Assembly (NCBI RefSeq): GCF_014203045.1
Contig: NZ_JACHIF010000006.1
Location: 62,001-126,000 of the forward strand
Direction: 5' to 3'
DNA length: 64,000 bases
DNA from: Prosthecobacter dejongeii
GTDB taxonomy: Bacteria; Verrucomicrobiota; Verrucomicrobiia; Verrucomicrobiales; Verrucomicrobiaceae
Under the pieces are notes generated by a model. That model did no database searches. It saw only the letters and a list, made by a program, of their open reading frames with translations, and was not told the DNA's origin. Position 1 is the first letter of the stretch. Each line of letters starts with the position of its first letter. Made by a program: the position numbers and the translations under genes. Below, one piece after another: positions 1-64,000 of this stretch.

Positions 1-34
1 ATTAGGTGGAAGGCTCAGACATTTCAGGCGAAAA

Positions 35-1396
35 CTATTTCAAATTATCTGACACGGAATCAAATTGCCATTCGTGGAAGTTTGCTGTTCCAGACGTAAG
101 ATAGTCCTGCTCAACCATTTTTAGCACGTCTGCACTATGTGTCATGAGGTCCTCCATCAGGCGCTTCTCTTCTTCGGTTCTTAGCTCGAACCAGTCTGGC
201 GAGTAAGCCGCGTTCTCACAGCCCTTAACCACGAGGCCGAATAGCAAATCTTCGACGGCTTTGCCTCTCCTGATCGCAGATTGAAGAGTAGAAATGAAAT
301 GACGACAAACGTCATCACTTGCTTTATGCCATGCAAAAAGGAGCGCCCAGCCTGCATCCATAGGCGCAAATGAGAAGGTTAGGAGTGCGCGACGTGCTGT
401 CCGGTCAGCTAGGTTTTGAATGGGCTCCCCATTAAAACCCCAGTCAGGATAGATCAGGCCAGAGAAAACAGTTGTTGGCACGCATGACGACCTGAATAGC
501 ACATACCTAATGTCATCGAACTTGCGGCTGCGATGCGACTCATCGAACTGAGCCTGCTCGACCTGTAACCCGGATAGCCCCAAGCGATTGCCTTCGCAGC
601 AACCTTCCAAAAGCTCTCTAGTGGCTTTGGTTCCATGGAAGCCTTTTAGCTGTTGAACCAGAATCTCTACCGCACACTCTTTGACAAAGCGTTCTTTGAG
701 GATGCATCGATAAGCGTATAGAAAAACTTGCTCCGAGTTGGGCTTCAGTTTCTCCAAATCGATAGGGAGAAACAGTGAACTATCATGATGGTGGCAAAGC
801 CCTCTAAAGACCGACATCGAGTTGGTGTGAGTCAGAGTCAGACTCAGCCTCCCCTTGTTTCTTTTGATGTCGGTATGCTTTTTCGAAATCGCATACACAT
901 AGCCATTTCGGTCGATCATCGAAAGCGCTCCATTCTTCTGGATGGAGTGGGCGTCTATGATCTCACTGCATTTGTCAGTGGGCTGGTAAAATAGGCATCG
1001 GCCCTTGGATTGAACTGAGTGCTGAGTTTGGATGAAAACACTCAGATCAAATTCTCGTGGGGGCTTTTGTCTTGATGGGACGTCTGAATGAAGTTCCTCT
1101 GCTGGAGAGTGCGCGACGGTAAAAACCGCTATCCCGTGGTCTTGGGCTTCCAAAAAGCTCTTTTCGCCCAAGTCTCGTCCGCTGAAATCCTCAAGACAAA
1201 CAGGCGTGGGTTTGGTTTCCAGCGCTTGTATTGTCCACCCGCCCTGTTGAACCCTATAAGTGGCTTTAGTCAAAGCTGAGATAGGATCATCTTCCACGAC
1301 CCAGCAATAGGCTTGGCCTCCAACAATTCTTTTGTCCACCAAGCCTTCGTCGCTCGGAACGACCTCAAATGATAAGTAGAAGGTTTTTTGCGCCAT
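35..1396 (-). CDS. Unrecognised protein with a Cys/His (HNH- or treble-clef-like) central motif
   Basis: I do not recognise a named family with certainty. The 453-residue protein has no signal peptide or membrane segment, so it is probably cytosolic. Its centre has spaced metal-ligand-like residues: C134 and C143, then AHSIQKNG with H150, then FRGLCHHHDSSLF with C201 and H202-H204. This arrangement resembles zinc-binding or HNH-type endonuclease folds (inference, not proven). The C-terminal half is a helix-rich region rich in aromatic and charged residues and has no motif I can name. It is the last gene of the minus-strand trio that includes a DUF1016 nuclease and a degenerate Fic gene, so a mobile or defence-type role is possible. 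The function is unknown. Confidence 0.6.
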   Translation of the reverse strand: MAQKTFYLSFEVVPSDEGLVDKRIVGGQAYCWVVEDDPISALTKATYRVQQGGWTIQALETKPTPVCLEDFSGRDLGEKSFLEAQDHGIAVFTVAHSPAEELHSDVPSRQKPPREFDLSVFIQTQHSVQSKGRCLFYQPTDKCSEIIDAHSIQKNGALSMIDRNGYVYAISKKHTDIKRNKGRLSLTLTHTNSMSVFRGLCHHHDSSLFLPIDLEKLKPNSEQVFLYAYRCILKERFVKECAVEILVQQLKGFHGTKATRELLEGCCEGNRLGLSGLQVEQAQFDESHRSRKFDDIRYVLFRSSCVPTTVFSGLIYPDWGFNGEPIQNLADRTARRALLTFSFAPMDAGWALLFAWHKASDDVCRHFISTLQSAIRRGKAVEDLLFGLVVKGCENAAYSPDWFELRTEEEKRLMEDLMTHSADVLKMVEQDYLTSGTANFHEWQFDSVSDNLK

Positions 1397-1426
1397 GGAG
1401 TTTAAGCCTCATTAGATTATTCTCAT

Positions 1427-2644
1427 TCACTTACCACCCTCCATCTCCAACCTCACAAGATCCGCCAGTTGTTTTGCCGTCGGCAGTCTGCCCTTGAACT
1501 CGCCCGGCAGCTTGGATTGCAAGGTGTAGGCGGCGACGCCGATGGGATTGGCTTTGGTGCGGAGGGCATACTCGACCTCCACGTCGTCCTTCTCCGCGCA
1601 GAGAATGATGCCGATGGAGGGTTGATCGCCGGGGGCGCGTTCGGTGTCGTTGAGGAGGTTCAGGTAGAAGTCCATTTTGCCCGCGAACTCCGGCTCGAAG
1701 GGGCCGAGCTTCAACTCGAAGGCGACGAGGGACTTGAGGAAGCGATGGTAGAACAGCAGGTCGATGAAATATTCCTTCTTCCCAAGCACCAGCCGATGCT
1801 GCCGTCCCACAAAGCAGAAGCCATAGCCGAGTTCCAGAAGGAAGGCCTGCAAGCGGCTGATGAGGCGGTCTTCGAGTTCGCGCTCTCTCACTGCATGGTG
1901 CAGGCCGAGGAACTCGAGGTTGTAGGAGCTTTTGAGCATCTCCTCCGCCTGCTCGGCGAAGTGCTCCGGCAGCGCGAGGTCGAAGTTGTGCGTCTTTTTC
2001 TCCGTGACGGCCCGCTCGTAGGCTCCGGCCTTGATCTGGTTTAAGAGCACGTTCCGCGACCACCCAAAGCTGGCCGTGGCTCGCAGATACCAAAGACGGG
2101 CTGCGGTTGCGGTGAGCTTGTTGAGGATCAATAGATTATGACCCCAAGGAATTTCTGCGACAAGCTGTCGCAGAAATACAATCTCCTCGGTGGGCTCGAA
2201 TTTGGCCACAGCTTGTGCCCGATTTGAGGGCTGCGACAATTCTGCGACAGGCTGTCGCAGAATTGGCCGCTGTGATTTTCGCGACGTTTCTTTCACAACC
2301 TGTGAGAGAAAGTCAGGCGAGGTATATGCCTCGTAGAGTCGCTTCATGTCCCAGACGTTTCGAGGGGAGAACCCACTCATGTCAGGGAACGCATCCCGCA
2401 GATCAGCCGCGACCATTTCGACCACGGACTCGCCCCAGTTGAGTTCTTTTTGCTTCTCCACAATGCCACGCCCGATGTCCCAATAAAGCGTGACCAGCTC
2501 ACGGTTGACGTGTCGGGCCGAAGACAGTCGTGCGCCAACGATGCGTGACTTCAGATCGGTCACTAACTGCTGATAATCTGTGCTGAGATTCAGAGTGGTC
2601 TCGCGAGACTTTTTCATGGGATCAAGATGGGCAGATGATTGCAC
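1427..2644 (-). CDS. YhcG-type DUF1016 PD-(D/E)xK nuclease family protein
   Basis: The N-terminal DUF1016 helical domain spans about residues 20-110 (LYWDIGRGI, GFSPRNVWDMKRLY). The C-terminal PD-(D/E)xK nuclease-like domain spans about 225-370, with D295 in the YFIDLLFYH strand and E310-x-K312 in AFELKLG as likely metal-binding catalytic residues. Family members are predicted nucleases, often found in accessory or defence regions. The GTG start was chosen because GAGG lies about 10 nt upstream; an ATG nine codons in is an alternative. It lies 3 bp after the Fic-like gene, so the two are probably cotranscribed. The segment at residues 127-165 is unusual: two near-identical palindromes encode the duplicated peptides ILRQPVAEL and FLRQLVAEI. 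These look like in-frame palindromic insertions that lengthen the protein beyond the usual 340-370 residues. Confidence 0.85.
   Translation of the reverse strand: MQSSAHLDPMKKSRETTLNLSTDYQQLVTDLKSRIVGARLSSARHVNRELVTLYWDIGRGIVEKQKELNWGESVVEMVAADLRDAFPDMSGFSPRNVWDMKRLYEAYTSPDFLSQVVKETSRKSQRPILRQPVAELSQPSNRAQAVAKFEPTEEIVFLRQLVAEIPWGHNLLILNKLTATAARLWYLRATASFGWSRNVLLNQIKAGAYERAVTEKKTHNFDLALPEHFAEQAEEMLKSSYNLEFLGLHHAVRERELEDRLISRLQAFLLELGYGFCFVGRQHRLVLGKKEYFIDLLFYHRFLKSLVAFELKLGPFEPEFAGKMDFYLNLLNDTERAPGDQPSIGIILCAEKDDVEVEYALRTKANPIGVAAYTLQSKLPGEFKGRLPTAKQLADLVRLEMEGGK
2151..2177. repeat. Intragenic palindrome, copy 1
   Basis: A perfect 12-bp inverted repeat (ATTTCTGCGACA, loop AGC, then the reverse complement) lies inside the DUF1016 coding region. 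On the minus strand it is translated in frame as FLRQLVAEI (about residues 157-165). Confidence 0.85.
2238..2264. repeat. Intragenic palindrome, copy 2
   Basis: This 13-bp inverted repeat (AATTCTGCGACAG around a single G) is nearly identical to the palindrome 60 bp away. It is translated in the same register as ILRQPVAEL (about residues 128-136). Two palindromes in the same codon phase point to duplication or insertion of a mobile palindromic unit rather than chance. Confidence 0.85.
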
Positions 2645-2647
2645 ACT

Positions 2648-3361
2648 CTACAAGTTCCTCACATAATGCGCCCCACGCCCTTGACCTTTCGGAAGAAGGT
2701 AGCCTTGCTGCACGAGTTCCTTCAACAGCAGCTTGAGCGTGCTGGGTTTGCCGTTGGTGAGCTTGACGAGCTGGCTGAGAGTGAGCGTTTCGTGGTCGGC
2801 GAAGTGGGTGAGGATTTTTTTGGCGAGCGGGTGGAGGTTGGTGGTGTGTGGGGCCTCGATGGCAATCTTCTTCGCGAGTGCCTCTTTTTGCTTCACGAGC
2901 GAGCGGAGGAAAAACATGAACCAGGCTTCCCAATCGGGCTTTTCCGCTTGAAGGGTGGTCTGGTTGCGGCGGAGGGCGCGGTAGTAACCTTCCTTTGAGG
3001 CCTCGATGATGCTCTCCAGCGAGCTGTATGGCACGTAGGCAAACCCGGCGCGCAGGAGCATGAGCGTGGTGAGTACACGGGAGATCCATGACATAAGCGT
3101 ACCTGCGACCTCCTGCTCATCACGGGTTTTAAACTCGGAGATGTGCAGGCGTCCAAGCAGGTCCTCAACCTGGCGGTCCGTGAGCCTGGAACCCTCGATG
3201 CGGGTGGAGGAACCGACACTCTCGATGGTGGCGACCTTGCGCAGCGACGTGAGTTTTTCAGGTGAAAGGCTGCGGATCATGCGCCACTGCCCTTTGAAAT
3301 CTTCCAGTTCCGCGATAAGCCGGAGCATCTCGGGGGTGATGGTAAAGACAGGGGGCGACAT
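2648..3361 (-). CDS. Fic-family protein lacking its catalytic core (internal deletion)
   Basis: Intact Fic proteins of this type are about 340-380 residues long and carry an HPFxDGNGR motif that binds ATP and AMPylates targets. This one has only 237 residues. The N-terminal part is normal, including the inhibitory-helix signature S-TRI-EG (S52 to G57) and DEQEVAG. The sequence then jumps at about residues 88-94 to SRVLTTLMLLRAGFAYVPYSS, which normally follows the GR of the Fic motif. About 110 residues, including the entire catalytic loop, are missing while the frame is kept. The C-terminal winged-helix region (about 190-237) remains. AMPylation activity is therefore not expected. It could be a decaying gene or a surviving DNA-binding or regulatory remnant. 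It is followed closely by the DUF1016 nuclease gene. Confidence 0.82.
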   Translation of the reverse strand: MSPPVFTITPEMLRLIAELEDFKGQWRMIRSLSPEKLTSLRKVATIESVGSSTRIEGSRLTDRQVEDLLGRLHISEFKTRDEQEVAGTLMSWISRVLTTLMLLRAGFAYVPYSSLESIIEASKEGYYRALRRNQTTLQAEKPDWEAWFMFFLRSLVKQKEALAKKIAIEAPHTTNLHPLAKKILTHFADHETLTLSQLVKLTNGKPSTLKLLLKELVQQGYLLPKGQGRGAHYVRNL

Positions 3362-3368
3362 GGCAGAT

Positions 3369-3402
3369 TCGGCTGATTTCTTAGCCGATTTTGGCCGATT
3401 TT
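3369..3402 (-). promoter_or_regulatory. Inverted and direct repeats upstream of the Fic-like gene
   Basis: TCGGCT and AGCCGA form an inverted repeat separated by 8 nt, and GCCGATTTT then occurs twice in direct orientation 10 bp apart. All lie directly upstream of the Fic-like start codon. The arrangement suggests an operator, possibly bound by the retained winged-helix domain of the product (inference). Confidence 0.35.
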
Positions 3403-3526
3403 ACCGGTCTGGGCAAACCGTGCGCTCGATTGCTCGTTGGATTGCGGCGATTTGCCACAGCGACTGCAATTTGCTACCCCAGGCGTTTCCATTTGCACCG
3501 GCCTTCCTCCTGCTTACAGGCCGCGC

Positions 3527-4456
3527 GTGCAAAAAGCTTTCGTACTCGGTGCAGGTCTGGGTGAGCGGTTGCGTCCTCTCACGGCGCAATTGCCCAAGCC
3601 GCTCATTCCGGTCTTCCATCAGCCGCTCATCACCTATGCCTTCGATCACCTGCGGGCTGCCGGGGTGCGGAGCTTTGTGGTGAACACGCACCACATCCCC
3701 GAAGCCTATGCAGAAGCTTTCCCCACGGGGCAGCATGCAGGGCTGCCGATCGCCTTTCGCAACGAGAGCCCGGTGCGTCTGGAAACAGCGGGTGGCATCG
3801 CCAATGTCCGCGACCTGCTAAATGAGGAGCCCTTCATCGTTTACAATGGCGATATCCTCACGGACCTGCCTTTGCAGCCGCTGCTGAAGGAGCATCAGGA
3901 CAAGGGCAATCTGGTGACGCTGGTGCTGCGCAGCCATGGCCCGGCACTGCACCTTTCCTATGATGAAAAAACGGGGCTGGTGACGGACATCCGCAACAAG
4001 TTAGGCACAGGCAGTGAAGGCGAATACCTTTTCACCGGCATCTATGCCTGCCAGCCGGAGATTCATGAGTGGCTGACACCCGGCAAGGTGGAGTCCGTGA
4101 TCCCCATCTTCCTACGCATGATCCAGGAAGGCGCACGACTTGGCGCGGTGGTCATTGATGACGGCCAGTGGTGGGATCTCGGCAGCCGGGCGGCGTATCT
4201 GGAGGCGCACCAGGCCCTGCATCAGCTTGGCACGGCCCCGGCACCCGCCATCCATCCCACCGCGCAGGTTTCACCCGAGGCGACCCTTCGTGGGCTGCAT
4301 GTCATCGGGCCAGGGGCCGTGGTGGAAGCGGGTGCTGTGCTGGAGGACTGCATCCTCTGGCCGGGGGCCGTGGTGGCGAGTGGGGCGAATTTAAAGCAGT
4401 GCATCGTCCGCAGCGGCATCCGGGCCGAGGGCTCCCACGCGGGCACGGATCTCTGA
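3527..4456 (+). CDS. Sugar-1-phosphate nucleotidyltransferase (mannose-1-phosphate guanylyltransferase-like)
   Basis: This enzyme is predicted to transfer a nucleotidyl group to a sugar 1-phosphate, giving an NDP-sugar for glycan synthesis. The pyrophosphorylase signature sits at the N-terminus (FVLGAGLGERLRPLT followed by PKPLIPV), and VYNGDIL supplies the metal-binding aspartate. WWDLGS near residue 215 is typical of the family. The last 60 residues (AIHPTAQVSPEA, VIGPGAVVEAGAVLED) form imperfect hexapeptide repeats, that is, a left-handed beta-helix tail. The GTG start is placed where the GxGxR nucleotide-binding strand begins, because upstream codons encode nothing family-like. The sugar and base cannot be told from sequence. 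It converges with the cytochrome gene downstream, whose stop lies 1 bp away. Confidence 0.82.
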   Translation: MQKAFVLGAGLGERLRPLTAQLPKPLIPVFHQPLITYAFDHLRAAGVRSFVVNTHHIPEAYAEAFPTGQHAGLPIAFRNESPVRLETAGGIANVRDLLNEEPFIVYNGDILTDLPLQPLLKEHQDKGNLVTLVLRSHGPALHLSYDEKTGLVTDIRNKLGTGSEGEYLFTGIYACQPEIHEWLTPGKVESVIPIFLRMIQEGARLGAVVIDDGQWWDLGSRAAYLEAHQALHQLGTAPAPAIHPTAQVSPEATLRGLHVIGPGAVVEAGAVLEDCILWPGAVVASGANLKQCIVRSGIRAEGSHAGTDL

Positions 4457-4457
4457 T

Positions 4458-5792
4458 TCACGGCGCCTTGCCCTTCTCCAGCATCAGCTCGGCGATCTTG
4501 CGCAGACTGGCCTCGCCCAGATGGGCAAAGGGGGGCATCTGCGGCATCTCGGGGCGTTTCTTTCCAGGGGCCATGGCCCAGGTGACAATGCCTTCAGGAT
4601 TGCCCGCGTAGATTTGGGCGATCTCCGTCAGCGGCGGACCCACGAGTTTGGTGTTAGGCGCATGGCAGGCGGCGCAGTTCATGAAGAGCTGATTGGCATC
4701 CGGTTCTGCGGGGGCAGGTTTGCCAACTTGGGCTTTTTGGAATTCAGCCAGGGCGGCAGCATAACTTTGAGTGCGTTCTTGAATCGCCGCCTGGTGCGGG
4801 TGCAGTGCGGCCTCACGATAAACATGGCGGCCACTGCCCATGCCGAGGACGACGAGGGTGAAGAGCGCGCAGATCCACCCGTAATGGCGGCCGATGTGTT
4901 CATCACTGGCTCGGAGTTCGAGGGCCAACACGATCAGGGTCAGCAGCCCCACAGCGGCACCGGAAAAGATGATGGCATAGAGTTGCGGCGTGATGCCCAC
5001 AGCAGGCAGGGTGAAAAGCAGCAGGGGGCCGAAGCCGAACTGCGCCAGGGTGACGAGCGCCGTCACGCGGTAAAAAATGCGTCGGAGCTCCGGGCGAGTG
5101 AAGCCGGGCAGGTGGCTGAGGTCCGAGGACTTGCGGCCAAACCAACCCGCGAGAAACAGCCCTGTCATGGCGATGCTGGCGGCCATGAAATGCAGGTAAC
5201 GCGGCAGCACATTCCCGATGCGCAAGCTGGAGAAGAAGCCGCGCACCTTTTCCCATTCGCTTGGGAAGAGCATGAGGTTAACGTTGGCCAGGAAGATGAG
5301 CGGGATGAACAGGAACAGCAGCATGGCAGCAATGCCGTTGGCGTGGTGCAGCGTTTTCTTCGGTCCCTGCGCCCAGCGATCCCAGGTGTACTTGTGCAGG
5401 TAGGTCAGCAGAAAGGCCACCGTCACCAGCGGGACGATCATCAGCCAGGCATGACCCGTGAGGGCGTTGGCGGAGTACCATTGCATCGTATAGACCAGAT
5501 TGATGCATAGCAGTGGGCCGATACCCATCACCACGGCGAGGCTTTTGTTCACGGTCACTGTCTTGGCGATCGCGTGCGCCAGGCTGTCCCAACGGCGGCG
5601 CTTGCGGCCGAGCCATTCTGCCACCACCACGAGGACGGAGCCGCCCACCATCAAGTTCACAAACAGGATGTGGATCAGGAAAAAAAGGACGAGCAGGGTC
5701 TTGAGCAAACCTTCGGGCAGGGGCAGTGGCAGCGGGAGATCGCGAGGGATGGGGGTGTTGGCTAACAAAAAGGAGGGAATCATAAAGGTCAT
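4458..5792 (-). CDS. Cytochrome bd-like membrane subunit with a C-terminal c-type heme domain
   Basis: This is a polytopic membrane protein with about eight hydrophobic helices in residues 15-325, followed by a periplasmic cytochrome c domain. The heme c site is CAACH at 373-377, with MPQMPPF supplying candidate axial methionines near 415-420. Helices such as NVLPRYLHFMAASIAMTGLF resemble those of cytochrome bd oxidase subunits, but the similarity is weaker than in the upstream partner. Its start overlaps the partner's stop by 4 bp (ATGA), so the two are translationally coupled and probably form one complex. The likely role is terminal electron transfer, oxidising quinol or a c-type donor at the cytoplasmic membrane (inference). 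It is the last gene of the copper/redox run. Confidence 0.72.
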   Translation of the reverse strand: MTFMIPSFLLANTPIPRDLPLPLPLPEGLLKTLLVLFFLIHILFVNLMVGGSVLVVVAEWLGRKRRRWDSLAHAIAKTVTVNKSLAVVMGIGPLLCINLVYTMQWYSANALTGHAWLMIVPLVTVAFLLTYLHKYTWDRWAQGPKKTLHHANGIAAMLLFLFIPLIFLANVNLMLFPSEWEKVRGFFSSLRIGNVLPRYLHFMAASIAMTGLFLAGWFGRKSSDLSHLPGFTRPELRRIFYRVTALVTLAQFGFGPLLLFTLPAVGITPQLYAIIFSGAAVGLLTLIVLALELRASDEHIGRHYGWICALFTLVVLGMGSGRHVYREAALHPHQAAIQERTQSYAAALAEFQKAQVGKPAPAEPDANQLFMNCAACHAPNTKLVGPPLTEIAQIYAGNPEGIVTWAMAPGKKRPEMPQMPPFAHLGEASLRKIAELMLEKGKAP

Positions 5793-7234
5793 TGTTGAGT
5801 CACATGATTGTCTGCGGTGGCGGGCAAGGGCGCTGCATCGATGCCGATGGTCTGGGCCCCCTGAAGGGGCTCGCGGGTGGTCCGCAGGTGCTGGATGTAG
5901 GCGACCAGTGCCTGAGCCTCCTTTTCATTGCCGGGGAAGGGGGGCATGAAGGTCCGCGTCTGGTGCATGCCCTGGATGAAGGTGAGCATGCCGCTGCTGT
6001 CCCAGGCCTTGTCATCGCCATACATGAGGCCGAATTTTTCAATGACGCCATTCAGGCCCGTGGTGCTGTGGCAGCGGGAGCAGGCCAGCATGAAGATGTC
6101 CTGCCCGCACTCGACTTGGTTCGCCTCCGTCACCTCGCGATGCTTCACATAGGTGGCATGTTTCAGCAGGCCTTCGCTTTGCAGAAAGGCCAGTTCATCC
6201 TTGTGCACGGCATTGGAGTAAAGGTAGTCGCCGATGACCCAGGGCTTGCGCATGAACTCGCGCGCCCTTTCAAAGTGCCCCAGCAGCCAGATGCCCATGA
6301 AGCTGGGGATGAGCAGGGCCCAGCGCGGCACGAGGGAGGAAAACGACAGCCCGGCAATGGCGATGACCAGGAAGGCCCCTAGCGTCCAGCCTAACAAACT
6401 GGCGAATTTCGAATGCCAGCCCATGAACTGCTGCGACAGCAGGGCCACGGCACTGTTCGCTTTCATCACCTCCGGCACATTGTGCCAGTACCAGTTCCCG
6501 AACAGCAGGGTCATGACCAGACTCACCAACACGACGTGGGAGAGACGATAGACCAGCCATTTCCTCAGGCGCTGGCCCTGAGGCTTGGAGCGATCGCGGT
6601 CCCGTGTGAAAAAGAACGAGGCGAACCACACAAACACGGCCCCGGTCATCAGCGCAAAGAAGGTGCGAAAGCCGAGCTGTGGCAGATACAGGGGATTCGT
6701 CATCGCATCCCAAAAGGCGCGCGTCTGGCTCCACTCACCCGGCTTCATCATGAAGCCCAGCACGGCCACGATGAGGGCCATCGTGAGCCAGGACATGATG
6801 CTTAGCGCCAGGCCGATGCGGATGTGCTTTTTCTTCTTTTCCGTTGTGTCCGCCTTTTTCCAACTGAGGAACCACCCCATAATGAGCACCACTTCGGAGA
6901 TGAAAACCAGCCACTCAATGAACCAGCCCCAAAAGAAGACGCGCAGCAGGCTGCCGATGGCAAAGGGCGCAAACAGTGAGGTGGAAAGCCAGATGCCCAC
7001 GCCCGTCATGGCCCCCACGGTCGTTGTGACGATGAAAACGATGAAGGTGATCTTGTAGGCCAACTCATCCACGTCCTTGCGCCCATGCTTATGCGCCCAC
7101 CACTCCATGAAGGTGAGGATGGGGTAGGCCCCCACGGCCAGAGGGTGATTGATCAGCACATGCAGACTGGCGATGAGGCCGATGATCAGCCGCCCACCCG
7201 CCACGTGGTCCAGATAGTAGGAAGGAAAGTCCAT
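5789..7234 (-). CDS. CydA-like (cytochrome bd family) subunit fused to cytochrome c
   Basis: The N-terminal 330 residues resemble cytochrome bd oxidase subunit I. There is an early helix with histidines (GLIASLHVLINHPLAVGAYP, H25 and H30) and a helix with paired acidic residues (WGWFIEWLVFISEVVLIMGW) matching the glutamate-bearing helix of CydA. About nine membrane helices precede a soluble C-terminal domain with the heme c motif CSRCH at 385-389 and TFMPPFPG as the likely methionine-ligand loop. Classical CydA lacks heme c. Members of the bd superfamily with a fused c-type domain are known in several phyla, and their donor is less certain. The downstream bd-like subunit overlaps by 4 bp, and the RegA-like regulator gene ends 52 bp upstream, fitting redox-controlled expression. 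Confidence 0.78.
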   Translation of the reverse strand: MDFPSYYLDHVAGGRLIIGLIASLHVLINHPLAVGAYPILTFMEWWAHKHGRKDVDELAYKITFIVFIVTTTVGAMTGVGIWLSTSLFAPFAIGSLLRVFFWGWFIEWLVFISEVVLIMGWFLSWKKADTTEKKKKHIRIGLALSIMSWLTMALIVAVLGFMMKPGEWSQTRAFWDAMTNPLYLPQLGFRTFFALMTGAVFVWFASFFFTRDRDRSKPQGQRLRKWLVYRLSHVVLVSLVMTLLFGNWYWHNVPEVMKANSAVALLSQQFMGWHSKFASLLGWTLGAFLVIAIAGLSFSSLVPRWALLIPSFMGIWLLGHFERAREFMRKPWVIGDYLYSNAVHKDELAFLQSEGLLKHATYVKHREVTEANQVECGQDIFMLACSRCHSTTGLNGVIEKFGLMYGDDKAWDSSGMLTFIQGMHQTRTFMPPFPGNEKEAQALVAYIQHLRTTREPLQGAQTIGIDAAPLPATADNHVTQQ

Positions 7235-7286
7235 GACCGACTTTCAGTCACCCGCTCCCTTTGAAAATGTGGCAAGATGCCGCAGC

Positions 7287-7817
7287 TCACACCTCCGGCG
7301 GCTGCTTGCCCAGCTTGCGCTGGAGGGTGCGGCGGTCGATGCCGAGAGCTTCGGCAGCGTGGGAGATGTTGCCATGGCAGTCGCTGAGGACACGCTGGAT
7401 GTGCTCCCACTCCAGGCGGGCGAGGCTGGGGAGATCACTCGCAGCCGGGCGTGGGGATGTTGTGCTGTGACCTTGCAGTGCGGCCAGCACTTGATCCGCA
7501 CTGGCAGGCTTCAGCAGGTAGTCATCGGCACCCAGGCGCACGGCTTCGATGGCATTGGGGATGCTGCCGTAACCTGTGAGGACGATGAGGCGTGTTTGAG
7601 GGGCCAGGCGGCGCAGCTCGGCGATGAGGCTCATGCCATTTTCCTGGCCTAACCGCATATCTAGAACGATGCCCTCCGGTGCTGTGATCGAGCGGATGGT
7701 TTCCAGCGCGGTGGATCCATTCGCGGCTTGCAGGACTTCGCAGCCACGGCGGCGCAAGGCCAGTGCCAGGGTGATGCGGAAGCTTTCGTCATCTTCGATC
7801 AGGAGGACGGTCATCAT
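7287..7817 (-). CDS. regA: RegA/PrrA/ActR-type redox response regulator
   Basis: The receiver domain covers residues 1-118 with the acidic pocket at DD (9-10), phospho-acceptor D53 in VLDMRL, T81 and K103. A Fis-type helix-turn-helix lies at about 135-172 (GNISHAAEALGIDRRTLQRKL), joined by a proline-rich linker. This architecture and length (176 residues) are those of RegA/PrrA/ActR, global regulators that switch respiratory and redox genes in response to the partner kinase. The start overlaps the kinase gene's stop by 4 bp. Its position just ahead of the bd-like oxidase genes and behind copper genes suggests that these are at least part of its regulon (inference). Confidence 0.88.
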   Translation of the reverse strand: MMTVLLIEDDESFRITLALALRRRGCEVLQAANGSTALETIRSITAPEGIVLDMRLGQENGMSLIAELRRLAPQTRLIVLTGYGSIPNAIEAVRLGADDYLLKPASADQVLAALQGHSTTSPRPAASDLPSLARLEWEHIQRVLSDCHGNISHAAEALGIDRRTLQRKLGKQPPEV

Positions 7818-9130
7818 GGCGAGGCGGGTCCAGAGTGTAAAAGTCGGGGCAGGGAAAGCGTGACACGGGCTCCACCCTCAGGACGATTTTCCACCATCGC
7901 ACTGCCCTGCATGGAGGCGGCGAGCCGGCGGACAAAGAACAGCCCCAGACCCATGCCCTCTCCTGCGGCCCGCGTGCTGCGAAAGGGCTCGCCCCAGTGC
8001 GCCAGCATCTCGGTAGTGAAGCCGGGGCCACGATCCTCGACGACGAAGGCGACGTACTCATCACTGAGCCGCACATTCAGGCCCACAGGTAGATCATCGG
8101 CGGAGGACAGGAGGGCATTGCGCAGCAGCACCAGCAGGGCTTCCCGCAAACCTGCACAGGCCACCTGGGCGTGGCGACTGTCTTCTGGCAGGGGCAAAGT
8201 GATCCGCTGGCGCTGGGTGGGAGGCAGATCGGCAAGCGTGGTGCTGATGATATGGCCGATCTCGCAGGGTGTGCTGGATTGGCCTAAAGCTTCCTGGCCC
8301 AGGGTGCGCAGGCGTTGCAGTACCTCCTGGCAGCGGGCGGCTTCCTTCACCATCAGCGCGGCGGTTTCCGCATCGGGATGCGTCTGCATTTCCGCTGCGG
8401 CGAGGGCCAGGGTGCCGATGGGGGTGGCCAGCTCATGAGCAAAGCCCGTGGCAAGGGCGGCCACGGAGAGGAAGCGCTCTCTTGACTCCAGCTCCTGGCG
8501 CAGCTTTTGACGCTCCATTTGCAGCCGATGCGAACGCCTGCGAATGGCCACGAGCATGACCAAGACAAAGGCACCAGCCAGGAACAGCGCAGTGAACTGC
8601 CCATAAACCTGTATGGAGGGGGAAAGCGGACCTCCCTGCTGCAAACGCAGCGGCTGATGATGGATCAACAAAACGGCGGCGGCGCTGCCCATGAGCAGCC
8701 CCAGGCTGATGGCGGCGGAGCTGCGCAAAGCTACGGCGGCGAGTGTGAGCTGAACGAGGTAGAAAATGGCGAAAGGATTGGTTAGGCCGCCAGTCCAGTA
8801 GAGGAGGAAGGTGAGGGTGGCGGCGTCCCCCAGCAGCACATGAAAAAAGCCGCCGCCCAGGTGCTGCCCCGGCATTTGCCGATGCCACCATGCCAGGATG
8901 ACATTGCTAATCAGGGTGATCCCCAGGGCGATGCCACAAGGCCCCCAGGGAATCTCCACTCCAAATTTTTCCGCCATGGCGAGGGTCAGTCCCTGGCCCA
9001 AAACGGCAAGCCAGCGCAGGAGGAGAAGCAGCCGTGAGGAGAGATCTGCCCCCACCCAAATCTCACTCAGCCCCGTCCATCGCTGCCAAAAGGGCAGTCC
9101 GGGTTCTTCGTGGTGGGGGCTGGGGCGCAT
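7814..9130 (-). CDS. regB: RegB/PrrB-type redox sensor histidine kinase
   Basis: A membrane sensor of about six helices (residues 30-200) is followed by a HisKA dimerisation helix and an ATPase domain. Three RegB hallmarks are visible. The first is the ubiquinone-site-like loop GGLTNPF (114-120). The second is the H-box GFAHELATPIGTLA with phospho-acceptor H232. The third is a cysteine, C267 in AARCQEVLQRL, at the position of the redox-active RegB cysteine about 35-40 residues after the histidine. ATP-lid motifs EDRGPGF and GMGLGLFFVRRL lie near the C-terminus. In RegB, quinone redox state and cysteine oxidation control kinase activity; the same is inferred here. It is transcribed between the HMA-MauE gene and its response regulator. 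Confidence 0.9.
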   Translation of the reverse strand: MRPSPHHEEPGLPFWQRWTGLSEIWVGADLSSRLLLLLRWLAVLGQGLTLAMAEKFGVEIPWGPCGIALGITLISNVILAWWHRQMPGQHLGGGFFHVLLGDAATLTFLLYWTGGLTNPFAIFYLVQLTLAAVALRSSAAISLGLLMGSAAAVLLIHHQPLRLQQGGPLSPSIQVYGQFTALFLAGAFVLVMLVAIRRRSHRLQMERQKLRQELESRERFLSVAALATGFAHELATPIGTLALAAAEMQTHPDAETAALMVKEAARCQEVLQRLRTLGQEALGQSSTPCEIGHIISTTLADLPPTQRQRITLPLPEDSRHAQVACAGLREALLVLLRNALLSSADDLPVGLNVRLSDEYVAFVVEDRGPGFTTEMLAHWGEPFRSTRAAGEGMGLGLFFVRRLAASMQGSAMVENRPEGGARVTLSLPRLLHSGPASP

Positions 9131-9216
9131 GCTGCATCATGGGCCGCGGCAGGCGGATGTCCATGCCCTGCGGCAATTTGCCGCAGAGGATCGTTCCAAG
9201 CATGCTATCCACGGTG

Positions 9217-9951
9217 TCAATGTGGTAGCAGCAGGGCGGCGATGGCCATGAGGACCATGAGGGCATCTTCGATGATGGTGACGGTGGACATGGGCAGGTT
9301 AAAAACGGTGCCCAGGCAGGCGCAGCGGATGGTCTTTTTCGACAGGACCGCCTGCAGCACCCCTAGCAAGCTCACCCCCATGACCACCGCCGTCACGGCA
9401 TTGACCACCGTGGGCTGGACGTTGGCCAGATACGCTAGCCCCAGGCCTAACTCCATGAATGGATAAACGAATCCATAAGCCGGGATAGCTTTGGCGATGA
9501 GGTCATAACTGCGATAGGCATCGGCAAATCCGCACAAGTCCAGCAGTTTGAAAAAGGAGAAGGCGATGAAAAAGCCGCCCATGAAAAGACGCATGGCCTC
9601 CCCCAGGTGAAAGCTGCCCTGTGCCCAGGCGCTGGCTGCGATGATGGCAAGGAGGTAGGCCAAGAGGATGATCAGCGGGCGGTAAGTCTGGGCATTCTTT
9701 GCTGGCAGGGCGGCGGGTGCGGCATTGACCGCACTCTTCACCACCTGGTAGCGGCCATTGTCCAGAGGGGCCAGCCAGGCAACCATGTCAGCATCGCTCA
9801 AGGGGGCGGCGGTGCGGATGCGCGCCTCGGCAGGGTCAAGGGTGACGGTGACTTCGGCAATGTCGGGGTGCTGCTGGAGGCGGGTGGTGATCTTAGCCAC
9901 ACAACTGCCGCAGGAGAGCCCCGTGAGGGAAAAGGTTTGGGGGAGATTCAT
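9217..9951 (-). CDS. HMA metal-binding domain fused to a MauE/DoxX-like membrane protein
   Basis: Residues 1-70 form a heavy-metal-associated domain with the copper-type motif SCGSC (C14, C17). After a linker, residues 90-244 contain four or five transmembrane helices of the MauE/DoxX type, ending in CACLGTVFNLPMSTVTIIED, a cysteine pair characteristic of this subgroup. HMA domains bind Cu(I) or similar soft metals. MauE-like proteins are membrane proteins linked to thiol/disulphide or metal handling in the envelope. Placed between exported copper proteins and RegB, it is probably a membrane metal or redox relay in copper homeostasis. The exact activity is unknown. Confidence 0.82.
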   Translation of the reverse strand: MNLPQTFSLTGLSCGSCVAKITTRLQQHPDIAEVTVTLDPAEARIRTAAPLSDADMVAWLAPLDNGRYQVVKSAVNAAPAALPAKNAQTYRPLIILLAYLLAIIAASAWAQGSFHLGEAMRLFMGGFFIAFSFFKLLDLCGFADAYRSYDLIAKAIPAYGFVYPFMELGLGLAYLANVQPTVVNAVTAVVMGVSLLGVLQAVLSKKTIRCACLGTVFNLPMSTVTIIEDALMVLMAIAALLLPH

Positions 9952-10046
9952 GGGAGAGAGGTTGGATTGAAAAGTGAGTCAGGGCAGGGGTGGTCTCCCC
10001 CAATACCCGCCGAATGAGGCCGGGCATTGGGGGATGAAACAAGGCG

Positions 10047-10325
10047 CTACTTCTTCGGTGCCGCGTCCTTCACCTTTTGGGTGTATTTCGCGGGATCTTT
10101 TTTAAAGTCCTTGAGGCAGGCTTTGCAGCAGAGGTACACGTCCGTGCCCTCATGCGTGACTTTGACGGGTTTGCCCATTTCACCGCCGAAGGGTTCATCC
10201 GAGACCACACATTTTTTCAGAGGGTAGTCGGCGGGGATTCCCTCAGGGGTTTGATCGGCGGCGGTGGCCAGGCTGACGCTGAAGAGACCGGCGGCGAGGA
10301 CGGTGAGTAAGGAGATGCGTTTCAT
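10047..10325 (-). CDS. Small exported CC-x2-C protein (TRASH/YHS-like metal-binding candidate)
   Basis: This 92-residue protein has a cleavable signal peptide (LFSVSLATAADQ, cleavage after about residue 22). The mature part carries KKCVVSDEP and, later, YLCCKACLKDFKKDPAKY. The spaced single Cys plus CC-x2-C resembles short TRASH/YHS-type domains that bind copper or other soft metals in the periplasm (inference). It has the same layout as the lipoprotein encoded immediately upstream, so the two look like a duplicated pair with different anchoring. It lies in the copper/redox run. Confidence 0.8.
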   Translation of the reverse strand: MKRISLLTVLAAGLFSVSLATAADQTPEGIPADYPLKKCVVSDEPFGGEMGKPVKVTHEGTDVYLCCKACLKDFKKDPAKYTQKVKDAAPKK

Positions 10326-10358
10326 GAAGTTGTATTTTTAGTTGTTTAGTTGGTTAGG

Positions 10359-10607
10359 TTAGAGTTTGGCCATGTATTTGGCCGGGTTGGCGTTGAATTT
10401 TTTCACGCAGGGTTCGCAGCAAAATTTGACTTCCTGGCCCTGATGGACCTGGGTCACGGGTGTGCCCATGCTGCCGAGTTTGTTGCCACTGACAATGCAG
10501 GTGCTTAGAGGGTAAGGCTTGGCACTGGCGCTGCTGGTGGTGGAGCAAGAGGCGAGGGTGAGGCCCAGAAGGGCGGTGGTGAGGAGGGTGGTGAGTTTCG
10601 TTTTCAT
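10359..10607 (-). CDS. Small lipoprotein with CC-x2-C metal-binding motif
   Basis: The 82-residue product starts with a lipoprotein signal (LLGLTLASC, lipobox cysteine about residue 21), so it should be lipid-anchored in the envelope. The rest carries STCIVSGNKLGSMGTPV and KFCCEPCVKKFNANPAKY, matching the Cys spacing and F-x3-PAKY ending of the soluble paralogue next to it. The start was set at the ATG directly before the signal sequence. The multicopper oxidase gene ends 43 bp upstream, so cotranscription is likely. A role in copper binding or transfer at the membrane is inferred. Confidence 0.8.
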   Translation of the reverse strand: MKTKLTTLLTTALLGLTLASCSTTSSASAKPYPLSTCIVSGNKLGSMGTPVTQVHQGQEVKFCCEPCVKKFNANPAKYMAKL

Positions 10608-10650
10608 GGATGTGGTTTGTTGGGTTTTTTGAGATGATGGTGTTAGGCCA

Positions 10651-12786
10651 TCAAAAGCGGATGAGTACCCCGGCGCCAAGACCGTATTCGGAATGGTATT
10701 GGGTGATGAGAGAGGTGCTGCGAGTGAGAGTGTAGTCCGCGCCGGCGGTCCATTCCCAGCGGGTGCGGGTATCGTACTCCACCCGGCCAAAGACGCCCAG
10801 GCGGGGGGTGAGCTGGAAGCGCCGTGCTAGGCCGATGCGGGCATCGCCTTCACTATCCAAGCTCAGGCTGGCCCAGGTCATGAAGGGCAGACGGTAGTTG
10901 AGCCCAATGACGGCACGGTCATCAGCATCTGGATCATTGGTTAGGCGCGCGCCGATGAAGGCCTGGAAGTTGGCGTTGAAGTAACGCTGGTAGAGGGCAT
11001 CCACCTCGTATTGGGTTTTATCCACACCTACCCAACCCACTTCCCAGCTCAGCAGCAGGTCGTTCTTCGGGTTCATCCAAGTCAACAGACCTTCGCTCAT
11101 GTGGCTCTGAAAGGAGGCTGCACCCCACACGTAGGCCATGTCATGGCTGTGTTCCCCCAGCCCGGCAGCATGGTGCAGGCTGTGATCTTCGGCATTTGCG
11201 GATGCTGGTGGTGCGGAGGACGTGTTTTCTCCGTGACTCAGCATGGGGGCAGAGTGGCCAGGGGCGTCTTCATAACGGAAGACGCGGGCCATGCCGCTCA
11301 TCATGTGGTAAAGGATGTGGCAGTGGAACATCCAGTCCTTTTCTTCATTGGCCTCAAACTCCACGGTGCGGCTGGTCATGGGCGGCACGTCCACGGTGTG
11401 CTTCAGCGGTGAGCGCGTACCCTGGCCCATGAGCAGGCGGAAAAAGTGGCCATGCAGGTGGATGGGGTGGTGCATCATCGTGTCATTGATCAGCTCCAGC
11501 TCGATGATCTCGCCCTTCTTGATCATGACGTAAGGCTGCTGAGCGATGGTCTTGCCATCGAAGGACCAGATGTAGCGATTCATATCGCCCGTGAGATGCA
11601 GGGTGACCTTTCGGCGCGGTAGTTTCGCGGGTAGCGTGGTGTCCTGCGGGACGCGCAGCAAACGGTAGGGGGAACCAGGGCGGGGAAGATTCAGCGAGGC
11701 GCGTGGATCATCCTCCTTTTCCTCCAGGGCCAGGTTCAGCATCTCGTCCATCTTGTAGAGATTGGGGCGTGGGGGATCGCTGGCGGGGGTGAGTTTGCCT
11801 TCGCCAAAAAAGGCGGAGACATGGCCGCTGCCATCTTGGGTAGTGGCACGCAGTTCATACTGGCCACTGGCTGGGATGGTGATGAGGACATCGTAAGTCT
11901 CGGCGATGGCCATGAAAAGCCGCTCCACCTTCACTGGCTCGACGGGCGGGCCATCGGCTGCCACGATGGTCAGCGGTCCGGCGGAGGAGTGCAGGTAAAA
12001 GTACGTGGCGGCGGCGGCATTGATGAGCCGCAGGCGCACACGTTCACCCGGTTTTCCAGTGATCTGGGTGCTGCGCTGGCCATTGATCAAAAAGGCGTGG
12101 TAGCCCACATCAGACACGTCCATCGGTGGCATGCGCGACCATTCGCGCTTGAAGTAATCCTTCAGCATGCCCTTCTGTGCGGCGCCGAGGATGGACTGCG
12201 AATTCCGCCGCATGAGACCGAAGTAATCACTGCCGCGCATGAGCATGCGCTGTACTTCGTGGGGATCCAGGTCCGTCCATTCAGAGAGCAGCAGCACCTG
12301 TTCTCGGTCAGCCTTCACGGGCTCGCCACCGCGTGGGGTCACCACGATGGAGCCATACACGCCGCTCTGCTCCTGAAGGTGGGTGTGAGAATGATACCAG
12401 TAGGTGCCAGAGTGGCGCAGTTCGAACTCGAAGGTGTGCGTCTTCCCTGGCAGGATGGGGGGTGTGGTGACATGTGGGACGCCATCCTCTTGGTTAGGCA
12501 AAAGCAGCCCGTGCCAGTGGGTGGAGGTCTCTTCGTCCTTGAGTTGGTTGTGCACGCGGATGCGGGCAAAGTCACCTTCGCGAAAGCGCAATGTGGGCCC
12601 GGGGATGCCGCCATTGATGGTGAGGCCGCGTACAGGTTTGCCTGCTGGGCTGACGGTCTGTTCGCGGATGTAGAGATCATACTCGACCACGGGCCCGGGG
12701 GTGACCGGGCGACGGGTCTTGCAATCATCGCAGGCCAGTGCGGCTGCGGGCAGCGCGAGTGCTGTGAAAGCTAAAAAGATTTTCAT
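10651..12786 (-). CDS. CopA-type multicopper oxidase fused to a CopB-like outer-membrane barrel
   Basis: After a signal peptide (LALPAAALACDDC), three cupredoxin domains span about residues 25-510. All four copper-ligand blocks are present: STHWHGLLLP, WYHSHTHLQEQSG, HHPIHLHGHFF and MFHCHILYHMMSGM, giving the type 1 Cys and the trinuclear His set. A His/Met-rich linker (HSAPMLSHGE, HSLHHAAGLGEHSHDM) then leads into about 160 residues of alternating amphipathic strands ending in GAGVLIRF, a terminal-Phe outer-membrane signature similar to CopB. CopA (periplasmic Cu(I) oxidase) and CopB (outer-membrane copper protein) are normally separate genes; here they are one polypeptide. The start is the ATG directly before the signal peptide. 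The probable role is periplasmic copper detoxification tethered to the outer membrane. Confidence 0.88.
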   Translation of the reverse strand: MKIFLAFTALALPAAALACDDCKTRRPVTPGPVVEYDLYIREQTVSPAGKPVRGLTINGGIPGPTLRFREGDFARIRVHNQLKDEETSTHWHGLLLPNQEDGVPHVTTPPILPGKTHTFEFELRHSGTYWYHSHTHLQEQSGVYGSIVVTPRGGEPVKADREQVLLLSEWTDLDPHEVQRMLMRGSDYFGLMRRNSQSILGAAQKGMLKDYFKREWSRMPPMDVSDVGYHAFLINGQRSTQITGKPGERVRLRLINAAAATYFYLHSSAGPLTIVAADGPPVEPVKVERLFMAIAETYDVLITIPASGQYELRATTQDGSGHVSAFFGEGKLTPASDPPRPNLYKMDEMLNLALEEKEDDPRASLNLPRPGSPYRLLRVPQDTTLPAKLPRRKVTLHLTGDMNRYIWSFDGKTIAQQPYVMIKKGEIIELELINDTMMHHPIHLHGHFFRLLMGQGTRSPLKHTVDVPPMTSRTVEFEANEEKDWMFHCHILYHMMSGMARVFRYEDAPGHSAPMLSHGENTSSAPPASANAEDHSLHHAAGLGEHSHDMAYVWGAASFQSHMSEGLLTWMNPKNDLLLSWEVGWVGVDKTQYEVDALYQRYFNANFQAFIGARLTNDPDADDRAVIGLNYRLPFMTWASLSLDSEGDARIGLARRFQLTPRLGVFGRVEYDTRTRWEWTAGADYTLTRSTSLITQYHSEYGLGAGVLIRF

Positions 12787-12890
12787 GAAGGTCTGAGTCG
12801 TCGAAGGTTCGTGGAACCAATGCCTAGTCACGGGCATCCCGGGCAGGGATGGTGGCGCGTGGGAACAATGCGTCCGTCAAAGACGCCGAC

Positions 12891-13271
12891 TCAGGTCAGG
12901 AAAGAACAGAACAGGACCGGCAGCCGGACGTGCGGCTGGGTCAAAGCAGGGGCCTCCAAGTGAAGCCGGGAGGCGGCGGGTAGCGTGTGTGCGCTGGCTG
13001 CCGTGGAAAGTTCCAACGCCTCACTCAGCAGCACCCACTGCGGCTGGGAAAGCAGATCTCGGCTGGAAGCCGGAGCTGGGCTGGCGGGGGTCGGCTTCGA
13101 GCTGGAAACGGGAGCTTCGACACAGCCACAGTCCGAGACCTGCATTTGGCGAACATTTGCACAGCAACTCATGCTGCACGTTTCCATTTCTGCCCCACGA
13201 CCTAGCGCCGCTACAGGCAGAGCCTGCGCCAGAAGCGCGAAGATGAGGAGGATGGAACGGGCGAGTGGCAT
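12891..13271 (-). CDS. Small exported Cys-rich protein at the head of the copper run
   Basis: This protein of about 126 residues is unrecognised. It opens with a signal sequence (LLIFALLAQALPVAA), then a compact cysteine cluster ETCSMSCCANV and SDCGCVEAP, and an Ala/Pro/Ser-rich tail. The dense cysteines just after export suggest metal binding, and the position directly upstream of the multicopper oxidase supports a copper link. Both points are inferences. The ATG chosen directly precedes the signal sequence; an earlier in-frame start would bury it. It is preceded by a tandem 12-bp repeat that may be its operator. Confidence 0.65.
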   Translation of the reverse strand: MPLARSILLIFALLAQALPVAALGRGAEMETCSMSCCANVRQMQVSDCGCVEAPVSSSKPTPASPAPASSRDLLSQPQWVLLSEALELSTAASAHTLPAASRLHLEAPALTQPHVRLPVLFCSFLT

Positions 13272-13290
13272 GAATGCTTGCTGAATGACA

Positions 13291-13314
13291 CTGACAACAA
13301 CGCAGATAACAACG
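13291..13314 (-). promoter_or_regulatory. Tandem 12-bp direct repeat upstream of the copper run
   Basis: On the minus strand CGTTGTTATCTG is followed immediately by CGTTGTTGTCAG (10 of 12 identical), ending 20 bp before the start codon. A head-to-tail pair with a spacing near one helical turn is typical of response-regulator binding sites. The regulator is not known; the adjacent RegA-like protein or a copper sensor are candidates. Confidence 0.4.
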
Positions 13315-13377
13315 TTGAATCTACAGATGCCAGAGGCAGCAGGTTGCTTTTTATTCCGCATCTATTGCCGTCTAGGC

Positions 13378-13411
13378 AAAAAAAGGGAGCGTCCTGGATG
13401 GACGCTCCCTT
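13378..13411 (-). terminator. Rho-independent terminator after the cytochrome c gene
   Basis: There is a perfect 11-bp stem (AGGGAGCGTCC) with a 5-nt loop and, on the minus strand, a run of seven T directly after it. It ends the upstream cytochrome gene and separates it from the copper run. Confidence 0.9.
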
Positions 13412-13426
13412 GAAAGAAGAAAAGGC

Positions 13427-13783
13427 TTATTTACCTTTATGCACGCTGTGGCAGGCTTTGCAGTTGCCTGCTTCCTGGAGGACTTTGGTGGCACCAGGTT
13501 TGCCATCCACCACACCCTGGGCGGCATCAATCAGCTTGGAGGTCTTTTCCTTCCAGCTTGCTGAGTCACCTTCAGGAGGACTGTCAGAAGGAAGGGTCTT
13601 GAAGTAAGCGAGCAGCTTCTTGGCATCCTCGGGGGTGCCTTTGCCGGTAGCGACCTTGGAGTGCAGGCTGGTATTGCCCTTCATGGCTTCTTTCATGACG
13701 GTCTCAATGTCACCCGCTTGGGCGGAAGTGACGGAGATGCCAGAGAAAGCCGCGAGGGCCAGGATGAATAGGGTGGATTTCAT
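13427..13783 (-). CDS. Class II (cytochrome c'-like) exported cytochrome
   Basis: The 118-residue product has a signal peptide (FSGISVTSAQAGD) and a helical mature domain ending in the heme attachment motif CKACHSVHK at the C-terminus. A C-terminal CxxCH on a four-helix protein of this size is the class II cytochrome c'/c-556 pattern. In the family the heme binds small ligands or carries electrons in the periplasm. It is transcribed alone, because a strong terminator follows. The neighbouring copper and oxidase genes suggest a redox role, but the exact partner is unknown. Confidence 0.82.
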   Translation of the reverse strand: MKSTLFILALAAFSGISVTSAQAGDIETVMKEAMKGNTSLHSKVATGKGTPEDAKKLLAYFKTLPSDSPPEGDSASWKEKTSKLIDAAQGVVDGKPGATKVLQEAGNCKACHSVHKGK

Positions 13784-14026
13784 CGTTTCGGGGGATGTGT
13801 GTCAGGGAGATTTAAACGTGCCGGACAGCCGGGTGCTATTTTTTCGCAAACCTAGGCCAAGATGTCACTCTTAGAATGTCCGATAGCGAAAAATCTGGCA
13901 GGGCACTCCTTTGACGGGAGCAGAAAGCGTGCTCAGCGGACAGGGGAATAAAATCCCGGTCTCATTTCCTGCGCTGCGCGCCCATTTGCGAACGAATGTT
14001 AAGGGCAAGCATTTGAACGGCCTGTT

Positions 14027-17000
14027 TCAGCTCACCTGCGAACGCCGGCGGCGTACGAAGAGAAAGAGACCGCCGAGAGTGAGTAACAGCGCGCGGGAGG
14101 GCTCCGGGATCACGGCCACGTAGATGATGCCATGCTGGAGGAATTGGGAAGTTTCGAAAAACCAGCCATTGTTCATGAGGATGGGATTGGCACTGGTCAG
14201 GTCCAGATCCGCCAGTGTGAAGGCACCAGCTCCGCCTGCCCCATCGGCATCGGGATTCAGGGTGGTGGTCCAGTCCAGGAGATTAAACACATCGCCCAGT
14301 TGTGGGACGTAGCTGCCCTGGAGTTCTACTTTCAGTGTGCTGCCTGCATTCAGACCCAGAGTGCCATTGATTTGTAGGCTGTCGTAGAGGTCACTGGAGT
14401 CAGCATTGGCAAAGTAGGCAGGATTTCCTGCGGACAAAATATCGGCCAGGTTGCTGTTGGTGGCACCGATTTGGAAAAGGGCGCGCAGGGTGGGTGTGCC
14501 GCCTTGCAAGGTGAGGTTGGTAAAGGTCAGTTCGCCCAGGCCATTGCCCGCATTCGCCAGGGTGCCGGTGGAGTCACCGGGGCTGAGGTAGCTGCTGCCT
14601 GCCACATTCAGCAGCCCATTCACGCTGCCGCGTCCAGAGAGCACCTGGGCATTCAGGGTGTAGTCACCACTGCTGCGACCGGAGATGCTGAAGAGCGCAT
14701 TTTGATCCACCTGGATCCAGGGGGTGCCGGTGAGGTTGCCATTTTCACTCAGGGCCAGGGTGCCTGCGCGGATGGTGGTCTTGCCGGTGTAGTTGCTGAC
14801 GCTGGCGACGGGGGTGGTGACCAGAGGAGAGGCGGTGACGATGGCGTTGAAGGTATTGGTCAGCGTGAGGGTGCCTGCGCCCTCTTTGATGAAGGCTAGA
14901 TTGCCTGTGATCTTGCCGCTGTAGGTTTGATTCGTCGTTTGATTGAGGGTGAAGATGGACTCGTCACCTGTCTGAGAATTGGTGATGTTGATGTTGTCCA
15001 CGTTCGACACCACGCCGTGGCGCAGGCCTGAGACGGTCTGGTCAAATCCATAAAGATCCACGGCCACGGTTTCGGTGACGACGGTGTTGGTGAGCAGGGA
15101 AAGCACGGTGGCGGAAGCGAGGGCATTGTCCCGGCCCAGGCGCAAAGTTCCGCGGATTATTTCCGTGACTCCGGTGTAAGTATTCGCTCCAGAAAGGATC
15201 ACGGTGCCGCCGCTTTGGGCGCTGATGCCTAGCTTGCTTCCGGCACCGTTTTTGATGACCCCACTGATGGTGAGGACGCCCGTGGAAGAGCCGGTGCCGA
15301 TGCGGGCGGCGTCATTGCCGATGATGATGTCTCCCGCCCATTCGGCATTGCCCGTCTGCACTTGCAGGTTCCCCTGGTTGTTACCCGGGCCGTTGATGGT
15401 GAGGGTTTCACCAGTGACGGTGATGCCTTCATTCAGTCGCACGATGCCCGCGCTGGCCACTTGCGTGCCACCCGCCATGCTGCCCAGGGCTTGGTTATGG
15501 GAGACCAGGAGCGTGCCTGAGGTGACGATGGTTTCTCCCGCGTACGTATTCGCACCTGTGAGGGCGAGGGTGCCAGATCCATTGACGCTCCCGGTGGCGA
15601 GTTTGGTTAGGCCTCCAGGGCCACTGATGATGCCGCCATAGGTGGTGGTGTGAATTTGCGTGTCAAAGGTTCCACCTCCCGCCAGCAGAGTGATGCCCCG
15701 ATTGTTGCTGAGATTGAAGCCTGAGTTCCATTGCAGCGTGCCACCATTGAAGGTGAGATTGCCCGCCTGCACACTGCCAGGGATGGCCCCCAGGCTGCGG
15801 TCTGCGGAGATGCGGGTGAGGCCAGCATTGAGAAAAGTGCCGCCGGTGTAGTTGCTCGTAGTGCCTGCCAGGATGAGCGTACCGGGGCCGTTTTTTACCA
15901 CCGTTACCGTGCCACCGGCACCATTGTCATGGATGATGGAGTTCACTGTGGTGACTTGAGTGGCGACTTGATCTGTGAAAGAGATCTGCCCTGCTGTGCC
16001 GCTGACACTGCCTCCTGCAGCGAGCACGCTTCCATTGTTAGGCGCTGCGCCCACCGTCAGGTTGCCTGCATCTGTGGTCAAGAGGATGCCACCCTGGATG
16101 CCGAGGCGAAGCGTGGCCGTGGAGCCACTGGCGATGACGGCATTCCCGGTGGCTGCTTGGATGAGGGTGTTGATGTCCGTGATGCCGCTGGGATTCCCCA
16201 GGGCGATGTCGCCAGAGGAGCCGCCATCCACGATTTTTACATTGGCATTCGGGTTGTTAGGTAGAGGTCCCTGCGCGTTTTCACCGCTGCTGAAGTTGGT
16301 GATCTGTTGATAGCCCGTGTAGGCGACAATGTTGCCTCCGGACACGCTGGCCCAATCCTGGCCATTCACGGTGGCCCAGCCACCCAGGATGCCACTGGCG
16401 TCATTGCCACTGGTGGTGCGGATGCCATTGCTCACGCTCTGGGTCCCTGCAGGTAGAAGGAAATTCACCGTGCCGCCATTCTGGGCCGTGATCGTGCCGA
16501 GGTTGAGGAGTAAATTCTGCGGCGTCGTTGCATTCGTGGTTAGGCTGATCGTGGATCTTCCCGGTGCGGCGGTGAGTCCGTTGACCGTCTGGCTATTGGC
16601 CGCGGAAGCTCCTCCCGTGAGGGCTAAGGTGCCACCATTGAGAATCAGGGGGGAGCTGCTGCCCAGGATGTTGGCCACAGGGGCACCGGTAGCGGCGAAG
16701 TCCAGTTGCAAGCTACCCGTCGTGATGGTGGTGCTGCCGGTGTAGCTGTTTGCTCGGGTCAGCACCTGCGTGCCAGGGCCGGTTTTCACCAGAGACAGCG
16801 TGCCGCCCCCCGTGCCATCGGAAAGGCTGCCTCGGAAGGTCTGCGTGGTCGCATTACGCAGGGTTAAAGTAGCTGCTGTGGCATTCGCATTCTGCACCGT
16901 CACCACATCCGTCGAGCCCAAGGTGGAAAGACCTGCGGTGGTGATGGAAAAACCATCCAGGAACACAGACTTGGCCTGGGTGGTGTTGGAGAAGGTAAGC

Positions 17001-18022
17001 AAATTCGGGCTGTTACTGTTCAAGGCGCCCACACTGCCGATGCGCAGCGCGCCGTTGTTCACGATGACCCCACCCGTGAAGGTGTTATTGCCACTGAGGA
17101 TGATGGTCCCGGCTGCAGCGGTGCTGCTATTGATCGTTAACGCGCGGCTACCGCCGAGTTCGCCGATGTTCCCAGCGATGGTGCCCGTGGTACCGCCTGC
17201 ATTGGTGGAGATGCCTGCTGCAGCGGTCAGGGTGATGGGGCCGGAGAGTGTGCGATTTTGATCAAACCGGATGGCCCCGCGTGCACCATTGCCCGTGCCA
17301 GCGATGGAGATGGGGACATTCATCGCGCTCGTCTGGCTGTAACCGATGACCAAACTGTTGTTAGTCTGCACATCAATGGCCCCAAGGCTGGTGATGGAAG
17401 CAATGTTTCCCACACTCAGGAAAACACCGCCAGAGTTGGCCAGCGTCGGCATGGTCAAGGTCCCCGTCCAGGTGTTGACTCCATTTAGAGTGATGAGGCC
17501 CAGGTCTGTGCCTGTTTTCTCCAACTTGATGTTATTGCCTGAGATCGCAGAACTGATGGTGATGCGGGCATTGCCCACGTTGGAGCTGCCATTGGCTAGG
17601 CTGATGCCGGCTTCATTGGTTAGGGCCAGCGTGCCCCCGGTCAGCACGTAGGCGCGGGTTTCCGCATTGGTGAGATTGAGCGTGTTGAATTGCAGGCCCC
17701 CAGCATTCAAGGTGCCACTGAGGGTGATGGTGGTCGCGGCGGTGGATAGGCCTGGCGAGGTGCCGTTTCCCAGCACGGCGATGCTTCCGGCGGCATTGTT
17801 CCAGCTCACATTCGTGCTGCCGTTCCACCAGTTGCTGTTGCTGGTGTTCCAGGTGCCGCCGCCATCGGTCACACCATCGCCCGTGCCATTCGCATCCCAC
17901 TGCAAAGTCTGCGCGGGAAGTGGGCTGGCCAGTAGGAGGCTGGACAGAGCGGCGAGCAGGCGACAGTCAAGGGTGAAGCGCCGGGCACGGCCGTGGACGA
18001 CTTTCAGGGCGGTCAGTTTCAT
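14027..18022 (-). CDS. Autotransporter-associated beta-strand repeat protein with PEP-CTERM anchor
   Basis: This exported protein of 1331 residues has a signal peptide ending near PLPAQT (about residue 38). Most of the chain is built from PATR-type repeats of the form GTL-x-LTGANTYTG-x-T, for example SGNNTFTGGVIVNNGALR and LSGANTYTGVTEIIRGTLR, predicted to stack into a long beta-helix. The C-terminus has the sorting signal VIPEPSRALLLTLGGLFLFVRRRRSQ: the PEP motif, one membrane helix and an Arg cluster. That predicts processing by an exosortase and surface or EPS association. No exosortase gene is seen in this window. Low-complexity Asn/Gly/Thr composition differs from neighbouring enzymes. 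Confidence 0.9.
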   Translation of the reverse strand: MKLTALKVVHGRARRFTLDCRLLAALSSLLLASPLPAQTLQWDANGTGDGVTDGGGTWNTSNSNWWNGSTNVSWNNAAGSIAVLGNGTSPGLSTAATTITLSGTLNAGGLQFNTLNLTNAETRAYVLTGGTLALTNEAGISLANGSSNVGNARITISSAISGNNIKLEKTGTDLGLITLNGVNTWTGTLTMPTLANSGGVFLSVGNIASITSLGAIDVQTNNSLVIGYSQTSAMNVPISIAGTGNGARGAIRFDQNRTLSGPITLTAAAGISTNAGGTTGTIAGNIGELGGSRALTINSSTAAAGTIILSGNNTFTGGVIVNNGALRIGSVGALNSNSPNLLTFSNTTQAKSVFLDGFSITTAGLSTLGSTDVVTVQNANATAATLTLRNATTQTFRGSLSDGTGGGTLSLVKTGPGTQVLTRANSYTGSTTITTGSLQLDFAATGAPVANILGSSSPLILNGGTLALTGGASAANSQTVNGLTAAPGRSTISLTTNATTPQNLLLNLGTITAQNGGTVNFLLPAGTQSVSNGIRTTSGNDASGILGGWATVNGQDWASVSGGNIVAYTGYQQITNFSSGENAQGPLPNNPNANVKIVDGGSSGDIALGNPSGITDINTLIQAATGNAVIASGSTATLRLGIQGGILLTTDAGNLTVGAAPNNGSVLAAGGSVSGTAGQISFTDQVATQVTTVNSIIHDNGAGGTVTVVKNGPGTLILAGTTSNYTGGTFLNAGLTRISADRSLGAIPGSVQAGNLTFNGGTLQWNSGFNLSNNRGITLLAGGGTFDTQIHTTTYGGIISGPGGLTKLATGSVNGSGTLALTGANTYAGETIVTSGTLLVSHNQALGSMAGGTQVASAGIVRLNEGITVTGETLTINGPGNNQGNLQVQTGNAEWAGDIIIGNDAARIGTGSSTGVLTISGVIKNGAGSKLGISAQSGGTVILSGANTYTGVTEIIRGTLRLGRDNALASATVLSLLTNTVVTETVAVDLYGFDQTVSGLRHGVVSNVDNINITNSQTGDESIFTLNQTTNQTYSGKITGNLAFIKEGAGTLTLTNTFNAIVTASPLVTTPVASVSNYTGKTTIRAGTLALSENGNLTGTPWIQVDQNALFSISGRSSGDYTLNAQVLSGRGSVNGLLNVAGSSYLSPGDSTGTLANAGNGLGELTFTNLTLQGGTPTLRALFQIGATNSNLADILSAGNPAYFANADSSDLYDSLQINGTLGLNAGSTLKVELQGSYVPQLGDVFNLLDWTTTLNPDADGAGGAGAFTLADLDLTSANPILMNNGWFFETSQFLQHGIIYVAVIPEPSRALLLTLGGLFLFVRRRRSQVS

Positions 18023-18140
18023 GGTTGGGGGGATTCCCAGCCTAACTCATCCTGATTTTTTTTCAGCAGAAACGTACGTATGAGCATCAGGATAAGGGAT
18101 TTCCCCACCCTGATGCCATCCAGTCCCGAAAGACTGCGGA

Positions 18141-21100
18141 TCAGTCTTCGGAGCGTAGCGCTTCTTCGGCTTCCAGGCCAAAGAGGAACTCGAAGTCGGA
18201 TTTTTCCAGCGTGCTGGAGAAGCCACCTTCGCCCAAGATATTGGCGGACATGAGGCTCTTCTTCTGCTGCAGAAGCATGATTTTTTCTTCGATGGTGCCT
18301 TTGGTGATCATTCGGTAGGCCATCACGGGCTGGGTCTGGCCGATGCGGTGAGCACGGTCAATGGCCTGGGCTTCCACGGCAGGGTTCCACCATGGATCGT
18401 AAAGGATGACGTAGCTGGCGGAGGTGAGGTTCAGACCGCTGCCGCCTGCCTTCAGAGACAGGAGGAAGACGCATGGGTCTGGATCTTCCTGGAAGCTCTG
18501 GACCACTTCGGAACGATTGTTCGTGCTGCCGGTGAGCCAGTAGTGCGGGATTTTCATCGTATCCAGGTTATCCCGGATGATGCTCAGCATGGTGACGAAC
18601 TGGCTGAAAAGCAGCACCTTGTGCCCTTCGGCATGGAGGCCTTCGATGAGTTCCAGGGTGGAGGTCAGCTTGGCGCTGTCTTCATCACCGGCGGATTTAT
18701 CCACCAGGGCGGGGTGACAGCAGATCTGGCGCAGGCGGGTGAGAGCCTGCAGGATGGCGAAACGTTTTTGCGCCAGGACTTCAAAGCCGGAGGCGGTGAG
18801 CACCATGTGCTGGGCCTTCGCCAGTTCTTCACGATACAGCCGCTCCTGCGTGCCGCTCATTTCACACAGCATGGCTTCCTCACTGCGCGCAGGCAGGTCT
18901 TTGGCCACCTGGGACTTCGTGCGCCGTAACAAGAAGGGTTTCAAACGGGCGGAGAGGCGCTCGCTAGCCTTGGCATCCTTGCGGCGGTCAAAGTGACGGT
19001 GGAAGTAATTGCGATCTCCCAGGGCACCCGGAGCCGCGAAGGTCATGAGGCTCCACAGGTCTAACAAACGGTTCTCTACGGGTGTGCCGCTGAGGACGAG
19101 ACGGCTTTCCGCTTTCAGCATGCGCGCAGCCTTGGCGGCCTTGCTGTCCGGGTTCTTGATGTGCTGCCCTTCATCCAGGATGACGGCCAGCCATTTGACA
19201 GATTCCAGCAGTTCGATGCAGCCACGGAGCTGTGCGTAGTTCATCACCATGACGTGGTAGTCCTTATACAGGCTTTCCAGGTCCAGCTCTTCTTTGTCCC
19301 GCAGCACTTGCACTTTCAGGCCAGGGGCAGCTTTGCCGAATTCAGTGGCCCACACATCTAGCACTGATTTCGGGCACACGACCAGGCAGGGCCAGGCATT
19401 GCGGTAGCGACTGCGCAGCCACAGGATCCAGGTGATGCTCTGGATGGTTTTACCCAGACCCATGTCATCAGCCAAGATGCCACCAAATTTGTTCAAGCTG
19501 AGGTAGGAGAGGAAGTGGAAGCCCTCTTCTTGGTAAGGGCGCAAGGTCACACCCAGACCTTCTGGCACTGGAGGGCGCTCCTCCAACTTCGCCTCTTCCA
19601 TGCGCTGGGTCAGATTCTGCCATGCACGTGGGTTGATGATTTCTTTGGCGCCCTGGCCGGTGAGCTGGCGCCAGTGCAGGCGATGCGCCTCATTGCTGAA
19701 TTCATCCATGTCCAGACCCAGTTGGTCCATCATGGCCTGCTGTTCTTCGCTGAGTTCCAGCTTCACGCGGCGCCAGGTGCCATCGGCTAGCTGCACGAAG
19801 CCACCCTTTGCGGAGATGAGACGGCGGATGTCTGCGGCTTTCAGGTCGGCACCGTCCACTTCAAAGACCATCTTCAGGTCAAACCAGTCAATGTTCGCTG
19901 TTTGGGAGGCCTCGATGCGCACACGGGCGATGAGGGGATCTGCCAGGATGGATTGCAGGCGATCATCTGCTGTCAGGCTCATGCCTTCGGGGAGGCCCTT
20001 GGCCCAGTTGTTAAACTGGTCGGGAAAGGTCTTGGTCAGGCGCACGCGGAAGCCTTCGTGCTCGGCATCATACACGGGGCGCATGTCCTGCAGGGCTGCT
20101 TCGGCCAGACCTAGGGCGGTGCGATCGCGGCAGATGATGCTGTTGTCATCGTCAGGTCGGGCGTTTTCCGTCGGCTGCCAACCTGCATAACGGAGGACTT
20201 CCCTGACGGTGCCATCGGGCGTGGCGGCATCCACCTGGAAGACGGCGTGCTCCGTGCTGGTGGCGTGGGAACGGGCGATGCAACTGGCGCGCACCTGCAC
20301 CTGCAGCGGCTCATGCCGGATGCGGGCTGCAATGTCCGCCGGCAGGGGCAAGCTGAGCTTTTCCAGGAAGGCGATGCCATCCTGGGTGGCGAGGGCGTTG
20401 ATCGGGATAGAGGCAGGGCCATCCAGACGGGTTTCTTCCGGGAACCAAAGCGGGCCTGGGAAGAGGGTATCCACCGAGAGGAAGAGGGGCTCCACCCCGT
20501 GCATCACGCGCAGCGGCAGGGGCGCGGGTGTGCCATCGGCCTGCACGAGTTCCAGCCGCAGTTGCCCGGTCTCAGCTTCTTCGGTGCTGGACCAGCGCAG
20601 CGGCTCACTGACGCGGCGGAAGGGCATTTCATCCAGCGTCAGCAGGCGCGCCTGGAGGGCGGGTTGCTGGAAAAGAGTGCCCAGCCAGCGGCTGTGCGTA
20701 TCCAGGTCAAAACGGCAGACATCGCCCGGATTGGCCCCGGCCTGGCTGACGCAAGTCAGCAGCAGGAGTTCTGCGGCAGCGGGCAGGGTCAGCGCCCCGC
20801 GTTCATATTCACTCTCCAAAGAAGTGAGCTCCATGCCTGCCACATTGCGGAAGGCGGCGTCTTCACCTGCACGCATTTGCAGGCGGGCTTCGGAGGGGGT
20901 GATGATGAGGCGTAGGTCACAGCTACGGCGCTGTTTCGGCGGGGCATCGGAGAGGCTGCGCAGGAGCGTGCGGATGCGCTCGCGCCACAGCGGCAGCGTG
21001 CGCTCCTGACGCCAGGCACTGAGGCGGGCGCGCACGGCATCCAGGTCCACGCTATTGCGCAGGAAGGAGGGGGCAGGGAGATTGCGCTCATTCAGTGCCA

Positions 21101-21650
21101 GGGCCACGTATTCCCAGAATTCCCGCAGGTTCACGGGCGGTTCAGGCCACAGGGCCAGCGGGTCCACACTCTGGATGCTCCAGCGTGGGTGCAGGCGCAC
21201 CATGTCCTGATCATAAATCTGGCCGCTCTGGCGTACGCGCTGAAAGCGTTTCTCCAGCTTGCTGAGGTAGCCTTCTTCTTCCGGGGTGAGCTGGCGGGCG
21301 AGCCGCCGCTCCAGCATGAGCTGAAAGGTTTCCTCAGGGGGCAGGGAAGGGGCCGTGCTATTCGGTGCCTGACGGGCGAAACGGCGCTGCGCCGCTACCA
21401 GGGCTGCGCACAGGGCCAGGAGATGCAGAGGCTCTTCATCACAATCGCTTTCAGAGATCCACGCATCCTCCTCCAGGGCCCAGCGTACATTCACGCGGCG
21501 GTCGTCTAAGATCACCTCCGCCAGCACTTCATCCTCCACAATGTCGAGCCCGCGAATGGCATCATCATCGGCGAGGCGTTCCGCCTCCTGTCGAAGGCGT
21601 GGATCAAAAGACTGAAGGAGACCGGGGAGGGATGTGGCGAAGTCAGGCAT
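18141..21650 (-). CDS. SNF2-family DEAD/DEAH-box helicase
   Basis: The C-terminal half is a complete Swi2/Snf2 ATPase. Walker A is LADDMGLGKTIQS, motif II is DEGQ rather than the usual DEAH or DEAQ, and motif III is SGTPVENRLLDLW. Motifs V and VI are AGGSGLNLTSASYVILYDPWWNPA and DRAHRIGQ. The N-terminal 650 residues are a long unassigned region typical of bacterial SNF2 proteins. Bacterial members translocate on duplex DNA and are thought to remodel nucleoprotein or stalled polymerase complexes. An upstream GTG would add 16 residues; the ATG was preferred because it starts the conserved-looking PDFATSLPGLL segment. No obvious operon partner is present. Confidence 0.88.
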   Translation of the reverse strand: MPDFATSLPGLLQSFDPRLRQEAERLADDDAIRGLDIVEDEVLAEVILDDRRVNVRWALEEDAWISESDCDEEPLHLLALCAALVAAQRRFARQAPNSTAPSLPPEETFQLMLERRLARQLTPEEEGYLSKLEKRFQRVRQSGQIYDQDMVRLHPRWSIQSVDPLALWPEPPVNLREFWEYVALALNERNLPAPSFLRNSVDLDAVRARLSAWRQERTLPLWRERIRTLLRSLSDAPPKQRRSCDLRLIITPSEARLQMRAGEDAAFRNVAGMELTSLESEYERGALTLPAAAELLLLTCVSQAGANPGDVCRFDLDTHSRWLGTLFQQPALQARLLTLDEMPFRRVSEPLRWSSTEEAETGQLRLELVQADGTPAPLPLRVMHGVEPLFLSVDTLFPGPLWFPEETRLDGPASIPINALATQDGIAFLEKLSLPLPADIAARIRHEPLQVQVRASCIARSHATSTEHAVFQVDAATPDGTVREVLRYAGWQPTENARPDDDNSIICRDRTALGLAEAALQDMRPVYDAEHEGFRVRLTKTFPDQFNNWAKGLPEGMSLTADDRLQSILADPLIARVRIEASQTANIDWFDLKMVFEVDGADLKAADIRRLISAKGGFVQLADGTWRRVKLELSEEQQAMMDQLGLDMDEFSNEAHRLHWRQLTGQGAKEIINPRAWQNLTQRMEEAKLEERPPVPEGLGVTLRPYQEEGFHFLSYLSLNKFGGILADDMGLGKTIQSITWILWLRSRYRNAWPCLVVCPKSVLDVWATEFGKAAPGLKVQVLRDKEELDLESLYKDYHVMVMNYAQLRGCIELLESVKWLAVILDEGQHIKNPDSKAAKAARMLKAESRLVLSGTPVENRLLDLWSLMTFAAPGALGDRNYFHRHFDRRKDAKASERLSARLKPFLLRRTKSQVAKDLPARSEEAMLCEMSGTQERLYREELAKAQHMVLTASGFEVLAQKRFAILQALTRLRQICCHPALVDKSAGDEDSAKLTSTLELIEGLHAEGHKVLLFSQFVTMLSIIRDNLDTMKIPHYWLTGSTNNRSEVVQSFQEDPDPCVFLLSLKAGGSGLNLTSASYVILYDPWWNPAVEAQAIDRAHRIGQTQPVMAYRMITKGTIEEKIMLLQQKKSLMSANILGEGGFSSTLEKSDFEFLFGLEAEEALRSED

Positions 21651-21859
21651 GAGCACAAAACCCACGGTGGAGACCGGGGGAACTGGTTGCCTTAGCACAG
21701 TGATTCGCCTCGCGCCAGAGCAGTCTTAGAGATGTCACCCTTGTCACGTAAATTTCTTTTCTCTCCGGAGGCGGGGCAGCGGGGTGTTTGGGGACTGATC
21801 TCAAAAAAATCCAACACCCGGTCAAGATAACCGTTATCCCCTTGTTGTATTATACCGCC

Positions 21860-22720
21860 ATGAAAATCCCCCCTCAAGAGACCACTTTTCTCAGGAATCT
21901 CTACGCCACTCCAGCGGATTGGCAGAGAGACTTGTTTTATTCCGTGGTCCGGGCAGGGCACTTGCACGCGGGGGTAGAGCACCGCATCCAGCGAGAAACC
22001 TACCCAGGGCATGAACTCATCCTTTGCCTCAGTGGCCAGGGTTGGGTGCAGGTGGCGGGGAAAAAACATGAGGTGGGCCCGCAGCAACTGGTGTGGGTGA
22101 ACTGCCACCACCCCCACGCTTACGGGGCCGTTTCCAAAGATCCGTGGGAGGTTTATTGGGTGCGGGCGGAGGGGCGCTCGCTCGACCGCATCTCCCAACT
22201 GCTGGAGGTGCGCTCCATGCCCGTGTTTGCTGGCTTCGATGCGGGGCAAGCTGCCATGGAATTTGGGCGCAGCTTTGATTATCTAGAGGGCAATCGCCCC
22301 TGTGATGCCGCCCATGTCAATGCAGCCGTCTCGTCCATCATCGCTATGGCGTTCGATGCTCGTTTGTCAGATCCAGATCTCATCCGCCCAGACCTACCCA
22401 TGCCGGTGCAAAAGGCGCTGGAGAAAATGCGCCTCTACTTTCACCAACCCATCCGCGTGGTGGAACTGGCGCAGCTCGCAGGCATGAGCGAAAGCCACTT
22501 CAGCCGCCAGTTTAAGGCCGCCATCGGCACCAGCCCCATCGACTGGCTGCGCCGCGAGCGTATCAACCAGGCGAAGCGCCGCCTCATCGAGTCCGACGAC
22601 CCCGTCAAAGAAATCGCCCGCCAAGTCGGCTACGCTGACCAGTTCTTTTTCAGCAAAGACTTCAAACGCATGACAAAACTCACGCCGACTCAGTTCCGTG
22701 AAGAAGAGCGGCAGAGTTGA
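21860..22720 (+). CDS. AraC-family transcriptional regulator
   Basis: The N-terminal cupin-like sensor domain (about residues 20-150, with HELILCLSGQGWVQ and WVNCHHPHAYG) precedes a double helix-turn-helix DNA-binding domain (about 185-286). The second part carries the AraC signature VKEIARQVGYADQFFFSKDFKR-x-TKLTPTQFR. Many homologues of this layout control sugar or glycan use in response to a small ligand; the ligand here is unknown. The start is the ATG before KIPPQETTF, because upstream codons do not look like protein. It stands alone, converging with maf 25 bp downstream. Confidence 0.88.
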   Translation: MKIPPQETTFLRNLYATPADWQRDLFYSVVRAGHLHAGVEHRIQRETYPGHELILCLSGQGWVQVAGKKHEVGPQQLVWVNCHHPHAYGAVSKDPWEVYWVRAEGRSLDRISQLLEVRSMPVFAGFDAGQAAMEFGRSFDYLEGNRPCDAAHVNAAVSSIIAMAFDARLSDPDLIRPDLPMPVQKALEKMRLYFHQPIRVVELAQLAGMSESHFSRQFKAAIGTSPIDWLRRERINQAKRRLIESDDPVKEIARQVGYADQFFFSKDFKRMTKLTPTQFREEERQS

Positions 22721-22745
22721 GGGGGGCTATAGTTGGCTGCGTAGA

Positions 22746-23330
22746 TCAGGTAGGGCCCACCTTTCCCAGCACCTCCACCAGCTTTTCCATGGGCAGACCC
22801 ATGACGTTGGTCCAGGAGCCTTCGTAGTGGTCGAGGATCATCTCACTGCATTCCTGGATGCCATAAGCACCGGCTTTGTCCAGCGGGTTCACACGGGCGT
22901 GATAGGCCTGGATGAGCGTATCCGTCAGCGGTTTGAAGGTGACCTCGGTGATGACGTGGAAACCGAGTCCCGCGCTGCCGCCTTCGCGGGCGAGATAGAC
23001 GCCTGTGCAGACCTGATGCTGGCGGCCAGAGAGGCGACGCATCATGGCCAGGGCTTCGTCTAAATCTTTCGGTTTGCCTAATGGATCTTCATCCACATAA
23101 ACGAGGGTATCTGCGCCGATGACCAGGGCCTCCGGTCTCAGGGCGGCTCCAGCAGCGGCTTTGCGCCGGGCGTTTTCCACCGTTAGGTCCTCCGGGGTCA
23201 GGCTGGCATCGTGGGCTTCTTCTACATCAGGAACCAGGATATCAAACGTGTAGCCTGCTTCTCGCATCAGCGCGATGCGCCGGGGGGACTGAGAGGCCAG
23301 CACCAGCGGCGGCGGGGGGAGGGAGATCAT
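22746..23330 (-). CDS. maf: Maf-like nucleoside triphosphate pyrophosphatase
   Basis: Maf/HAM1-superfamily enzymes hydrolyse non-canonical or modified NTPs to NMPs plus pyrophosphate. The signature LASQSPRR is at residues 11-18, and GADTLV (about 72-77) holds the catalytic aspartate. KPKDLDEA-x-MMRRLSGR and KAGAYGIQE complete the family pattern. Length (194 residues) is normal. The start overlaps the stop of the upstream lipoprotein gene by 4 bp, so the two are coupled. Confidence 0.92.
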   Translation of the reverse strand: MISLPPPPLVLASQSPRRIALMREAGYTFDILVPDVEEAHDASLTPEDLTVENARRKAAAGAALRPEALVIGADTLVYVDEDPLGKPKDLDEALAMMRRLSGRQHQVCTGVYLAREGGSAGLGFHVITEVTFKPLTDTLIQAYHARVNPLDKAGAYGIQECSEMILDHYEGSWTNVMGLPMEKLVEVLGKVGPT

Positions 23331-23557
23331 GTGCCTTGTTCTTCGATCATGAGCACTTCATCGGCCCGTAGCAGCGAGTCCCGATCTTGAAAGGTCTTGT
23401 AGCGATAGTAGCCGGTTTTTCCCTGAAACTGTGGGCGGCCTTTGCACAGGTATTGGCGGCCATCTTTGAGCGTGATCTTATAACTGCTGGTGGACTGGCA
23501 ACTGGCCAAAAGGGAGGCCAGGGCGACGATGCTGAGGGTACGCTGGAGCAGGGTCAT
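23327..23557 (-). CDS. Small YgdI/YgdR-like (DUF903-type) lipoprotein
   Basis: This 76-residue product has a clear lipobox (ALASLLASC, Cys about 20). The short mature part, YKITLKDGRQYLCKGRPQF, RYKTFQDRDSLLRADEV, resembles the small SH3-like fold of DUF903 lipoproteins. The function is unknown. The start directly precedes the signal sequence. It is divergent from the methyltransferase gene, with only 67 bp between the starts, and coupled to maf downstream. Confidence 0.75.
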   Translation of the reverse strand: MTLLQRTLSIVALASLLASCQSTSSYKITLKDGRQYLCKGRPQFQGKTGYYRYKTFQDRDSLLRADEVLMIEEQGT

Positions 23558-23624
23558 GCAGGAAGAACGCTCCCCAAGGAAAAACATTCGCACCGTTTCG
23601 CAAGTCCGGTTATATGCGCTGCCC

Positions 23625-24200
23625 ATGTCCGCCGCCACTTTTCTGCATGAATTCGTCCGTAATTGGAAGACCGTCGGCGCGGTGGCACCTTCCAGCGCCG
23701 CTTTGGCCTCCCGCATGATGGAATCTGCCGAAGTGGGCAAGGCCCGCCATGTGCTGGAACTGGGCCCCGGTACCGGCGCTTTCACAGAGGCCATTTTGGA
23801 TTCCATGCCTCATGGTTCCAGCTACCTGGGCATTGAGCTGAATGAGACCTTTGTCACTCAGCTCAAGACGCGTTTTCCCACCATGAACTTCCACATCGCG
23901 GGGGCGCAGGAGTTTGATTTCGCCAGTTACTTGGCGGATCGCGAGCCCTTTGATGTCATCGTCAGTGGTCTGCCGTGGACAGCTTTCCCACGCGGGTTGC
24001 AGGAGGCGATTTTGGGCAACGTGCTGCCGCATTTGCGTGATGGTGGGCGCTTCGCTACCTTCGCCTACTACGGCTTTCATCGGCTGCCCAGTGGTCAGCG
24101 TTTCCGAGGCCTGCTGCATGACCTCCTGCCCGGGGTGGAAACCAGCCGTGTGGTGTGGGGCAATGTGCCGCCGGCGTTTGTTTACGTGGCGCGTAAGTAA
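23625..24200 (+). CDS. Class I SAM methyltransferase (phospholipid N-methyltransferase / KsgA-like)
   Basis: This is a Rossmann-fold methyltransferase of 191 residues. SAM-binding motif I is VLELGPGTGAFT, with an acidic residue at the end of the next strand in YLGIELNE and a later motif VIVSGLPWTAFP. The N-terminal FLHEFVRNWKTVGAVAPSS is characteristic of bacterial enzymes annotated as phospholipid N-methyltransferase (PmtA-like), which methylate phosphatidylethanolamine. rRNA dimethylase relatives share the core. The ATG chosen matches the start of this signature. It stands divergent from the lipoprotein gene and converges with recG. Confidence 0.78.
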   Translation: MSAATFLHEFVRNWKTVGAVAPSSAALASRMMESAEVGKARHVLELGPGTGAFTEAILDSMPHGSSYLGIELNETFVTQLKTRFPTMNFHIAGAQEFDFASYLADREPFDVIVSGLPWTAFPRGLQEAILGNVLPHLRDGGRFATFAYYGFHRLPSGQRFRGLLHDLLPGVETSRVVWGNVPPAFVYVARK

Positions 24201-24204
24201 CGCC

Positions 24205-26868
24205 TCACTGCATCATCGCCTGCGGGGTGTCTTCCTGGAACACAAAGGGCCGCAGCTCTGCCAGTCGCGGGGCCTGCATTTGGGGGTCTTCATCCAGGGT
24301 TTTTTCTGCGAGTTGGCGCGCCAGCCGCACCAGGCGGGTATCTGCCAGCAGCTCGGCGAATTTCAGCGGTGCTTGCCCGCTCTGGGCTTTGCCCAGCACA
24401 TCTCCCGGCCCCCGGCGCTTCAGGTCTTCCTCCGAGATGCGAAATCCATCCGTGGTCTCTTCCATGATAGCTAGGCGGGATTTCGCCTCCTCATCTTTAT
24501 CCTTCACAAAGAGCACGCAGTAAGAGGTGTGCTCACCACGGCCAATGCGGCCGCGCAACTGATGTAACTGCGCGAGGCCAAATCGCTCGGCATTGTGAAT
24601 GTACATCACCGTGGCATTCGGAACATCCACACCCACCTCGATGACGGTGGTGGAGACCAGCACATCCAGCTTGCCAGCGCGGAAGTCCCGCATCACCAGC
24701 TCTTTCTCTTCGCTACTCAGTTTTCCGTGCAGTAGGCCTACCTGGAAGTGTGGTAAAAGTTTTGTCCATTCCTCATGGCCTTTTTTGGCCGCTGTCGCAT
24801 CCAGCTTTTCAGACTCTTCGATAAGTGGGTACACGAGGTAGCCTTGGCGGCCTTCCTCCAGTTGTTCTTTCAGAAATTTGGCGGCTTCCTTTTGCTTCGT
24901 GGCCGGGCGCACTTTGGTGATGATCTTGCCGCGCTCTTTGGGCCGCTCATCAATGGTGGAGACATCCAAGTCCCCATAGATTGTCAAGGTGAGGGTGCGG
25001 GGAATGGGCGTGGCTGTCATTACCAGCACATCCGGCGTATTGCCCTTCTGAATCAAACGCGCACGCTGGGCCACGCCAAATTTGTGCTGCTCATCAATCA
25101 CCACCAAACCCAGGTTCCGCACCAGTTCCTCGTCATGCAGCAGCGCATGCGTGCCAATGACGATTTCCGGGCCTTTTTTACATGGAGCGCACGCGTCTCG
25201 CGTGCTGAGTTCTGCGTCCCGCGGAACTCCGTCCAAGGGAGGCCATAACCACTCATACTCCTGCGCATGAGTGACGAGGCCTTCCTCACGAGGATTGCTA
25301 ACGATGTACCCAAAGGTCTCTTGCAGGTCTGCCTCAGAACGAATGAGCCTGTCAAAGGTCTCCTTTTCCCAAACACGCGCGTCTTCCCACCCCAATTTTA
25401 GGATGGCTTTCGAGCTAAAAGATTTGATGGAATGCAGCAGTTCGCCCAATGGATAAAACACTGGATCACCTGTCTCGGGGTCACGATTTTTCACCCCTGG
25501 TTCCAAAAGCAAATGTACATGATCAGGCATCACACAGGCCGCATACAGTTGGTAGCGCTGCCCATGGAAATGCAGCACTGCCTCAAGAGCAAGCTTGCGG
25601 GCCTCCGGTGGCAAGGGTCTTCTCAATGCCGTTGTAAACGTTAGAAAATACTTCCCCCAAGGACGCTCGAAGTGGGGGAGGCGTCGTTTGGCATAGTGTA
25701 CCTCGCGGGCGGTCTTGAGAACGGTTTCCCGCGAGACGCGTGAAACAGCCTGCGGGACGCGTGCGCTCCATAGCTCAGTCCCCCCATCCTCTGCCCTCGT
25801 TCCGGTGCGTAGAGAAACATTCAGGCCCAGTGGCTCCAGCCACTTGCGTGCGGTGAGGAAATGCTGCTCGGCCAGAATCTGCGTGGGGGCCATCATGGCG
25901 GCTTGTTTGCCCGCCTCCACCGCGCCAAGCATGGCCGCAAAAGCCACCACCGTTTTGCCACTGCCCACATCCCCGTGCAGGAGGCGATTCATCGGCGCGT
26001 TGCTGGCCATGTCGCGTTGGATCTCTTCCAGCGAGCGCTTCTGCGCGCCCGTCATTTGAAAGGGCAGGGAGGCCTCAAACTCCTGCGCCAGTGGGCCGGC
26101 TGCATGTGCGTGACCGCCGGATTCTAACACCGCGCGCCTCCGCCGCACCACCCGCAGTTGATAGCCATAAAACTCCTCCAGGGCCAGGTAACGACGGGCC
26201 TTCTCCAGGTCCTCCATCGTCTCCGTGAAATGCACCGCCTTGATGGCCCGCGCACGGCTCCAGCCGGCGAACTCTCCCTGCTGGCTCGGAGGCGGTAAAA
26301 GATCGCGGGTAAAGTCCTCGCCCAGCGACTGCATGACATGCCAGGTCGCCGTGCGCAGCGTCTTCTGGGTCACGCCTGATTTCAGCCGATACACTGGCGT
26401 GATCCGGCCACTGTGGATGCGAGTGGTTTCCTCTTCATCCCCCAGCACCTCATACTCCGGGTGATCCATCAGCAGGCGATCCTTGTACTCCTTGACCTTG
26501 CCGTAGATGATCAGTTCTTGACCCTCCGCGATGGCCCGGCTCATGAACGGCATGTTCCACCAGCGCAGCGTCAGCAGACCACCCATGGCCGCGCCGCCGA
26601 TGGGCTCCACCTGCGCCTCAAACAGCCCCGCCCCGCGCCGGGCACCGAAGTATTTGTTCCCCGTTTTCGTCACCTGCACCTGGTAGCAGGCAGGCAGTTC
26701 ACTGACCTGAAAGGTGGCCCCCTCCATCTGCCGCCGGTCTTCATGGCGGAAGGGCAGCCAGTTCACGATCTCTCCCACCGTCATGACTTGCTCCTTGGCC
26801 AGTGCCTTCACCACCCGGGAGGACAGGCCGGGAACATCAGAAAGGGAGGCGTCTAGAGCGAGGGGCAT
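24205..26868 (-). CDS. recG: RecG DNA helicase interrupted in frame by a RAYT transposase domain
   Basis: RecG remodels stalled replication forks and Holliday junctions. The N-terminal wedge/OB domain (about 1-230) and the helicase core are present, with Walker A HGDVGSGKT at 298-306, DEQHKFG near 592-598, TATPIPRTL, and GRIGRGEHTSYC further on. Residues 367-562 do not belong to RecG. They encode a complete REP-associated Y1 transposase (HUH at 450-452, Y521 in YIVSNP) and its palindromic ends, placed in the variable loop between the TGTR segment and IVIGTHALL. The insert is exactly 196 codons, so the frame is kept. Removing it leaves about 691 residues, the normal RecG size. Every helicase motif looks intact, so the fusion may be functional. 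Confidence 0.93.
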   Translation of the reverse strand: MPLALDASLSDVPGLSSRVVKALAKEQVMTVGEIVNWLPFRHEDRRQMEGATFQVSELPACYQVQVTKTGNKYFGARRGAGLFEAQVEPIGGAAMGGLLTLRWWNMPFMSRAIAEGQELIIYGKVKEYKDRLLMDHPEYEVLGDEEETTRIHSGRITPVYRLKSGVTQKTLRTATWHVMQSLGEDFTRDLLPPPSQQGEFAGWSRARAIKAVHFTETMEDLEKARRYLALEEFYGYQLRVVRRRRAVLESGGHAHAAGPLAQEFEASLPFQMTGAQKRSLEEIQRDMASNAPMNRLLHGDVGSGKTVVAFAAMLGAVEAGKQAAMMAPTQILAEQHFLTARKWLEPLGLNVSLRTGTRAEDGGTELWSARVPQAVSRVSRETVLKTAREVHYAKRRLPHFERPWGKYFLTFTTALRRPLPPEARKLALEAVLHFHGQRYQLYAACVMPDHVHLLLEPGVKNRDPETGDPVFYPLGELLHSIKSFSSKAILKLGWEDARVWEKETFDRLIRSEADLQETFGYIVSNPREEGLVTHAQEYEWLWPPLDGVPRDAELSTRDACAPCKKGPEIVIGTHALLHDEELVRNLGLVVIDEQHKFGVAQRARLIQKGNTPDVLVMTATPIPRTLTLTIYGDLDVSTIDERPKERGKIITKVRPATKQKEAAKFLKEQLEEGRQGYLVYPLIEESEKLDATAAKKGHEEWTKLLPHFQVGLLHGKLSSEEKELVMRDFRAGKLDVLVSTTVIEVGVDVPNATVMYIHNAERFGLAQLHQLRGRIGRGEHTSYCVLFVKDKDEEAKSRLAIMEETTDGFRISEEDLKRRGPGDVLGKAQSGQAPLKFAELLADTRLVRLARQLAEKTLDEDPQMQAPRLAELRPFVFQEDTPQAMMQ
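25182..25229. repeat. REP-like double hairpin, recG element end A
   Basis: Hairpin 1 is GCACGCG-TCT-CGCGTGC (7 bp). Hairpin 2 is GAGTTC plus GCG around a TCC loop, paired with CGC and GAACTC (10 bp including one wobble). The first 16 bp (ATGGAGCGCACGCGTC) recur inverted at the other end of the element. Confidence 0.88.
25183..25770 (-). mobile_element. RAYT element (Y1 transposase with REP-like ends) inside recG
   Basis: This is a 588-bp element translated in frame with recG. The protein resembles REP-associated tyrosine transposases: KYFLTFTTALRRPLPPEAR, the HUH metal site MPDHVHLLL, and YIVSNPREEGLV holding the nucleophilic tyrosine (by analogy with Y115 of E. coli RAYT). Its ends are inverted copies of TGGAGCGCACGCGTC, each followed by two hairpins, with the tetranucleotide GGAG at the foot; RAYTs recognise GTAG-like tetranucleotides at REP bases. 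No target duplication is seen, as expected for HUH elements. There is no stop at either end and no convincing independent ATG, so expression is probably only as part of RecG. Confidence 0.88.
25724..25771. repeat. REP-like double hairpin, recG element end B
   Basis: Inner hairpin: GTTTC, one mismatch, CGCG, loop AGA, CGCG, GAAAC. Outer imperfect hairpin: GCCTGCG-GGA-CGCGTGC. It ends with GACGCGTGCGCTCCAT, the exact inverse of end A. Confidence 0.85.
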
Positions 26869-26959
26869 GAACGAAAAAGGAACGGCAGGAATGGAAAAGA
26901 TGGCTCGCCTTTCCGGTTAATCTTTAAAATCTTGTTCCACCTGCCAAAAATCATCCGTC

Positions 26960-27901
26960 ATGACCACCGGCCTGCACCTCGCCCCTCACTACACGGATCA
27001 CGATCCCGGCCCTGGCCATCCGGAAAGCCCCGCCCGGTACACCGCCATTCTGAAGGCTCTAGGCTCCTCCGGCCTGCTGCCAAAGCTGGCCTCCATCCCC
27101 AGTCGCCAAGCGGAGATGCCTGAAATGGAACTCTGCCATCCGCGCCACTACATTGAACTGGCTCGGGATGAAGTCGCCGCTGGGCTGGATACCCTCAGCA
27201 CTGGCGATACCCAGATCTGCGAAAAGAGCTACACCGTGGCTACCCATGCCGTGGGGGCTGTGCTGAATGCTGTGGATGCCGTCATGACGGGCAAACTTAG
27301 CCGCGCCTTTTGCGCCGTGCGTCCTCCTGGCCACCACGCCCGGCCTGCTCAGGGCATGGGCTTTTGCCTGTTTAATAACATCGCCGTCGGCGCCCGCCAC
27401 GCGCAGAAAAAACACAACGCTGCCAGGGTGGCCATCGTGGATTGGGATGTCCATCATGGCAATGGCACCCAGGACATCTTCTACGATGACGGCAGCGTGC
27501 TCTTTGCCAGCACCCATCAGTCACCCTGGTACCCCGGCACTGGCGCGCGGGAAGAAACGGGCGCGGGGAAAGGCCTGGGTACCACCCTGAATTTCCCCTT
27601 TGCTGCCGGGGCCGGTATGAAACATATCGGTGCAGCGTTTCAAGATCACCTGCTGCCCGCGCTCGCTCGCTTCAAGCCCGATCTCATCATGATCTCCGCC
27701 GGCTTTGACTCCCGCGTGGACGATCCTCTCGGCCATTTCAAACTCACCGATGACGACTTTGCGCAGCTCACCCGCTGGCTCATGGTCGCTGCGGATGAGC
27801 ACTGCCAAGGCCGCCTCATCTCCGTCCTCGAAGGAGGTTACAATCTCACCGGTTTGGCCAGTGCCGTGACCTCGCATGTGGGAGCGTTGGTCGGAGACTA
27901 A
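26960..27901 (+). CDS. Histone deacetylase-family (AcuC/HDAC-like) amidohydrolase
   Basis: This is a zinc-dependent deacetylase of the arginase/HDAC fold. PPGHHA holds the catalytic H125/H126 pair, and VDWDVHHGNGT gives the zinc ligands D163 and H165. A further aspartate lies in SAGFDSRVDDPLG near residue 250, and LEGGYN closes the active site. Length (313) is typical of bacterial class II-like members, which remove acetyl groups from lysines, polyamines or other acylamides. The substrate cannot be deduced. It is monocistronic and converges with the AbrB-type gene. Confidence 0.9.
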   Translation: MTTGLHLAPHYTDHDPGPGHPESPARYTAILKALGSSGLLPKLASIPSRQAEMPEMELCHPRHYIELARDEVAAGLDTLSTGDTQICEKSYTVATHAVGAVLNAVDAVMTGKLSRAFCAVRPPGHHARPAQGMGFCLFNNIAVGARHAQKKHNAARVAIVDWDVHHGNGTQDIFYDDGSVLFASTHQSPWYPGTGAREETGAGKGLGTTLNFPFAAGAGMKHIGAAFQDHLLPALARFKPDLIMISAGFDSRVDDPLGHFKLTDDDFAQLTRWLMVAADEHCQGRLISVLEGGYNLTGLASAVTSHVGALVGD

Positions 27902-27911
27902 GCCATGTGGT

Positions 27912-28181
27912 TCATCGCCTTAAAGCTCGGTCAGCTAATTCTTCCCGTTCTTCACGAACTGCCTTTGCCGAATCTGTGGCAATGCCTGTTAGCGCTAGAA
28001 CAAGGCGTCCGTTCGGCGACCAAGAGGTTCCTTCGATGACTGAAAGGTCTTTTACGATTTCAATTCGGTCCTTGGTAACCTCTGCTCGCAACCGGGTGCC
28101 AGGTTTCAAGCCGAAGGCTTTCTTAAGTGTTTCAGGTAGATTGATACGTCCTCCGTCATCAATCGTAAATGTCGCGTTCAT
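27912..28181 (-). CDS. AbrB/MazE-type DNA-binding protein (orphan antitoxin-like)
   Basis: The first 50 residues form a swapped-hairpin AbrB/MazE/SpoVT domain (FTIDDGGRINLPETLKKAFGLKPG-x-RLRAEV). The helical tail (EEREELADRAL) would bind a toxin in a VapBC or MazEF system. No PIN-domain or MazF-like gene adjoins it; both neighbours are unrelated enzymes. It is therefore either an orphan antitoxin left after toxin loss or a stand-alone transcription factor. Confidence 0.82.
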   Translation of the reverse strand: MNATFTIDDGGRINLPETLKKAFGLKPGTRLRAEVTKDRIEIVKDLSVIEGTSWSPNGRLVLALTGIATDSAKAVREEREELADRALRR

Positions 28182-28276
28182 AAAACTAAACTGTCATCAA
28201 TATTCCAAAAAGCAAGGTCTCTCGGATCATGCTGGAGCATGGGGGACTGTCATGCTAGGTCTGTTCTCCTCTCTCA

Positions 28277-29545
28277 ATGACCTCTCTCCTCCAGATCGAA
28301 AAACGGCATCTCTGGCATCCCTTCACGCCCATGCAGGCGTGGTGTGATGAGGGGCATGAGCCGTTGATGTTGGTGTCGGGTCAGGGCTGTTATTTGCGAG
28401 ATCAGCATGGGCGCGATTACCTGGATGGTAACAGCTCCATTTGGACGAACATTCACGGGCATAGTCATCCCACCATCCATGCCGCCATCCGGGCGCAGTT
28501 GGATCAAATCGCGCATACGTCCTTCCTCGGCTTCACGCATGAGCCTGCCATTCAGCTCGGTCAGCAACTGGTGGATCTCTTGCCCGGCAGCCAGCTGAGC
28601 CGGGTGTTTTATTCGGACAATGGCTCCACGGCCATCGAGTGCGCCATCCGCATGGCCTTGCAGTATTGGAAACAAAATGGGCATCCGCAGCGGGATACCA
28701 TCCTGGCCTTTGATCGCGCTTACCATGGCGATACCCTGGGCGCGGCCAGTGTGGGGGGCATCCCGGTCTTTAAGGGCAGTGGTAATGACTTCGGTTATCG
28801 TGTCCAGCGTGTGCCCACGTTTGAGGCTCTGGATCAACTGCCTCCAGAGGAAGTCGCGCGGCTTTCCGCTGTCATCATTGAACCTCTCATCCAAGGCAGC
28901 GCTGGCATGCGCCTGTGGCCTAACGGCATGTTAAAAGCTCTGAGTGATTGGTGCCGCCAGCGCGATGTCTTCCTCATCCTGGATGAAGTGATGACAGGTT
29001 TCGGCCGCACGGGGAAGATGTTTGCCTGCCAGCATGAGGAGGTGGTGCCAGACTTTCTTTGTCTGGCGAAGGGCCTCACGGGTGGCTACTTGCCGCTGGC
29101 TGCGACGATGACAACTGAGCGTGTGTTTGAAGGTTTTCTCGGTGCCGGGCGTGCTTTTTATTACGGTCATAGTTATACGGCGAATCAACTCGGCTGCGCT
29201 GCGGCGCTGGGGAGCTTGCAGGTCTTCCGGGAAGAACAGGTCCTGGAGCGTCTGCCGGAAAAGATCCGCGTCTTCACGTCGCTGCTCGATTCCTTGCGGG
29301 ATATCCCCTCTGTCATAGACATCCGCCAATGCGGGCTGGTGGCGGGCATCGAGATCGGACCCTACGCCCCTGAGAAACTCATGGGCGTGAAGACCTGCCT
29401 GGAAGCACGCAAGCATGGTCTTCTGACGCGGCCCGTGGTGGATACGCTCGTGCTCATGCCACCGCTCGCTGCGACGGAATCCGAGTTGGAAAAAATGGTG
29501 GATGCGCTGCGCCAAGCCATCGTGACCATCGCCGCTACAGTGTAA
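28277..29545 (+). CDS. bioA: Adenosylmethionine-8-amino-7-oxononanoate aminotransferase
   Basis: BioA makes 7,8-diaminopelargonate in biotin synthesis, using SAM as amino donor and PLP as cofactor. The protein (422 residues, normal length) has the BioA N-terminus HLWHPFTPMQ. DNGSTAIECAIRMALQYW lies in the PLP phosphate region, LDEVMTGFGRTG supplies the PLP-contacting aspartate, and LAKGLTGGYLPL holds the Schiff-base lysine K265. No other bio genes are in the window, so the pathway is dispersed. A REPIN-like cluster lies just downstream. Confidence 0.94.
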   Translation: MTSLLQIEKRHLWHPFTPMQAWCDEGHEPLMLVSGQGCYLRDQHGRDYLDGNSSIWTNIHGHSHPTIHAAIRAQLDQIAHTSFLGFTHEPAIQLGQQLVDLLPGSQLSRVFYSDNGSTAIECAIRMALQYWKQNGHPQRDTILAFDRAYHGDTLGAASVGGIPVFKGSGNDFGYRVQRVPTFEALDQLPPEEVARLSAVIIEPLIQGSAGMRLWPNGMLKALSDWCRQRDVFLILDEVMTGFGRTGKMFACQHEEVVPDFLCLAKGLTGGYLPLAATMTTERVFEGFLGAGRAFYYGHSYTANQLGCAAALGSLQVFREEQVLERLPEKIRVFTSLLDSLRDIPSVIDIRQCGLVAGIEIGPYAPEKLMGVKTCLEARKHGLLTRPVVDTLVLMPPLAATESELEKMVDALRQAIVTIAATV

Positions 29546-29597
29546 ACTAGACGCTACAGTAAAAGAATCGGTATAACCAAAAGGGTGACGATCAAAC

Positions 29598-29949
29598 CAG
29601 GGCGAGGCTACGGGGTGTAGCTGCCCGCACCAGCGGGTGGCGGGTGGTCTGGTGTCATCGAGCTTCTCAAGCCCACGCCCTGGCGGGCGCAGTTACGAGG
29701 GGTAGCTGCCCGCGCCAGCGGGTGGGGATGGTCTTGAGTATCGAGCTTCCAAACCCCCACGCCCAGGCGGGCGCAGCTACGGGGTGTAGCTGCCCGCGCC
29801 AGCGGGTGGGGATGGTCTGGTGTCATCGAGCTTCTCAAGCCCCACGCCCTGGCGGGCGCGGCTACGAGGGGTAGCTGCCCGCGCCAGCGGGTGGGGGTGG
29901 TCTTGAGCATCGAGCTTCTCAAGCCCCACGCCCTGGCGGGCGCGGCTAC
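29598..29949. repeat. Cluster of four REPIN-like GTAG-bounded inverted units plus a half unit
   Basis: Four tandem units of 79-80 bp (starting 29617, 29702, 29786 and 29871) are separated by 5-bp spacers GAGGG or GGGGT. Each begins GTAGCTGCCCGC, forms a CCCGC/GCGGG hairpin, has a variable middle with CGAGCTTC, then a CGCC/GGCG hairpin and ends GGCTAC or GTTAC, the inverse of the start. A partial right half precedes unit 1. This fits REP doublets in inverted orientation (REPINs). They fill the gap between two convergent genes, and I see no protein-coding content there. No RAYT with matching ends is in the window. Confidence 0.85.
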
Positions 29950-29955
29950 ACAAAA

Positions 29956-32070
29956 TCACGCCAAGGCCGCACGAATCAGCAACGCCATCGGGTCTGGATC
30001 ACGGCCCATGAAGTCGCGGAAGAGCTTCGCTGGGTCTTCGGAGTTGCCCTTGCTCAGCACCTTGTCACGAAAGTCACGGCCCACCTTGGGATTTAGCACT
30101 CCTTCGTTTTGGAAACGGGTGAAGGCATCGGCATCCAGCACCTCCGCCCATTTGTAGCTGTAATAGCCGGCGGCATAACCGACCGGGCTGCTGAAGAGGT
30201 GACCAAAACGCCGCGCCATGGAGGGCGTCTCCGTCTTCAGGGGCATGAGGTAGGGCTTCAACAACTGGCGTGAGAGTTGATCCAGATCTGCGCCTTCATC
30301 CGTGGCGTGGTGCATGTGCAGTTCCAGGTCCAGCTTGCCAAAAGAAAGCTGGCGTACGATGTCGCTGGCGCTGCGGTAGTTCTTGGCCGCCAGCACCTTT
30401 TTCAGCAGGCGGGCTGGGATGGTCTCGCCCGTTTCATGGTGGCGGGCAAAGAGGTCCAGACTCTCACGCTCCCAGCAGAAGTTTTCCAGAATTTGGGAGG
30501 GCAGTTCCACAAAGTCCCAATAGACATTCACGCCGTTTAAAGACGGGATCTCCACGTTGCCTAACAACTGATGCAACAGGTGGCCGAATTCATGGAAAAC
30601 GGTACACACTTCGTCATGTGTCAGCAGCGCTGGCTTGCCATCCACAGGGGGAGTCATGTTGCCGCAGATGAGGCCCAGGTGCAGGCGGCGGTCGCGCTCT
30701 CCACTCGGGGGCACGCCGCCTTTGAGATAGTTCATCCAGGCACCGCCGCGCTTGGAGTCGCGCGGGTGCCAATCTGCGTAGAAGGAGCCGATGTGGACAC
30801 CCTTTTCGTTACGCACTTCATAGAATTTCACATCTGGGTGCCACACTTCCACCGGGCCCAGTTCCCCAGGTTGGGTGCTGGCAGGGCCAGATTCTCCTGC
30901 GGGGTAGTGCACCACATCCCGGCCCACGATGCGGAGGTCAAAGACCATTTCCGCCAGCCGGAACATGCCGCCTAGCACCTTATCGAGCGGGAAGTAAGGG
31001 CGCAGTTCTTCCTCATCAAAGTCGTACTCAGCCTTGCGCTGTTTTTCCGCCCAGTAGCCCACTTCCCACGGTTGTAGGAGATCAGCCGCTTGGCCCACGG
31101 CATCGGCGCGGTATTCTTGGAGCTGGATCGTTTCGCGATCAAAAGCGCCCTTTACCTTGGCGTGCAGGTTCTCGATGAACTGGAGTGCCGTTTGTCCATT
31201 CTTCGCCATGCGCTGCTGCAGCACGTGGTCGGCAAAGTTCGACTTGCCCATGAGTTGGGCCTTTTCATGGCGCAGGCGCAGGATCTTCCAAATCAGCTCG
31301 GTGTTGTCATGGTCACCGCCACGGCCAATGCCGGTGGAGCCTTCCCACACAGCTTTGCGCAGGCTTTCATCTTCCGCATACTCCATCACCGGGATCATGG
31401 AAGGGGCCTTGAGTGTGAGGCGATAATGCGGAGCCTCAGGGGTACCTAGGCCCTTGGCCGCAGCCTCGGCACGTGCGGCGTCAATCGCAGACTGCGGCAT
31501 GCCTTTGAGGCGATCCGCATCCGTGAGGATCAGCTCCCACTTGTTGGTGGAATCGAGCACGTTCTCAGAGTACTTTTGCGTGGCCTGACACAGCTCAGAC
31601 TCCAGTTCTTCCAGGCGCTTCTTTTTCTCTGGCGGCAGGTTCGATCCCGCCTGGATAAAGCTCTCCATCGTCTCCTTCAGCGCCCGTTTGCGCACGGGGG
31701 ATAGGTCGCGGGCCTCTTCCGTTTTACTGTAGGTTTCCAGCAGATCCCACAGGTGTTCATTGAGGGGGATCTTGGCAAAAAAGGAGCTCACCTCCGCCAG
31801 CATCGCATTGTGAGCTTCCCGCATGGCAGGAGAGTTGCACAGGGCATCCAGGTGCTGCACCAGGCCCCAGGCTTCGTTAAGCGCGCGAGTGGATTCATCC
31901 AGCGCCAGCACGACGGTGTCGAAGTTCATCTTGCCGCGATCTTGTTCGATGAGGCGGTTGATGTTCGCGTCGGCCTGCTCCAGTGCGGTTTTGATATCCG
32001 CCTGAATGCAGGAGGAATCCAGGGTGGACCAGCGGATGTGAAAGTCCTGTGTGAGGAACGGTTGAGCCAT
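29956..32070 (-). CDS. M3-family oligopeptidase (oligopeptidase A-like)
   Basis: This cytosolic zinc metallopeptidase has 704 residues, like oligopeptidase A (PrlC) and Dcp. The HEFGH zinc motif is at 493-497, followed about 25 residues later by FVELPSQILENF, which supplies the third ligand glutamate. Downstream GYAAGYYSYKWAEVLDADAF is the conserved substrate-side helix of the family. There is no signal peptide. Family members clear short peptides, including cleaved signal peptides. It is divergent from the YHYH gene with 136 bp between. Confidence 0.92.
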   Translation of the reverse strand: MAQPFLTQDFHIRWSTLDSSCIQADIKTALEQADANINRLIEQDRGKMNFDTVVLALDESTRALNEAWGLVQHLDALCNSPAMREAHNAMLAEVSSFFAKIPLNEHLWDLLETYSKTEEARDLSPVRKRALKETMESFIQAGSNLPPEKKKRLEELESELCQATQKYSENVLDSTNKWELILTDADRLKGMPQSAIDAARAEAAAKGLGTPEAPHYRLTLKAPSMIPVMEYAEDESLRKAVWEGSTGIGRGGDHDNTELIWKILRLRHEKAQLMGKSNFADHVLQQRMAKNGQTALQFIENLHAKVKGAFDRETIQLQEYRADAVGQAADLLQPWEVGYWAEKQRKAEYDFDEEELRPYFPLDKVLGGMFRLAEMVFDLRIVGRDVVHYPAGESGPASTQPGELGPVEVWHPDVKFYEVRNEKGVHIGSFYADWHPRDSKRGGAWMNYLKGGVPPSGERDRRLHLGLICGNMTPPVDGKPALLTHDEVCTVFHEFGHLLHQLLGNVEIPSLNGVNVYWDFVELPSQILENFCWERESLDLFARHHETGETIPARLLKKVLAAKNYRSASDIVRQLSFGKLDLELHMHHATDEGADLDQLSRQLLKPYLMPLKTETPSMARRFGHLFSSPVGYAAGYYSYKWAEVLDADAFTRFQNEGVLNPKVGRDFRDKVLSKGNSEDPAKLFRDFMGRDPDPMALLIRAALA

Positions 32071-32206
32071 AGGGGGTGGTCGGCGTAAGAGCGGCGATTA
32101 TCGGCGAGGAGGCTCAGGTGGCAAGGATGAACGCACGGGAATGAATTTTGTTAAGCGGAGGTAAAGATCCAAGTCTTTGGGCCAAGCCAAGCGTTGAAGG
32201 GATGGT

Positions 32207-33142
32207 ATGAACCGAACGACGATCTTCCTCTGGCTGTGTGCCGGGCCTGTCTTTTCTCAAACGCCTCCAGCGGAGGCCACGGTGCGTGAGCAGGCCGGGT
32301 GGCGCATAGTGACCTCCAATGGCATCGCCAATCACGTCATGGGGGCCTTTCCCAATCCGCACAATCCGAACGCTATCGCACCGCAGAAATACGAGTTTCG
32401 CGTTACGCTGAAGCCCCAGGTCGCCGCCCAGCCTACGCGGGCAGAGCGGGCGTTTTTCGGCGTGGCGGTGAATGGCGTGCCTTTTGAACCAGGCACGGCG
32501 GAGTTTTGGCAGCGCGATCCCCGATCCGGCTGGGTGGCTGAGGCCAAAAGTGGCCAGGTGGATCTGGGGCTGGACCAAAACGATGCCCACGTGCAGCCTA
32601 ACGGAGCCTACCATTACCACGGCCTGCCCACCGGCCTGATCCAGAATCTGGGCGGAGACGCTGTAGATAAAATGCAATTGTTAGGCTGGGCGGCGGATGG
32701 CTTCCCCATCTATGCCAGCCGTGCGCATCAAGACGCCAAAGATGCCACCAGCCCACTCGTGAAGATGCGCAGCAGCTACCGACTGAAAGCCGGTGAACGC
32801 CCTGGTGGAAACGACGGCCCCGGTGGTGCGTACGATGGTTACTACACCCAGGACTATGAGTACGTGGCAGGTCTGGGAGACCTGGATGAATGCCATGGGC
32901 GCTACGGCGTCACACCAGAATATCCCGCTGGCATCTATCACTACTGCATCACCGATGAATTCCCCTACATGGGCCGCCAGTGGAAGGGCAGTCCGGACAA
33001 GAGCTTCCAAAAACAGGGGGGAGGCCCTCCCGGAGGCGGCCCGCCACGTAGGGGGCGTCGTGGAGGCCCAGGATTTGGGCCACCTCCTGGAATGGGGCCT
33101 CCAGGAGGCCCAAGAGGGGAGGGCCCACCTCCTCGTCCTTGA
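32207..33142 (+). CDS. Exported YHYH-domain protein with Gly/Pro-rich tail
   Basis: A short signal peptide (LCAGPVFSQT) is followed by a YHYH-domain region with the signature GAYHYHGLPTGL and GWAADGFPIY, then LDECHGRYGVTPEYPAGIYHYCITDEFPY. Proteins of this type are exported and of unknown biochemical role. The last 45 residues are a low-complexity Gly/Pro/Arg tail (GGGPPGGGPPRRGRRGG). Its stop codon abuts the stop of selO on the opposite strand, with no spacer for a separate terminator. Confidence 0.82.
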   Translation: MNRTTIFLWLCAGPVFSQTPPAEATVREQAGWRIVTSNGIANHVMGAFPNPHNPNAIAPQKYEFRVTLKPQVAAQPTRAERAFFGVAVNGVPFEPGTAEFWQRDPRSGWVAEAKSGQVDLGLDQNDAHVQPNGAYHYHGLPTGLIQNLGGDAVDKMQLLGWAADGFPIYASRAHQDAKDATSPLVKMRSSYRLKAGERPGGNDGPGGAYDGYYTQDYEYVAGLGDLDECHGRYGVTPEYPAGIYHYCITDEFPYMGRQWKGSPDKSFQKQGGGPPGGGPPRRGRRGGPGFGPPPGMGPPGGPRGEGPPPRP

Positions 33143-34615
33143 TTAGGTGCCGCAAAAGGTTTGGTAATCCTCCGCTGGCTGCGGCTGGCTGTACTCTGGC
33201 AGGTCCACGCTGTGATCATAGGGCTTCGCCAGCACCTGGAGCAGTCGCTGCATCACGCTGAGGTCCTCGTTTTGCATGGCGGCTGTGAGGGCCTCTTCCA
33301 CCTTGTGATTGCGCGGGATGAAGGCGGGGTTATGCGCTTGCATCAGGGGCGTTACATCAGCGGCAGATTGTGGCTGGCGAGTTAACCGCGCTTTCCATTG
33401 GGCCAGCCAGTCTGAAAAGGATGCATCATTAGTTAGATGGCTTTTCACCCCATCCCTGGAGGAAAGAGCGCAGAAGGTCTGGGTGTAATCCGCTTCCTGT
33501 TCCTGCATCCAGCTCAGCAGGGCATCCGCCAGGGCCTTGTCTTCGGCTTCTTCATTGAAGATGCCTAGTTTCTTTCTCATGCCGGCGAGCCAGGCTGTAT
33601 CAAAACGACTGCGGAAGCTCTCTAGTGCGGCATTGGCCTGTTCGATGGCCTGCTTTTCCTCAGGGTGCAGCAGGGGTAAAAGTGCCTCTGCTAGCCGGGC
33701 CAGATTCCATTGGGCGATGGGGGCCTGATTGCCATAGGCATACCGGCCATGATGATCAATGGAACTGAAGACCGTGCCAGGATCATACGCATCCATGAAG
33801 GCACAGGGACCATAGTCAATCGTCTCGCCTGAGAGGGCCATGTTGTCCGTATTCATCACCCCATGGATGAAGCCCACATGCAGCCACTGGGCGATGAGCG
33901 AGGCCTGCCGCCCGATGATGGAATGCAGCCATGCGAGGTAAGGTGACTCCTCCCCCACCAGCGCAGGATCATGCCGCGCCAGTGTATAGTCAGCCAGGGC
34001 TTTTAACGCAGCTTTGTTCTGATGCGCCGCTGCCCACTCAAAGGTGCCTACCCGGATGTGACTGGCTGCGACACGCGTGAGAACGGCCCCCGGTAAAGGC
34101 TGGGGGCGATACACCGCCTCACCCGTCGTCGCCACGGCCAGACTGCGGGTGGTGGGGATACGCAGCGCGTACATGGCCTCGCTGATGATGTATTCACGCA
34201 GCATAGGCCCCAGGGCCGCGCGGCCATCTCCCCGGCGGGAATAGCGAGTGGGGCCCGGGCCTTTAAGCTGGATGTCGAACCGCGCCCCGCTCGGCGTGAT
34301 TTGCTCGCCTAACAAAATGGCCCGTCCATCTCCCAGCGTGGTGAACTTGCCAAACTGATGGCCAGCATACGCTTGGGCGATGGGGTAGGCACCTGGAGGT
34401 AATTCATTTCCAGTGAAAAGGGCGGCAGCTTCAGGCCGGTCCAGCACCTCGGCATTCAATCCCAGCTCTTGTGCTAAGTCCTGATTAAAGATGGTTAGGC
34501 GTGGCGAGGCGACGGAGGTCGGCTTAGCCAGGGAATGGAACAGCGTGGGTAGCTGTGCATAGCTGTGCTCCAGACGCCAGCCAGCGTCGGCAAAAGGAGG
34601 GGGAGACTCGTTCAT
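33143..34615 (-). CDS. selO: SelO/YdiU-family protein adenylyltransferase
   Basis: SelO pseudokinases bind ATP upside down and AMPylate proteins in redox stress responses. Family landmarks are AYAGHQFGKFTTLGDGRA, the basic loop GPGPTRYSRRGDGRAALGP, and MNTDNMALSGETIDYGPCAF with the metal-binding N-x-D-N and DYG. Length (490) is normal for bacterial SelO. Bacterial proteins lack the selenocysteine of eukaryotic SelO. It is probably transcribed by itself, and the lipocalin gene lies upstream on the minus strand. Confidence 0.93.
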   Translation of the reverse strand: MNESPPPFADAGWRLEHSYAQLPTLFHSLAKPTSVASPRLTIFNQDLAQELGLNAEVLDRPEAAALFTGNELPPGAYPIAQAYAGHQFGKFTTLGDGRAILLGEQITPSGARFDIQLKGPGPTRYSRRGDGRAALGPMLREYIISEAMYALRIPTTRSLAVATTGEAVYRPQPLPGAVLTRVAASHIRVGTFEWAAAHQNKAALKALADYTLARHDPALVGEESPYLAWLHSIIGRQASLIAQWLHVGFIHGVMNTDNMALSGETIDYGPCAFMDAYDPGTVFSSIDHHGRYAYGNQAPIAQWNLARLAEALLPLLHPEEKQAIEQANAALESFRSRFDTAWLAGMRKKLGIFNEEAEDKALADALLSWMQEQEADYTQTFCALSSRDGVKSHLTNDASFSDWLAQWKARLTRQPQSAADVTPLMQAHNPAFIPRNHKVEEALTAAMQNEDLSVMQRLLQVLAKPYDHSVDLPEYSQPQPAEDYQTFCGT

Positions 34616-34692
34616 GAAATAGGATTCCCCCCTTCATGCACCCTGCCTCTGCCACAGCAAGCACAGATATTGCAGAGGCGGTGATCTTAGGC

Positions 34693-35229
34693 TCAGTGGA
34701 GATTTTGTGGCACCTTCACCAGCTTCGTGCGGTCATAACCCTGGGCTTCGAGACGTTTGAGAATACCCTGGTAGGTGGCTTCATCCAGGCTGGGTTTTCG
34801 ACTCAGCACCCAGGCCAGTTTGCGATTGGGATAACCAATGACGCTCCATTGATAATCGGGGTCCAAATCAATGATCAAGTAGGGGATACGAAAGGGCCAC
34901 AGGAGCTGCACGCGCCATTCAGCATTCGTTTCTTTGTTATGCACCCAGGCCTTGCCTTTCCACTGCTGGAGCGGGGCATCGAGGGTGCCTTTGCGAAAGA
35001 GAAAGATGTTGTCCATCTTCCCATCCGGCCTCGGTGCGTAACGGTCAAGCGTGCCCACCTTGCCTTTTTCAAGCGAGTAGGGAATGTGGGCAAAGACATA
35101 CCAATCCCCCATGTAACGCGGCAGATCCACGTGGGCGACGGTTTTGAGTGGGGGGTGTTTCACAGGGGTGGAGCATGAGGTGAAAGAAAACAGGCACGCA
35201 GCAGCGAGCAGGTAGAAAAAAGTTTTCAC
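34693..35229 (-). CDS. blc: Outer-membrane lipocalin (Blc-like)
   Basis: The GTG-started 178-residue product has a lipoprotein signal (ACLFSFTSC). The lipocalin signature VDLPRYMGDWYVFAHIP follows, with later YAPRPDGKMDN and WVLSRKPSLDEATYQGIL as in bacterial Blc. Such proteins bind hydrophobic ligands such as lysophospholipids and are anchored in the outer membrane. GTG was chosen because it directly precedes the signal sequence, while the in-frame upstream ATG would hide it. It lies downstream of degenerate gene fragments. Confidence 0.86.
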   Translation of the reverse strand: MKTFFYLLAAACLFSFTSCSTPVKHPPLKTVAHVDLPRYMGDWYVFAHIPYSLEKGKVGTLDRYAPRPDGKMDNIFLFRKGTLDAPLQQWKGKAWVHNKETNAEWRVQLLWPFRIPYLIIDLDPDYQWSVIGYPNRKLAWVLSRKPSLDEATYQGILKRLEAQGYDRTKLVKVPQNLH

Positions 35230-35299
35230 ATCGTAGTAAACGCCTCGCAGTGACCCAAAGGGGCAAGGAAATCCACCATCTATATAAGGGATGATCACC

Positions 35300-35410
35300 C
35301 TCCGTCATTCGCATGTAGCCTTGAAGGGCTACTGCCACTCCACCGACGACGATGAATTGAACGCCGTGATCAGCGAGGCGCACCAACAGTTTTTCGAATG
35401 AGGGTTCCAT
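35300..35410 (-). pseudogene. Remnant of a nucleotidyltransferase-like gene
   Basis: The peptide MEPSFEKLLVRLADHGVQF continues into VVGGVAVALQGYMRMTE, the typical start of a minimal nucleotidyltransferase (MNT-like) protein. Homology stops at MTE, just where DVDL normally supplies the metal-binding aspartates. The continuation reads into unrelated sequence before the lipocalin gene. The catalytic part is deleted, so this is a truncated remnant. Confidence 0.68.
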
Positions 35411-35549
35411 CGGATCCAGGAGTTCGCCAAACACCGCCGCGCAGCCGTAGTGCATTTTTCCACAGCATCTCCAGACGCTTCAGCGGTGGCAGACTGGAAG
35501 GGCTGTCACCCACGGTTCGGCGTAAGGTCTCCTGTAAATCATCAGGCAT
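35370..35549 (-). CDS. Short unrecognised reading frame overlapping the remnant
   Basis: A 59-codon frame (starting MPDDLQETLRRTVGDSPSSL, with KRLEMLWKNALRLRGG) overlaps the nucleotidyltransferase remnant in another frame. Its helical beginning looks protein-like, but the last third may be out of frame. It may be the partner gene of the truncated locus, itself decayed. The function is unknown. Confidence 0.35.
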   Translation of the reverse strand: MPDDLQETLRRTVGDSPSSLPPLKRLEMLWKNALRLRGGVWRTPGSDGTLIRKTVGAPR

Positions 35550-35602
35550 GGGTTAACATAGTGAATGCCCTGTAAAATACAAGGCGAACGCGTATGATGT
35601 GG

Positions 35603-35635
35603 CTCCTTGGATCCAGGAATTCCGAATCCAAGGAG
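35603..35635 (-). terminator. Hairpin downstream of clpB
   Basis: A 10-bp perfect stem (CTCCTTGGAT / ATCCAAGGAG) with a 13-nt loop lies 14 bp past the clpB stop. There is no T-run after it, so termination would be weak or the hairpin may protect the 3' end. Confidence 0.45.
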
Positions 35636-35648
35636 AGTGGGCTAAAGT

Positions 35649-38600
35649 TTAGGCTTTCTCAAACACAGGCTTCCCGTCCTTCATCGTGGCGGTGATGACA
35701 TCGCCATCTTTAAAGCCGCCCTCCAGCACGGCCAGGCTGAGCGGATCCAGCAGGTGTTTCTGGATGGCGCGCTTCAGTGGACGAGCTCCAAACACGGGAT
35801 CAAACCCAGCATCCGCCAGATAGCGGGTGGTGTCATCCGTGACGGTGAGGTGGATGTTTTGCTTGGCCAAACGAGTGATCACGCGTTGGAGCTGGATCTT
35901 CACGATCTTGTCGAGCTGGGCTGCATCGAGCCGATCAAAGATAACGATTTCATCAATGCGGTTGAGAAACTCTGGCCGGAAGAATTGCTTCAGCGATTCT
36001 CGCACCAGGGCGTCTCGTTGCTCGGCATTGGTCACGTCCTGAATGGCGTTGCTGCCGATGTTGCTGGTCATGATGATTACCGTGTTTTTGAAGTCCACGG
36101 TGCGGCCCTGACCATCAGTGATGCGGCCATCGTCCAGCACTTGCAGTAGGCTGTTGAAGACATCCGGGTGGGCCTTTTCCACTTCGTCAAACAACACCAC
36201 GCTGTAAGGTCGGCGTCGCACGGCCTCGGTGAGCTGGCCGCCTTCATCATAACCGACGTAACCGGGAGGTGCCCCGATCAAACGGCTGACGCTGTGCTTC
36301 TCCATGTACTCGCTCATGTCAATGCGGGTCATGGCGTTTTCATCGTCAAAGAGAAACTCGGCCAGGGCCTTGCACAGCTCGGTCTTGCCCACGCCTGTGG
36401 GGCCTAAGAAAAGGAAACTGCCGATGGGGCGGTTCTCATCCTGGATGCCCGCACGCGCACGTCGCACGGCATTGGAGACGGCCACGATGGCATCCCGCTG
36501 GCCGATCACACGGTCAGCCAAGCGTTCCTCCATTTTCGCCAGCTTGGACCGCTCGCCCTCTTGCAGGCGGGAGACGGGAATACCCGTCCAGTTCGCCACT
36601 ACGCGCGCGATGTCATCTTCGGTGACTTCTTCGCGAAGTAAGGGGGTAGAAGCGGCGCCCCCGCCGCTGCTTCCGGTGCCCGTGGCGCCCTCGCCACGCA
36701 GCCATACGGGTGGCTTTGCACCCGTGAGCTGACGCGGATTTTCCGCAATGTAATCGCGAAGCCGCTGGAGGGAACCGAGGCCCCGGACAATGTGGTCATA
36801 ACTCTCCTTTTGCCAGAAAGTGCCGCTCTGGCCGAGTTCTTCATTGATGCGTCGTGAGGTGATACTTTTCCACGCTTGCACAATATCGCTCAACGAGTGT
36901 CCAGGCTGTGGCCAAACGAGAACATGCACATGGTTAGGCATCACCACCAGAGCCTCCAGGGTGTAGTCAATGCCATCGCGGTTGCGGATCACTTCCTCCA
37001 CGATTTGGCGGATCTCTGGGCGGGCCAAAACGCAGGCTCCATGGCTTTCATCCAGCCATTTTTCCCACCGTCGGGAAAAGAGATCGGTGTATTCAGCCTT
37101 CTCCGCTTCGTTGTGTGGTTCGGGGTGCTGGTTTAGCCACTCCCGGCGTTCGCTCAGCCACTGGCTGACGCGTTCTTCCGGCATGGAATCCGCCGTCCGC
37201 CACGTGACGAAATACACGCTTCCGTCCTGCCGCCAATGCGGCAGGTTGCCACTGCGCACGCTGTCTATTTTGGCTTCGGGGTCGAAGTAGGTGTAGGGGG
37301 ATGAGGAGGGGCTTTGAGCGGCGGGGGCGCCGCTGGCACCGGGGTAAGCGACGAGGGCGTCGCTTCTACTGCTGCTCGCCAGCTTCTTCTCCAGGTCTGG
37401 AATGAGACCATACTGGATCTCTCCGGCACGACCGAAGTCGCCTCGACGTTGGGCTTGTTCCAGTTCCGTGCGCAGGCGATCAATCTCCTCCTTCACCTTC
37501 CGGCCCGCATCCACGGTTTCCTTCTCCTTCAGCCACTGGGCTTTCAGGGCGGAGGATTGCTCTTTGAGATCGGCGATTTCCTTCTCCAGCTTTTCCAGGC
37601 GGGTCTTGCTGGCAGGATCTTTTTCCTTTTTCAAAACCTGACGCTCCATCTCCCCTTGCATGACTTGGCGCTCGATGACGTCAATCTCCGTGGGCATGGA
37701 GTCCAGCTCGATCTTGATGCGGCTCGCCGCTTCATCCACCAGGTCAATGGCCTTGTCTGGCAGGAAGCGATCCGTGATGTAGCGGTTGCTCAGCGTGGCG
37801 GCAGCGATGATGGCCCCGTCCTGAATACGCACGCCGTGGTGCACCTCATAACGTTCCTTTAAACCACGCAGGATGGCGATGGTGTCTTCCACGCTCGGCT
37901 CACCCACCAGCACCGGTTGAAAGCGACGCTCCAGGGCTGGGTCCTTTTCGATGTATTTGCGGTATTCATCCAGCGTGGTCGCGCCGATGCAGCGCAGCTC
38001 CCCACGGGCCAATTGCGGCTTCAGCAGGTTGCCCGCATCCATGGCCCCTTCCGCCTTGCCTGCACCCACGATGGTGTGCAGCTCATCAATGAAAAGGATG
38101 ATTTCCCCCTCACTGCTGGTCACTTCTTTGAGGAAGGCTTTCAAACGTTCCTCGAACTCGCCACGGAACTTGGCCCCGGCCATCATGCCGCCCAGGTCCA
38201 TGCTGATGAGGCGTTTGCCTTTGAGAGAATCTGGCACGTCCCCGGCGACGATGCGGCGGGCCAGGCCTTCGGCGATGGCCGTCTTACCCACACCCGGTTC
38301 ACCGATGAGGACGGGATTGTTTTTGGTGCGGCGGCTCAGCACCTGCATCACGCGGCGAATCTCTTCATCGCGACCGATGACCGGATCAATCTTGCCCTGT
38401 TTCGCACGGGCGGTGAGGTCCGTGCCGTATTTTTCCAGGGTCTGGTACTTGCCTTCCGGGTCTTGGTCCACCACGCGCTGGCTGCCACGCACGGCGGCGA
38501 GGGCTTTGGAAACGGTTTCGTAAGTGAGGCCTGCCTGCTTCAGCAGGTCAGACACCTCAGACTTGGTCTTGAACAGAGCCAGGAGGATGTGCTCCACACT

Positions 38601-38927
38601 CAGGAAATCGTCCTTGAGTTTCTTCTGCTCATCTTCCGCCTTGGTCATGAGGTCGCGGAACTCGCTGGACAAGTAAAGACTGCCGGTCGCTCCCGTGACC
38701 TTGGGTTGGCGGTTCAGCAGTTGACTCAGTTGCTCGGGCAACTGGGCGGCCTTTTCAGGATTGACCGCTGCCTTTTCCAGCAACGGCTTGGTGAGGCCCC
38801 CTTCCTGGTCCAGCAGGGCGGACAGGAGATGGGCAGGTTTGACTTCTTGATGCCCATGGCGCGTGGCCACAGACTGCGAGGCATTGAAGGCCTCTTGGAG
38901 CTTAACGGTAAATTTTTCAGGAGACAT
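35649..38927 (-). CDS. clpB: ClpB disaggregase interrupted in frame by a RAYT transposase domain
   Basis: ClpB is a hexameric AAA+ machine that rescues aggregated proteins with DnaK. The N-domain covers 1-145, NBD1 has Walker A GEPGVGKT at 209-216 and Walker B LFIDE at 278-282, and the coiled M-domain spans about 405-517. NBD2 has Walker A GPTGVGKT at 842-849. Between the end of the M-domain (DLEKKLASS) and the start of NBD2 ([16 protein letters not shown]) lie about 241 foreign residues, a full RAYT with HVH at 666-668 and Y726. Without the insert the protein would be about 851 residues, typical for ClpB. All ATPase motifs look intact. The insertion sits at the hinge between the two rings, so effects on activity are uncertain. 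Confidence 0.93.
36646..36697. repeat. REP-like double hairpin, clpB element end A
   Basis: GTAGA, then AGCGGCG-CCCC-CGCCGCT (7-bp perfect stem), CCGGTGCC, then GTGGCG-CCCT-CGCCAC (6-bp perfect stem). Confidence 0.9.
37317..37369. repeat. REP-like double hairpin, clpB element end B
   Basis: AGCGGCG-GGGG-CGCCGCT (7-bp stem), GGCACCGG, then AAGCGACG-AGGG-CGTCGCTT (8-bp stem), ending CTAC. Read on the minus strand it begins GTAGAAGCG and matches end A in hairpin order, loop size and the CCGGTGCC spacer. Confidence 0.9.
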
Positions 38928-39148
38928 GGTTTTGAAGGTTGGTTGTTTCCCTGATCCTATGCTCAGACTGTGCCACAGCGGCGCAATGTCGCGCTAGCCT
39001 TTATTTGGCAAGGGAAAGGCGTCCATTGCCCCTGCCGACGAATCAGCTCGGGAGTTCCCTTTTGACTCATAAAAGCGGGTCAACTGTGCCAAAGTGGCGT
39101 TTTTTGTAGTTTGGCACTACCCAAGCGGAGTATTCGCGTCGGCGTTCT

Positions 39149-39463
39149 TCAATGGCTCTGGCCATTCACGAAAAGGATCACGTCTGTCAGCGCGTGGAGC
39201 CAAAAAGCGGAAGTGTAGCAAAGCGTGGCATAAATGATCCAGGCATTGCCGGTTTCTTTTCGGACATAAGCCACCCCCATTCGAAGGAGGATCATGGCGT
39301 TGAAATACATCGCCACTTCACCTCTCCAATTGCCAATCGCGCACAGGCAGGGGAGGACCAGCATCTGAAGGAAAAACCCGACGATCAAGGCGAGCGAAAG
39401 ATGCAGGTAGTTCCAGGGGGCCTCCTGAACGGGCGATGGGAAGTTAGAAGTCTGGGGCTCCAT
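39149..39463 (-). CDS. Small membrane protein of unknown function
   Basis: This unrecognised 104-residue protein has three hydrophobic segments: about 20-42 (LSLALIVGFFLQMLVLPCL), 50-67 and 78-98. It has no signal peptide or catalytic motif. It lies alone between the clpB promoter region and a giant exported protein gene. The nearby 220 bp before clpB contain no gene and no convincing heat-shock promoter that I could identify. Confidence 0.6.
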   Translation of the reverse strand: MEPQTSNFPSPVQEAPWNYLHLSLALIVGFFLQMLVLPCLCAIGNWRGEVAMYFNAMILLRMGVAYVRKETGNAWIIYATLCYTSAFWLHALTDVILFVNGQSH

Positions 39464-39532
39464 TCGAGCTTAGCTTGGAGTCACGGAAGGCGTGATTGTT
39501 CAATCGTCTCCATGACATCCAAGCTCCGCCAC

Positions 39533-42500
39533 CTACTCTTCCCCTTCCGCCGGGCTCAAGATCACCTGACCAGAGAGCTGAGGAGCGGTCTTCAAGGTCT
39601 CCCCTTCGGCGGGCAGTTGCGGCAGTAGGAAAAACCCGTAACCGCGAGTTTCCGTGCCGATGCGGACAAGCTGGCCCATGAAGGCGACTTTCCGGTCCAG
39701 CGCTTTCACAGGGCCGGGCAGGGAGAGCTCCCCGTTGAAGAGGCCCGTGGTGGCATCCACCTTCGGCAGCGTCGCCGTGGCATTTTCACCCGCCAGCACC
39801 ACTGCCTTTTGGGTGACTCCTTTGGCGCTCGGATTGCTCAGCGTCACTGCCAGAGTTTCCTCCGCTGCGAGGCCACCGTATTGAAAGCGCAGTTCGGCAT
39901 TCTGCGGTGTCCCATTGGGGACCCCCATCACCACTCCTCCGGCGGCGACTCGGGGAAGAGCACTGCCAGACAGGATGAGGTATGGGTGGCGGATCCCCTG
40001 CGGGTACACCACATCCTTGGTCTTGGGATCCACCGGCTGTTTCACCCAGACAGCGTTCCCATAGACAGTGTTTTCCGCAGGCGTGGTTCCTGGCACCAGG
40101 GTCAAGACTCCGCCGAAGAAACCACGGTCTTTGTAAAGAGACTGGTAAAGCAGGACTTGGCTCTGCTGGTTACTCCCTGAGGCAGCACCCGCAAAGGTAG
40201 CGGTGGTAAAGGCTGTGCCATCGGGCAATCTGCCCACGAGGCGGGCGGCCCCGGTCTTCGCCGTAATGCTCACCGAGCCAAACCCATCCCCGCGAGGTAA
40301 ATAAGCGATGAACGCCCCCGAGGAGATTTTAAAGGTATGCAGCCCCACGTAGGCTGCGGCCTGCACGTCCTTGCCATTCCAGGGGATCTTCCAGCCCTGG
40401 TTGGTGATGGGCGGGGGAGCGGAATACTCCGAATCCAACGTCATGACCACACCTGTCGGCGTCACATTCAACTGAACCCGATCTGCCACCGTCGCGGCGC
40501 TTTGAAATCTTTGACGGATGGTGAAGCTACCCGTTTCGTTGGAGGCGCTTTCAATCAGGCCCTTCATTGGCACAGACTTGCTGCCAAAAAAGATCTTCCC
40601 GGTGTAGCTGCCGGAAGGCGTCACCTGGAACTGATAACGGCCACTCAGCCCCAGATCCTCAGGATTGGAAGGAACAAAATACCCCTCATAGGCACCGATC
40701 AACGCCTCAGACAACGGCTCCACTTCGAGCGTGAAACTGTTAGTTGCGACAGATGAACCGGCTGCATTTCGGGCCTGAATCTGGAGATCGTAACGGCCAG
40801 CTTTCGTCGGAATTCCACGGATCCATCCTTCATGATCGATCGTCAGTCCAGGCGGCAGATTTTTCACCGTAAAGATGGCCGGCAGATTTTGAGTGGGGAA
40901 GAAAAGTTCGAAATACCTGGCTACACGGGCGACGGGGTAAAGCTCATCTGGAGCAAAAATAATCGGCGGGCCTTCGGGGACGGCGGCCGCAGACTGAATT
41001 AGGGTAAAAAATGAGTGACCGATTTTGATGACACCTGTGCGTGAAGTTTTACCCACATTGGCCTGGAGGTCGAAAATTGCCGAGCCATTGCCTGCCCCCG
41101 CAGACTGAAGCGGGCGAAGCCAGGCCGGTGCCTGAGTCACACTCCAGATACCTTCGGTCCGCACATTAATGTAAAGGGTCTGCGCAACTGCCGATACGTT
41201 GGATGGCCCGCTCAAGATGGCCTCGTTCTGGAAGATGTTTACTTCAACAGGGGCGGAAACGCCACCCCAAGCATCCTTAAGGGTGTAAGTGAACGAAGCG
41301 GGAACGGCATGGAATGGGTTATTTGCCGTGAAGACGATTTCTTCGCCCACTTTGCGCACACTGCCTACCTCGGATGGTATTAGGGCACTGACCGTGTTTA
41401 AGCTGAAGGCATCGCCATCAGGATCTTGGTCATTGCTCAGAACAGGGAGCCTCCCATTGCTTCCATACACCACAATGAATTGATCTGGCGCACCCACCGG
41501 CACCGCATTCAGTGTGGTGAAGGTCAGGATTTTACCGGCGGCGCTGCCCAAAGTGCCACTGGAACGGATACGATAAAAGTAACGTGTGTGAGGGGACAGG
41601 GTGGTGAGTGCGGCCTGGACCTCCGTGGCCCCTTCACCCTCGGCAATCGTCCCTGGCTGCGCCACCACTTGCTGGCCCAGTTGGGCCGTGAGACCGTATT
41701 CAAAGATCACCGTCTGGGCCGCGCCTTGTGGATCTACCACCCCTTTGAGGGTGACACTTGCCCCAGTGAGATCCGCCACCGCCAGGGTGGTCACTTTTGA
41801 TAAAATAGCCTTCGTGCCACTACCAGTGAGGTTCAGGCTGAAGACGGGCGTGGTTGGGTCATTGCTCACGATTTCTAGCGTGGCCGATTTGTCGCCTGCC
41901 TTGGTCGGTCGGAACTCAACGATCACAGTCGAGCCGTCCTCTGGGAACAATTCAGTCGAGGGCTGGCTACGAATGAGGAATTGGTTAGCCGCAGCACCCG
42001 TGAGTTGTGCGCGGATGTTCAACAAGCTGCTGCCACCCGTGTTGGTGAGTTGGAGGGTCCGCGTTTCAACGCCAGTCTTGAGACCTACTTCGTCAAAGGC
42101 CACCTCCGCACCTGAAGGCAGCGTTTCGTCATCCACCTGGACCACCATGGCAGGCGCCGCGAATTGAAAGTCTGGCGAGATGGTTTCCACTAAACCCGAG
42201 GACTTGTTATTGTAACCACTGCCCACCACCGCCCTTGCCCGGATACGGCCCGCCTGCGGTAGATGCAGCCCCGTGGCCTCCCAGCCCCCCGTGATGCGCG
42301 TGCCCTCCGAGAGCTTCGTCCAAGTGCCGCCTTGATCCGTGCTGAGCTCAAAGAAAACCCGCCGCGCTTCAGGCGACGAACCTCCGCGTAACCATTGAAT
42401 GCGGCTCGCATTCGGTACCGTCAGTTCCTGAGTGGCCGGGACATTGTGCAGCCTGGAGAGACCTTCACGAGGAATGTCATTGATCTCCGAAAAATGACCA

Positions 42501-45500
42501 TTGAGCATGACCTGACCGTTCTGGGTCAAAGCTAAGTTGTATGGTACATAACCGGTGATCTTCGGACTAGCTAATCGAGTGCCCGTAGAGTTCAATTGCA
42601 CCAGCGGCAGGTTGTAGTTATTTTGCGTCATCCATAAACTGCCATCCGCCTGGAGGGCAATGGATTTCGGGTAACCTTCGGCTGAAGAGAATTCAGGATC
42701 TAAAGTCCAGTCGGCATTCAGTCTCGCAAGTCCAGAGCGAAATGTTCCTGCTATAATTGCAAAGTTTCCTGCGATCATCCATTTGCCTGAGGCGGCACGT
42801 TCGATGATAGAAACGCCGCTACTCCCATAGACGAAATTAATGGGTTCTTCGATGTGTTTAGAACCATCGATGTTCAAACGCACTAAGTAACTCGCAGAGG
42901 CACCATTAACTTCGGTGAAGCTACCTCCCACCACAATATGGCCTGAGTCGTCTAGGGCGAGGGCTTCAACTAGGCCATTGAAATTCGGGCGAAAATCACT
43001 GTCCAAAGACCCATCTGGGAGGAAGCGGATAAGGCGTCCCAAAGATTTTCCAGGGATGGCGAGATTTTCGCCCCCCACCAGAATTTTTCCATCAGGCTGT
43101 CTCAAAGCACAAAAAACTTCGGACGAAGCAACTCCCATAGGCCTAAAATCTGGAAGTAACTGTCCTTCACGATTCAATAAGGCGACGGGTGTACGATAAG
43201 ATCCGTTAAACAAAGAAAGATTTCCGAAAATCAAGTAATCACCGTTGTCCAACTGTTGAATGCCGTTGACTTGATCGCTTGAGAGGAAGTCCGGATTAAA
43301 GGCGGACTCCAGAGCACCCGTAGCGTTTATTTTTTTCAGGTAGGGCTCCGTGGTGGATGGGCTGACGAGGCTCCCATCGGGAGTGATGGAGAGGGATGAA
43401 TGAGTCTTATGCTGAGCAGCATCGCTGGCATATGCGAAATCAAGGTCGCCAGCTATAGGGGGTCTTCTTGCTAGGAGGATGCGATACGTTTGTTTGGTCA
43501 CGCCATCCAGTGCGACCACTTCTAAATCAACAGTTTGAATATTACCCGTGAATATGATGGGTAATTCATAATATTCAGTTTCGTAACTTTTTTTCGAAAG
43601 CGGTGTGCCATTAGAATTGATTTGGTCTACATGGTCCTCCGTTTCGAGCCTTAAAGCGAGGGAGTAAGCCTTATAAGGCAATGAGATTGTATAAAGTTTG
43701 CGGACGGGACTGACGGTAGAATCTGTGTAGTTCGGGCTTGAATATGGGTTGGAAAGTTGGGCGTAAACATTCTTGATATTGGTATTCCTTCCCAAAGCTC
43801 CTTGCCCAGAAAGGTGCACACTGAAAATTGGTGTATTTGGGTCGTTGCTATGAATCTCAAAGCTGCTGCTCAACGCCTCGGGTCGGGAAGGTCGGAAGGT
43901 CGCTGTGAAGCTGGCTTCCTGGCCTGGCCAGAGCAGGCCTGGAAGACCACTAGTTTCCAGAATGATTAGTGAGGACGGGCAGCGAAGGCTTTTCAAAGAC
44001 AAGGGGGCAAGTCCTGTATTGCGGACTTTAAAGGTCTTGGCCACAAAGCGTTCATTGAGGAAGTCAAAGCTCGCGTTGGTCGAAGGCAAGACTGCGCCAG
44101 CCGGATCTTCGATCACCATTTGAGGCGTGGTTAGATCCAAAGAACACACTTGTTCGACAAGACCCGAGGATCCGTTGTAATGCCCACTGTACGTCCTCCC
44201 GCGTGCACGGACCAAGCCACTAGCCGGTAATGACAAACCATTCATTTCCCAGCCACCCGTGACGCGTATGCCGCTGCCGAGGTGAGTCCAAGTGACGCCA
44301 GCATCGGTGCTCAATTCAAAAGTGGTGTAGGCGACAGCGGGGCTAGATCCTCCGCGCAGCCAGTTGATCGTAGTTCCGCCCGTGGTCGTCAGGGTTTCAG
44401 ATGCCGGGCTGTTTTCAAGGCGAGTGATCAGGTTCGGGGCTGTGCTACTTTGTAGCCCGCGTCTGTTCAGACCTAGAAAAACTCGACCGTCGTTTTGCAG
44501 AGTGACACCGCTGACCGTCCTCAAAGGATTTCTTGCAAAGGTGGAGTCGAGGGTGGCTGTGGACTCAATCCTGGCGATACCGTTGTAAGGGACTTGAGAA
44601 GCAAAATTATAAAAGTCCCCTCCAATAATGAATCGACCATCCGCCTGCGCACCGATGGACAAAACTGTGTCATTGAGATAAACTGCGGAACTATCCAAGC
44701 TGCCATCGGTATTTAAAACCGCCAGTCGAGACCGAGTGATTCCATTGATTCGGCCGAAGAATCCGCCAATGACAACTTTACCGTTGGGCTGGAATGCGAA
44801 GGCGGTGACAGGATCGACAGTGTTATTTACGATCGAGCTCGTGGCAATGAAGCTAGAATCCACACTCCCATCTGCATTCAGACGGCCAATGCCTCTTTGA
44901 ACTTGGGTGTCTGCGCGGGTCCAAGAAAAAGAGCCTCCGATCAGGATTTTTTCATCCGGCTGCAAGGCCATGCCATAAACTCGTGCGTTGATGGACGGAT
45001 TGAAGCTTTCATCTAAAGTTCCATCTGCCTCAAGACGTGCAAGGTAGGGGCGGGCCACACCTGCGACGGTTAAAAATGTGCCACCGATCATGATGCGGCC
45101 ATTCGGATAAACCAGGATGCTATTGATAGAGCCCCCCAAGATTTCTGGGGTAAAGCTGGTGTCAATCGTACTGTCAGGAAGCAGGCGGTAAAGGGTGTTT
45201 TTAGAAATCGTTGTATCTGTGCTCGCAAATGCACCTGCGACCAAAAGTTTGCCATCATTCAAAACCGCAATGGCCTGAGGTTCGATGGGTATCCGTGTTT
45301 CGAAAGGAGTATCACGACTGCCGTCAGGATTGAGCCTGGTGATAAATGGTCGGATGTCTTCATTCACGTCAAAAAAATACCCGCCAATCACGATCTTCCC
45401 ATCGGGCTGCACAGCGGTGGCTCTCACTGATTGGCCAGAGCGGATAGGGCCGTAAGCCCTGCCTTTAAAAGTCACATCCACATCCCCAGGCGCGGCGGGG

Positions 45501-45565
45501 GCCAGGGTGGTGAGGACCAGCCAGCAGAGGCTGAGTAGGCAGGGGGGTAGGATATTTTTTGCCAT
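39533..45565 (-). CDS. Giant exported delta-60 repeat and Ig-like protein
   Basis: This protein of about 2010 residues has a signal peptide (SLCWLVLTTLAPAAPGD). Two blocks of delta-60 repeats follow, at about 30-380 and 700-1030, with units such as LQPDEKILIGGSFSW and RLNPDGSRDTPF; these are predicted beta-propeller-like. ASH/choice-of-anchor modules come next (TFKVRNTGLAPLSLKSLRC, TLQLTNTGGSSLLNI), along with a cadherin-like beta-sandwich (about 600-690), a fibronectin-like segment and a putative Ig domain (LPPGLTIDHEGWIRGIPTKAG). The start is the ATG before the signal. No sorting tail is visible. The role is unknown; the architecture suggests a secreted surface or adhesion protein. Confidence 0.85.
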   Translation of the reverse strand: MAKNILPPCLLSLCWLVLTTLAPAAPGDVDVTFKGRAYGPIRSGQSVRATAVQPDGKIVIGGYFFDVNEDIRPFITRLNPDGSRDTPFETRIPIEPQAIAVLNDGKLLVAGAFASTDTTISKNTLYRLLPDSTIDTSFTPEILGGSINSILVYPNGRIMIGGTFLTVAGVARPYLARLEADGTLDESFNPSINARVYGMALQPDEKILIGGSFSWTRADTQVQRGIGRLNADGSVDSSFIATSSIVNNTVDPVTAFAFQPNGKVVIGGFFGRINGITRSRLAVLNTDGSLDSSAVYLNDTVLSIGAQADGRFIIGGDFYNFASQVPYNGIARIESTATLDSTFARNPLRTVSGVTLQNDGRVFLGLNRRGLQSSTAPNLITRLENSPASETLTTTGGTTINWLRGGSSPAVAYTTFELSTDAGVTWTHLGSGIRVTGGWEMNGLSLPASGLVRARGRTYSGHYNGSSGLVEQVCSLDLTTPQMVIEDPAGAVLPSTNASFDFLNERFVAKTFKVRNTGLAPLSLKSLRCPSSLIILETSGLPGLLWPGQEASFTATFRPSRPEALSSSFEIHSNDPNTPIFSVHLSGQGALGRNTNIKNVYAQLSNPYSSPNYTDSTVSPVRKLYTISLPYKAYSLALRLETEDHVDQINSNGTPLSKKSYETEYYELPIIFTGNIQTVDLEVVALDGVTKQTYRILLARRPPIAGDLDFAYASDAAQHKTHSSLSITPDGSLVSPSTTEPYLKKINATGALESAFNPDFLSSDQVNGIQQLDNGDYLIFGNLSLFNGSYRTPVALLNREGQLLPDFRPMGVASSEVFCALRQPDGKILVGGENLAIPGKSLGRLIRFLPDGSLDSDFRPNFNGLVEALALDDSGHIVVGGSFTEVNGASASYLVRLNIDGSKHIEEPINFVYGSSGVSIIERAASGKWMIAGNFAIIAGTFRSGLARLNADWTLDPEFSSAEGYPKSIALQADGSLWMTQNNYNLPLVQLNSTGTRLASPKITGYVPYNLALTQNGQVMLNGHFSEINDIPREGLSRLHNVPATQELTVPNASRIQWLRGGSSPEARRVFFELSTDQGGTWTKLSEGTRITGGWEATGLHLPQAGRIRARAVVGSGYNNKSSGLVETISPDFQFAAPAMVVQVDDETLPSGAEVAFDEVGLKTGVETRTLQLTNTGGSSLLNIRAQLTGAAANQFLIRSQPSTELFPEDGSTVIVEFRPTKAGDKSATLEIVSNDPTTPVFSLNLTGSGTKAILSKVTTLAVADLTGASVTLKGVVDPQGAAQTVIFEYGLTAQLGQQVVAQPGTIAEGEGATEVQAALTTLSPHTRYFYRIRSSGTLGSAAGKILTFTTLNAVPVGAPDQFIVVYGSNGRLPVLSNDQDPDGDAFSLNTVSALIPSEVGSVRKVGEEIVFTANNPFHAVPASFTYTLKDAWGGVSAPVEVNIFQNEAILSGPSNVSAVAQTLYINVRTEGIWSVTQAPAWLRPLQSAGAGNGSAIFDLQANVGKTSRTGVIKIGHSFFTLIQSAAAVPEGPPIIFAPDELYPVARVARYFELFFPTQNLPAIFTVKNLPPGLTIDHEGWIRGIPTKAGRYDLQIQARNAAGSSVATNSFTLEVEPLSEALIGAYEGYFVPSNPEDLGLSGRYQFQVTPSGSYTGKIFFGSKSVPMKGLIESASNETGSFTIRQRFQSAATVADRVQLNVTPTGVVMTLDSEYSAPPPITNQGWKIPWNGKDVQAAAYVGLHTFKISSGAFIAYLPRGDGFGSVSITAKTGAARLVGRLPDGTAFTTATFAGAASGSNQQSQVLLYQSLYKDRGFFGGVLTLVPGTTPAENTVYGNAVWVKQPVDPKTKDVVYPQGIRHPYLILSGSALPRVAAGGVVMGVPNGTPQNAELRFQYGGLAAEETLAVTLSNPSAKGVTQKAVVLAGENATATLPKVDATTGLFNGELSLPGPVKALDRKVAFMGQLVRIGTETRGYGFFLLPQLPAEGETLKTAPQLSGQVILSPAEGEE

Positions 45566-45661
45566 GAACGCTAGGCGGATAATGCCTAGGTGCATCGGTA
45601 AAGTCAATGTAACGATCTATCCTTTAGCCCCCATAAAGGTCGGGGTATGCGACCGCCTCTT

Positions 45662-47629
45662 TCACTCCTTCGTCAGCTTCAGCAGGGCGTCCACATCGCC
45701 GTATTTGACGGCACCTGGGACGAAATTCACATCCCAGGAGGACTTTAAATCGGCGAAGCGGAAGCCTTCCAGATCCGCAGTGACGCCATCCAGCGCGAGG
45801 ACGGTGCCGGTGACCAGGGCGATGGGGCCAGCACCTTCCAGGCCGTGGATTTTGAGCTGCTTCACGGGATACTTTTCCTGGCTCTGCATCATGGTCAACA
45901 TCGTCATGGCATCGTGCACACGGCGAGCCAGGAGGGTGGGATTATAACCAAAGGTGTAACCGCTGAATTCGCGAAAGTCGTTGGCTTTGGCCTTCAGGTT
46001 GTCTCCCGCCTTAGGCTGCTCGGTCATGCCGCGCAGGTAAAGATCGGGACAGGCGATGGCGATGCCTTGATCCAGCAGCTTTTGAGCGGCGGGTGTGGGG
46101 CCTGCGGCGGTGAGGACGGAGTCGCTGCCCTTGAGGCTCAGCCACAGGGTGGCCTCGCCCTGCCAGTTTTTCGGGTAGAGGAAGACAGCGTGCAGGGTTT
46201 CCTCGTCGCGGGTGTTTTGGATGCGACCTTGGACGATGAAGTGATCGGCCTTCTCTTCCTTTTTCACCATTTCATAGGCGACTTCCTGCGGAGTGGGTTG
46301 GGGGCGGCCCACTATGGTCTTCCAGGCTTCGCCCACGATGTTGCGCAATGCGGTGGTATCGTCCTTCTGGATGAGGGCGGTGATGTTCTTTTCATCCTGC
46401 GCCGTCATCCAGTCGCAGACGGCTTTTTCATGGGCCTCTCCCACCGCATTGCCCGTAGGGGCAGGGTGTTCGGCGGTCCAGACGGTCATGTCGGCCTTGG
46501 TAGAAAAAGTGAAGTCGCGCTCCTGAATGGGGCTTTTTTGGCCTAACTGGAAGTGCTGGTTAAAGAACTCATACATCGCCAGCCGGGAGGGCAGATTGTA
46601 GTTATGCGGAAACTGGGTGGCGATGTGGGCGGTGACCTTGTCTGGCACGCCCAGTTTGGCATAAAGATCCTTCAGATCTGGCAGGCCCTTGGTGGCTAGT
46701 TCTTTTGTCCAATCATCCGCAGCGGTGATGCCCAGCGGGCGTGGGGCGGTGAGCGCGGCGATGTCCACGTTCCCCTGGCCGATGCGCAGGTAGTGGCCGT
46801 TTTCACAGGTGCAGCCGCCCTGCATGGCGGTGGAGACCATCACGCAGGGAAATGCCGCTTTGATCCGCGGGTCGATGCCCGTGATCATCATCGTCTGGGT
46901 GCCGCCCCCGCTGGCCCCCGTGCAGCCGATGCGGTCCGGGTCGATACCCTCCAGACTCAGCAGGAAATCCAGCGCGCGCACGCTGTTCCAGGTGTGCAGG
47001 CCCAGGTAGGTCTGCAGACGCAGATCTGCCTGGGGGCTAAGGAAGCCGGCCTGCCCCGCCCCGTGGCGGTGGAGGGGAAATTGGATGGAGTCGGCATTGC
47101 CCAGCGTATCGTAATGAAAGGCTGCGCAGCCCATGCGGGCCAGATGCACGCAGCGCGCCTGCAGCGGGGAGCGGGCGGCAGATTCGCGCTCTTCGGCTCC
47201 AGTTTCGATCTGCTTTTTTACTACTGCACTGCCTGCACCTTCATCCATGAAACGGCCATTCGGCCAGTGACCGTGGGGACATAAGATGGCGGGGATCTTG
47301 CCACTGTGTTTTTTTGGCAGATACAGGCTGCCTGTCACATAGTGGCCCGGCAGGCTTTCAAAAAACACCCGGTCAATCGTGTAGTCATCCCGCTCCACCC
47401 GACCATGGATGGTGGCCTTCAGCGGAGTCTTTTCCGGCATTGGCCACAGGCCATTGGCTAGGAGCACGCGTTTTTCGATCTCCGCCCGCCGCTCCTGCCA
47501 CGCCGCTGCATCCGCCACTGGGGTAAAGGGAAAGTAGCCATTAAGATCCCGCATCGGTCGCGCATTGTCCATACCGGAAGCAGAGGCCGTGAGGAGTAGG
47601 AGGCAGGGGAGAAGGAGCCGAGCTTTCAT
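45662..47629 (-). CDS. Exported alpha/beta-hydrolase (acetyl-xylan-esterase-like)
   Basis: This 655-residue protein has an N-terminal signal (LLPCLLLLTASASG). The hydrolase fold begins with GHYVTGSLYLPKKHSGKIP and an oxyanion region CPHGHWPNG. The nucleophile elbow is CTGASGGGTQT (GxSxG). DPRIKAAFPCVMVSTAMQGGC and later QFPHNYNLP are typical of large verrucomicrobial and planctomycetal esterases annotated as acetyl xylan esterase or dienelactone-type hydrolases. It probably deacylates polysaccharides in the periplasm or outside the cell (inference). The start is the ATG before the signal sequence, on which the coding case rests. It stands alone, divergent from lysC. Confidence 0.8.
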   Translation of the reverse strand: MKARLLLPCLLLLTASASGMDNARPMRDLNGYFPFTPVADAAAWQERRAEIEKRVLLANGLWPMPEKTPLKATIHGRVERDDYTIDRVFFESLPGHYVTGSLYLPKKHSGKIPAILCPHGHWPNGRFMDEGAGSAVVKKQIETGAEERESAARSPLQARCVHLARMGCAAFHYDTLGNADSIQFPLHRHGAGQAGFLSPQADLRLQTYLGLHTWNSVRALDFLLSLEGIDPDRIGCTGASGGGTQTMMITGIDPRIKAAFPCVMVSTAMQGGCTCENGHYLRIGQGNVDIAALTAPRPLGITAADDWTKELATKGLPDLKDLYAKLGVPDKVTAHIATQFPHNYNLPSRLAMYEFFNQHFQLGQKSPIQERDFTFSTKADMTVWTAEHPAPTGNAVGEAHEKAVCDWMTAQDEKNITALIQKDDTTALRNIVGEAWKTIVGRPQPTPQEVAYEMVKKEEKADHFIVQGRIQNTRDEETLHAVFLYPKNWQGEATLWLSLKGSDSVLTAAGPTPAAQKLLDQGIAIACPDLYLRGMTEQPKAGDNLKAKANDFREFSGYTFGYNPTLLARRVHDAMTMLTMMQSQEKYPVKQLKIHGLEGAGPIALVTGTVLALDGVTADLEGFRFADLKSSWDVNFVPGAVKYGDVDALLKLTKE

Positions 47630-47782
47630 GGTGGAGAGGAGCAGGATGAGAGAGAAGATCGTGCTTTGGGAAGGAAAATTGCAGCCATTCCGCTGGTTCC
47701 CGGCCCACAAGGGCCCCCGCAAACGTGATTTCTCGTTTGCACCCCCCGCAGGTCGTGCCACTTTCGCCGCCCTTTCTCAGCC

Positions 47783-49009
47783 ATGGCCCTCATTGTCCAG
47801 AAATACGGCGGTACCTCCGTCGGCAATCCAGAACGCATCCGGAACTGCGCACGCCGCATTCTGGAAACTCAGCGCGCTGGCCACCAGGTCGTCGCCGTCG
47901 TCTCCGCCATGTCGGGCGTGACGGATAACCTCATCCGCCTGGCCAAAGAAGTGTCCCCTGAGCAGGACCCCAGCGAGCGTGAAATGGACGTCCTCCTTTC
48001 CACCGGAGAGCAGACCACCATCGCCCTCACCGCCATGGCCATCAATGCCCTGGGGGGCAAAGCCGTCTCCCTCACCGGAGCGCAGGCTGGCATCTCCACG
48101 GACCGCATGCATACCAAGGCACGCATCGTCAACATCACGCCAGATGCCGTGCATAAGATGCTGGATGAAGGCAACATCGTCATGCTGGCAGGCTTTCAGG
48201 GTGAAACCGCCAGTGGCGAGATCACCACGCTCGGCCGGGGCGGCAGTGACCTCACCGCCATCGCCATGGCCGCCGCTATCAAGGCTGACCTCTGCCAGAT
48301 TTACACCGATGTGGATGGCGTGTACACTTGCGACCCTCGCGTGGTGAAGTGCGCGACGAAGATCGAAGAAATCAGCTATGACGAGATGCTGGAAATGGCC
48401 AGCAGCGGCAGCAAGGTGATGCAGAGCCGGAGCGTCGAGTTTGCGAAAAAATTTGGCGTGCGTTTTGAAGTGCGCAGCAGCCTCAACAACAACCCAGGAA
48501 CCCTCGTGAAAGAAGAAACCCCCGGTATGGAATCCGTCGTCGTGCGCGGCGTCAGCCTTGAGCGCAATCAGGCCAAGATCACCATTGATGACGTGCCAGA
48601 TCGCCCGGGCATCTCGTCCGTCATCTTTGGTGCCATCGCCGGTGCCAACATCATGATTGACATGATCGTGCAGAACGTCTCGTTCGATGGCGAAACAGAC
48701 ATCTCCTTCACCCTTAGTGCCGCAGACCTGCCGAAGGCTGAAAAAGCCTTGCGTGACATCCTCTCCACCCTCGGTGACAAAGTGACCCTGCGCACTGAGT
48801 CTGGCGTGGCCAAGCTCAGCGTGGTGGGCATCGGCATGCGCAGCCACAGCGGCGTCGCGGCCAAGATGTTCAAAGCCCTGGCCGACGTCAGCGTGAACAT
48901 CCTCATGATCTCCACCAGCGAGATCAAGACCGCTGTCATCGTGCAGGAGGCTGATATCGAAACCGCCTCCCGTGCCGTGCACACCGCCTTTGGCTTGGAC
49001 GCCGCCTAA
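47783..49009 (+). CDS. lysC: Aspartate kinase
   Basis: It catalyses phosphorylation of aspartate, the first step toward lysine, threonine, methionine and diaminopimelate. The kinase domain opens with VQKYGGTSVGNPERI and contains STGEQTTIALTAMA and TLGRGGSDLTAIAMAAAI. TDVDGVYTCDPR near residue 180 follows the nucleotide region. Two ACT domains (about 265-335 and 345-405) end the protein, the sites of feedback control by lysine or threonine. Length (408) is normal for the single-function class. No riboswitch-like leader is apparent. A strong terminator follows. Confidence 0.95.
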   Translation: MALIVQKYGGTSVGNPERIRNCARRILETQRAGHQVVAVVSAMSGVTDNLIRLAKEVSPEQDPSEREMDVLLSTGEQTTIALTAMAINALGGKAVSLTGAQAGISTDRMHTKARIVNITPDAVHKMLDEGNIVMLAGFQGETASGEITTLGRGGSDLTAIAMAAAIKADLCQIYTDVDGVYTCDPRVVKCATKIEEISYDEMLEMASSGSKVMQSRSVEFAKKFGVRFEVRSSLNNNPGTLVKEETPGMESVVVRGVSLERNQAKITIDDVPDRPGISSVIFGAIAGANIMIDMIVQNVSFDGETDISFTLSAADLPKAEKALRDILSTLGDKVTLRTESGVAKLSVVGIGMRSHSGVAAKMFKALADVSVNILMISTSEIKTAVIVQEADIETASRAVHTAFGLDAA

Positions 49010-49039
49010 CTATAAAAGCGCGAGTTACCCCTTCGGAGG

Positions 49040-49074
49040 CCTTTGGCAGCGTTTGCCAAAGGTCTCTTTTTTTT
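49040..49074 (+). terminator. Rho-independent terminator of lysC
   Basis: A 9-bp stem CCTTTGGCA / TGCCAAAGG with a 5-nt loop is followed by TCTC and a run of eight T on the plus strand, starting 31 bp after the lysC stop. Confidence 0.92.
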
Positions 49075-49217
49075 GACGTGCCACCAGCTCCCTGGAGCGC
49101 CATAAAAAGGTCGTCTCCGTTTGAGCGAAGTTGGTTAGGTGGTGTCCGCTGCGGGGCGCATCGGCAGTCCGTCGGAATGGGTTTGATCACGTTGGCCAAA
49201 TCCCAAGACCTCTCACA

Positions 49218-52200
49218 TCATTCGCTGGCAGAGGTCTCCACGCGGACGCGGGCGAAGCGGCGCTTCTGGATTTCGATACTGGGATGCAGTCGTACTTGGA
49301 CCAATTCAGTCACGCCATCTCCGGTAGGGGTGATGGAGAGGTATTCAATGGGGGCTGACAGAGGTTGCCAGGCCTGGAGGCCATCGCTGGTTTCCACCTG
49401 GTAAAGAACCTGGGAGGGATTGCTGATGAGGCGGCGGTAGCTGAGGATGAGGTGGGTCTGGCCCGTATCTGGATGTTTGGCCGCTGAGATGATGGGCAGG
49501 GCTTTGGACGGAGAATGGCTTGCTGTGTGGAAGGCATAATCCATCAGGGAAGTGATGCCATCGCCATTGGCGTCCGCTTCGGGATCCGTGATGCGGGTGA
49601 TGGTCCACGTGACGTTGCGGACATTGGGCGGCACGGCCTTGTCGGTGGCGGTGAGGGTGAAAGTATTGAGTCCTTCGGCCAGCGATAGAGCCGGCGCGCT
49701 CCAGTTTGCGAAGGCATCCTGGGAGATGCCCACGATGTCATTCACCATCACGTTGCTGATGCCACTGACGGAGTCTGTCCCCGCACCGCCTAGATTCACC
49801 CGATCAAGGGCTGTGAGGCCCCCGGATGGCTGGGTGAAGGCGAGGGTGGGAGGGGTGGCATCTTGGGTGGAGCGCTCCACCGGTGACCACTTGCCCAAGG
49901 CCCCGCCAGTCCGCGCACGACCCCGGAAGTGATAGAGCTTCCCATCCGTCAATGGGCTGAAAAGGTGCTGCGGAGAGGTCACGTAGCCGCTGGACGCGGC
50001 ATCGCTGAAGTCCGCCTGCGTGGCCCGCTGAAATTCATATTCGTAGCCATCACCCAAAGATTCACCGCTGAGGGTATTGGAAAGCCCCCCCGTAAAAAGC
50101 GGCTCTGAAGCGAGGACAAAGTCCTCCACCACCACGACATCCAGCGGATCGGAGAGGCCAAAAAGAGCGGCATTTGCAGCGTCTCGTGCCTTCAGGCGGA
50201 GGCCACTGCCACTGTCCAGCAGGGTGATCTGCCCACTCCACGTGGCTCCGTTGAAGGGGCCACTGGTTTCAGGGCTGAGGGGGACTTCTTGGTCGGCGCG
50301 GCGGAGCCGTAAATTTGGCAGGCCATTGTAGGCGAGAGGGGTGGGATAGTTCCCTGCCCAGGTCAGGGGGTCTCCATAACCACTATCAGTCCGAAAGGCG
50401 AGGGTGCGGTAGTCACTGGTGATGGTGGTGCGGGTGGTGCCGTCCGTGGTAAAACCCGCATTGTTAAAACTGATGTCCACCATGAGGTTTCGTGTACCAT
50501 CGTAGTCAAAAGGGGTGGTGAAAACGAACCAGGTCCAGCCTGGAGTGCTGAAGGTTTGTTCCGTTGCATAGACGGTGGTCCACTCTTCATTTTCCCAGGT
50601 CAAACCCGCGCTAAGGTAGTCGGTCTTCGTGGTGTGTTTGAGCCGCAGGGTAAACTGGGTCAAAGGCTGCCCTGGGGGCGTGTTGACTTCGATCGCTAGT
50701 GCGGTGAGTCGCCCTGCGGGCCCAGCCTCAGCCGGGGTGTAGATAATCTGGCTGCGGGCATCGTGGTAGTTGGTCGCCAGAGGAAAGGTCCACGGGTAGG
50801 TACCCGTTCCGGTGGTGGATTCGGGTTGTTTGAGCTGCGCAGTGAACGGGGTCTGGCTCTCATAACGGGCTAGAGGAATGTCATACTGGTCCACCGCCGT
50901 CACTCGCACGGGGAAGGACACACCTAGAGCCACCGCGGCGGGGGTGGGGTCCCACACAAAGTGGTGTAGAGGGCCCACGGGTGGCGTTTTAAAGGACCAA
51001 ATGGCTCCAGAGCGTGTGGCACTGCCGCGGCGTGCCACGATGCGCCAGTAATACTGCGTGGCGGAGCGGAGCCCAGGCAAAGGGAACTGCCAGGTGGTGG
51101 CGCTGGTGCTGCCTAGAAGTTCCGTGGGGTCTGGCCGGGTGCCAAAGTAGATTTGATAGCTTTCTGGGGAGGCTCCACTGTCCGCATCATACTGCCAGGT
51201 GAGGCTGGTTTTAGGATGCGTGGGGTCTTGCCCATTGGTGGGGGTGGGCAGCACGGGTAGAGCAGGCACTTCATCATCCGTCACGCTCATGCTGGTTGTC
51301 GCGGTGAGGAAGCTGGCGCTGCTGGCGGTGACGGTCACGACTTGGTCCCCATCAGTCAGCACATCGTCTTGCAGTTGCAGGGCAAACCGGGCCGAGGCAC
51401 TGCCTGCGGGGATGGTCACGGTCGCTGGGACGGTTAGCTCGGTGGTATCACTGCTGGTTAGGTTCACCGTGAGTGCGGTGGCTAGCAGGCCTGCCACATT
51501 GACGCTGCCGCCTTCATTGAGTGTGCCCGCACTTTCCCGGCGTTTGGCTGGCAGAGTGAGGGTGATCTGGCGGGACTCATTGTCCGTGACGGTCAGGTTA
51601 CGTTGGGCGTTAGGCCAGTTGGTGACGGCAGCAGTGAGCGTGACGGTTTGACTGCCATCAATGACGACATCTTCCGGAAAAGTGAGCGGGATGGAGACGC
51701 TCTGCTGGCCTTGGGGGAGGGTGACAGTGGCGGGAACTTGCATCTCCGTGGTATCGCTGGATTGCAGAGAAATGACGATGTTGGCCTCAGCAGGCTGGGC
51801 CAGTTGCAGGCTCGCGCTGTGGAGGACTTCGCCGCTGCCTTCCACAAAACTGGCTGGCGTGTTGAGGGTCAAAACGCCTTGTTCATCATCGTGCACCAGC
51901 ATGGTCGCGACGCTGGTGGGGTAATCCAGGGCAGTGGCGGTGACGGTGACGGGCTGGCTACCGTCCACGAAGATGTCCTGAATGGCCGAGACTTCAAAAT
52001 TCACCTCCAGGGCCCCAGCGGGGACAGTGACGTAAAACGGCAGATGGAGTTCTGCCCCAGGGCGGCTGGAGGCCAGATTGACAATCAGAGGCGCGGGTGG
52101 GGCCGGGTTCACGCGGATCCTGGCGGGACCTGCGGAGCTGCCTTCGATCAGGGAAGCAGGGAGCGTGAGCGTCATCTGGTGCTTCGGCGCACCTAGGATC

Positions 52201-54611
52201 TGGATGTCATCCAGATTCCAGCCGGAGTAGGGGTAAGTGCCAAAGTTAGCCACCTGGTGCCCCCAGCGGATGTACACCTGCGGCTTGCCATCGGCATAGG
52301 CGGAGAGGTCATACTCCATCTCCGTCCAGGCGGAGTCGCTGTAGGGCGTGCTACCGTTTTCCCACAGCGTGTTCCAGGTGCTGCCATCGGAGGAGACCTG
52401 CACCGTGGCATACACCCAGGTCTGATAGTCCGAATTTAACCAGCGCTGGAATCGCAGGCGGGTGCTGAGGTGATCCGTGAGATTGAAGGGCCCGGCGGTG
52501 AGGTATTGCGGGGGCGCGATGTCGGTGGAGTAATCACCTGTTAAGTTGATGCCCAAGACCTTGCTGCCGGTGGCACCGCTTTTGGGATCCGGGCGCCCAT
52601 AGGCCAGGCCCCCACCTCCTTGTGGCACGCCGTAGGCCCACTCGCCGGTGCGCGGCCAGCCGGGATCCGTTTCCAGATCAAACTGATACACGGGCACGGA
52701 ATTCACCTGCACCGCTAGGCTGCGGAGCTGCGTGCGGCCCGTGCTGGAGTTTAGCACCGTGAGGGTCGCGACGTGGGTGCCTGCGGGAAGCTCATTCGCC
52801 TGGGCATTGATGCTGGCGGTGAAGGTCATGCTTTCACCCGCAGAAAGTTGGCCGCTGGGTGGGGTGAGGGTGATCCAAGTTTTATCCACGGTGGCGGTCC
52901 AGGTGGCTGCCGTCTCGGTATCATTCGTTAGGGTGTAAACCTTGTTAGGTGGGGTGAAAGGGCCGCCGAGTGGCCCGAGCGCGACCAATCCACTGCCTGG
53001 GGTCACCAGGATGTCATCACTGGCCAGGAGGGCGTTGTAGAGATTCAGCCGCCCGCCAGTGACGGTTTTCCCCGCCAGGGAGGGGATCTGATCCACGGAT
53101 TTAAGGATGAGATTGCGGATGCTGGTGTGGGTCAGCGTGGGACGGAAGGCTTTTAAAAGGGCGCAGGCCCCAGCCACGTGTGGGCAGGCCATGGAGGTGC
53201 CGCTGTTGTAAACGTAACCCCCGCCCCGGGCCGCGCTGTAAATGTCCTGACCGGGAGCCCCAAGATCAGTGGAAATGGGGCCGTAGTTGGAGAATGCGGC
53301 GAGGCCATCCTGGCGAGTCGTGGCAGCCACGGAGATGATGTTCGTGCCCGGATAACTCGCGGGATATTCAGGGTAGTATTCCGTGTAGGAGCTGTTGTTG
53401 CCTGCCGCAGCGATGAACAGAATGCCGGCTTCATTGGCCTCTTCGATCACGTCGGCCATGGCCTGGGAGTACTCTCCTCCCGTCCAGGAATTGGAGGTAA
53501 GCGTGACGCCCAAGCTCGTGGAGTAAGCAATGGCTTCGATCCCGTCTGAAAGTGTGCCATTACCGTTGGCATTGAGTGTCTTGAGCGCGATGAGGGAAAC
53601 ATTCCAGCAGATGCCTGCCACGCCTGTGTTGTTGTTTCCTACGGCCCCGATGGTGCCTGCGCAGTGCGTGCCATGGCCGTGATCATCCTGCGGTATGGCG
53701 TCGTTATTCACGAAGTCCCATCCCCTCACGTCATCAATGTAGCCGTTGTTGTCATCATCCAGCCCACTGGCCGCCGCCTCTTCACGGGGATTGGTCCAGA
53801 GATTGGGCGCTAGGTCGGGATGGGTGAGGTCAATGCCGGAGTCAATGATGGCTACTTTGACCGCACGGCTGCCGGTGGTGAGAGCCCAGGCTTCGGGAGC
53901 ATCCACATCGGCATCGGCGATGCCGCTGTTTTGGCCCGTGTTATGCATGGCCCAGAGTTCGCCGAAAGCGGTGTCATTGGGCACGGCATGGGTGCTCATG
54001 ATGAAATCGGGCTCGGCATACCGCACCATGTTTTTGATCGCACTGATCTCCGTGACCATGCGCGGCACGGTCTCTAGATCGGGTTTGCTGAAAGCGATGA
54101 GCCAGGTGCCTGAGGCAGGCATCTTGCGGCGTAGGGTTGCCCCCTCGGCTTTGAGTCGTGCTAGCAAGACGTCCTCGCTCATGTGAGCGTCGGCGGGTTT
54201 CACCAAGACATGATCTCCCACCATGGCCACTTGGCGAATGAGGCGATCTCCCTCCGGTCCGCGCACCAGCTCATCTTCCACGCGAATGAGGGGATATTTG
54301 AAGGAGGGATCACGCAGCAGGCGCACGCGTTTTACTTGCTGGATGCCGGCGACTTGCTGAACGGTTTCTTTTTCTGCAATGACTTCGCGCCCTGCGAATT
54401 TATCCTGCTTTGTCGCCGGTTTTTCTAGGGTGACGGTGCCATTGCTAGTCTGAGCACTCGTGATGCCACGATGAGAAGTGGAGGTGACCTGAGTAGTCTT
54501 TTCTGGGCTTGAGATCGTGGCGGGATCTACCCGGCGCAGCATCTGCCAGAGACCGATGCTGAATAGCATCAGAGCCGTGGCTGCCAAAAGGCGCTGGGTG
54601 GGGGATCTCAT
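49218..54611 (-). CDS. Exported subtilisin-like (S8) protease with Ig/fibronectin-type modules
   Basis: This 1797-residue protein has an N-terminal membrane signal (LLAATALMLFSIGLW). The S8 catalytic domain covers about 215-540 with D257 in AIIDSGIDLTHPDL, H313 in DHGHGTHCAGT and S473 in SGTSMACPHVAG; N405 in AGNNSS is the oxyanion residue. A pro-region of about 100-210 precedes it. The rest is a chain of beta-rich modules, including several Calx-beta-like repeats (TVTDNESRQITLTLPAKR, LTVPATVTIPAGSASARF), a MAM/jelly-roll-like segment and fibronectin-like units. It has no visible sorting tail. It is probably a secreted or surface protease. Confidence 0.9.
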   Translation of the reverse strand: MRSPTQRLLAATALMLFSIGLWQMLRRVDPATISSPEKTTQVTSTSHRGITSAQTSNGTVTLEKPATKQDKFAGREVIAEKETVQQVAGIQQVKRVRLLRDPSFKYPLIRVEDELVRGPEGDRLIRQVAMVGDHVLVKPADAHMSEDVLLARLKAEGATLRRKMPASGTWLIAFSKPDLETVPRMVTEISAIKNMVRYAEPDFIMSTHAVPNDTAFGELWAMHNTGQNSGIADADVDAPEAWALTTGSRAVKVAIIDSGIDLTHPDLAPNLWTNPREEAAASGLDDDNNGYIDDVRGWDFVNNDAIPQDDHGHGTHCAGTIGAVGNNNTGVAGICWNVSLIALKTLNANGNGTLSDGIEAIAYSTSLGVTLTSNSWTGGEYSQAMADVIEEANEAGILFIAAAGNNSSYTEYYPEYPASYPGTNIISVAATTRQDGLAAFSNYGPISTDLGAPGQDIYSAARGGGYVYNSGTSMACPHVAGACALLKAFRPTLTHTSIRNLILKSVDQIPSLAGKTVTGGRLNLYNALLASDDILVTPGSGLVALGPLGGPFTPPNKVYTLTNDTETAATWTATVDKTWITLTPPSGQLSAGESMTFTASINAQANELPAGTHVATLTVLNSSTGRTQLRSLAVQVNSVPVYQFDLETDPGWPRTGEWAYGVPQGGGGLAYGRPDPKSGATGSKVLGINLTGDYSTDIAPPQYLTAGPFNLTDHLSTRLRFQRWLNSDYQTWVYATVQVSSDGSTWNTLWENGSTPYSDSAWTEMEYDLSAYADGKPQVYIRWGHQVANFGTYPYSGWNLDDIQILGAPKHQMTLTLPASLIEGSSAGPARIRVNPAPPAPLIVNLASSRPGAELHLPFYVTVPAGALEVNFEVSAIQDIFVDGSQPVTVTATALDYPTSVATMLVHDDEQGVLTLNTPASFVEGSGEVLHSASLQLAQPAEANIVISLQSSDTTEMQVPATVTLPQGQQSVSIPLTFPEDVVIDGSQTVTLTAAVTNWPNAQRNLTVTDNESRQITLTLPAKRRESAGTLNEGGSVNVAGLLATALTVNLTSSDTTELTVPATVTIPAGSASARFALQLQDDVLTDGDQVVTVTASSASFLTATTSMSVTDDEVPALPVLPTPTNGQDPTHPKTSLTWQYDADSGASPESYQIYFGTRPDPTELLGSTSATTWQFPLPGLRSATQYYWRIVARRGSATRSGAIWSFKTPPVGPLHHFVWDPTPAAVALGVSFPVRVTAVDQYDIPLARYESQTPFTAQLKQPESTTGTGTYPWTFPLATNYHDARSQIIYTPAEAGPAGRLTALAIEVNTPPGQPLTQFTLRLKHTTKTDYLSAGLTWENEEWTTVYATEQTFSTPGWTWFVFTTPFDYDGTRNLMVDISFNNAGFTTDGTTRTTITSDYRTLAFRTDSGYGDPLTWAGNYPTPLAYNGLPNLRLRRADQEVPLSPETSGPFNGATWSGQITLLDSGSGLRLKARDAANAALFGLSDPLDVVVVEDFVLASEPLFTGGLSNTLSGESLGDGYEYEFQRATQADFSDAASSGYVTSPQHLFSPLTDGKLYHFRGRARTGGALGKWSPVERSTQDATPPTLAFTQPSGGLTALDRVNLGGAGTDSVSGISNVMVNDIVGISQDAFANWSAPALSLAEGLNTFTLTATDKAVPPNVRNVTWTITRITDPEADANGDGITSLMDYAFHTASHSPSKALPIISAAKHPDTGQTHLILSYRRLISNPSQVLYQVETSDGLQAWQPLSAPIEYLSITPTGDGVTELVQVRLHPSIEIQKRRFARVRVETSASE

Positions 54612-54710
54612 GGCAGGTCGGGGGATAAACAGGGCTTGGGAGCTTTTAACAGCCTAACGGAAGAGACGTTGCTCTGTAAAGTGCCGATGTGCTGGGGAGA
54701 AGATGCGGTT

Positions 54711-56378
54711 TCAAAGAAAGGCCAATAAGGCTAAAAACCCCATCGCGAGCCAATCTCTCAGGCCTAGGCGATCGGCATCGCCGGTGAAGCGCAGCAGCTT
54801 AAAAACCGCCCCGGTAGGGCAGCCGTATTTGCAATAGGCAAGAGGCGTGAAGAGCGATGCAGCGAGGCCCACCAAAGCGATGGCGATGCTGGCCCCGCCT
54901 GCCACGCGGAAGACATAGGCGTCAAAGGGCTCCAAGTCATTCAGATCCACACCCCAGCCCACCACCACGCTGAGGAGGACAAAGGCCAGCAATAAAAAGG
55001 GCAAGCGAGTGAGCACGGCCTCTAACCGGGCTGGGATGCGCCATTGCCATGGCAGTCGCCTCGCCAGGAGCTGCTGCAGTGCCCCATGCGGGCAGATGTG
55101 GTGGCAGTAGAGTTGCTTGCTGGTAAAGACGGGCCCCAGCAGGGCCACCACGCCTAACAGGAGCAAGCCCGGGGCGCTGCGCCAGGGCGTGCCATGGGCT
55201 GCCCAGCCCACCAGCAGCCCCTGCGATAAAAGCTCCCCCGCGATGAAGCCGCCATAGATCATCAGGAGAAAATGATGCGTGTGCCTGGCCCAGGCCCGGC
55301 CCCGCAGGCGGGTGAAGGCCATGACGAAGGCAGCGAGGATGATCACCCCATGTCCGCCATCCTGCCAGCGCCACTGCATGCGACGTAGCCAGCCGGTAGG
55401 GCGCTCCTCCAGCAGACTTTGGGCCCGACGCTTCAGCCCTTCGGCCATGGACCAACTGGTTTCCGTAGCGCCAGAAACGCCCTCGATTTTTTCCTTTTCG
55501 AAATCCATCTCCGCCAGGGCCTCTAGAGGGCGGTCATTGAAGAGATTCAGGAAGTAAGCGTCCCCCGTCACGTAAGCGACATAACGTTTGGTATCGTAAC
55601 TGCGGCGCAGGGCGATCTTTTTCAGCACTTCGCCGCTGGCATCCAGCAGCATGAGTGTATCCGTCGGGCCTTTGTAGCCGACCAATGTATCCGTGACGGG
55701 GGAGGTGCGCACGGCCAGGGCGATGACCTGCCCGCCTGCATCCAGCACTTCGTGGCGGCCTGGATTCCTCGGCACCGGGCGCAGTGCATCGGCGGTTGGC
55801 AGCAGGGTATGCACCTCTGCCAGGGTGATATCCTCTGGAAAGCGCAGAGAAATGGCGGCGGTTTGGCCCATTTTGGTCATCACACCTTGGGCGATGGCGG
55901 TGCTGGTCAGCGTCGCTCCTGTGACCGTGTGCAAGGCGGGGGCGGCTCCTTCCTCTCGCCTATCTGTGAACTGTTTGAAAAACTTCCGATCGGCAATCAC
56001 CTCGGCTAAATGGTCAGAGGTATCATGACTCTTAAGCACGCGCAGGCCGATGAGTTTCTTCTTCAGATCAAAGGCTAGTAAAGTGGTCGTGGGGCCGGAA
56101 TAACCAATGATATGGTCAGACTCTGGCGCGGTCGTGGTGACAAAGCCCAGAGGCTTCTGGGTGGCATCTAGCACCTGCCGCCAGCCGCTGCTGGACGGGG
56201 CTTCGCTGAGGGTGGCTGCTTCGGGGAAAAAATCGCGCAGCCGCTCCGGCTTCAGCGCAGCCACGGCTACGTCCCGGTCCTGCTGCTCCACGGCCTGGCG
56301 AATGACCAGGACGGCCAGCACCAACAAGCCAATCCGCCAAAGACGAATCAGGTGGGGACGAAGGTGTGAAGAGGCCAT
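54711..56378 (-). CDS. NosR-like membrane flavoprotein with FMN-binding and 4Fe-4S domains
   Basis: After one N-terminal helix, two periplasmic FMN-binding domains occur, each with an SGAT/TGAT flavinylation motif: VTGATLTSTAI near residue 165 and VSGATETSWSM near 300. Five or so membrane helices follow, with two cysteine clusters CHHICPHGA and CKYGCPTGA. These are the shortened CxxxCP motifs seen in NosR/NapH-type proteins. This layout matches NosR/NirI-like electron-transfer proteins that move electrons from quinol to periplasmic reductases. No nosZ or reductase gene is in the window, so its acceptor is unknown. The start was moved to the ATG before ASSHLRP. Confidence 0.82.
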   Translation of the reverse strand: MASSHLRPHLIRLWRIGLLVLAVLVIRQAVEQQDRDVAVAALKPERLRDFFPEAATLSEAPSSSGWRQVLDATQKPLGFVTTTAPESDHIIGYSGPTTTLLAFDLKKKLIGLRVLKSHDTSDHLAEVIADRKFFKQFTDRREEGAAPALHTVTGATLTSTAIAQGVMTKMGQTAAISLRFPEDITLAEVHTLLPTADALRPVPRNPGRHEVLDAGGQVIALAVRTSPVTDTLVGYKGPTDTLMLLDASGEVLKKIALRRSYDTKRYVAYVTGDAYFLNLFNDRPLEALAEMDFEKEKIEGVSGATETSWSMAEGLKRRAQSLLEERPTGWLRRMQWRWQDGGHGVIILAAFVMAFTRLRGRAWARHTHHFLLMIYGGFIAGELLSQGLLVGWAAHGTPWRSAPGLLLLGVVALLGPVFTSKQLYCHHICPHGALQQLLARRLPWQWRIPARLEAVLTRLPFLLLAFVLLSVVVGWGVDLNDLEPFDAYVFRVAGGASIAIALVGLAASLFTPLAYCKYGCPTGAVFKLLRFTGDADRLGLRDWLAMGFLALLAFL

Positions 56379-56564
56379 GGTTAAAGAGATCAATGTGGCG
56401 GATCTGCGGCCTCGCAACAACTCTGCTGCCATGCCTTTTGCATGGTTAATGGATTCTCGCAGGTCAAAAAGGAATAAGGCTCCCAGCGAGGACTAAGTTC
56501 TGGGATACATCAGGCAAAAAAGAGTGTAAAATTCCAATACCGAATTATCCAATTCGTCTCTTTT

Positions 56565-59500
56565 ATGCACGCTTGGACCTTACTTTATGCACGGGTTGCA
56601 TCCTTGTTTTGTGTTGGGATTCTCTCTTGCAGTATGATTCTGGCCCAGGCTGAGTCGGACTCTTTGGGAGATCTCGACAAAGACGGGGTATTCACCGCCC
56701 ACGATCTGGCCCGTCTGGTCGGCCATACGGCAGGGACCTCTTTGCTTGCTGAGACGCTGCTGCCTTTTGCCGATCTGAATCAGGATGGTGTGATCAATGA
56801 TGCGGACCATGGCGAGCTGGTGAAACTGATCCTGGAAACCGCCACTCCTCAGTCCCTGCCGCTGGCACATGTGCGTTCCGCCTCGCCTCACAATGGCGCG
56901 GGTGGCGTGGCCGTGACACGGGAGACGATCCTGTATTTTTCCATGCCGCTGGCCTTGAATGCCGTGCTGGATACCACGCAGTTTTACGCGGAGTTTGGCG
57001 GGCGAAAGATCCTCGCACGGGTAGAGATCTCTTCAGACAAAAAGAAAGCCACTTTGTTTTACCAAGAGCCGCTGCCTTCGAATGCGCGCATTCACGTCAC
57101 CTTTGCTCCCACAGGTCTCAACGATCTCATTGGCCGCCCGGTGGATGCCGATGGCGATGGCACCAGCGGGGGGAGCTACACCACCTCGTTTGATACGCTG
57201 AGCATCACTGGTCTGGCAGGCACTGCCATCACTGGCCGTGTCTTAGCCAGTGAATTGGGGGCGGGTGGGGCGGATGTGCCGCTGCAGGGCGTGACGGTGA
57301 CCGTGGATGGTGCCGAGGAAACCCTGCGTGCGATCACGGATGCTCAGGGCAACTTCACGCTCACACCCTGCCCCGCAGGCAGCTTCTTTGTTCATGTGGA
57401 TGGCCGTACCGCGCTGGTGAGCAATTACCCCAGTGGCGACTACTACCCGAATGTGGGCAAACGCTGGGACGCCCTCGCTGGCCGCATGGATAACCTTTCT
57501 GGCAACAGTGACGACACCGCCCGGGGCACCATCTACCTGCCAAAGATCATCGCAGGCAGCCTCAGTGCTGTGAGTCAGATGCAGGACACGCCGATTGATT
57601 TTCCTCCTAGCGTTCTGGCAGAGTACCCTAAACTGGAAGGCACCGAGCTGCTCGTGCCGGCGAACTCTTTGTTTGCTGATGATGGCACCCGTGGCGGTCA
57701 GGTAGGGCTAGCTCCGGTGGACCCCAATCGCCTGCCTAGCCCGCTGCCACCTGGGCTGGAGCTGCCCATGGTCATCACCATCCAGACGGATGGCGCGAGT
57801 AACTTTGACACACCCGTCCCAGTCTGTTTCCCGAATTTGCCAGATCCTGTGACCGGGCAAAAGCTACCTCCAGGGGCGAAGTCGGCGCTGTTTTCCTTCA
57901 ATCATGACACGGGTGAGTGGGAAGTGGTGGGGCCGATGACGGTGACAGAGGACGGCAATTTTGTGAAAACCGATGACGGCGTGGGTGTGCTCCAGCCCGG
58001 CTGGCATGGCACAAATCCGAGTGCAGGCAGTGGAGGCCCGGCCGATCCAGGCTCGCCACCTGGGCAGCCGAATGGGCCTTCCGTCGGCAGTCCTGGCGCG
58101 CCAGATCTGCCACCTTGTGGGCCGGGTTTTAAAGACCCTCAGGATCTCCAGGAAGTGCAGCAAATGATCGCTGCCAATGCCACCAATGCAGGCATGGGCA
58201 TCGGCGGTCGTCTCATCAAGATGCTGGGCGATATTCCCCGTGGAGCGAAAGAGCTTTTTAAATTTGGTAAAGGTGCCCGCAAGGAGTTCCAGGAGATGGA
58301 CAAGATGGTGGCGGATGCTCATGCCTATCGGCTTTATCTGGAGGCTCTGCGAGACTTTTATGTGGAGTATGCGGATGGCATCGGCCCGGGCCGCCCACAG
58401 CCTCCCTGTGCGCCTGCCGTTCAGTCCGCCAGGGGCAAACGCACATCAGGTGCTTCCATCATGGCTGGTTCTGGCAATGCCCAGGTGGACAGCCTGGTGA
58501 TGAGTTACGAGGCCCTGGCAGCCTCCATGTTGGCGCATTATCAGATCGAGCAACAAATCCAGGACATCTATGCCGGGAAGCCTGAAGGCTACATGCCAAC
58601 GGTGCAGCAGCAGGTCATCATCACGGCGGCCAAGGCCCAGCTAAACGCCCACCTTGGCGGCCTCAGCGCGCATGAGTTTTATGAGCCGTTGTGGGCGCAG
58701 CTACGTCAAAAGCTAGCCACTGTGACCACCACGGGCATCTTCCCGATTCGCCAGCCAGAAAGTGCCTTTTTTGTCTTGGTGCGTGAGGACAATGGCCAGG
58801 TCGTGCAGCGTGGACGTACCTCCAGCGCCGGTGCATTGCCGAATCTCATCCTGGCGCCAGAGACGGATTTTGTGGTGCGCTTTTTCTACCCTTCCACCTT
58901 GGCTGTGGCGGAGACTTCCTTTACCAGCGGTCCCACCGGTAGCCAGTCCACTCTGCTCTTTCCGGGTATCTCAGCAGCCAATGGTGCCACAGTGGATCTG
59001 GACGGGGATGGCCTTTCCAATCTGGCCGAGTCAGTCATCGGCACGAATGCGGCCCAGGCAGATACGGACAATGACGGCATCCCTGATGGCACAGAAATCC
59101 GCCAGGGCAGCGACCCCGCCAGCGGTCTGGCCGCCAGCACGGGCATCGTGGCTAGCGTGCCCACCTCCGGCCCGGCGGTGGACGTGGCCTCCAGCAATAA
59201 TTTGGTCGTCACCGCCAATGGCGCGGCGGGTATCAGCATCTTCAATGTGGCCACTGGGCTGAACCCCACACGGGTGGCGGATCTAGACACGCTAGGGGAA
59301 GCTTCCTCAGTCGCCATCTCTGGAACCACTGCTGTGGTGGCAGATGGGCTGACGGGCCTGGTCCTTGTGGATCTATCGGTCCTCAACAATGTCCGCATCG
59401 CCGCGCAAGTAAATCTCGGCAATGGGCAGCACAGTGCCCAGGTGGTGACGGTCAGCGGTCCCACGGCTTACGTTGCCATGAGCCATGGCACCATCGTCGC

Positions 59501-62500
59501 GGTGGACCTCGTCAGTCGCACCGTGCTGGAGCGCATCCCGCTGCCAGTGACCAGCGTCATCTATGATCTGGCCGTGTGGAGAGAGCATTTGTACGTCCTG
59601 CAACAAGGCCGGGTCACGTGCATCAACCTCACCAATTTAGGAGTGGGAGCAGTCATACCGCTGGTGGATCAAAGCATCACTGGTTGGAGGCCTCGCTTGT
59701 TTGCAGGTGAGGGCACGCTGTATGCCGTGCACAGCCGCGGCTTCCACTTGTTGGACACCGCCGCCAGTGAAAGCAATCCGCCCGTCCTGCAAAATTTCCT
59801 CACCAGCCAGGTCGCGTGGAAGCAACTCGTCAGCAATGGCTCGGGCCTGGCCCTCGTCGCCGTGGGGCCGAATTCGCCGCTGTCCGATCCGCATGATGTG
59901 GATGCTTACCAGCTCGGCAATGACGGCCGCCAGCCTGTTTTCAGCACCACCTTCCTGACTCCTGGCGTGGCCACCGCGCTTTCCATCTTCAATGGTATCG
60001 CCTATGTGGCAGATGCGGCCAGCGGACTGCAAGTGATGGCCTATCAGGCCTTTGATACTCTGGGGCAGGCCCCGACGGCTGCCCTCAGCTCCAACTTTAC
60101 CCTCGACCAGACCGCTGGCACGGGTGTGGCGGAGTCTGGCAAGTTGATGCGCCTTTCCGCCGTCGTGGCGGATGATGTGCAGGTGCGCAATGTGGAGTTT
60201 TTCGTGGATGGAGCCTTAGTTTCGGTGGATGGAAACTACCCCTTTGAGCACCGCTTCCTCACCCCGAAGGCCACGGCCCAGCGCACTCAGTTTAAGGTGC
60301 GTGCGCGGGCAACGGACACGGGAGGCAATGCCACCCTAACTCGCGAATTTGTGGTGACCCTGGTGCCGGATACCACACCGCCTGTGGTCACCCGTGTGGG
60401 TCCTTCTGGCCTAACCGGAAAGGTGACCAGTGCGCTGGCCTTCATGAGCGAGGCCCTGGACCCTGCCACGGTGAATGAGACCACCTTTCTGGTCACTGAG
60501 GCCGGGCCAGATGATGTCTTTGGCAGCGGTGACGATGTGCCCGTGACGGCCTCTGCCGTGACTTTCCGGCCAGAGATCCAGGCGGCCTCCTTTACCGTTA
60601 CAGGTGAGCTGCCACCGGGTGTTTACCAGGCTGTGCTCACCACCGGGGTGAAAGACCTTTCTAACAATGCGTTGGCGGCAGATCGTACCTGGCAGTTCAG
60701 TGTGGAGGGCGACCCCGTGTTCTGGACGGGCGGCAGCAGCGGCAACTGGAACAATGCAGCCAACTGGAACACGGGCGAAGTCCCTGGGCCTAACGACCTA
60801 GTCGTCATCAACGGGCCGCCGGAGCTAGAGGTAAATCTGGGCGGCTCCTATGTGCAGGCCCGCGTCATCACCACCCAGGGCGGCGCACGCCTGGTCGTGG
60901 CGGAGAACTCCGCCGTAGCCCTCGCCGGGGTGATTTTGGGCAGTGACCTTTTCGTGGGAGAACTCAGCAATGTCACCGTCATCGGCGGTCTGCGGCTGGA
61001 GAATGCGAACCTGGTTTTCCAAGATCAGACCGGAGCAAATACTCGTTACTTTACTTGCTATGGCAGTGCCACGGCGGTATCCGGAAACGGGGAAATTGTG
61101 TTTGGCACAGGTGGCCAGATTTATGCGGATATTCAGGGCATTCTGGAGGCAGGTATCACCGTACGGACGCGGGGTGATGCCTTTATCGCGACTCAAAGCT
61201 TCCTGAACTCCGTGGTGAACCAGGGCACCCTCATGACGGATGCCGCTGGTGCCCACTTGCGCCTCAGCAACCTCAATAACCAGGGCAGCATTTCTACGGC
61301 GCTTGGTCGCATCAGCCTGGTCCATACCTGGGTGAACAATGGTACGCTGCAAGTCAGCGCCGCCGGTCGTCTGGACTTCGGTGAGGGAGGTTACGCCTTT
61401 CCCCTCAGCGCCATCGGCACGCTGAATCGGACCGGGGGCCGTGTGGTCATCTCAGGCTATATGGATCTGGAAAATGGTACGTTGGCGCTCAATACCACGA
61501 CGGGGAACTGGGAGCTTTTGGATGGCGAGATTCAAAACGGGAATCTCACCACGGCAGATGGGGCGACCTTGGTCGTCGATGGGATTTTTAACTCCAGGTT
61601 GCTCAACGTGGACATCCAGGGGCTGGTGACGGTGCAATCCGGCGCACAGCTGACGCTGATGGATGACTGGGCCAATCACGGCACCATCAACGGCACCAAT
61701 TCGGTCATCCGTCTGGAAGGCGAATTTAGGCTCAACGAGATCGGCAACTACACCGGCACAGGCAATTCAGTGGAGATCACAGGCATCTTGGACAACGTCG
61801 GCCAAACTCTGATGCTGGATGCCCTGCCGAACTTCGTCCGTATCGGCAGCTCTGGCACCATCAAGGGTGGTATCATTTCCGGCTCTGCTCCCGTCAATGT
61901 ACCGGCTGGGGCCGATTGGAAGCTGGATGGCGTGACGGTGAATCAGGATTTGCTCATTGGCTCCAGTGCCGTTCTCTACGTCACTCACGGCTTGGTGCTA
62001 AACAATGCCGATATCATCGCTGGTAGCACAGGGCCGGGGGGGCATTACAGCACTCCGTATTTTTACTTCTACGGCACCCAGTCCGTCTCAGGCAACGGGG
62101 CGTTTCAGTTCGATGGCGGCGCAGGCTTCCGGGGGCTGGAAATCAGCACGAATGACGGCTCCTTCGATGGAGGGCTGGACCCAGGGGTGCTGACTTTCGA
62201 GCCTAGCATCAGCTTCCACTTAGGCCACTACGCGGGTCTCCGGGCCTATGGCCAGACGGCCCATTTCATCTTCAAAGGCAGCCTCACTGCGAATGTGCCT
62301 ATCCCGCCTGAGATTAACTATGCCACCGCCGTCTATATGACCGGACGCTTCACCAACGAAGGCAGCCTGACGGCGACGGCGGGGCACCTTTACTTCCAGG
62401 GCTACGCGGATCAGAATTGGACCAATCTGGGCACGGTGAACCTTTCCGGTTCAGGCATCCTCACGATGGGCGGAGACTTCACCCTGGCCCAACTCGGCAC

Positions 62501-63431
62501 GGTGAACCGCGCGGGCGGCACGGTGAACCTCGCGGGCACGCTGGACAATACCGGAAAAACGCTGGCGCTGAATGCGGCCACCGGGTCCTGGAACATCCTC
62601 TCCGCTGGCAAAATCCTGGGTGGTGCAGTGACCACCGCGGATGGTTCCCTGCTGACGGTGGCCAAAAATGCGGTGGCCACCCTGGAGTCGGTGAACCTTC
62701 AGGGCACCGTGCAGGTGACGGAGGGCCAGTTGAGCCTCCATGGGGACTGGGTGAACAACGGCACCATCAATGCCACCGACAGCCGACTCGACTTCGGCGG
62801 TGAGTTCCGTCTCAGCGAGCTCGGCGTGATCAACCGCACGGGTGGTACACGTGCCATCACAGGCATCCTGGACAATACGGGCTTCACCTTTGTGCCGGAT
62901 ACTCCGGGGGCACCCTGGATCTTCCAGGGCGGCACGCTGAAAGGCGGCAGTCTGGCCAGCGCCGGGCCTCTGCTGACATCGAACAACTTCGACTGGACTC
63001 TCGATGGCGTCACCCTGGCCACGAACATCAACCAGCAAAGTGGCTTCCTGAAGGTGACGAACGGCCTATCCATGGGCAGCCACACGCTGACGCTGAACTC
63101 CAGCACGGTTTATTTTAACGGCACTCAGACGATCGCCGGAACAGGGGCGCGCATCATCCTGGCTGGGTCCATCTTCTCGGGCTCCTCGCTCAATGCCTAC
63201 CCGGCAGATGTGTTCAATCCGGCACCGTCCACACTCACCTTCGGTGCAGGGCTCACCGTGGTGAGCCAAACCACCAGTTACCTCTACGGTTACTCGCCGC
63301 AGCAGGCCATCCTGAACCTCGGCACCATCCGTGCGGAGGTGGCCGATACCTTCTTTTACATCAGCGGTGCCTTTACCAACCAGGGTCAGCTTCAGCAAGT
63401 CAATGGTGGTCAGATCGTGATTCAACCCTGA
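56565..63431 (+). CDS. Giant exported dockerin-containing beta-repeat protein
   Basis: This 2288-residue protein has a signal peptide (GILSCSMILAQAES). Right after it comes a dockerin-like pair of calcium loops, DLDKDGVFTAHD at 36-47 and DLNQDGVINDAD at 70-81. A Big-like domain and carboxypeptidase-regulatory-like module (GVTVTVDGAEETLR) come next. Thrombospondin-3-like calcium repeats (DLDGDGLSNLAE, DTDNDGIPDGTEI) lie near 810-840. LVIVD-like propeller repeats follow (about 860-1190), then a long run of beta-helix repeats such as GTLDNTGKTLALNAATGSW and GDWVNNGTINATDSRLDF (about 1390-2285). No transmembrane anchor is seen. The gene directly downstream, 15 bp away, starts with a cohesin-like domain, so the two are probably cotranscribed. 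Confidence 0.85.
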   Translation: MHAWTLLYARVASLFCVGILSCSMILAQAESDSLGDLDKDGVFTAHDLARLVGHTAGTSLLAETLLPFADLNQDGVINDADHGELVKLILETATPQSLPLAHVRSASPHNGAGGVAVTRETILYFSMPLALNAVLDTTQFYAEFGGRKILARVEISSDKKKATLFYQEPLPSNARIHVTFAPTGLNDLIGRPVDADGDGTSGGSYTTSFDTLSITGLAGTAITGRVLASELGAGGADVPLQGVTVTVDGAEETLRAITDAQGNFTLTPCPAGSFFVHVDGRTALVSNYPSGDYYPNVGKRWDALAGRMDNLSGNSDDTARGTIYLPKIIAGSLSAVSQMQDTPIDFPPSVLAEYPKLEGTELLVPANSLFADDGTRGGQVGLAPVDPNRLPSPLPPGLELPMVITIQTDGASNFDTPVPVCFPNLPDPVTGQKLPPGAKSALFSFNHDTGEWEVVGPMTVTEDGNFVKTDDGVGVLQPGWHGTNPSAGSGGPADPGSPPGQPNGPSVGSPGAPDLPPCGPGFKDPQDLQEVQQMIAANATNAGMGIGGRLIKMLGDIPRGAKELFKFGKGARKEFQEMDKMVADAHAYRLYLEALRDFYVEYADGIGPGRPQPPCAPAVQSARGKRTSGASIMAGSGNAQVDSLVMSYEALAASMLAHYQIEQQIQDIYAGKPEGYMPTVQQQVIITAAKAQLNAHLGGLSAHEFYEPLWAQLRQKLATVTTTGIFPIRQPESAFFVLVREDNGQVVQRGRTSSAGALPNLILAPETDFVVRFFYPSTLAVAETSFTSGPTGSQSTLLFPGISAANGATVDLDGDGLSNLAESVIGTNAAQADTDNDGIPDGTEIRQGSDPASGLAASTGIVASVPTSGPAVDVASSNNLVVTANGAAGISIFNVATGLNPTRVADLDTLGEASSVAISGTTAVVADGLTGLVLVDLSVLNNVRIAAQVNLGNGQHSAQVVTVSGPTAYVAMSHGTIVAVDLVSRTVLERIPLPVTSVIYDLAVWREHLYVLQQGRVTCINLTNLGVGAVIPLVDQSITGWRPRLFAGEGTLYAVHSRGFHLLDTAASESNPPVLQNFLTSQVAWKQLVSNGSGLALVAVGPNSPLSDPHDVDAYQLGNDGRQPVFSTTFLTPGVATALSIFNGIAYVADAASGLQVMAYQAFDTLGQAPTAALSSNFTLDQTAGTGVAESGKLMRLSAVVADDVQVRNVEFFVDGALVSVDGNYPFEHRFLTPKATAQRTQFKVRARATDTGGNATLTREFVVTLVPDTTPPVVTRVGPSGLTGKVTSALAFMSEALDPATVNETTFLVTEAGPDDVFGSGDDVPVTASAVTFRPEIQAASFTVTGELPPGVYQAVLTTGVKDLSNNALAADRTWQFSVEGDPVFWTGGSSGNWNNAANWNTGEVPGPNDLVVINGPPELEVNLGGSYVQARVITTQGGARLVVAENSAVALAGVILGSDLFVGELSNVTVIGGLRLENANLVFQDQTGANTRYFTCYGSATAVSGNGEIVFGTGGQIYADIQGILEAGITVRTRGDAFIATQSFLNSVVNQGTLMTDAAGAHLRLSNLNNQGSISTALGRISLVHTWVNNGTLQVSAAGRLDFGEGGYAFPLSAIGTLNRTGGRVVISGYMDLENGTLALNTTTGNWELLDGEIQNGNLTTADGATLVVDGIFNSRLLNVDIQGLVTVQSGAQLTLMDDWANHGTINGTNSVIRLEGEFRLNEIGNYTGTGNSVEITGILDNVGQTLMLDALPNFVRIGSSGTIKGGIISGSAPVNVPAGADWKLDGVTVNQDLLIGSSAVLYVTHGLVLNNADIIAGSTGPGGHYSTPYFYFYGTQSVSGNGAFQFDGGAGFRGLEISTNDGSFDGGLDPGVLTFEPSISFHLGHYAGLRAYGQTAHFIFKGSLTANVPIPPEINYATAVYMTGRFTNEGSLTATAGHLYFQGYADQNWTNLGTVNLSGSGILTMGGDFTLAQLGTVNRAGGTVNLAGTLDNTGKTLALNAATGSWNILSAGKILGGAVTTADGSLLTVAKNAVATLESVNLQGTVQVTEGQLSLHGDWVNNGTINATDSRLDFGGEFRLSELGVINRTGGTRAITGILDNTGFTFVPDTPGAPWIFQGGTLKGGSLASAGPLLTSNNFDWTLDGVTLATNINQQSGFLKVTNGLSMGSHTLTLNSSTVYFNGTQTIAGTGARIILAGSIFSGSSLNAYPADVFNPAPSTLTFGAGLTVVSQTTSYLYGYSPQQAILNLGTIRAEVADTFFYISGAFTNQGQLQQVNGGQIVIQP

Positions 63432-63446
63432 GCCCTTTTTGTCGTC

Positions 63447-64000
63447 ATGAAATCTGTCTTATTGTTTCTCGGCGTCATCGCCTCGTCTTTTGTGGGGCTT
63501 CAGGCCGCCACCTCAGTCGGCATCCTGGAGCCGGAACCTGCCGGGGCCAAAAACAGCCGCGTGCCTATCACCCTCACCTCGACGCTGCCGGATAGCGTGG
63601 TGGCCCTTCAGGCCGATGTGCAGTTCAATGCTTCCCTCTACACCGTTAGCGATGCCGAGGCTGTGCTGCAGCCTGCCGGAGTGAAGGTGGAATCCGCCGA
63701 GATCTCGCCGGGCCGCATGCGCGTGGTGGTGTATCACCGCAACAGCCAGGCAATGGGCGGCAACGTGCTTTTTGCCGTGCCACTGACGGCGAAGAATGGC
63801 GTGGTCTCCAATGATCCCATCCTGCTTACCGATCTCATCGTCGCGGGCCAGGGGGGCAATGCAGTGACGGCAGGCATCCTGCCGCGTGTGCGGCTCACGG
63901 GCCTGCGCGATGGGCAGAAGGTGAATGGTCGTCTGGGCATTGAGCTGACATCCACCGCCAGTGCCACGGACAGTGAGATCAGTTACGTGGAGTACTACGT
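63447..64000 (+). CDS. Exported cohesin-like protein, partial
   Basis: The gene runs off the window after 184 codons. It begins with a signal peptide (LLFLGVIASSFVGLQA). The mature start, SRVPITLTSTLPDSVVALQA, continues DVQFNASLYTVSDAEAV and SPGRMRVVVYHRNSQAM, then VLFAVPLTAK. This pattern of a nine-strand jelly roll with an initial VPITLTS strand is typical of cohesin domains, which bind dockerins. The upstream gene encodes a dockerin-like module, making a binding pair plausible (inference). After about residue 145 the sequence turns into an Ig-like segment. The rest cannot be judged. Confidence 0.7.
   Translation, partial: MKSVLLFLGVIASSFVGLQAATSVGILEPEPAGAKNSRVPITLTSTLPDSVVALQADVQFNASLYTVSDAEAVLQPAGVKVESAEISPGRMRVVVYHRNSQAMGGNVLFAVPLTAKNGVVSNDPILLTDLIVAGQGGNAVTAGILPRVRLTGLRDGQKVNGRLGIELTSTASATDSEISYVEYY

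Follow-up and report, generated by a model that had tools for sequence, protein, structure and literature searches.

An in-frame RAYT transposase inside RecG of Prosthecobacter dejongeii, probably persisting as an unspliced selfish guest

How can a whole transposase stay in frame inside the gene of a helicase? This question is raised by recG in a window of 64,000 nucleotides of Prosthecobacter dejongeii, the whole stretch of DNA that was analysed here. Our analysis confirms that this recG carries a complete in-frame RAYT; the RAYT is predicted to form an internal domain of RecG and likely persists as an unspliced selfish guest. The evidence, as read directly from the sequences, consists of the open fusion, the recurrent host sites, the purifying selection and the covarying end hairpins. 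The features of the window are collected in Table 1.

Table 1. Features of the recG and clpB loci, in positions of the window
Feature	Positions	Strand	Remark
recG ORF with in-frame RAYT, 887 aa	24205-26868	-	uninterrupted from RecG start to stop across the insert
Inserted RAYT element, aa 367-562 of fused RecG	25183-25770	-	
RAYT core, aa 395-542	25243-25686	-	
HVH (HUH) motif, aa 450-452	25513-25521	-	
Predicted catalytic tyrosine Y521	25306-25308	-	Y-I-x-x-N-P type
Upstream REP end (host 5' side)	25721-25771	-	hairpins partly decayed; encodes linker SARVPQAVSRVSRET
Downstream REP end	25182-25232	+	two hairpins
clpB ORF with an in-frame RAYT of another family	35649-38927	-	
RAYT element in clpB	36646-37369	-	inverted ends beginning GTAG

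The fusion is one open reading frame, as a sequence-only reading of this DNA had claimed. In Pfam and NCBIfam scans of the 887-aa protein the RecG family models score on either side of the insert, and the REP transposase model NF047646 matches aa 399-540 between the RecG parts. The score is 70.4 bits (74.6 bits in a six-frame search), below the 80-bit cut-off, which is a threshold of the model rather than a defining feature of RAYTs. Pfam Y1_Tnp gave no match at 1e-3 in the window protein, while the relatives do match it. The guest has the HUH motif and the single catalytic tyrosine of the Y..NP type, and its predicted structure has the Y1/TnpA_REP fold; we file it as a RAYT by motif and predicted fold, with an NCBIfam score slightly below the cut-off. 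The same reading had placed the HUH motif and the tyrosine correctly, and an alignment of 29 fused RecGs shows H450, H452 and Y521 to be invariant. It had also held that all RecG motifs remain, and GSGKT (302-306) and DEQH (592-595) are indeed intact and invariant in the same 29 proteins. The aligned RecGs bear out that the site is a variable loop, preceded by the TG(T/S/A)R segment and followed by I(V/I)xGTHAL (TGTR and IVIGTHAL in the window).

The ends of the element are less regular than had been described. An inserted length of exactly 196 codons holds for the 588 nt of Table 1, but the element measures 586 nt when its GGAG tags are taken as the limits; the frame is preserved with either placing of the ends. 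The termini are not the exact inverted copies that they were taken for, as the two 51-nt arms are 76% complementary and match exactly over the outermost ~15 nt. Double-hairpin, REP-like ends were found on the right, where the downstream end folds into a 7-bp and a 10-bp hairpin (z -4.4), but the upstream end of the window copy is decayed (z -0.6). In the nearest relative, G033, the first hairpin of the upstream end reads as a perfect palindrome. The tag is GGAG in the window and GGGTAG in several relatives, a GTAG-type tag being a mark of RAYTs. Across elements the end hairpins covary, with 63% of positions paired vs 42% in shuffles (83 distinct ends, relatedness uncorrected; 37 of 146 ends, probably anchored wrongly, formed less than 5 of the 7 pairs and were retained). 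This covariation fits ends that are kept as DNA substrates. The RecG borders differ by several residues among copies, and the REP ends are of different sequence types. In the RecGs P0026, P0027, P0028 and P0035 the REP-encoded linkers around the RAYT have grown into repeated segments.

We searched for RecG with the fused protein in the own genome (G000) and 55 relatives. Nine of the 48 genus genomes carry the fusion, all in open frames (G000, G033, G056, G057, G023, G012, G013, G026 and G016). An assembly artefact, one of the ways in which the sequence-only reading could have failed, is ruled out by the same fusion in other genomes and in metagenomes. Another was an intact paralogue of RecG. 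No second RecG was found in G000 (96% complete, 22 contigs) in this search; the next match there is Mfd-like, lies in a frame of 1168 aa and shares 39% identity over 267 aa. The empty sites looked for in related strains do exist: the 28 RecG loci that were read comprise 7 with the insert, 20 without and one, L038 of G034, with a short REP scar only. In L038 only the upstream REP is left, as an in-frame scar of ~17 aa, and the near-identical P0005 has the full insert; the assembly of G034 is fragmented and the scar may be a collapse. P0011, recorded as RecG of Prosthecobacter fusiformis, lies at zero distance from G056 on the RecG tree, so that the two probably belong to one species and the sampled genus is probably Prosthecobacter.

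The pattern is more general than the sequence-only reading saw, as the same RAYT lineage is found in RecG, AlaRS, CarB, ThrRS and MetH. Among proteins of ~488-1552 aa, a guest-only query gave 1660 relatives at E<=1e-5 out of 2093 candidates. All of the 120 matches listed have a RAYT domain, and their hosts are AlaRS (48), RecG (36), CarB (26), ThrRS (7) and MetH (3). Ten of these 120, all AlaRS, have two RAYT domains (P0002, P0003, P0004, P0006-P0009 and P0012-P0014). L141 and L205 are also AlaRSs with two RAYTs, and L184 (MetH) likewise shows two. A pattern match recovered the two histidines and the tyrosine in 120 of the 130 listed domains, and six of the other ten are intact by eye; the catalytic H or Y is lost in four (P0014, P0100, P0032 and P0093). 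JGI records already label such proteins 'alanyl-tRNA synthetase/REP element-mobilizing transposase RayT'.

Class-level and phylum-level genomes were read in six frames with no length filter. Of the 385 class-level genomes, 36 gave a total of 44 matches at E<=1e-25, every one of them within an open stop-free frame of 698-1513 aa. The 8 matches at E<1e-40 from 387 phylum-level genomes, a sample that overlaps the class-level set, likewise all sit in open long frames. Weaker matches of the phylum-level search are mixed, part in long frames and part free (212-257 aa). From a locus set of 192 confirmed stretches, 79 loci were kept from named genomes; 74 of them lie in RecG, AlaRS, MetH, ThrRS or CarB, four are free-standing, with frames that measure 220-271 aa, and the remaining one is truncated and was left unclassified. 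Among proteins of ~90-287 aa there are 289 relatives at E<=1e-20 out of 378 candidates, some of which are contig-end pieces of hosts, and among the 120 matches listed none is over 57% identical to the query. The phylum sample also holds more distant RAYTs (L111-L126) in long frames with IspG, LeuRS, ValRS, MetH, a PLP-dependent decarboxylase, a radical-SAM protein and others.

The window itself offers a control, since about 10 kb from recG the clpB gene has a RAYT of another family, with 55-nt inverted ends. This family is mostly free-standing in the genus, with 9 of the 150 matches listed in frames of at least 490 aa; a stop codon is present in 6 of the 150.

The insertion sites recur. In host-only alignments, where proteins and loci partly duplicate one another, two neighbouring columns hold 65 of the 66 RecG inserts, a single column all 27 CarB inserts, two adjacent columns all 12 ThrRS inserts, and two places 25 and 64 of the 92 AlaRS inserts; in MetH 7 of 10 inserts share one or two sites. 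Recurrent in-frame residence in core proteins, a mark of inteins, is thus found here. On a tree of 175 RAYT domains, which is built on few columns and bears heuristic AlaRS site labels, the guests cluster by host, with 29 changes vs 109 in shuffles. The RecG label needs 8 changes on this tree, at least 5 of them forced by starred branches, so this RecG loop has probably received an insert on two or more occasions.

The RAYT core is under purifying selection. Between G000 and G033 its omega is 0.018 (148 codons), and the two host parts have 0.039 and 0.006; RAYT omega reaches up to 0.25 in wider pairs with finite dS. The dS of the RAYT is higher than that of the host in the five within-group pairs with host dS <1 and lower in two distant pairs (G056-G016 and G023-G012), many pairs being saturated. 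The RAYT distances follow the RecG distances closely (Mantel r 0.95, 0 of 2000 permutations; rho 0.77 and 0.88 within groups), so the insert is old and mostly inherited with the gene in the genus, and its movement there is old or rare. The presence of the insert on the RecG tree requires 14 changes, 9-10 of them forced by supported branches; this tree leaves out L047 and L050 (frames misread) as well as P0001 and P0018 (copies of L031 and L033), and keeps P0011, P0024 and P0025, near copies of genome rows. The empty alleles of one clade have a common conserved loop, which is not expected from simple excision of filled alleles. A comparison of the host flanks gave no sign of the wide co-conversion expected from homing; only the first 30 upstream codons differ, and these include misaligned insert residues.

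In all nine genus copies the stretch that leads from the upstream tag to the core KRR is free of in-frame ATG, GTG and TTG codons, and there is no stop codon either, so the whole guest would be made only as part of RecG. Among 74 in-gene inserts in the wider set, the 25 codons ahead of the core include an ATG, GTG or TTG in 34 (ATG in 3) and none in 40; a separate start is possible for these 34. The two stretches largely encoded by the REPs, 362-397 and 546-565, have a predicted pLDDT <50, which suggests that the RAYT would hang off the helicase on two flexible linkers. A Foldseek search with the whole fusion returned RecG and other helicases, and therefore the guest was folded alone; its predicted fold is like that of E. 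coli TnpA_REP (4er8). A search of the PDB by sequence gave chance matches only.

There are 41 further matches to the ends of the element in the genome, at 34 distinct places, and dispersed REPs of the genome are 83-98% similar to the right end. The end-hairpin pattern matches 29 times in G000, with the element's own end among them, and no further RAYT of this genome exceeds 39% identity. From this REP set and the lack of a closer RAYT we infer that the RecG-borne enzyme is likely the mobiliser of the REPs of G000. REPs beyond those of the element itself occur in 9 of 9 genomes with the insert vs 15 of 38 without (p 2e-4, uncorrected), where two copies were subtracted per element, G000 counts 28 rather than 27 as only one end fits the pattern, and G034 is left out. 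This association is not significant with phylogenetically independent pairs (median p 0.25). The empty recG site L039 of G018 reads TGGAGCACG, resembling the tag of the element, and would be either a pre-insertion target or an excision scar; the G018 genome has 14 REP-pattern matches and no RAYT.

These data may be explained as follows. The element would insert, or survive, in loops that can take a flexible extra domain with little damage. Since a single reading frame spans the whole element, expression of the host would also express the guest. As the host gene is useful (essential in the cases of AlaRS and ThrRS), only precise or in-frame losses would survive, and the guest would be protected in the way splicing protects an intein. 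The guest, predicted to loop out of the helicase on its REP-encoded linkers, could act on REP hairpins, and the fused enzyme would nick its own ends and the dispersed REPs in single-stranded DNA. Several points count against this explanation: the decayed upstream hairpins, the possible separate start in 34 of the 74 inserts, the free-standing relatives, the co-divergence of RAYT and RecG, the catalytic residues lost in 4 of 130 listed domains, the REPs in 15 of 38 genomes without the insert, whose association with the insert does not hold in independent pairs, and the dispensability of RecG in E. coli. The sequence-only reading had spoken of an intein-like way of hiding in essential genes without splicing. 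The hiding fits the evidence, and no intein family was found among the Pfam rows and the best 25 NCBIfam rows, but the word 'essential' suits AlaRS and ThrRS better, RecG being dispensable in E. coli.

Domestication is an unlikely alternative reading of the same data. It holds that RecG, AlaRS, CarB, ThrRS and MetH profit from an activity of the RAYT, which would be retained because it serves the host and not as a selfish guest. This agrees with the purifying selection, the invariant catalytic residues and the long co-divergence with RecG. However, the insert is patchy, with its 14 changes on the RecG tree and 9-10 of them forced, the hosts have no function in common, some of the listed domains (4 of 130) have lost the H or Y, and covarying end hairpins would be needless for a host domain. 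We give little credence to a removal of the insert, by RNA splicing, by ribosome bypass over the paired REP ends or by protein splicing, that would leave a normal RecG. The inverted REP ends could bring the borders together, and removal would account for the tolerance in core enzymes. Yet an open frame runs through every one of the 44 class-level matches, which RNA removal does not require, and the RecG borders vary by several residues. Neither an intein (HINT) family in the Pfam scan or the best 25 of 41 NCBIfam rows for the 887-aa protein, nor a group I or II intron (IStron) up to E 0.5 in an Rfam scan of 24100-27000, was found. That Rfam scan gave two sub-threshold matches, both in recG outside the insert and neither an intron: Ysr141 at 25789-26037 (+), with 34.9 bits vs a gathering score of 196, and Lambda_thermo, with 28.7 bits vs 50. 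Most improbable of all is a passive relic, an old insertion in frame by chance that is inherited vertically and is now mobile nowhere. The decayed left REP of the window copy and the co-divergence with the host speak for it, while an omega far below 1, the several RecG origins on the RAYT tree (at least 5 of the 8 changes forced) and dispersed REPs so similar to the right end speak against it.

Inteins with homing endonucleases reside in frame in core proteins, as site-bound and patchy alleles with a nuclease-type domain. The element in recG has the same habit of residence, but the Pfam rows and the best 25 NCBIfam rows show no intein family, and there is no sign of removal; we do not class the guest as an intein, since it lives like one but shows no splicing domain in these scans. 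With RAYT/TnpA_REP and the REPtrons (IS200/IS605-like Y1) the guest has in common the HUH motif and tyrosine, the predicted 4er8 fold, flanking REP hairpins with a putatively corresponding tag, and the genomic REPs. In the available parts of the literature REPtrons are separate genes, whereas the present lineage is mostly a domain inside core proteins. RAYTs, in-frame REPs within ORFs (Opitutus terrae and others) and RPEs are already known (PMC3733652, PMC10969869, as far as the parts available to us go), and the accessible text of Quentin et al. has REPs inside tnpA_REP genes keeping the frame. REPs in ORFs and RPEs are likewise selfish palindromic DNA translated in frame in unrelated genes, but as described in the consulted sections of these two papers they are regions of ~20-82 aa and ~150 bp, respectively, without a transposase, whereas the present element has a whole transposase, fixed sites and selection. 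An RPE-like coding palindrome is ruled out by the full RAYT that the element carries. IStrons are also insertion sequences made harmless to their gene, but according to the part of PMC4227781 at hand they splice as group I introns; an IStron or group I or II intron identity was rejected, as the Rfam scan gave no catalytic intron RNA family. No description of whole RAYTs inside core genes was found in the open PMC literature, preprints excluded, including the accessible portions of PMC3733652, PMC6006769, PMC10969869, PMC8266576 and PMC4227781.

We speculate, with about equal weight for and against, that this RAYT lineage has nearly given up free life and lives across Verrucomicrobiota as a translated guest at fixed sites of RecG, AlaRS (two sites), ThrRS, CarB and MetH. 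It would be a transposase lacking start and stop, with REP ends read in frame, which the host gene expresses and shelters from deletion and which runs the REPs of its genome, so that its members might be called 'unspliced inteins'. Inteins and introns are taken to require splicing for survival in core genes, and this lineage seems to be tolerated as a flexible extra domain, in hosts as central as alanyl-tRNA synthetase and with core-gene hosts in all 120 listed of the 1660 long relatives. Long 'fusion' proteins discarded as errors in surveys of transposases may be the main habitat of the lineage. Its insertions would provide a natural catalogue of insertion-tolerant sites in core proteins, and a test case of selfish DNA turning into a protein domain.
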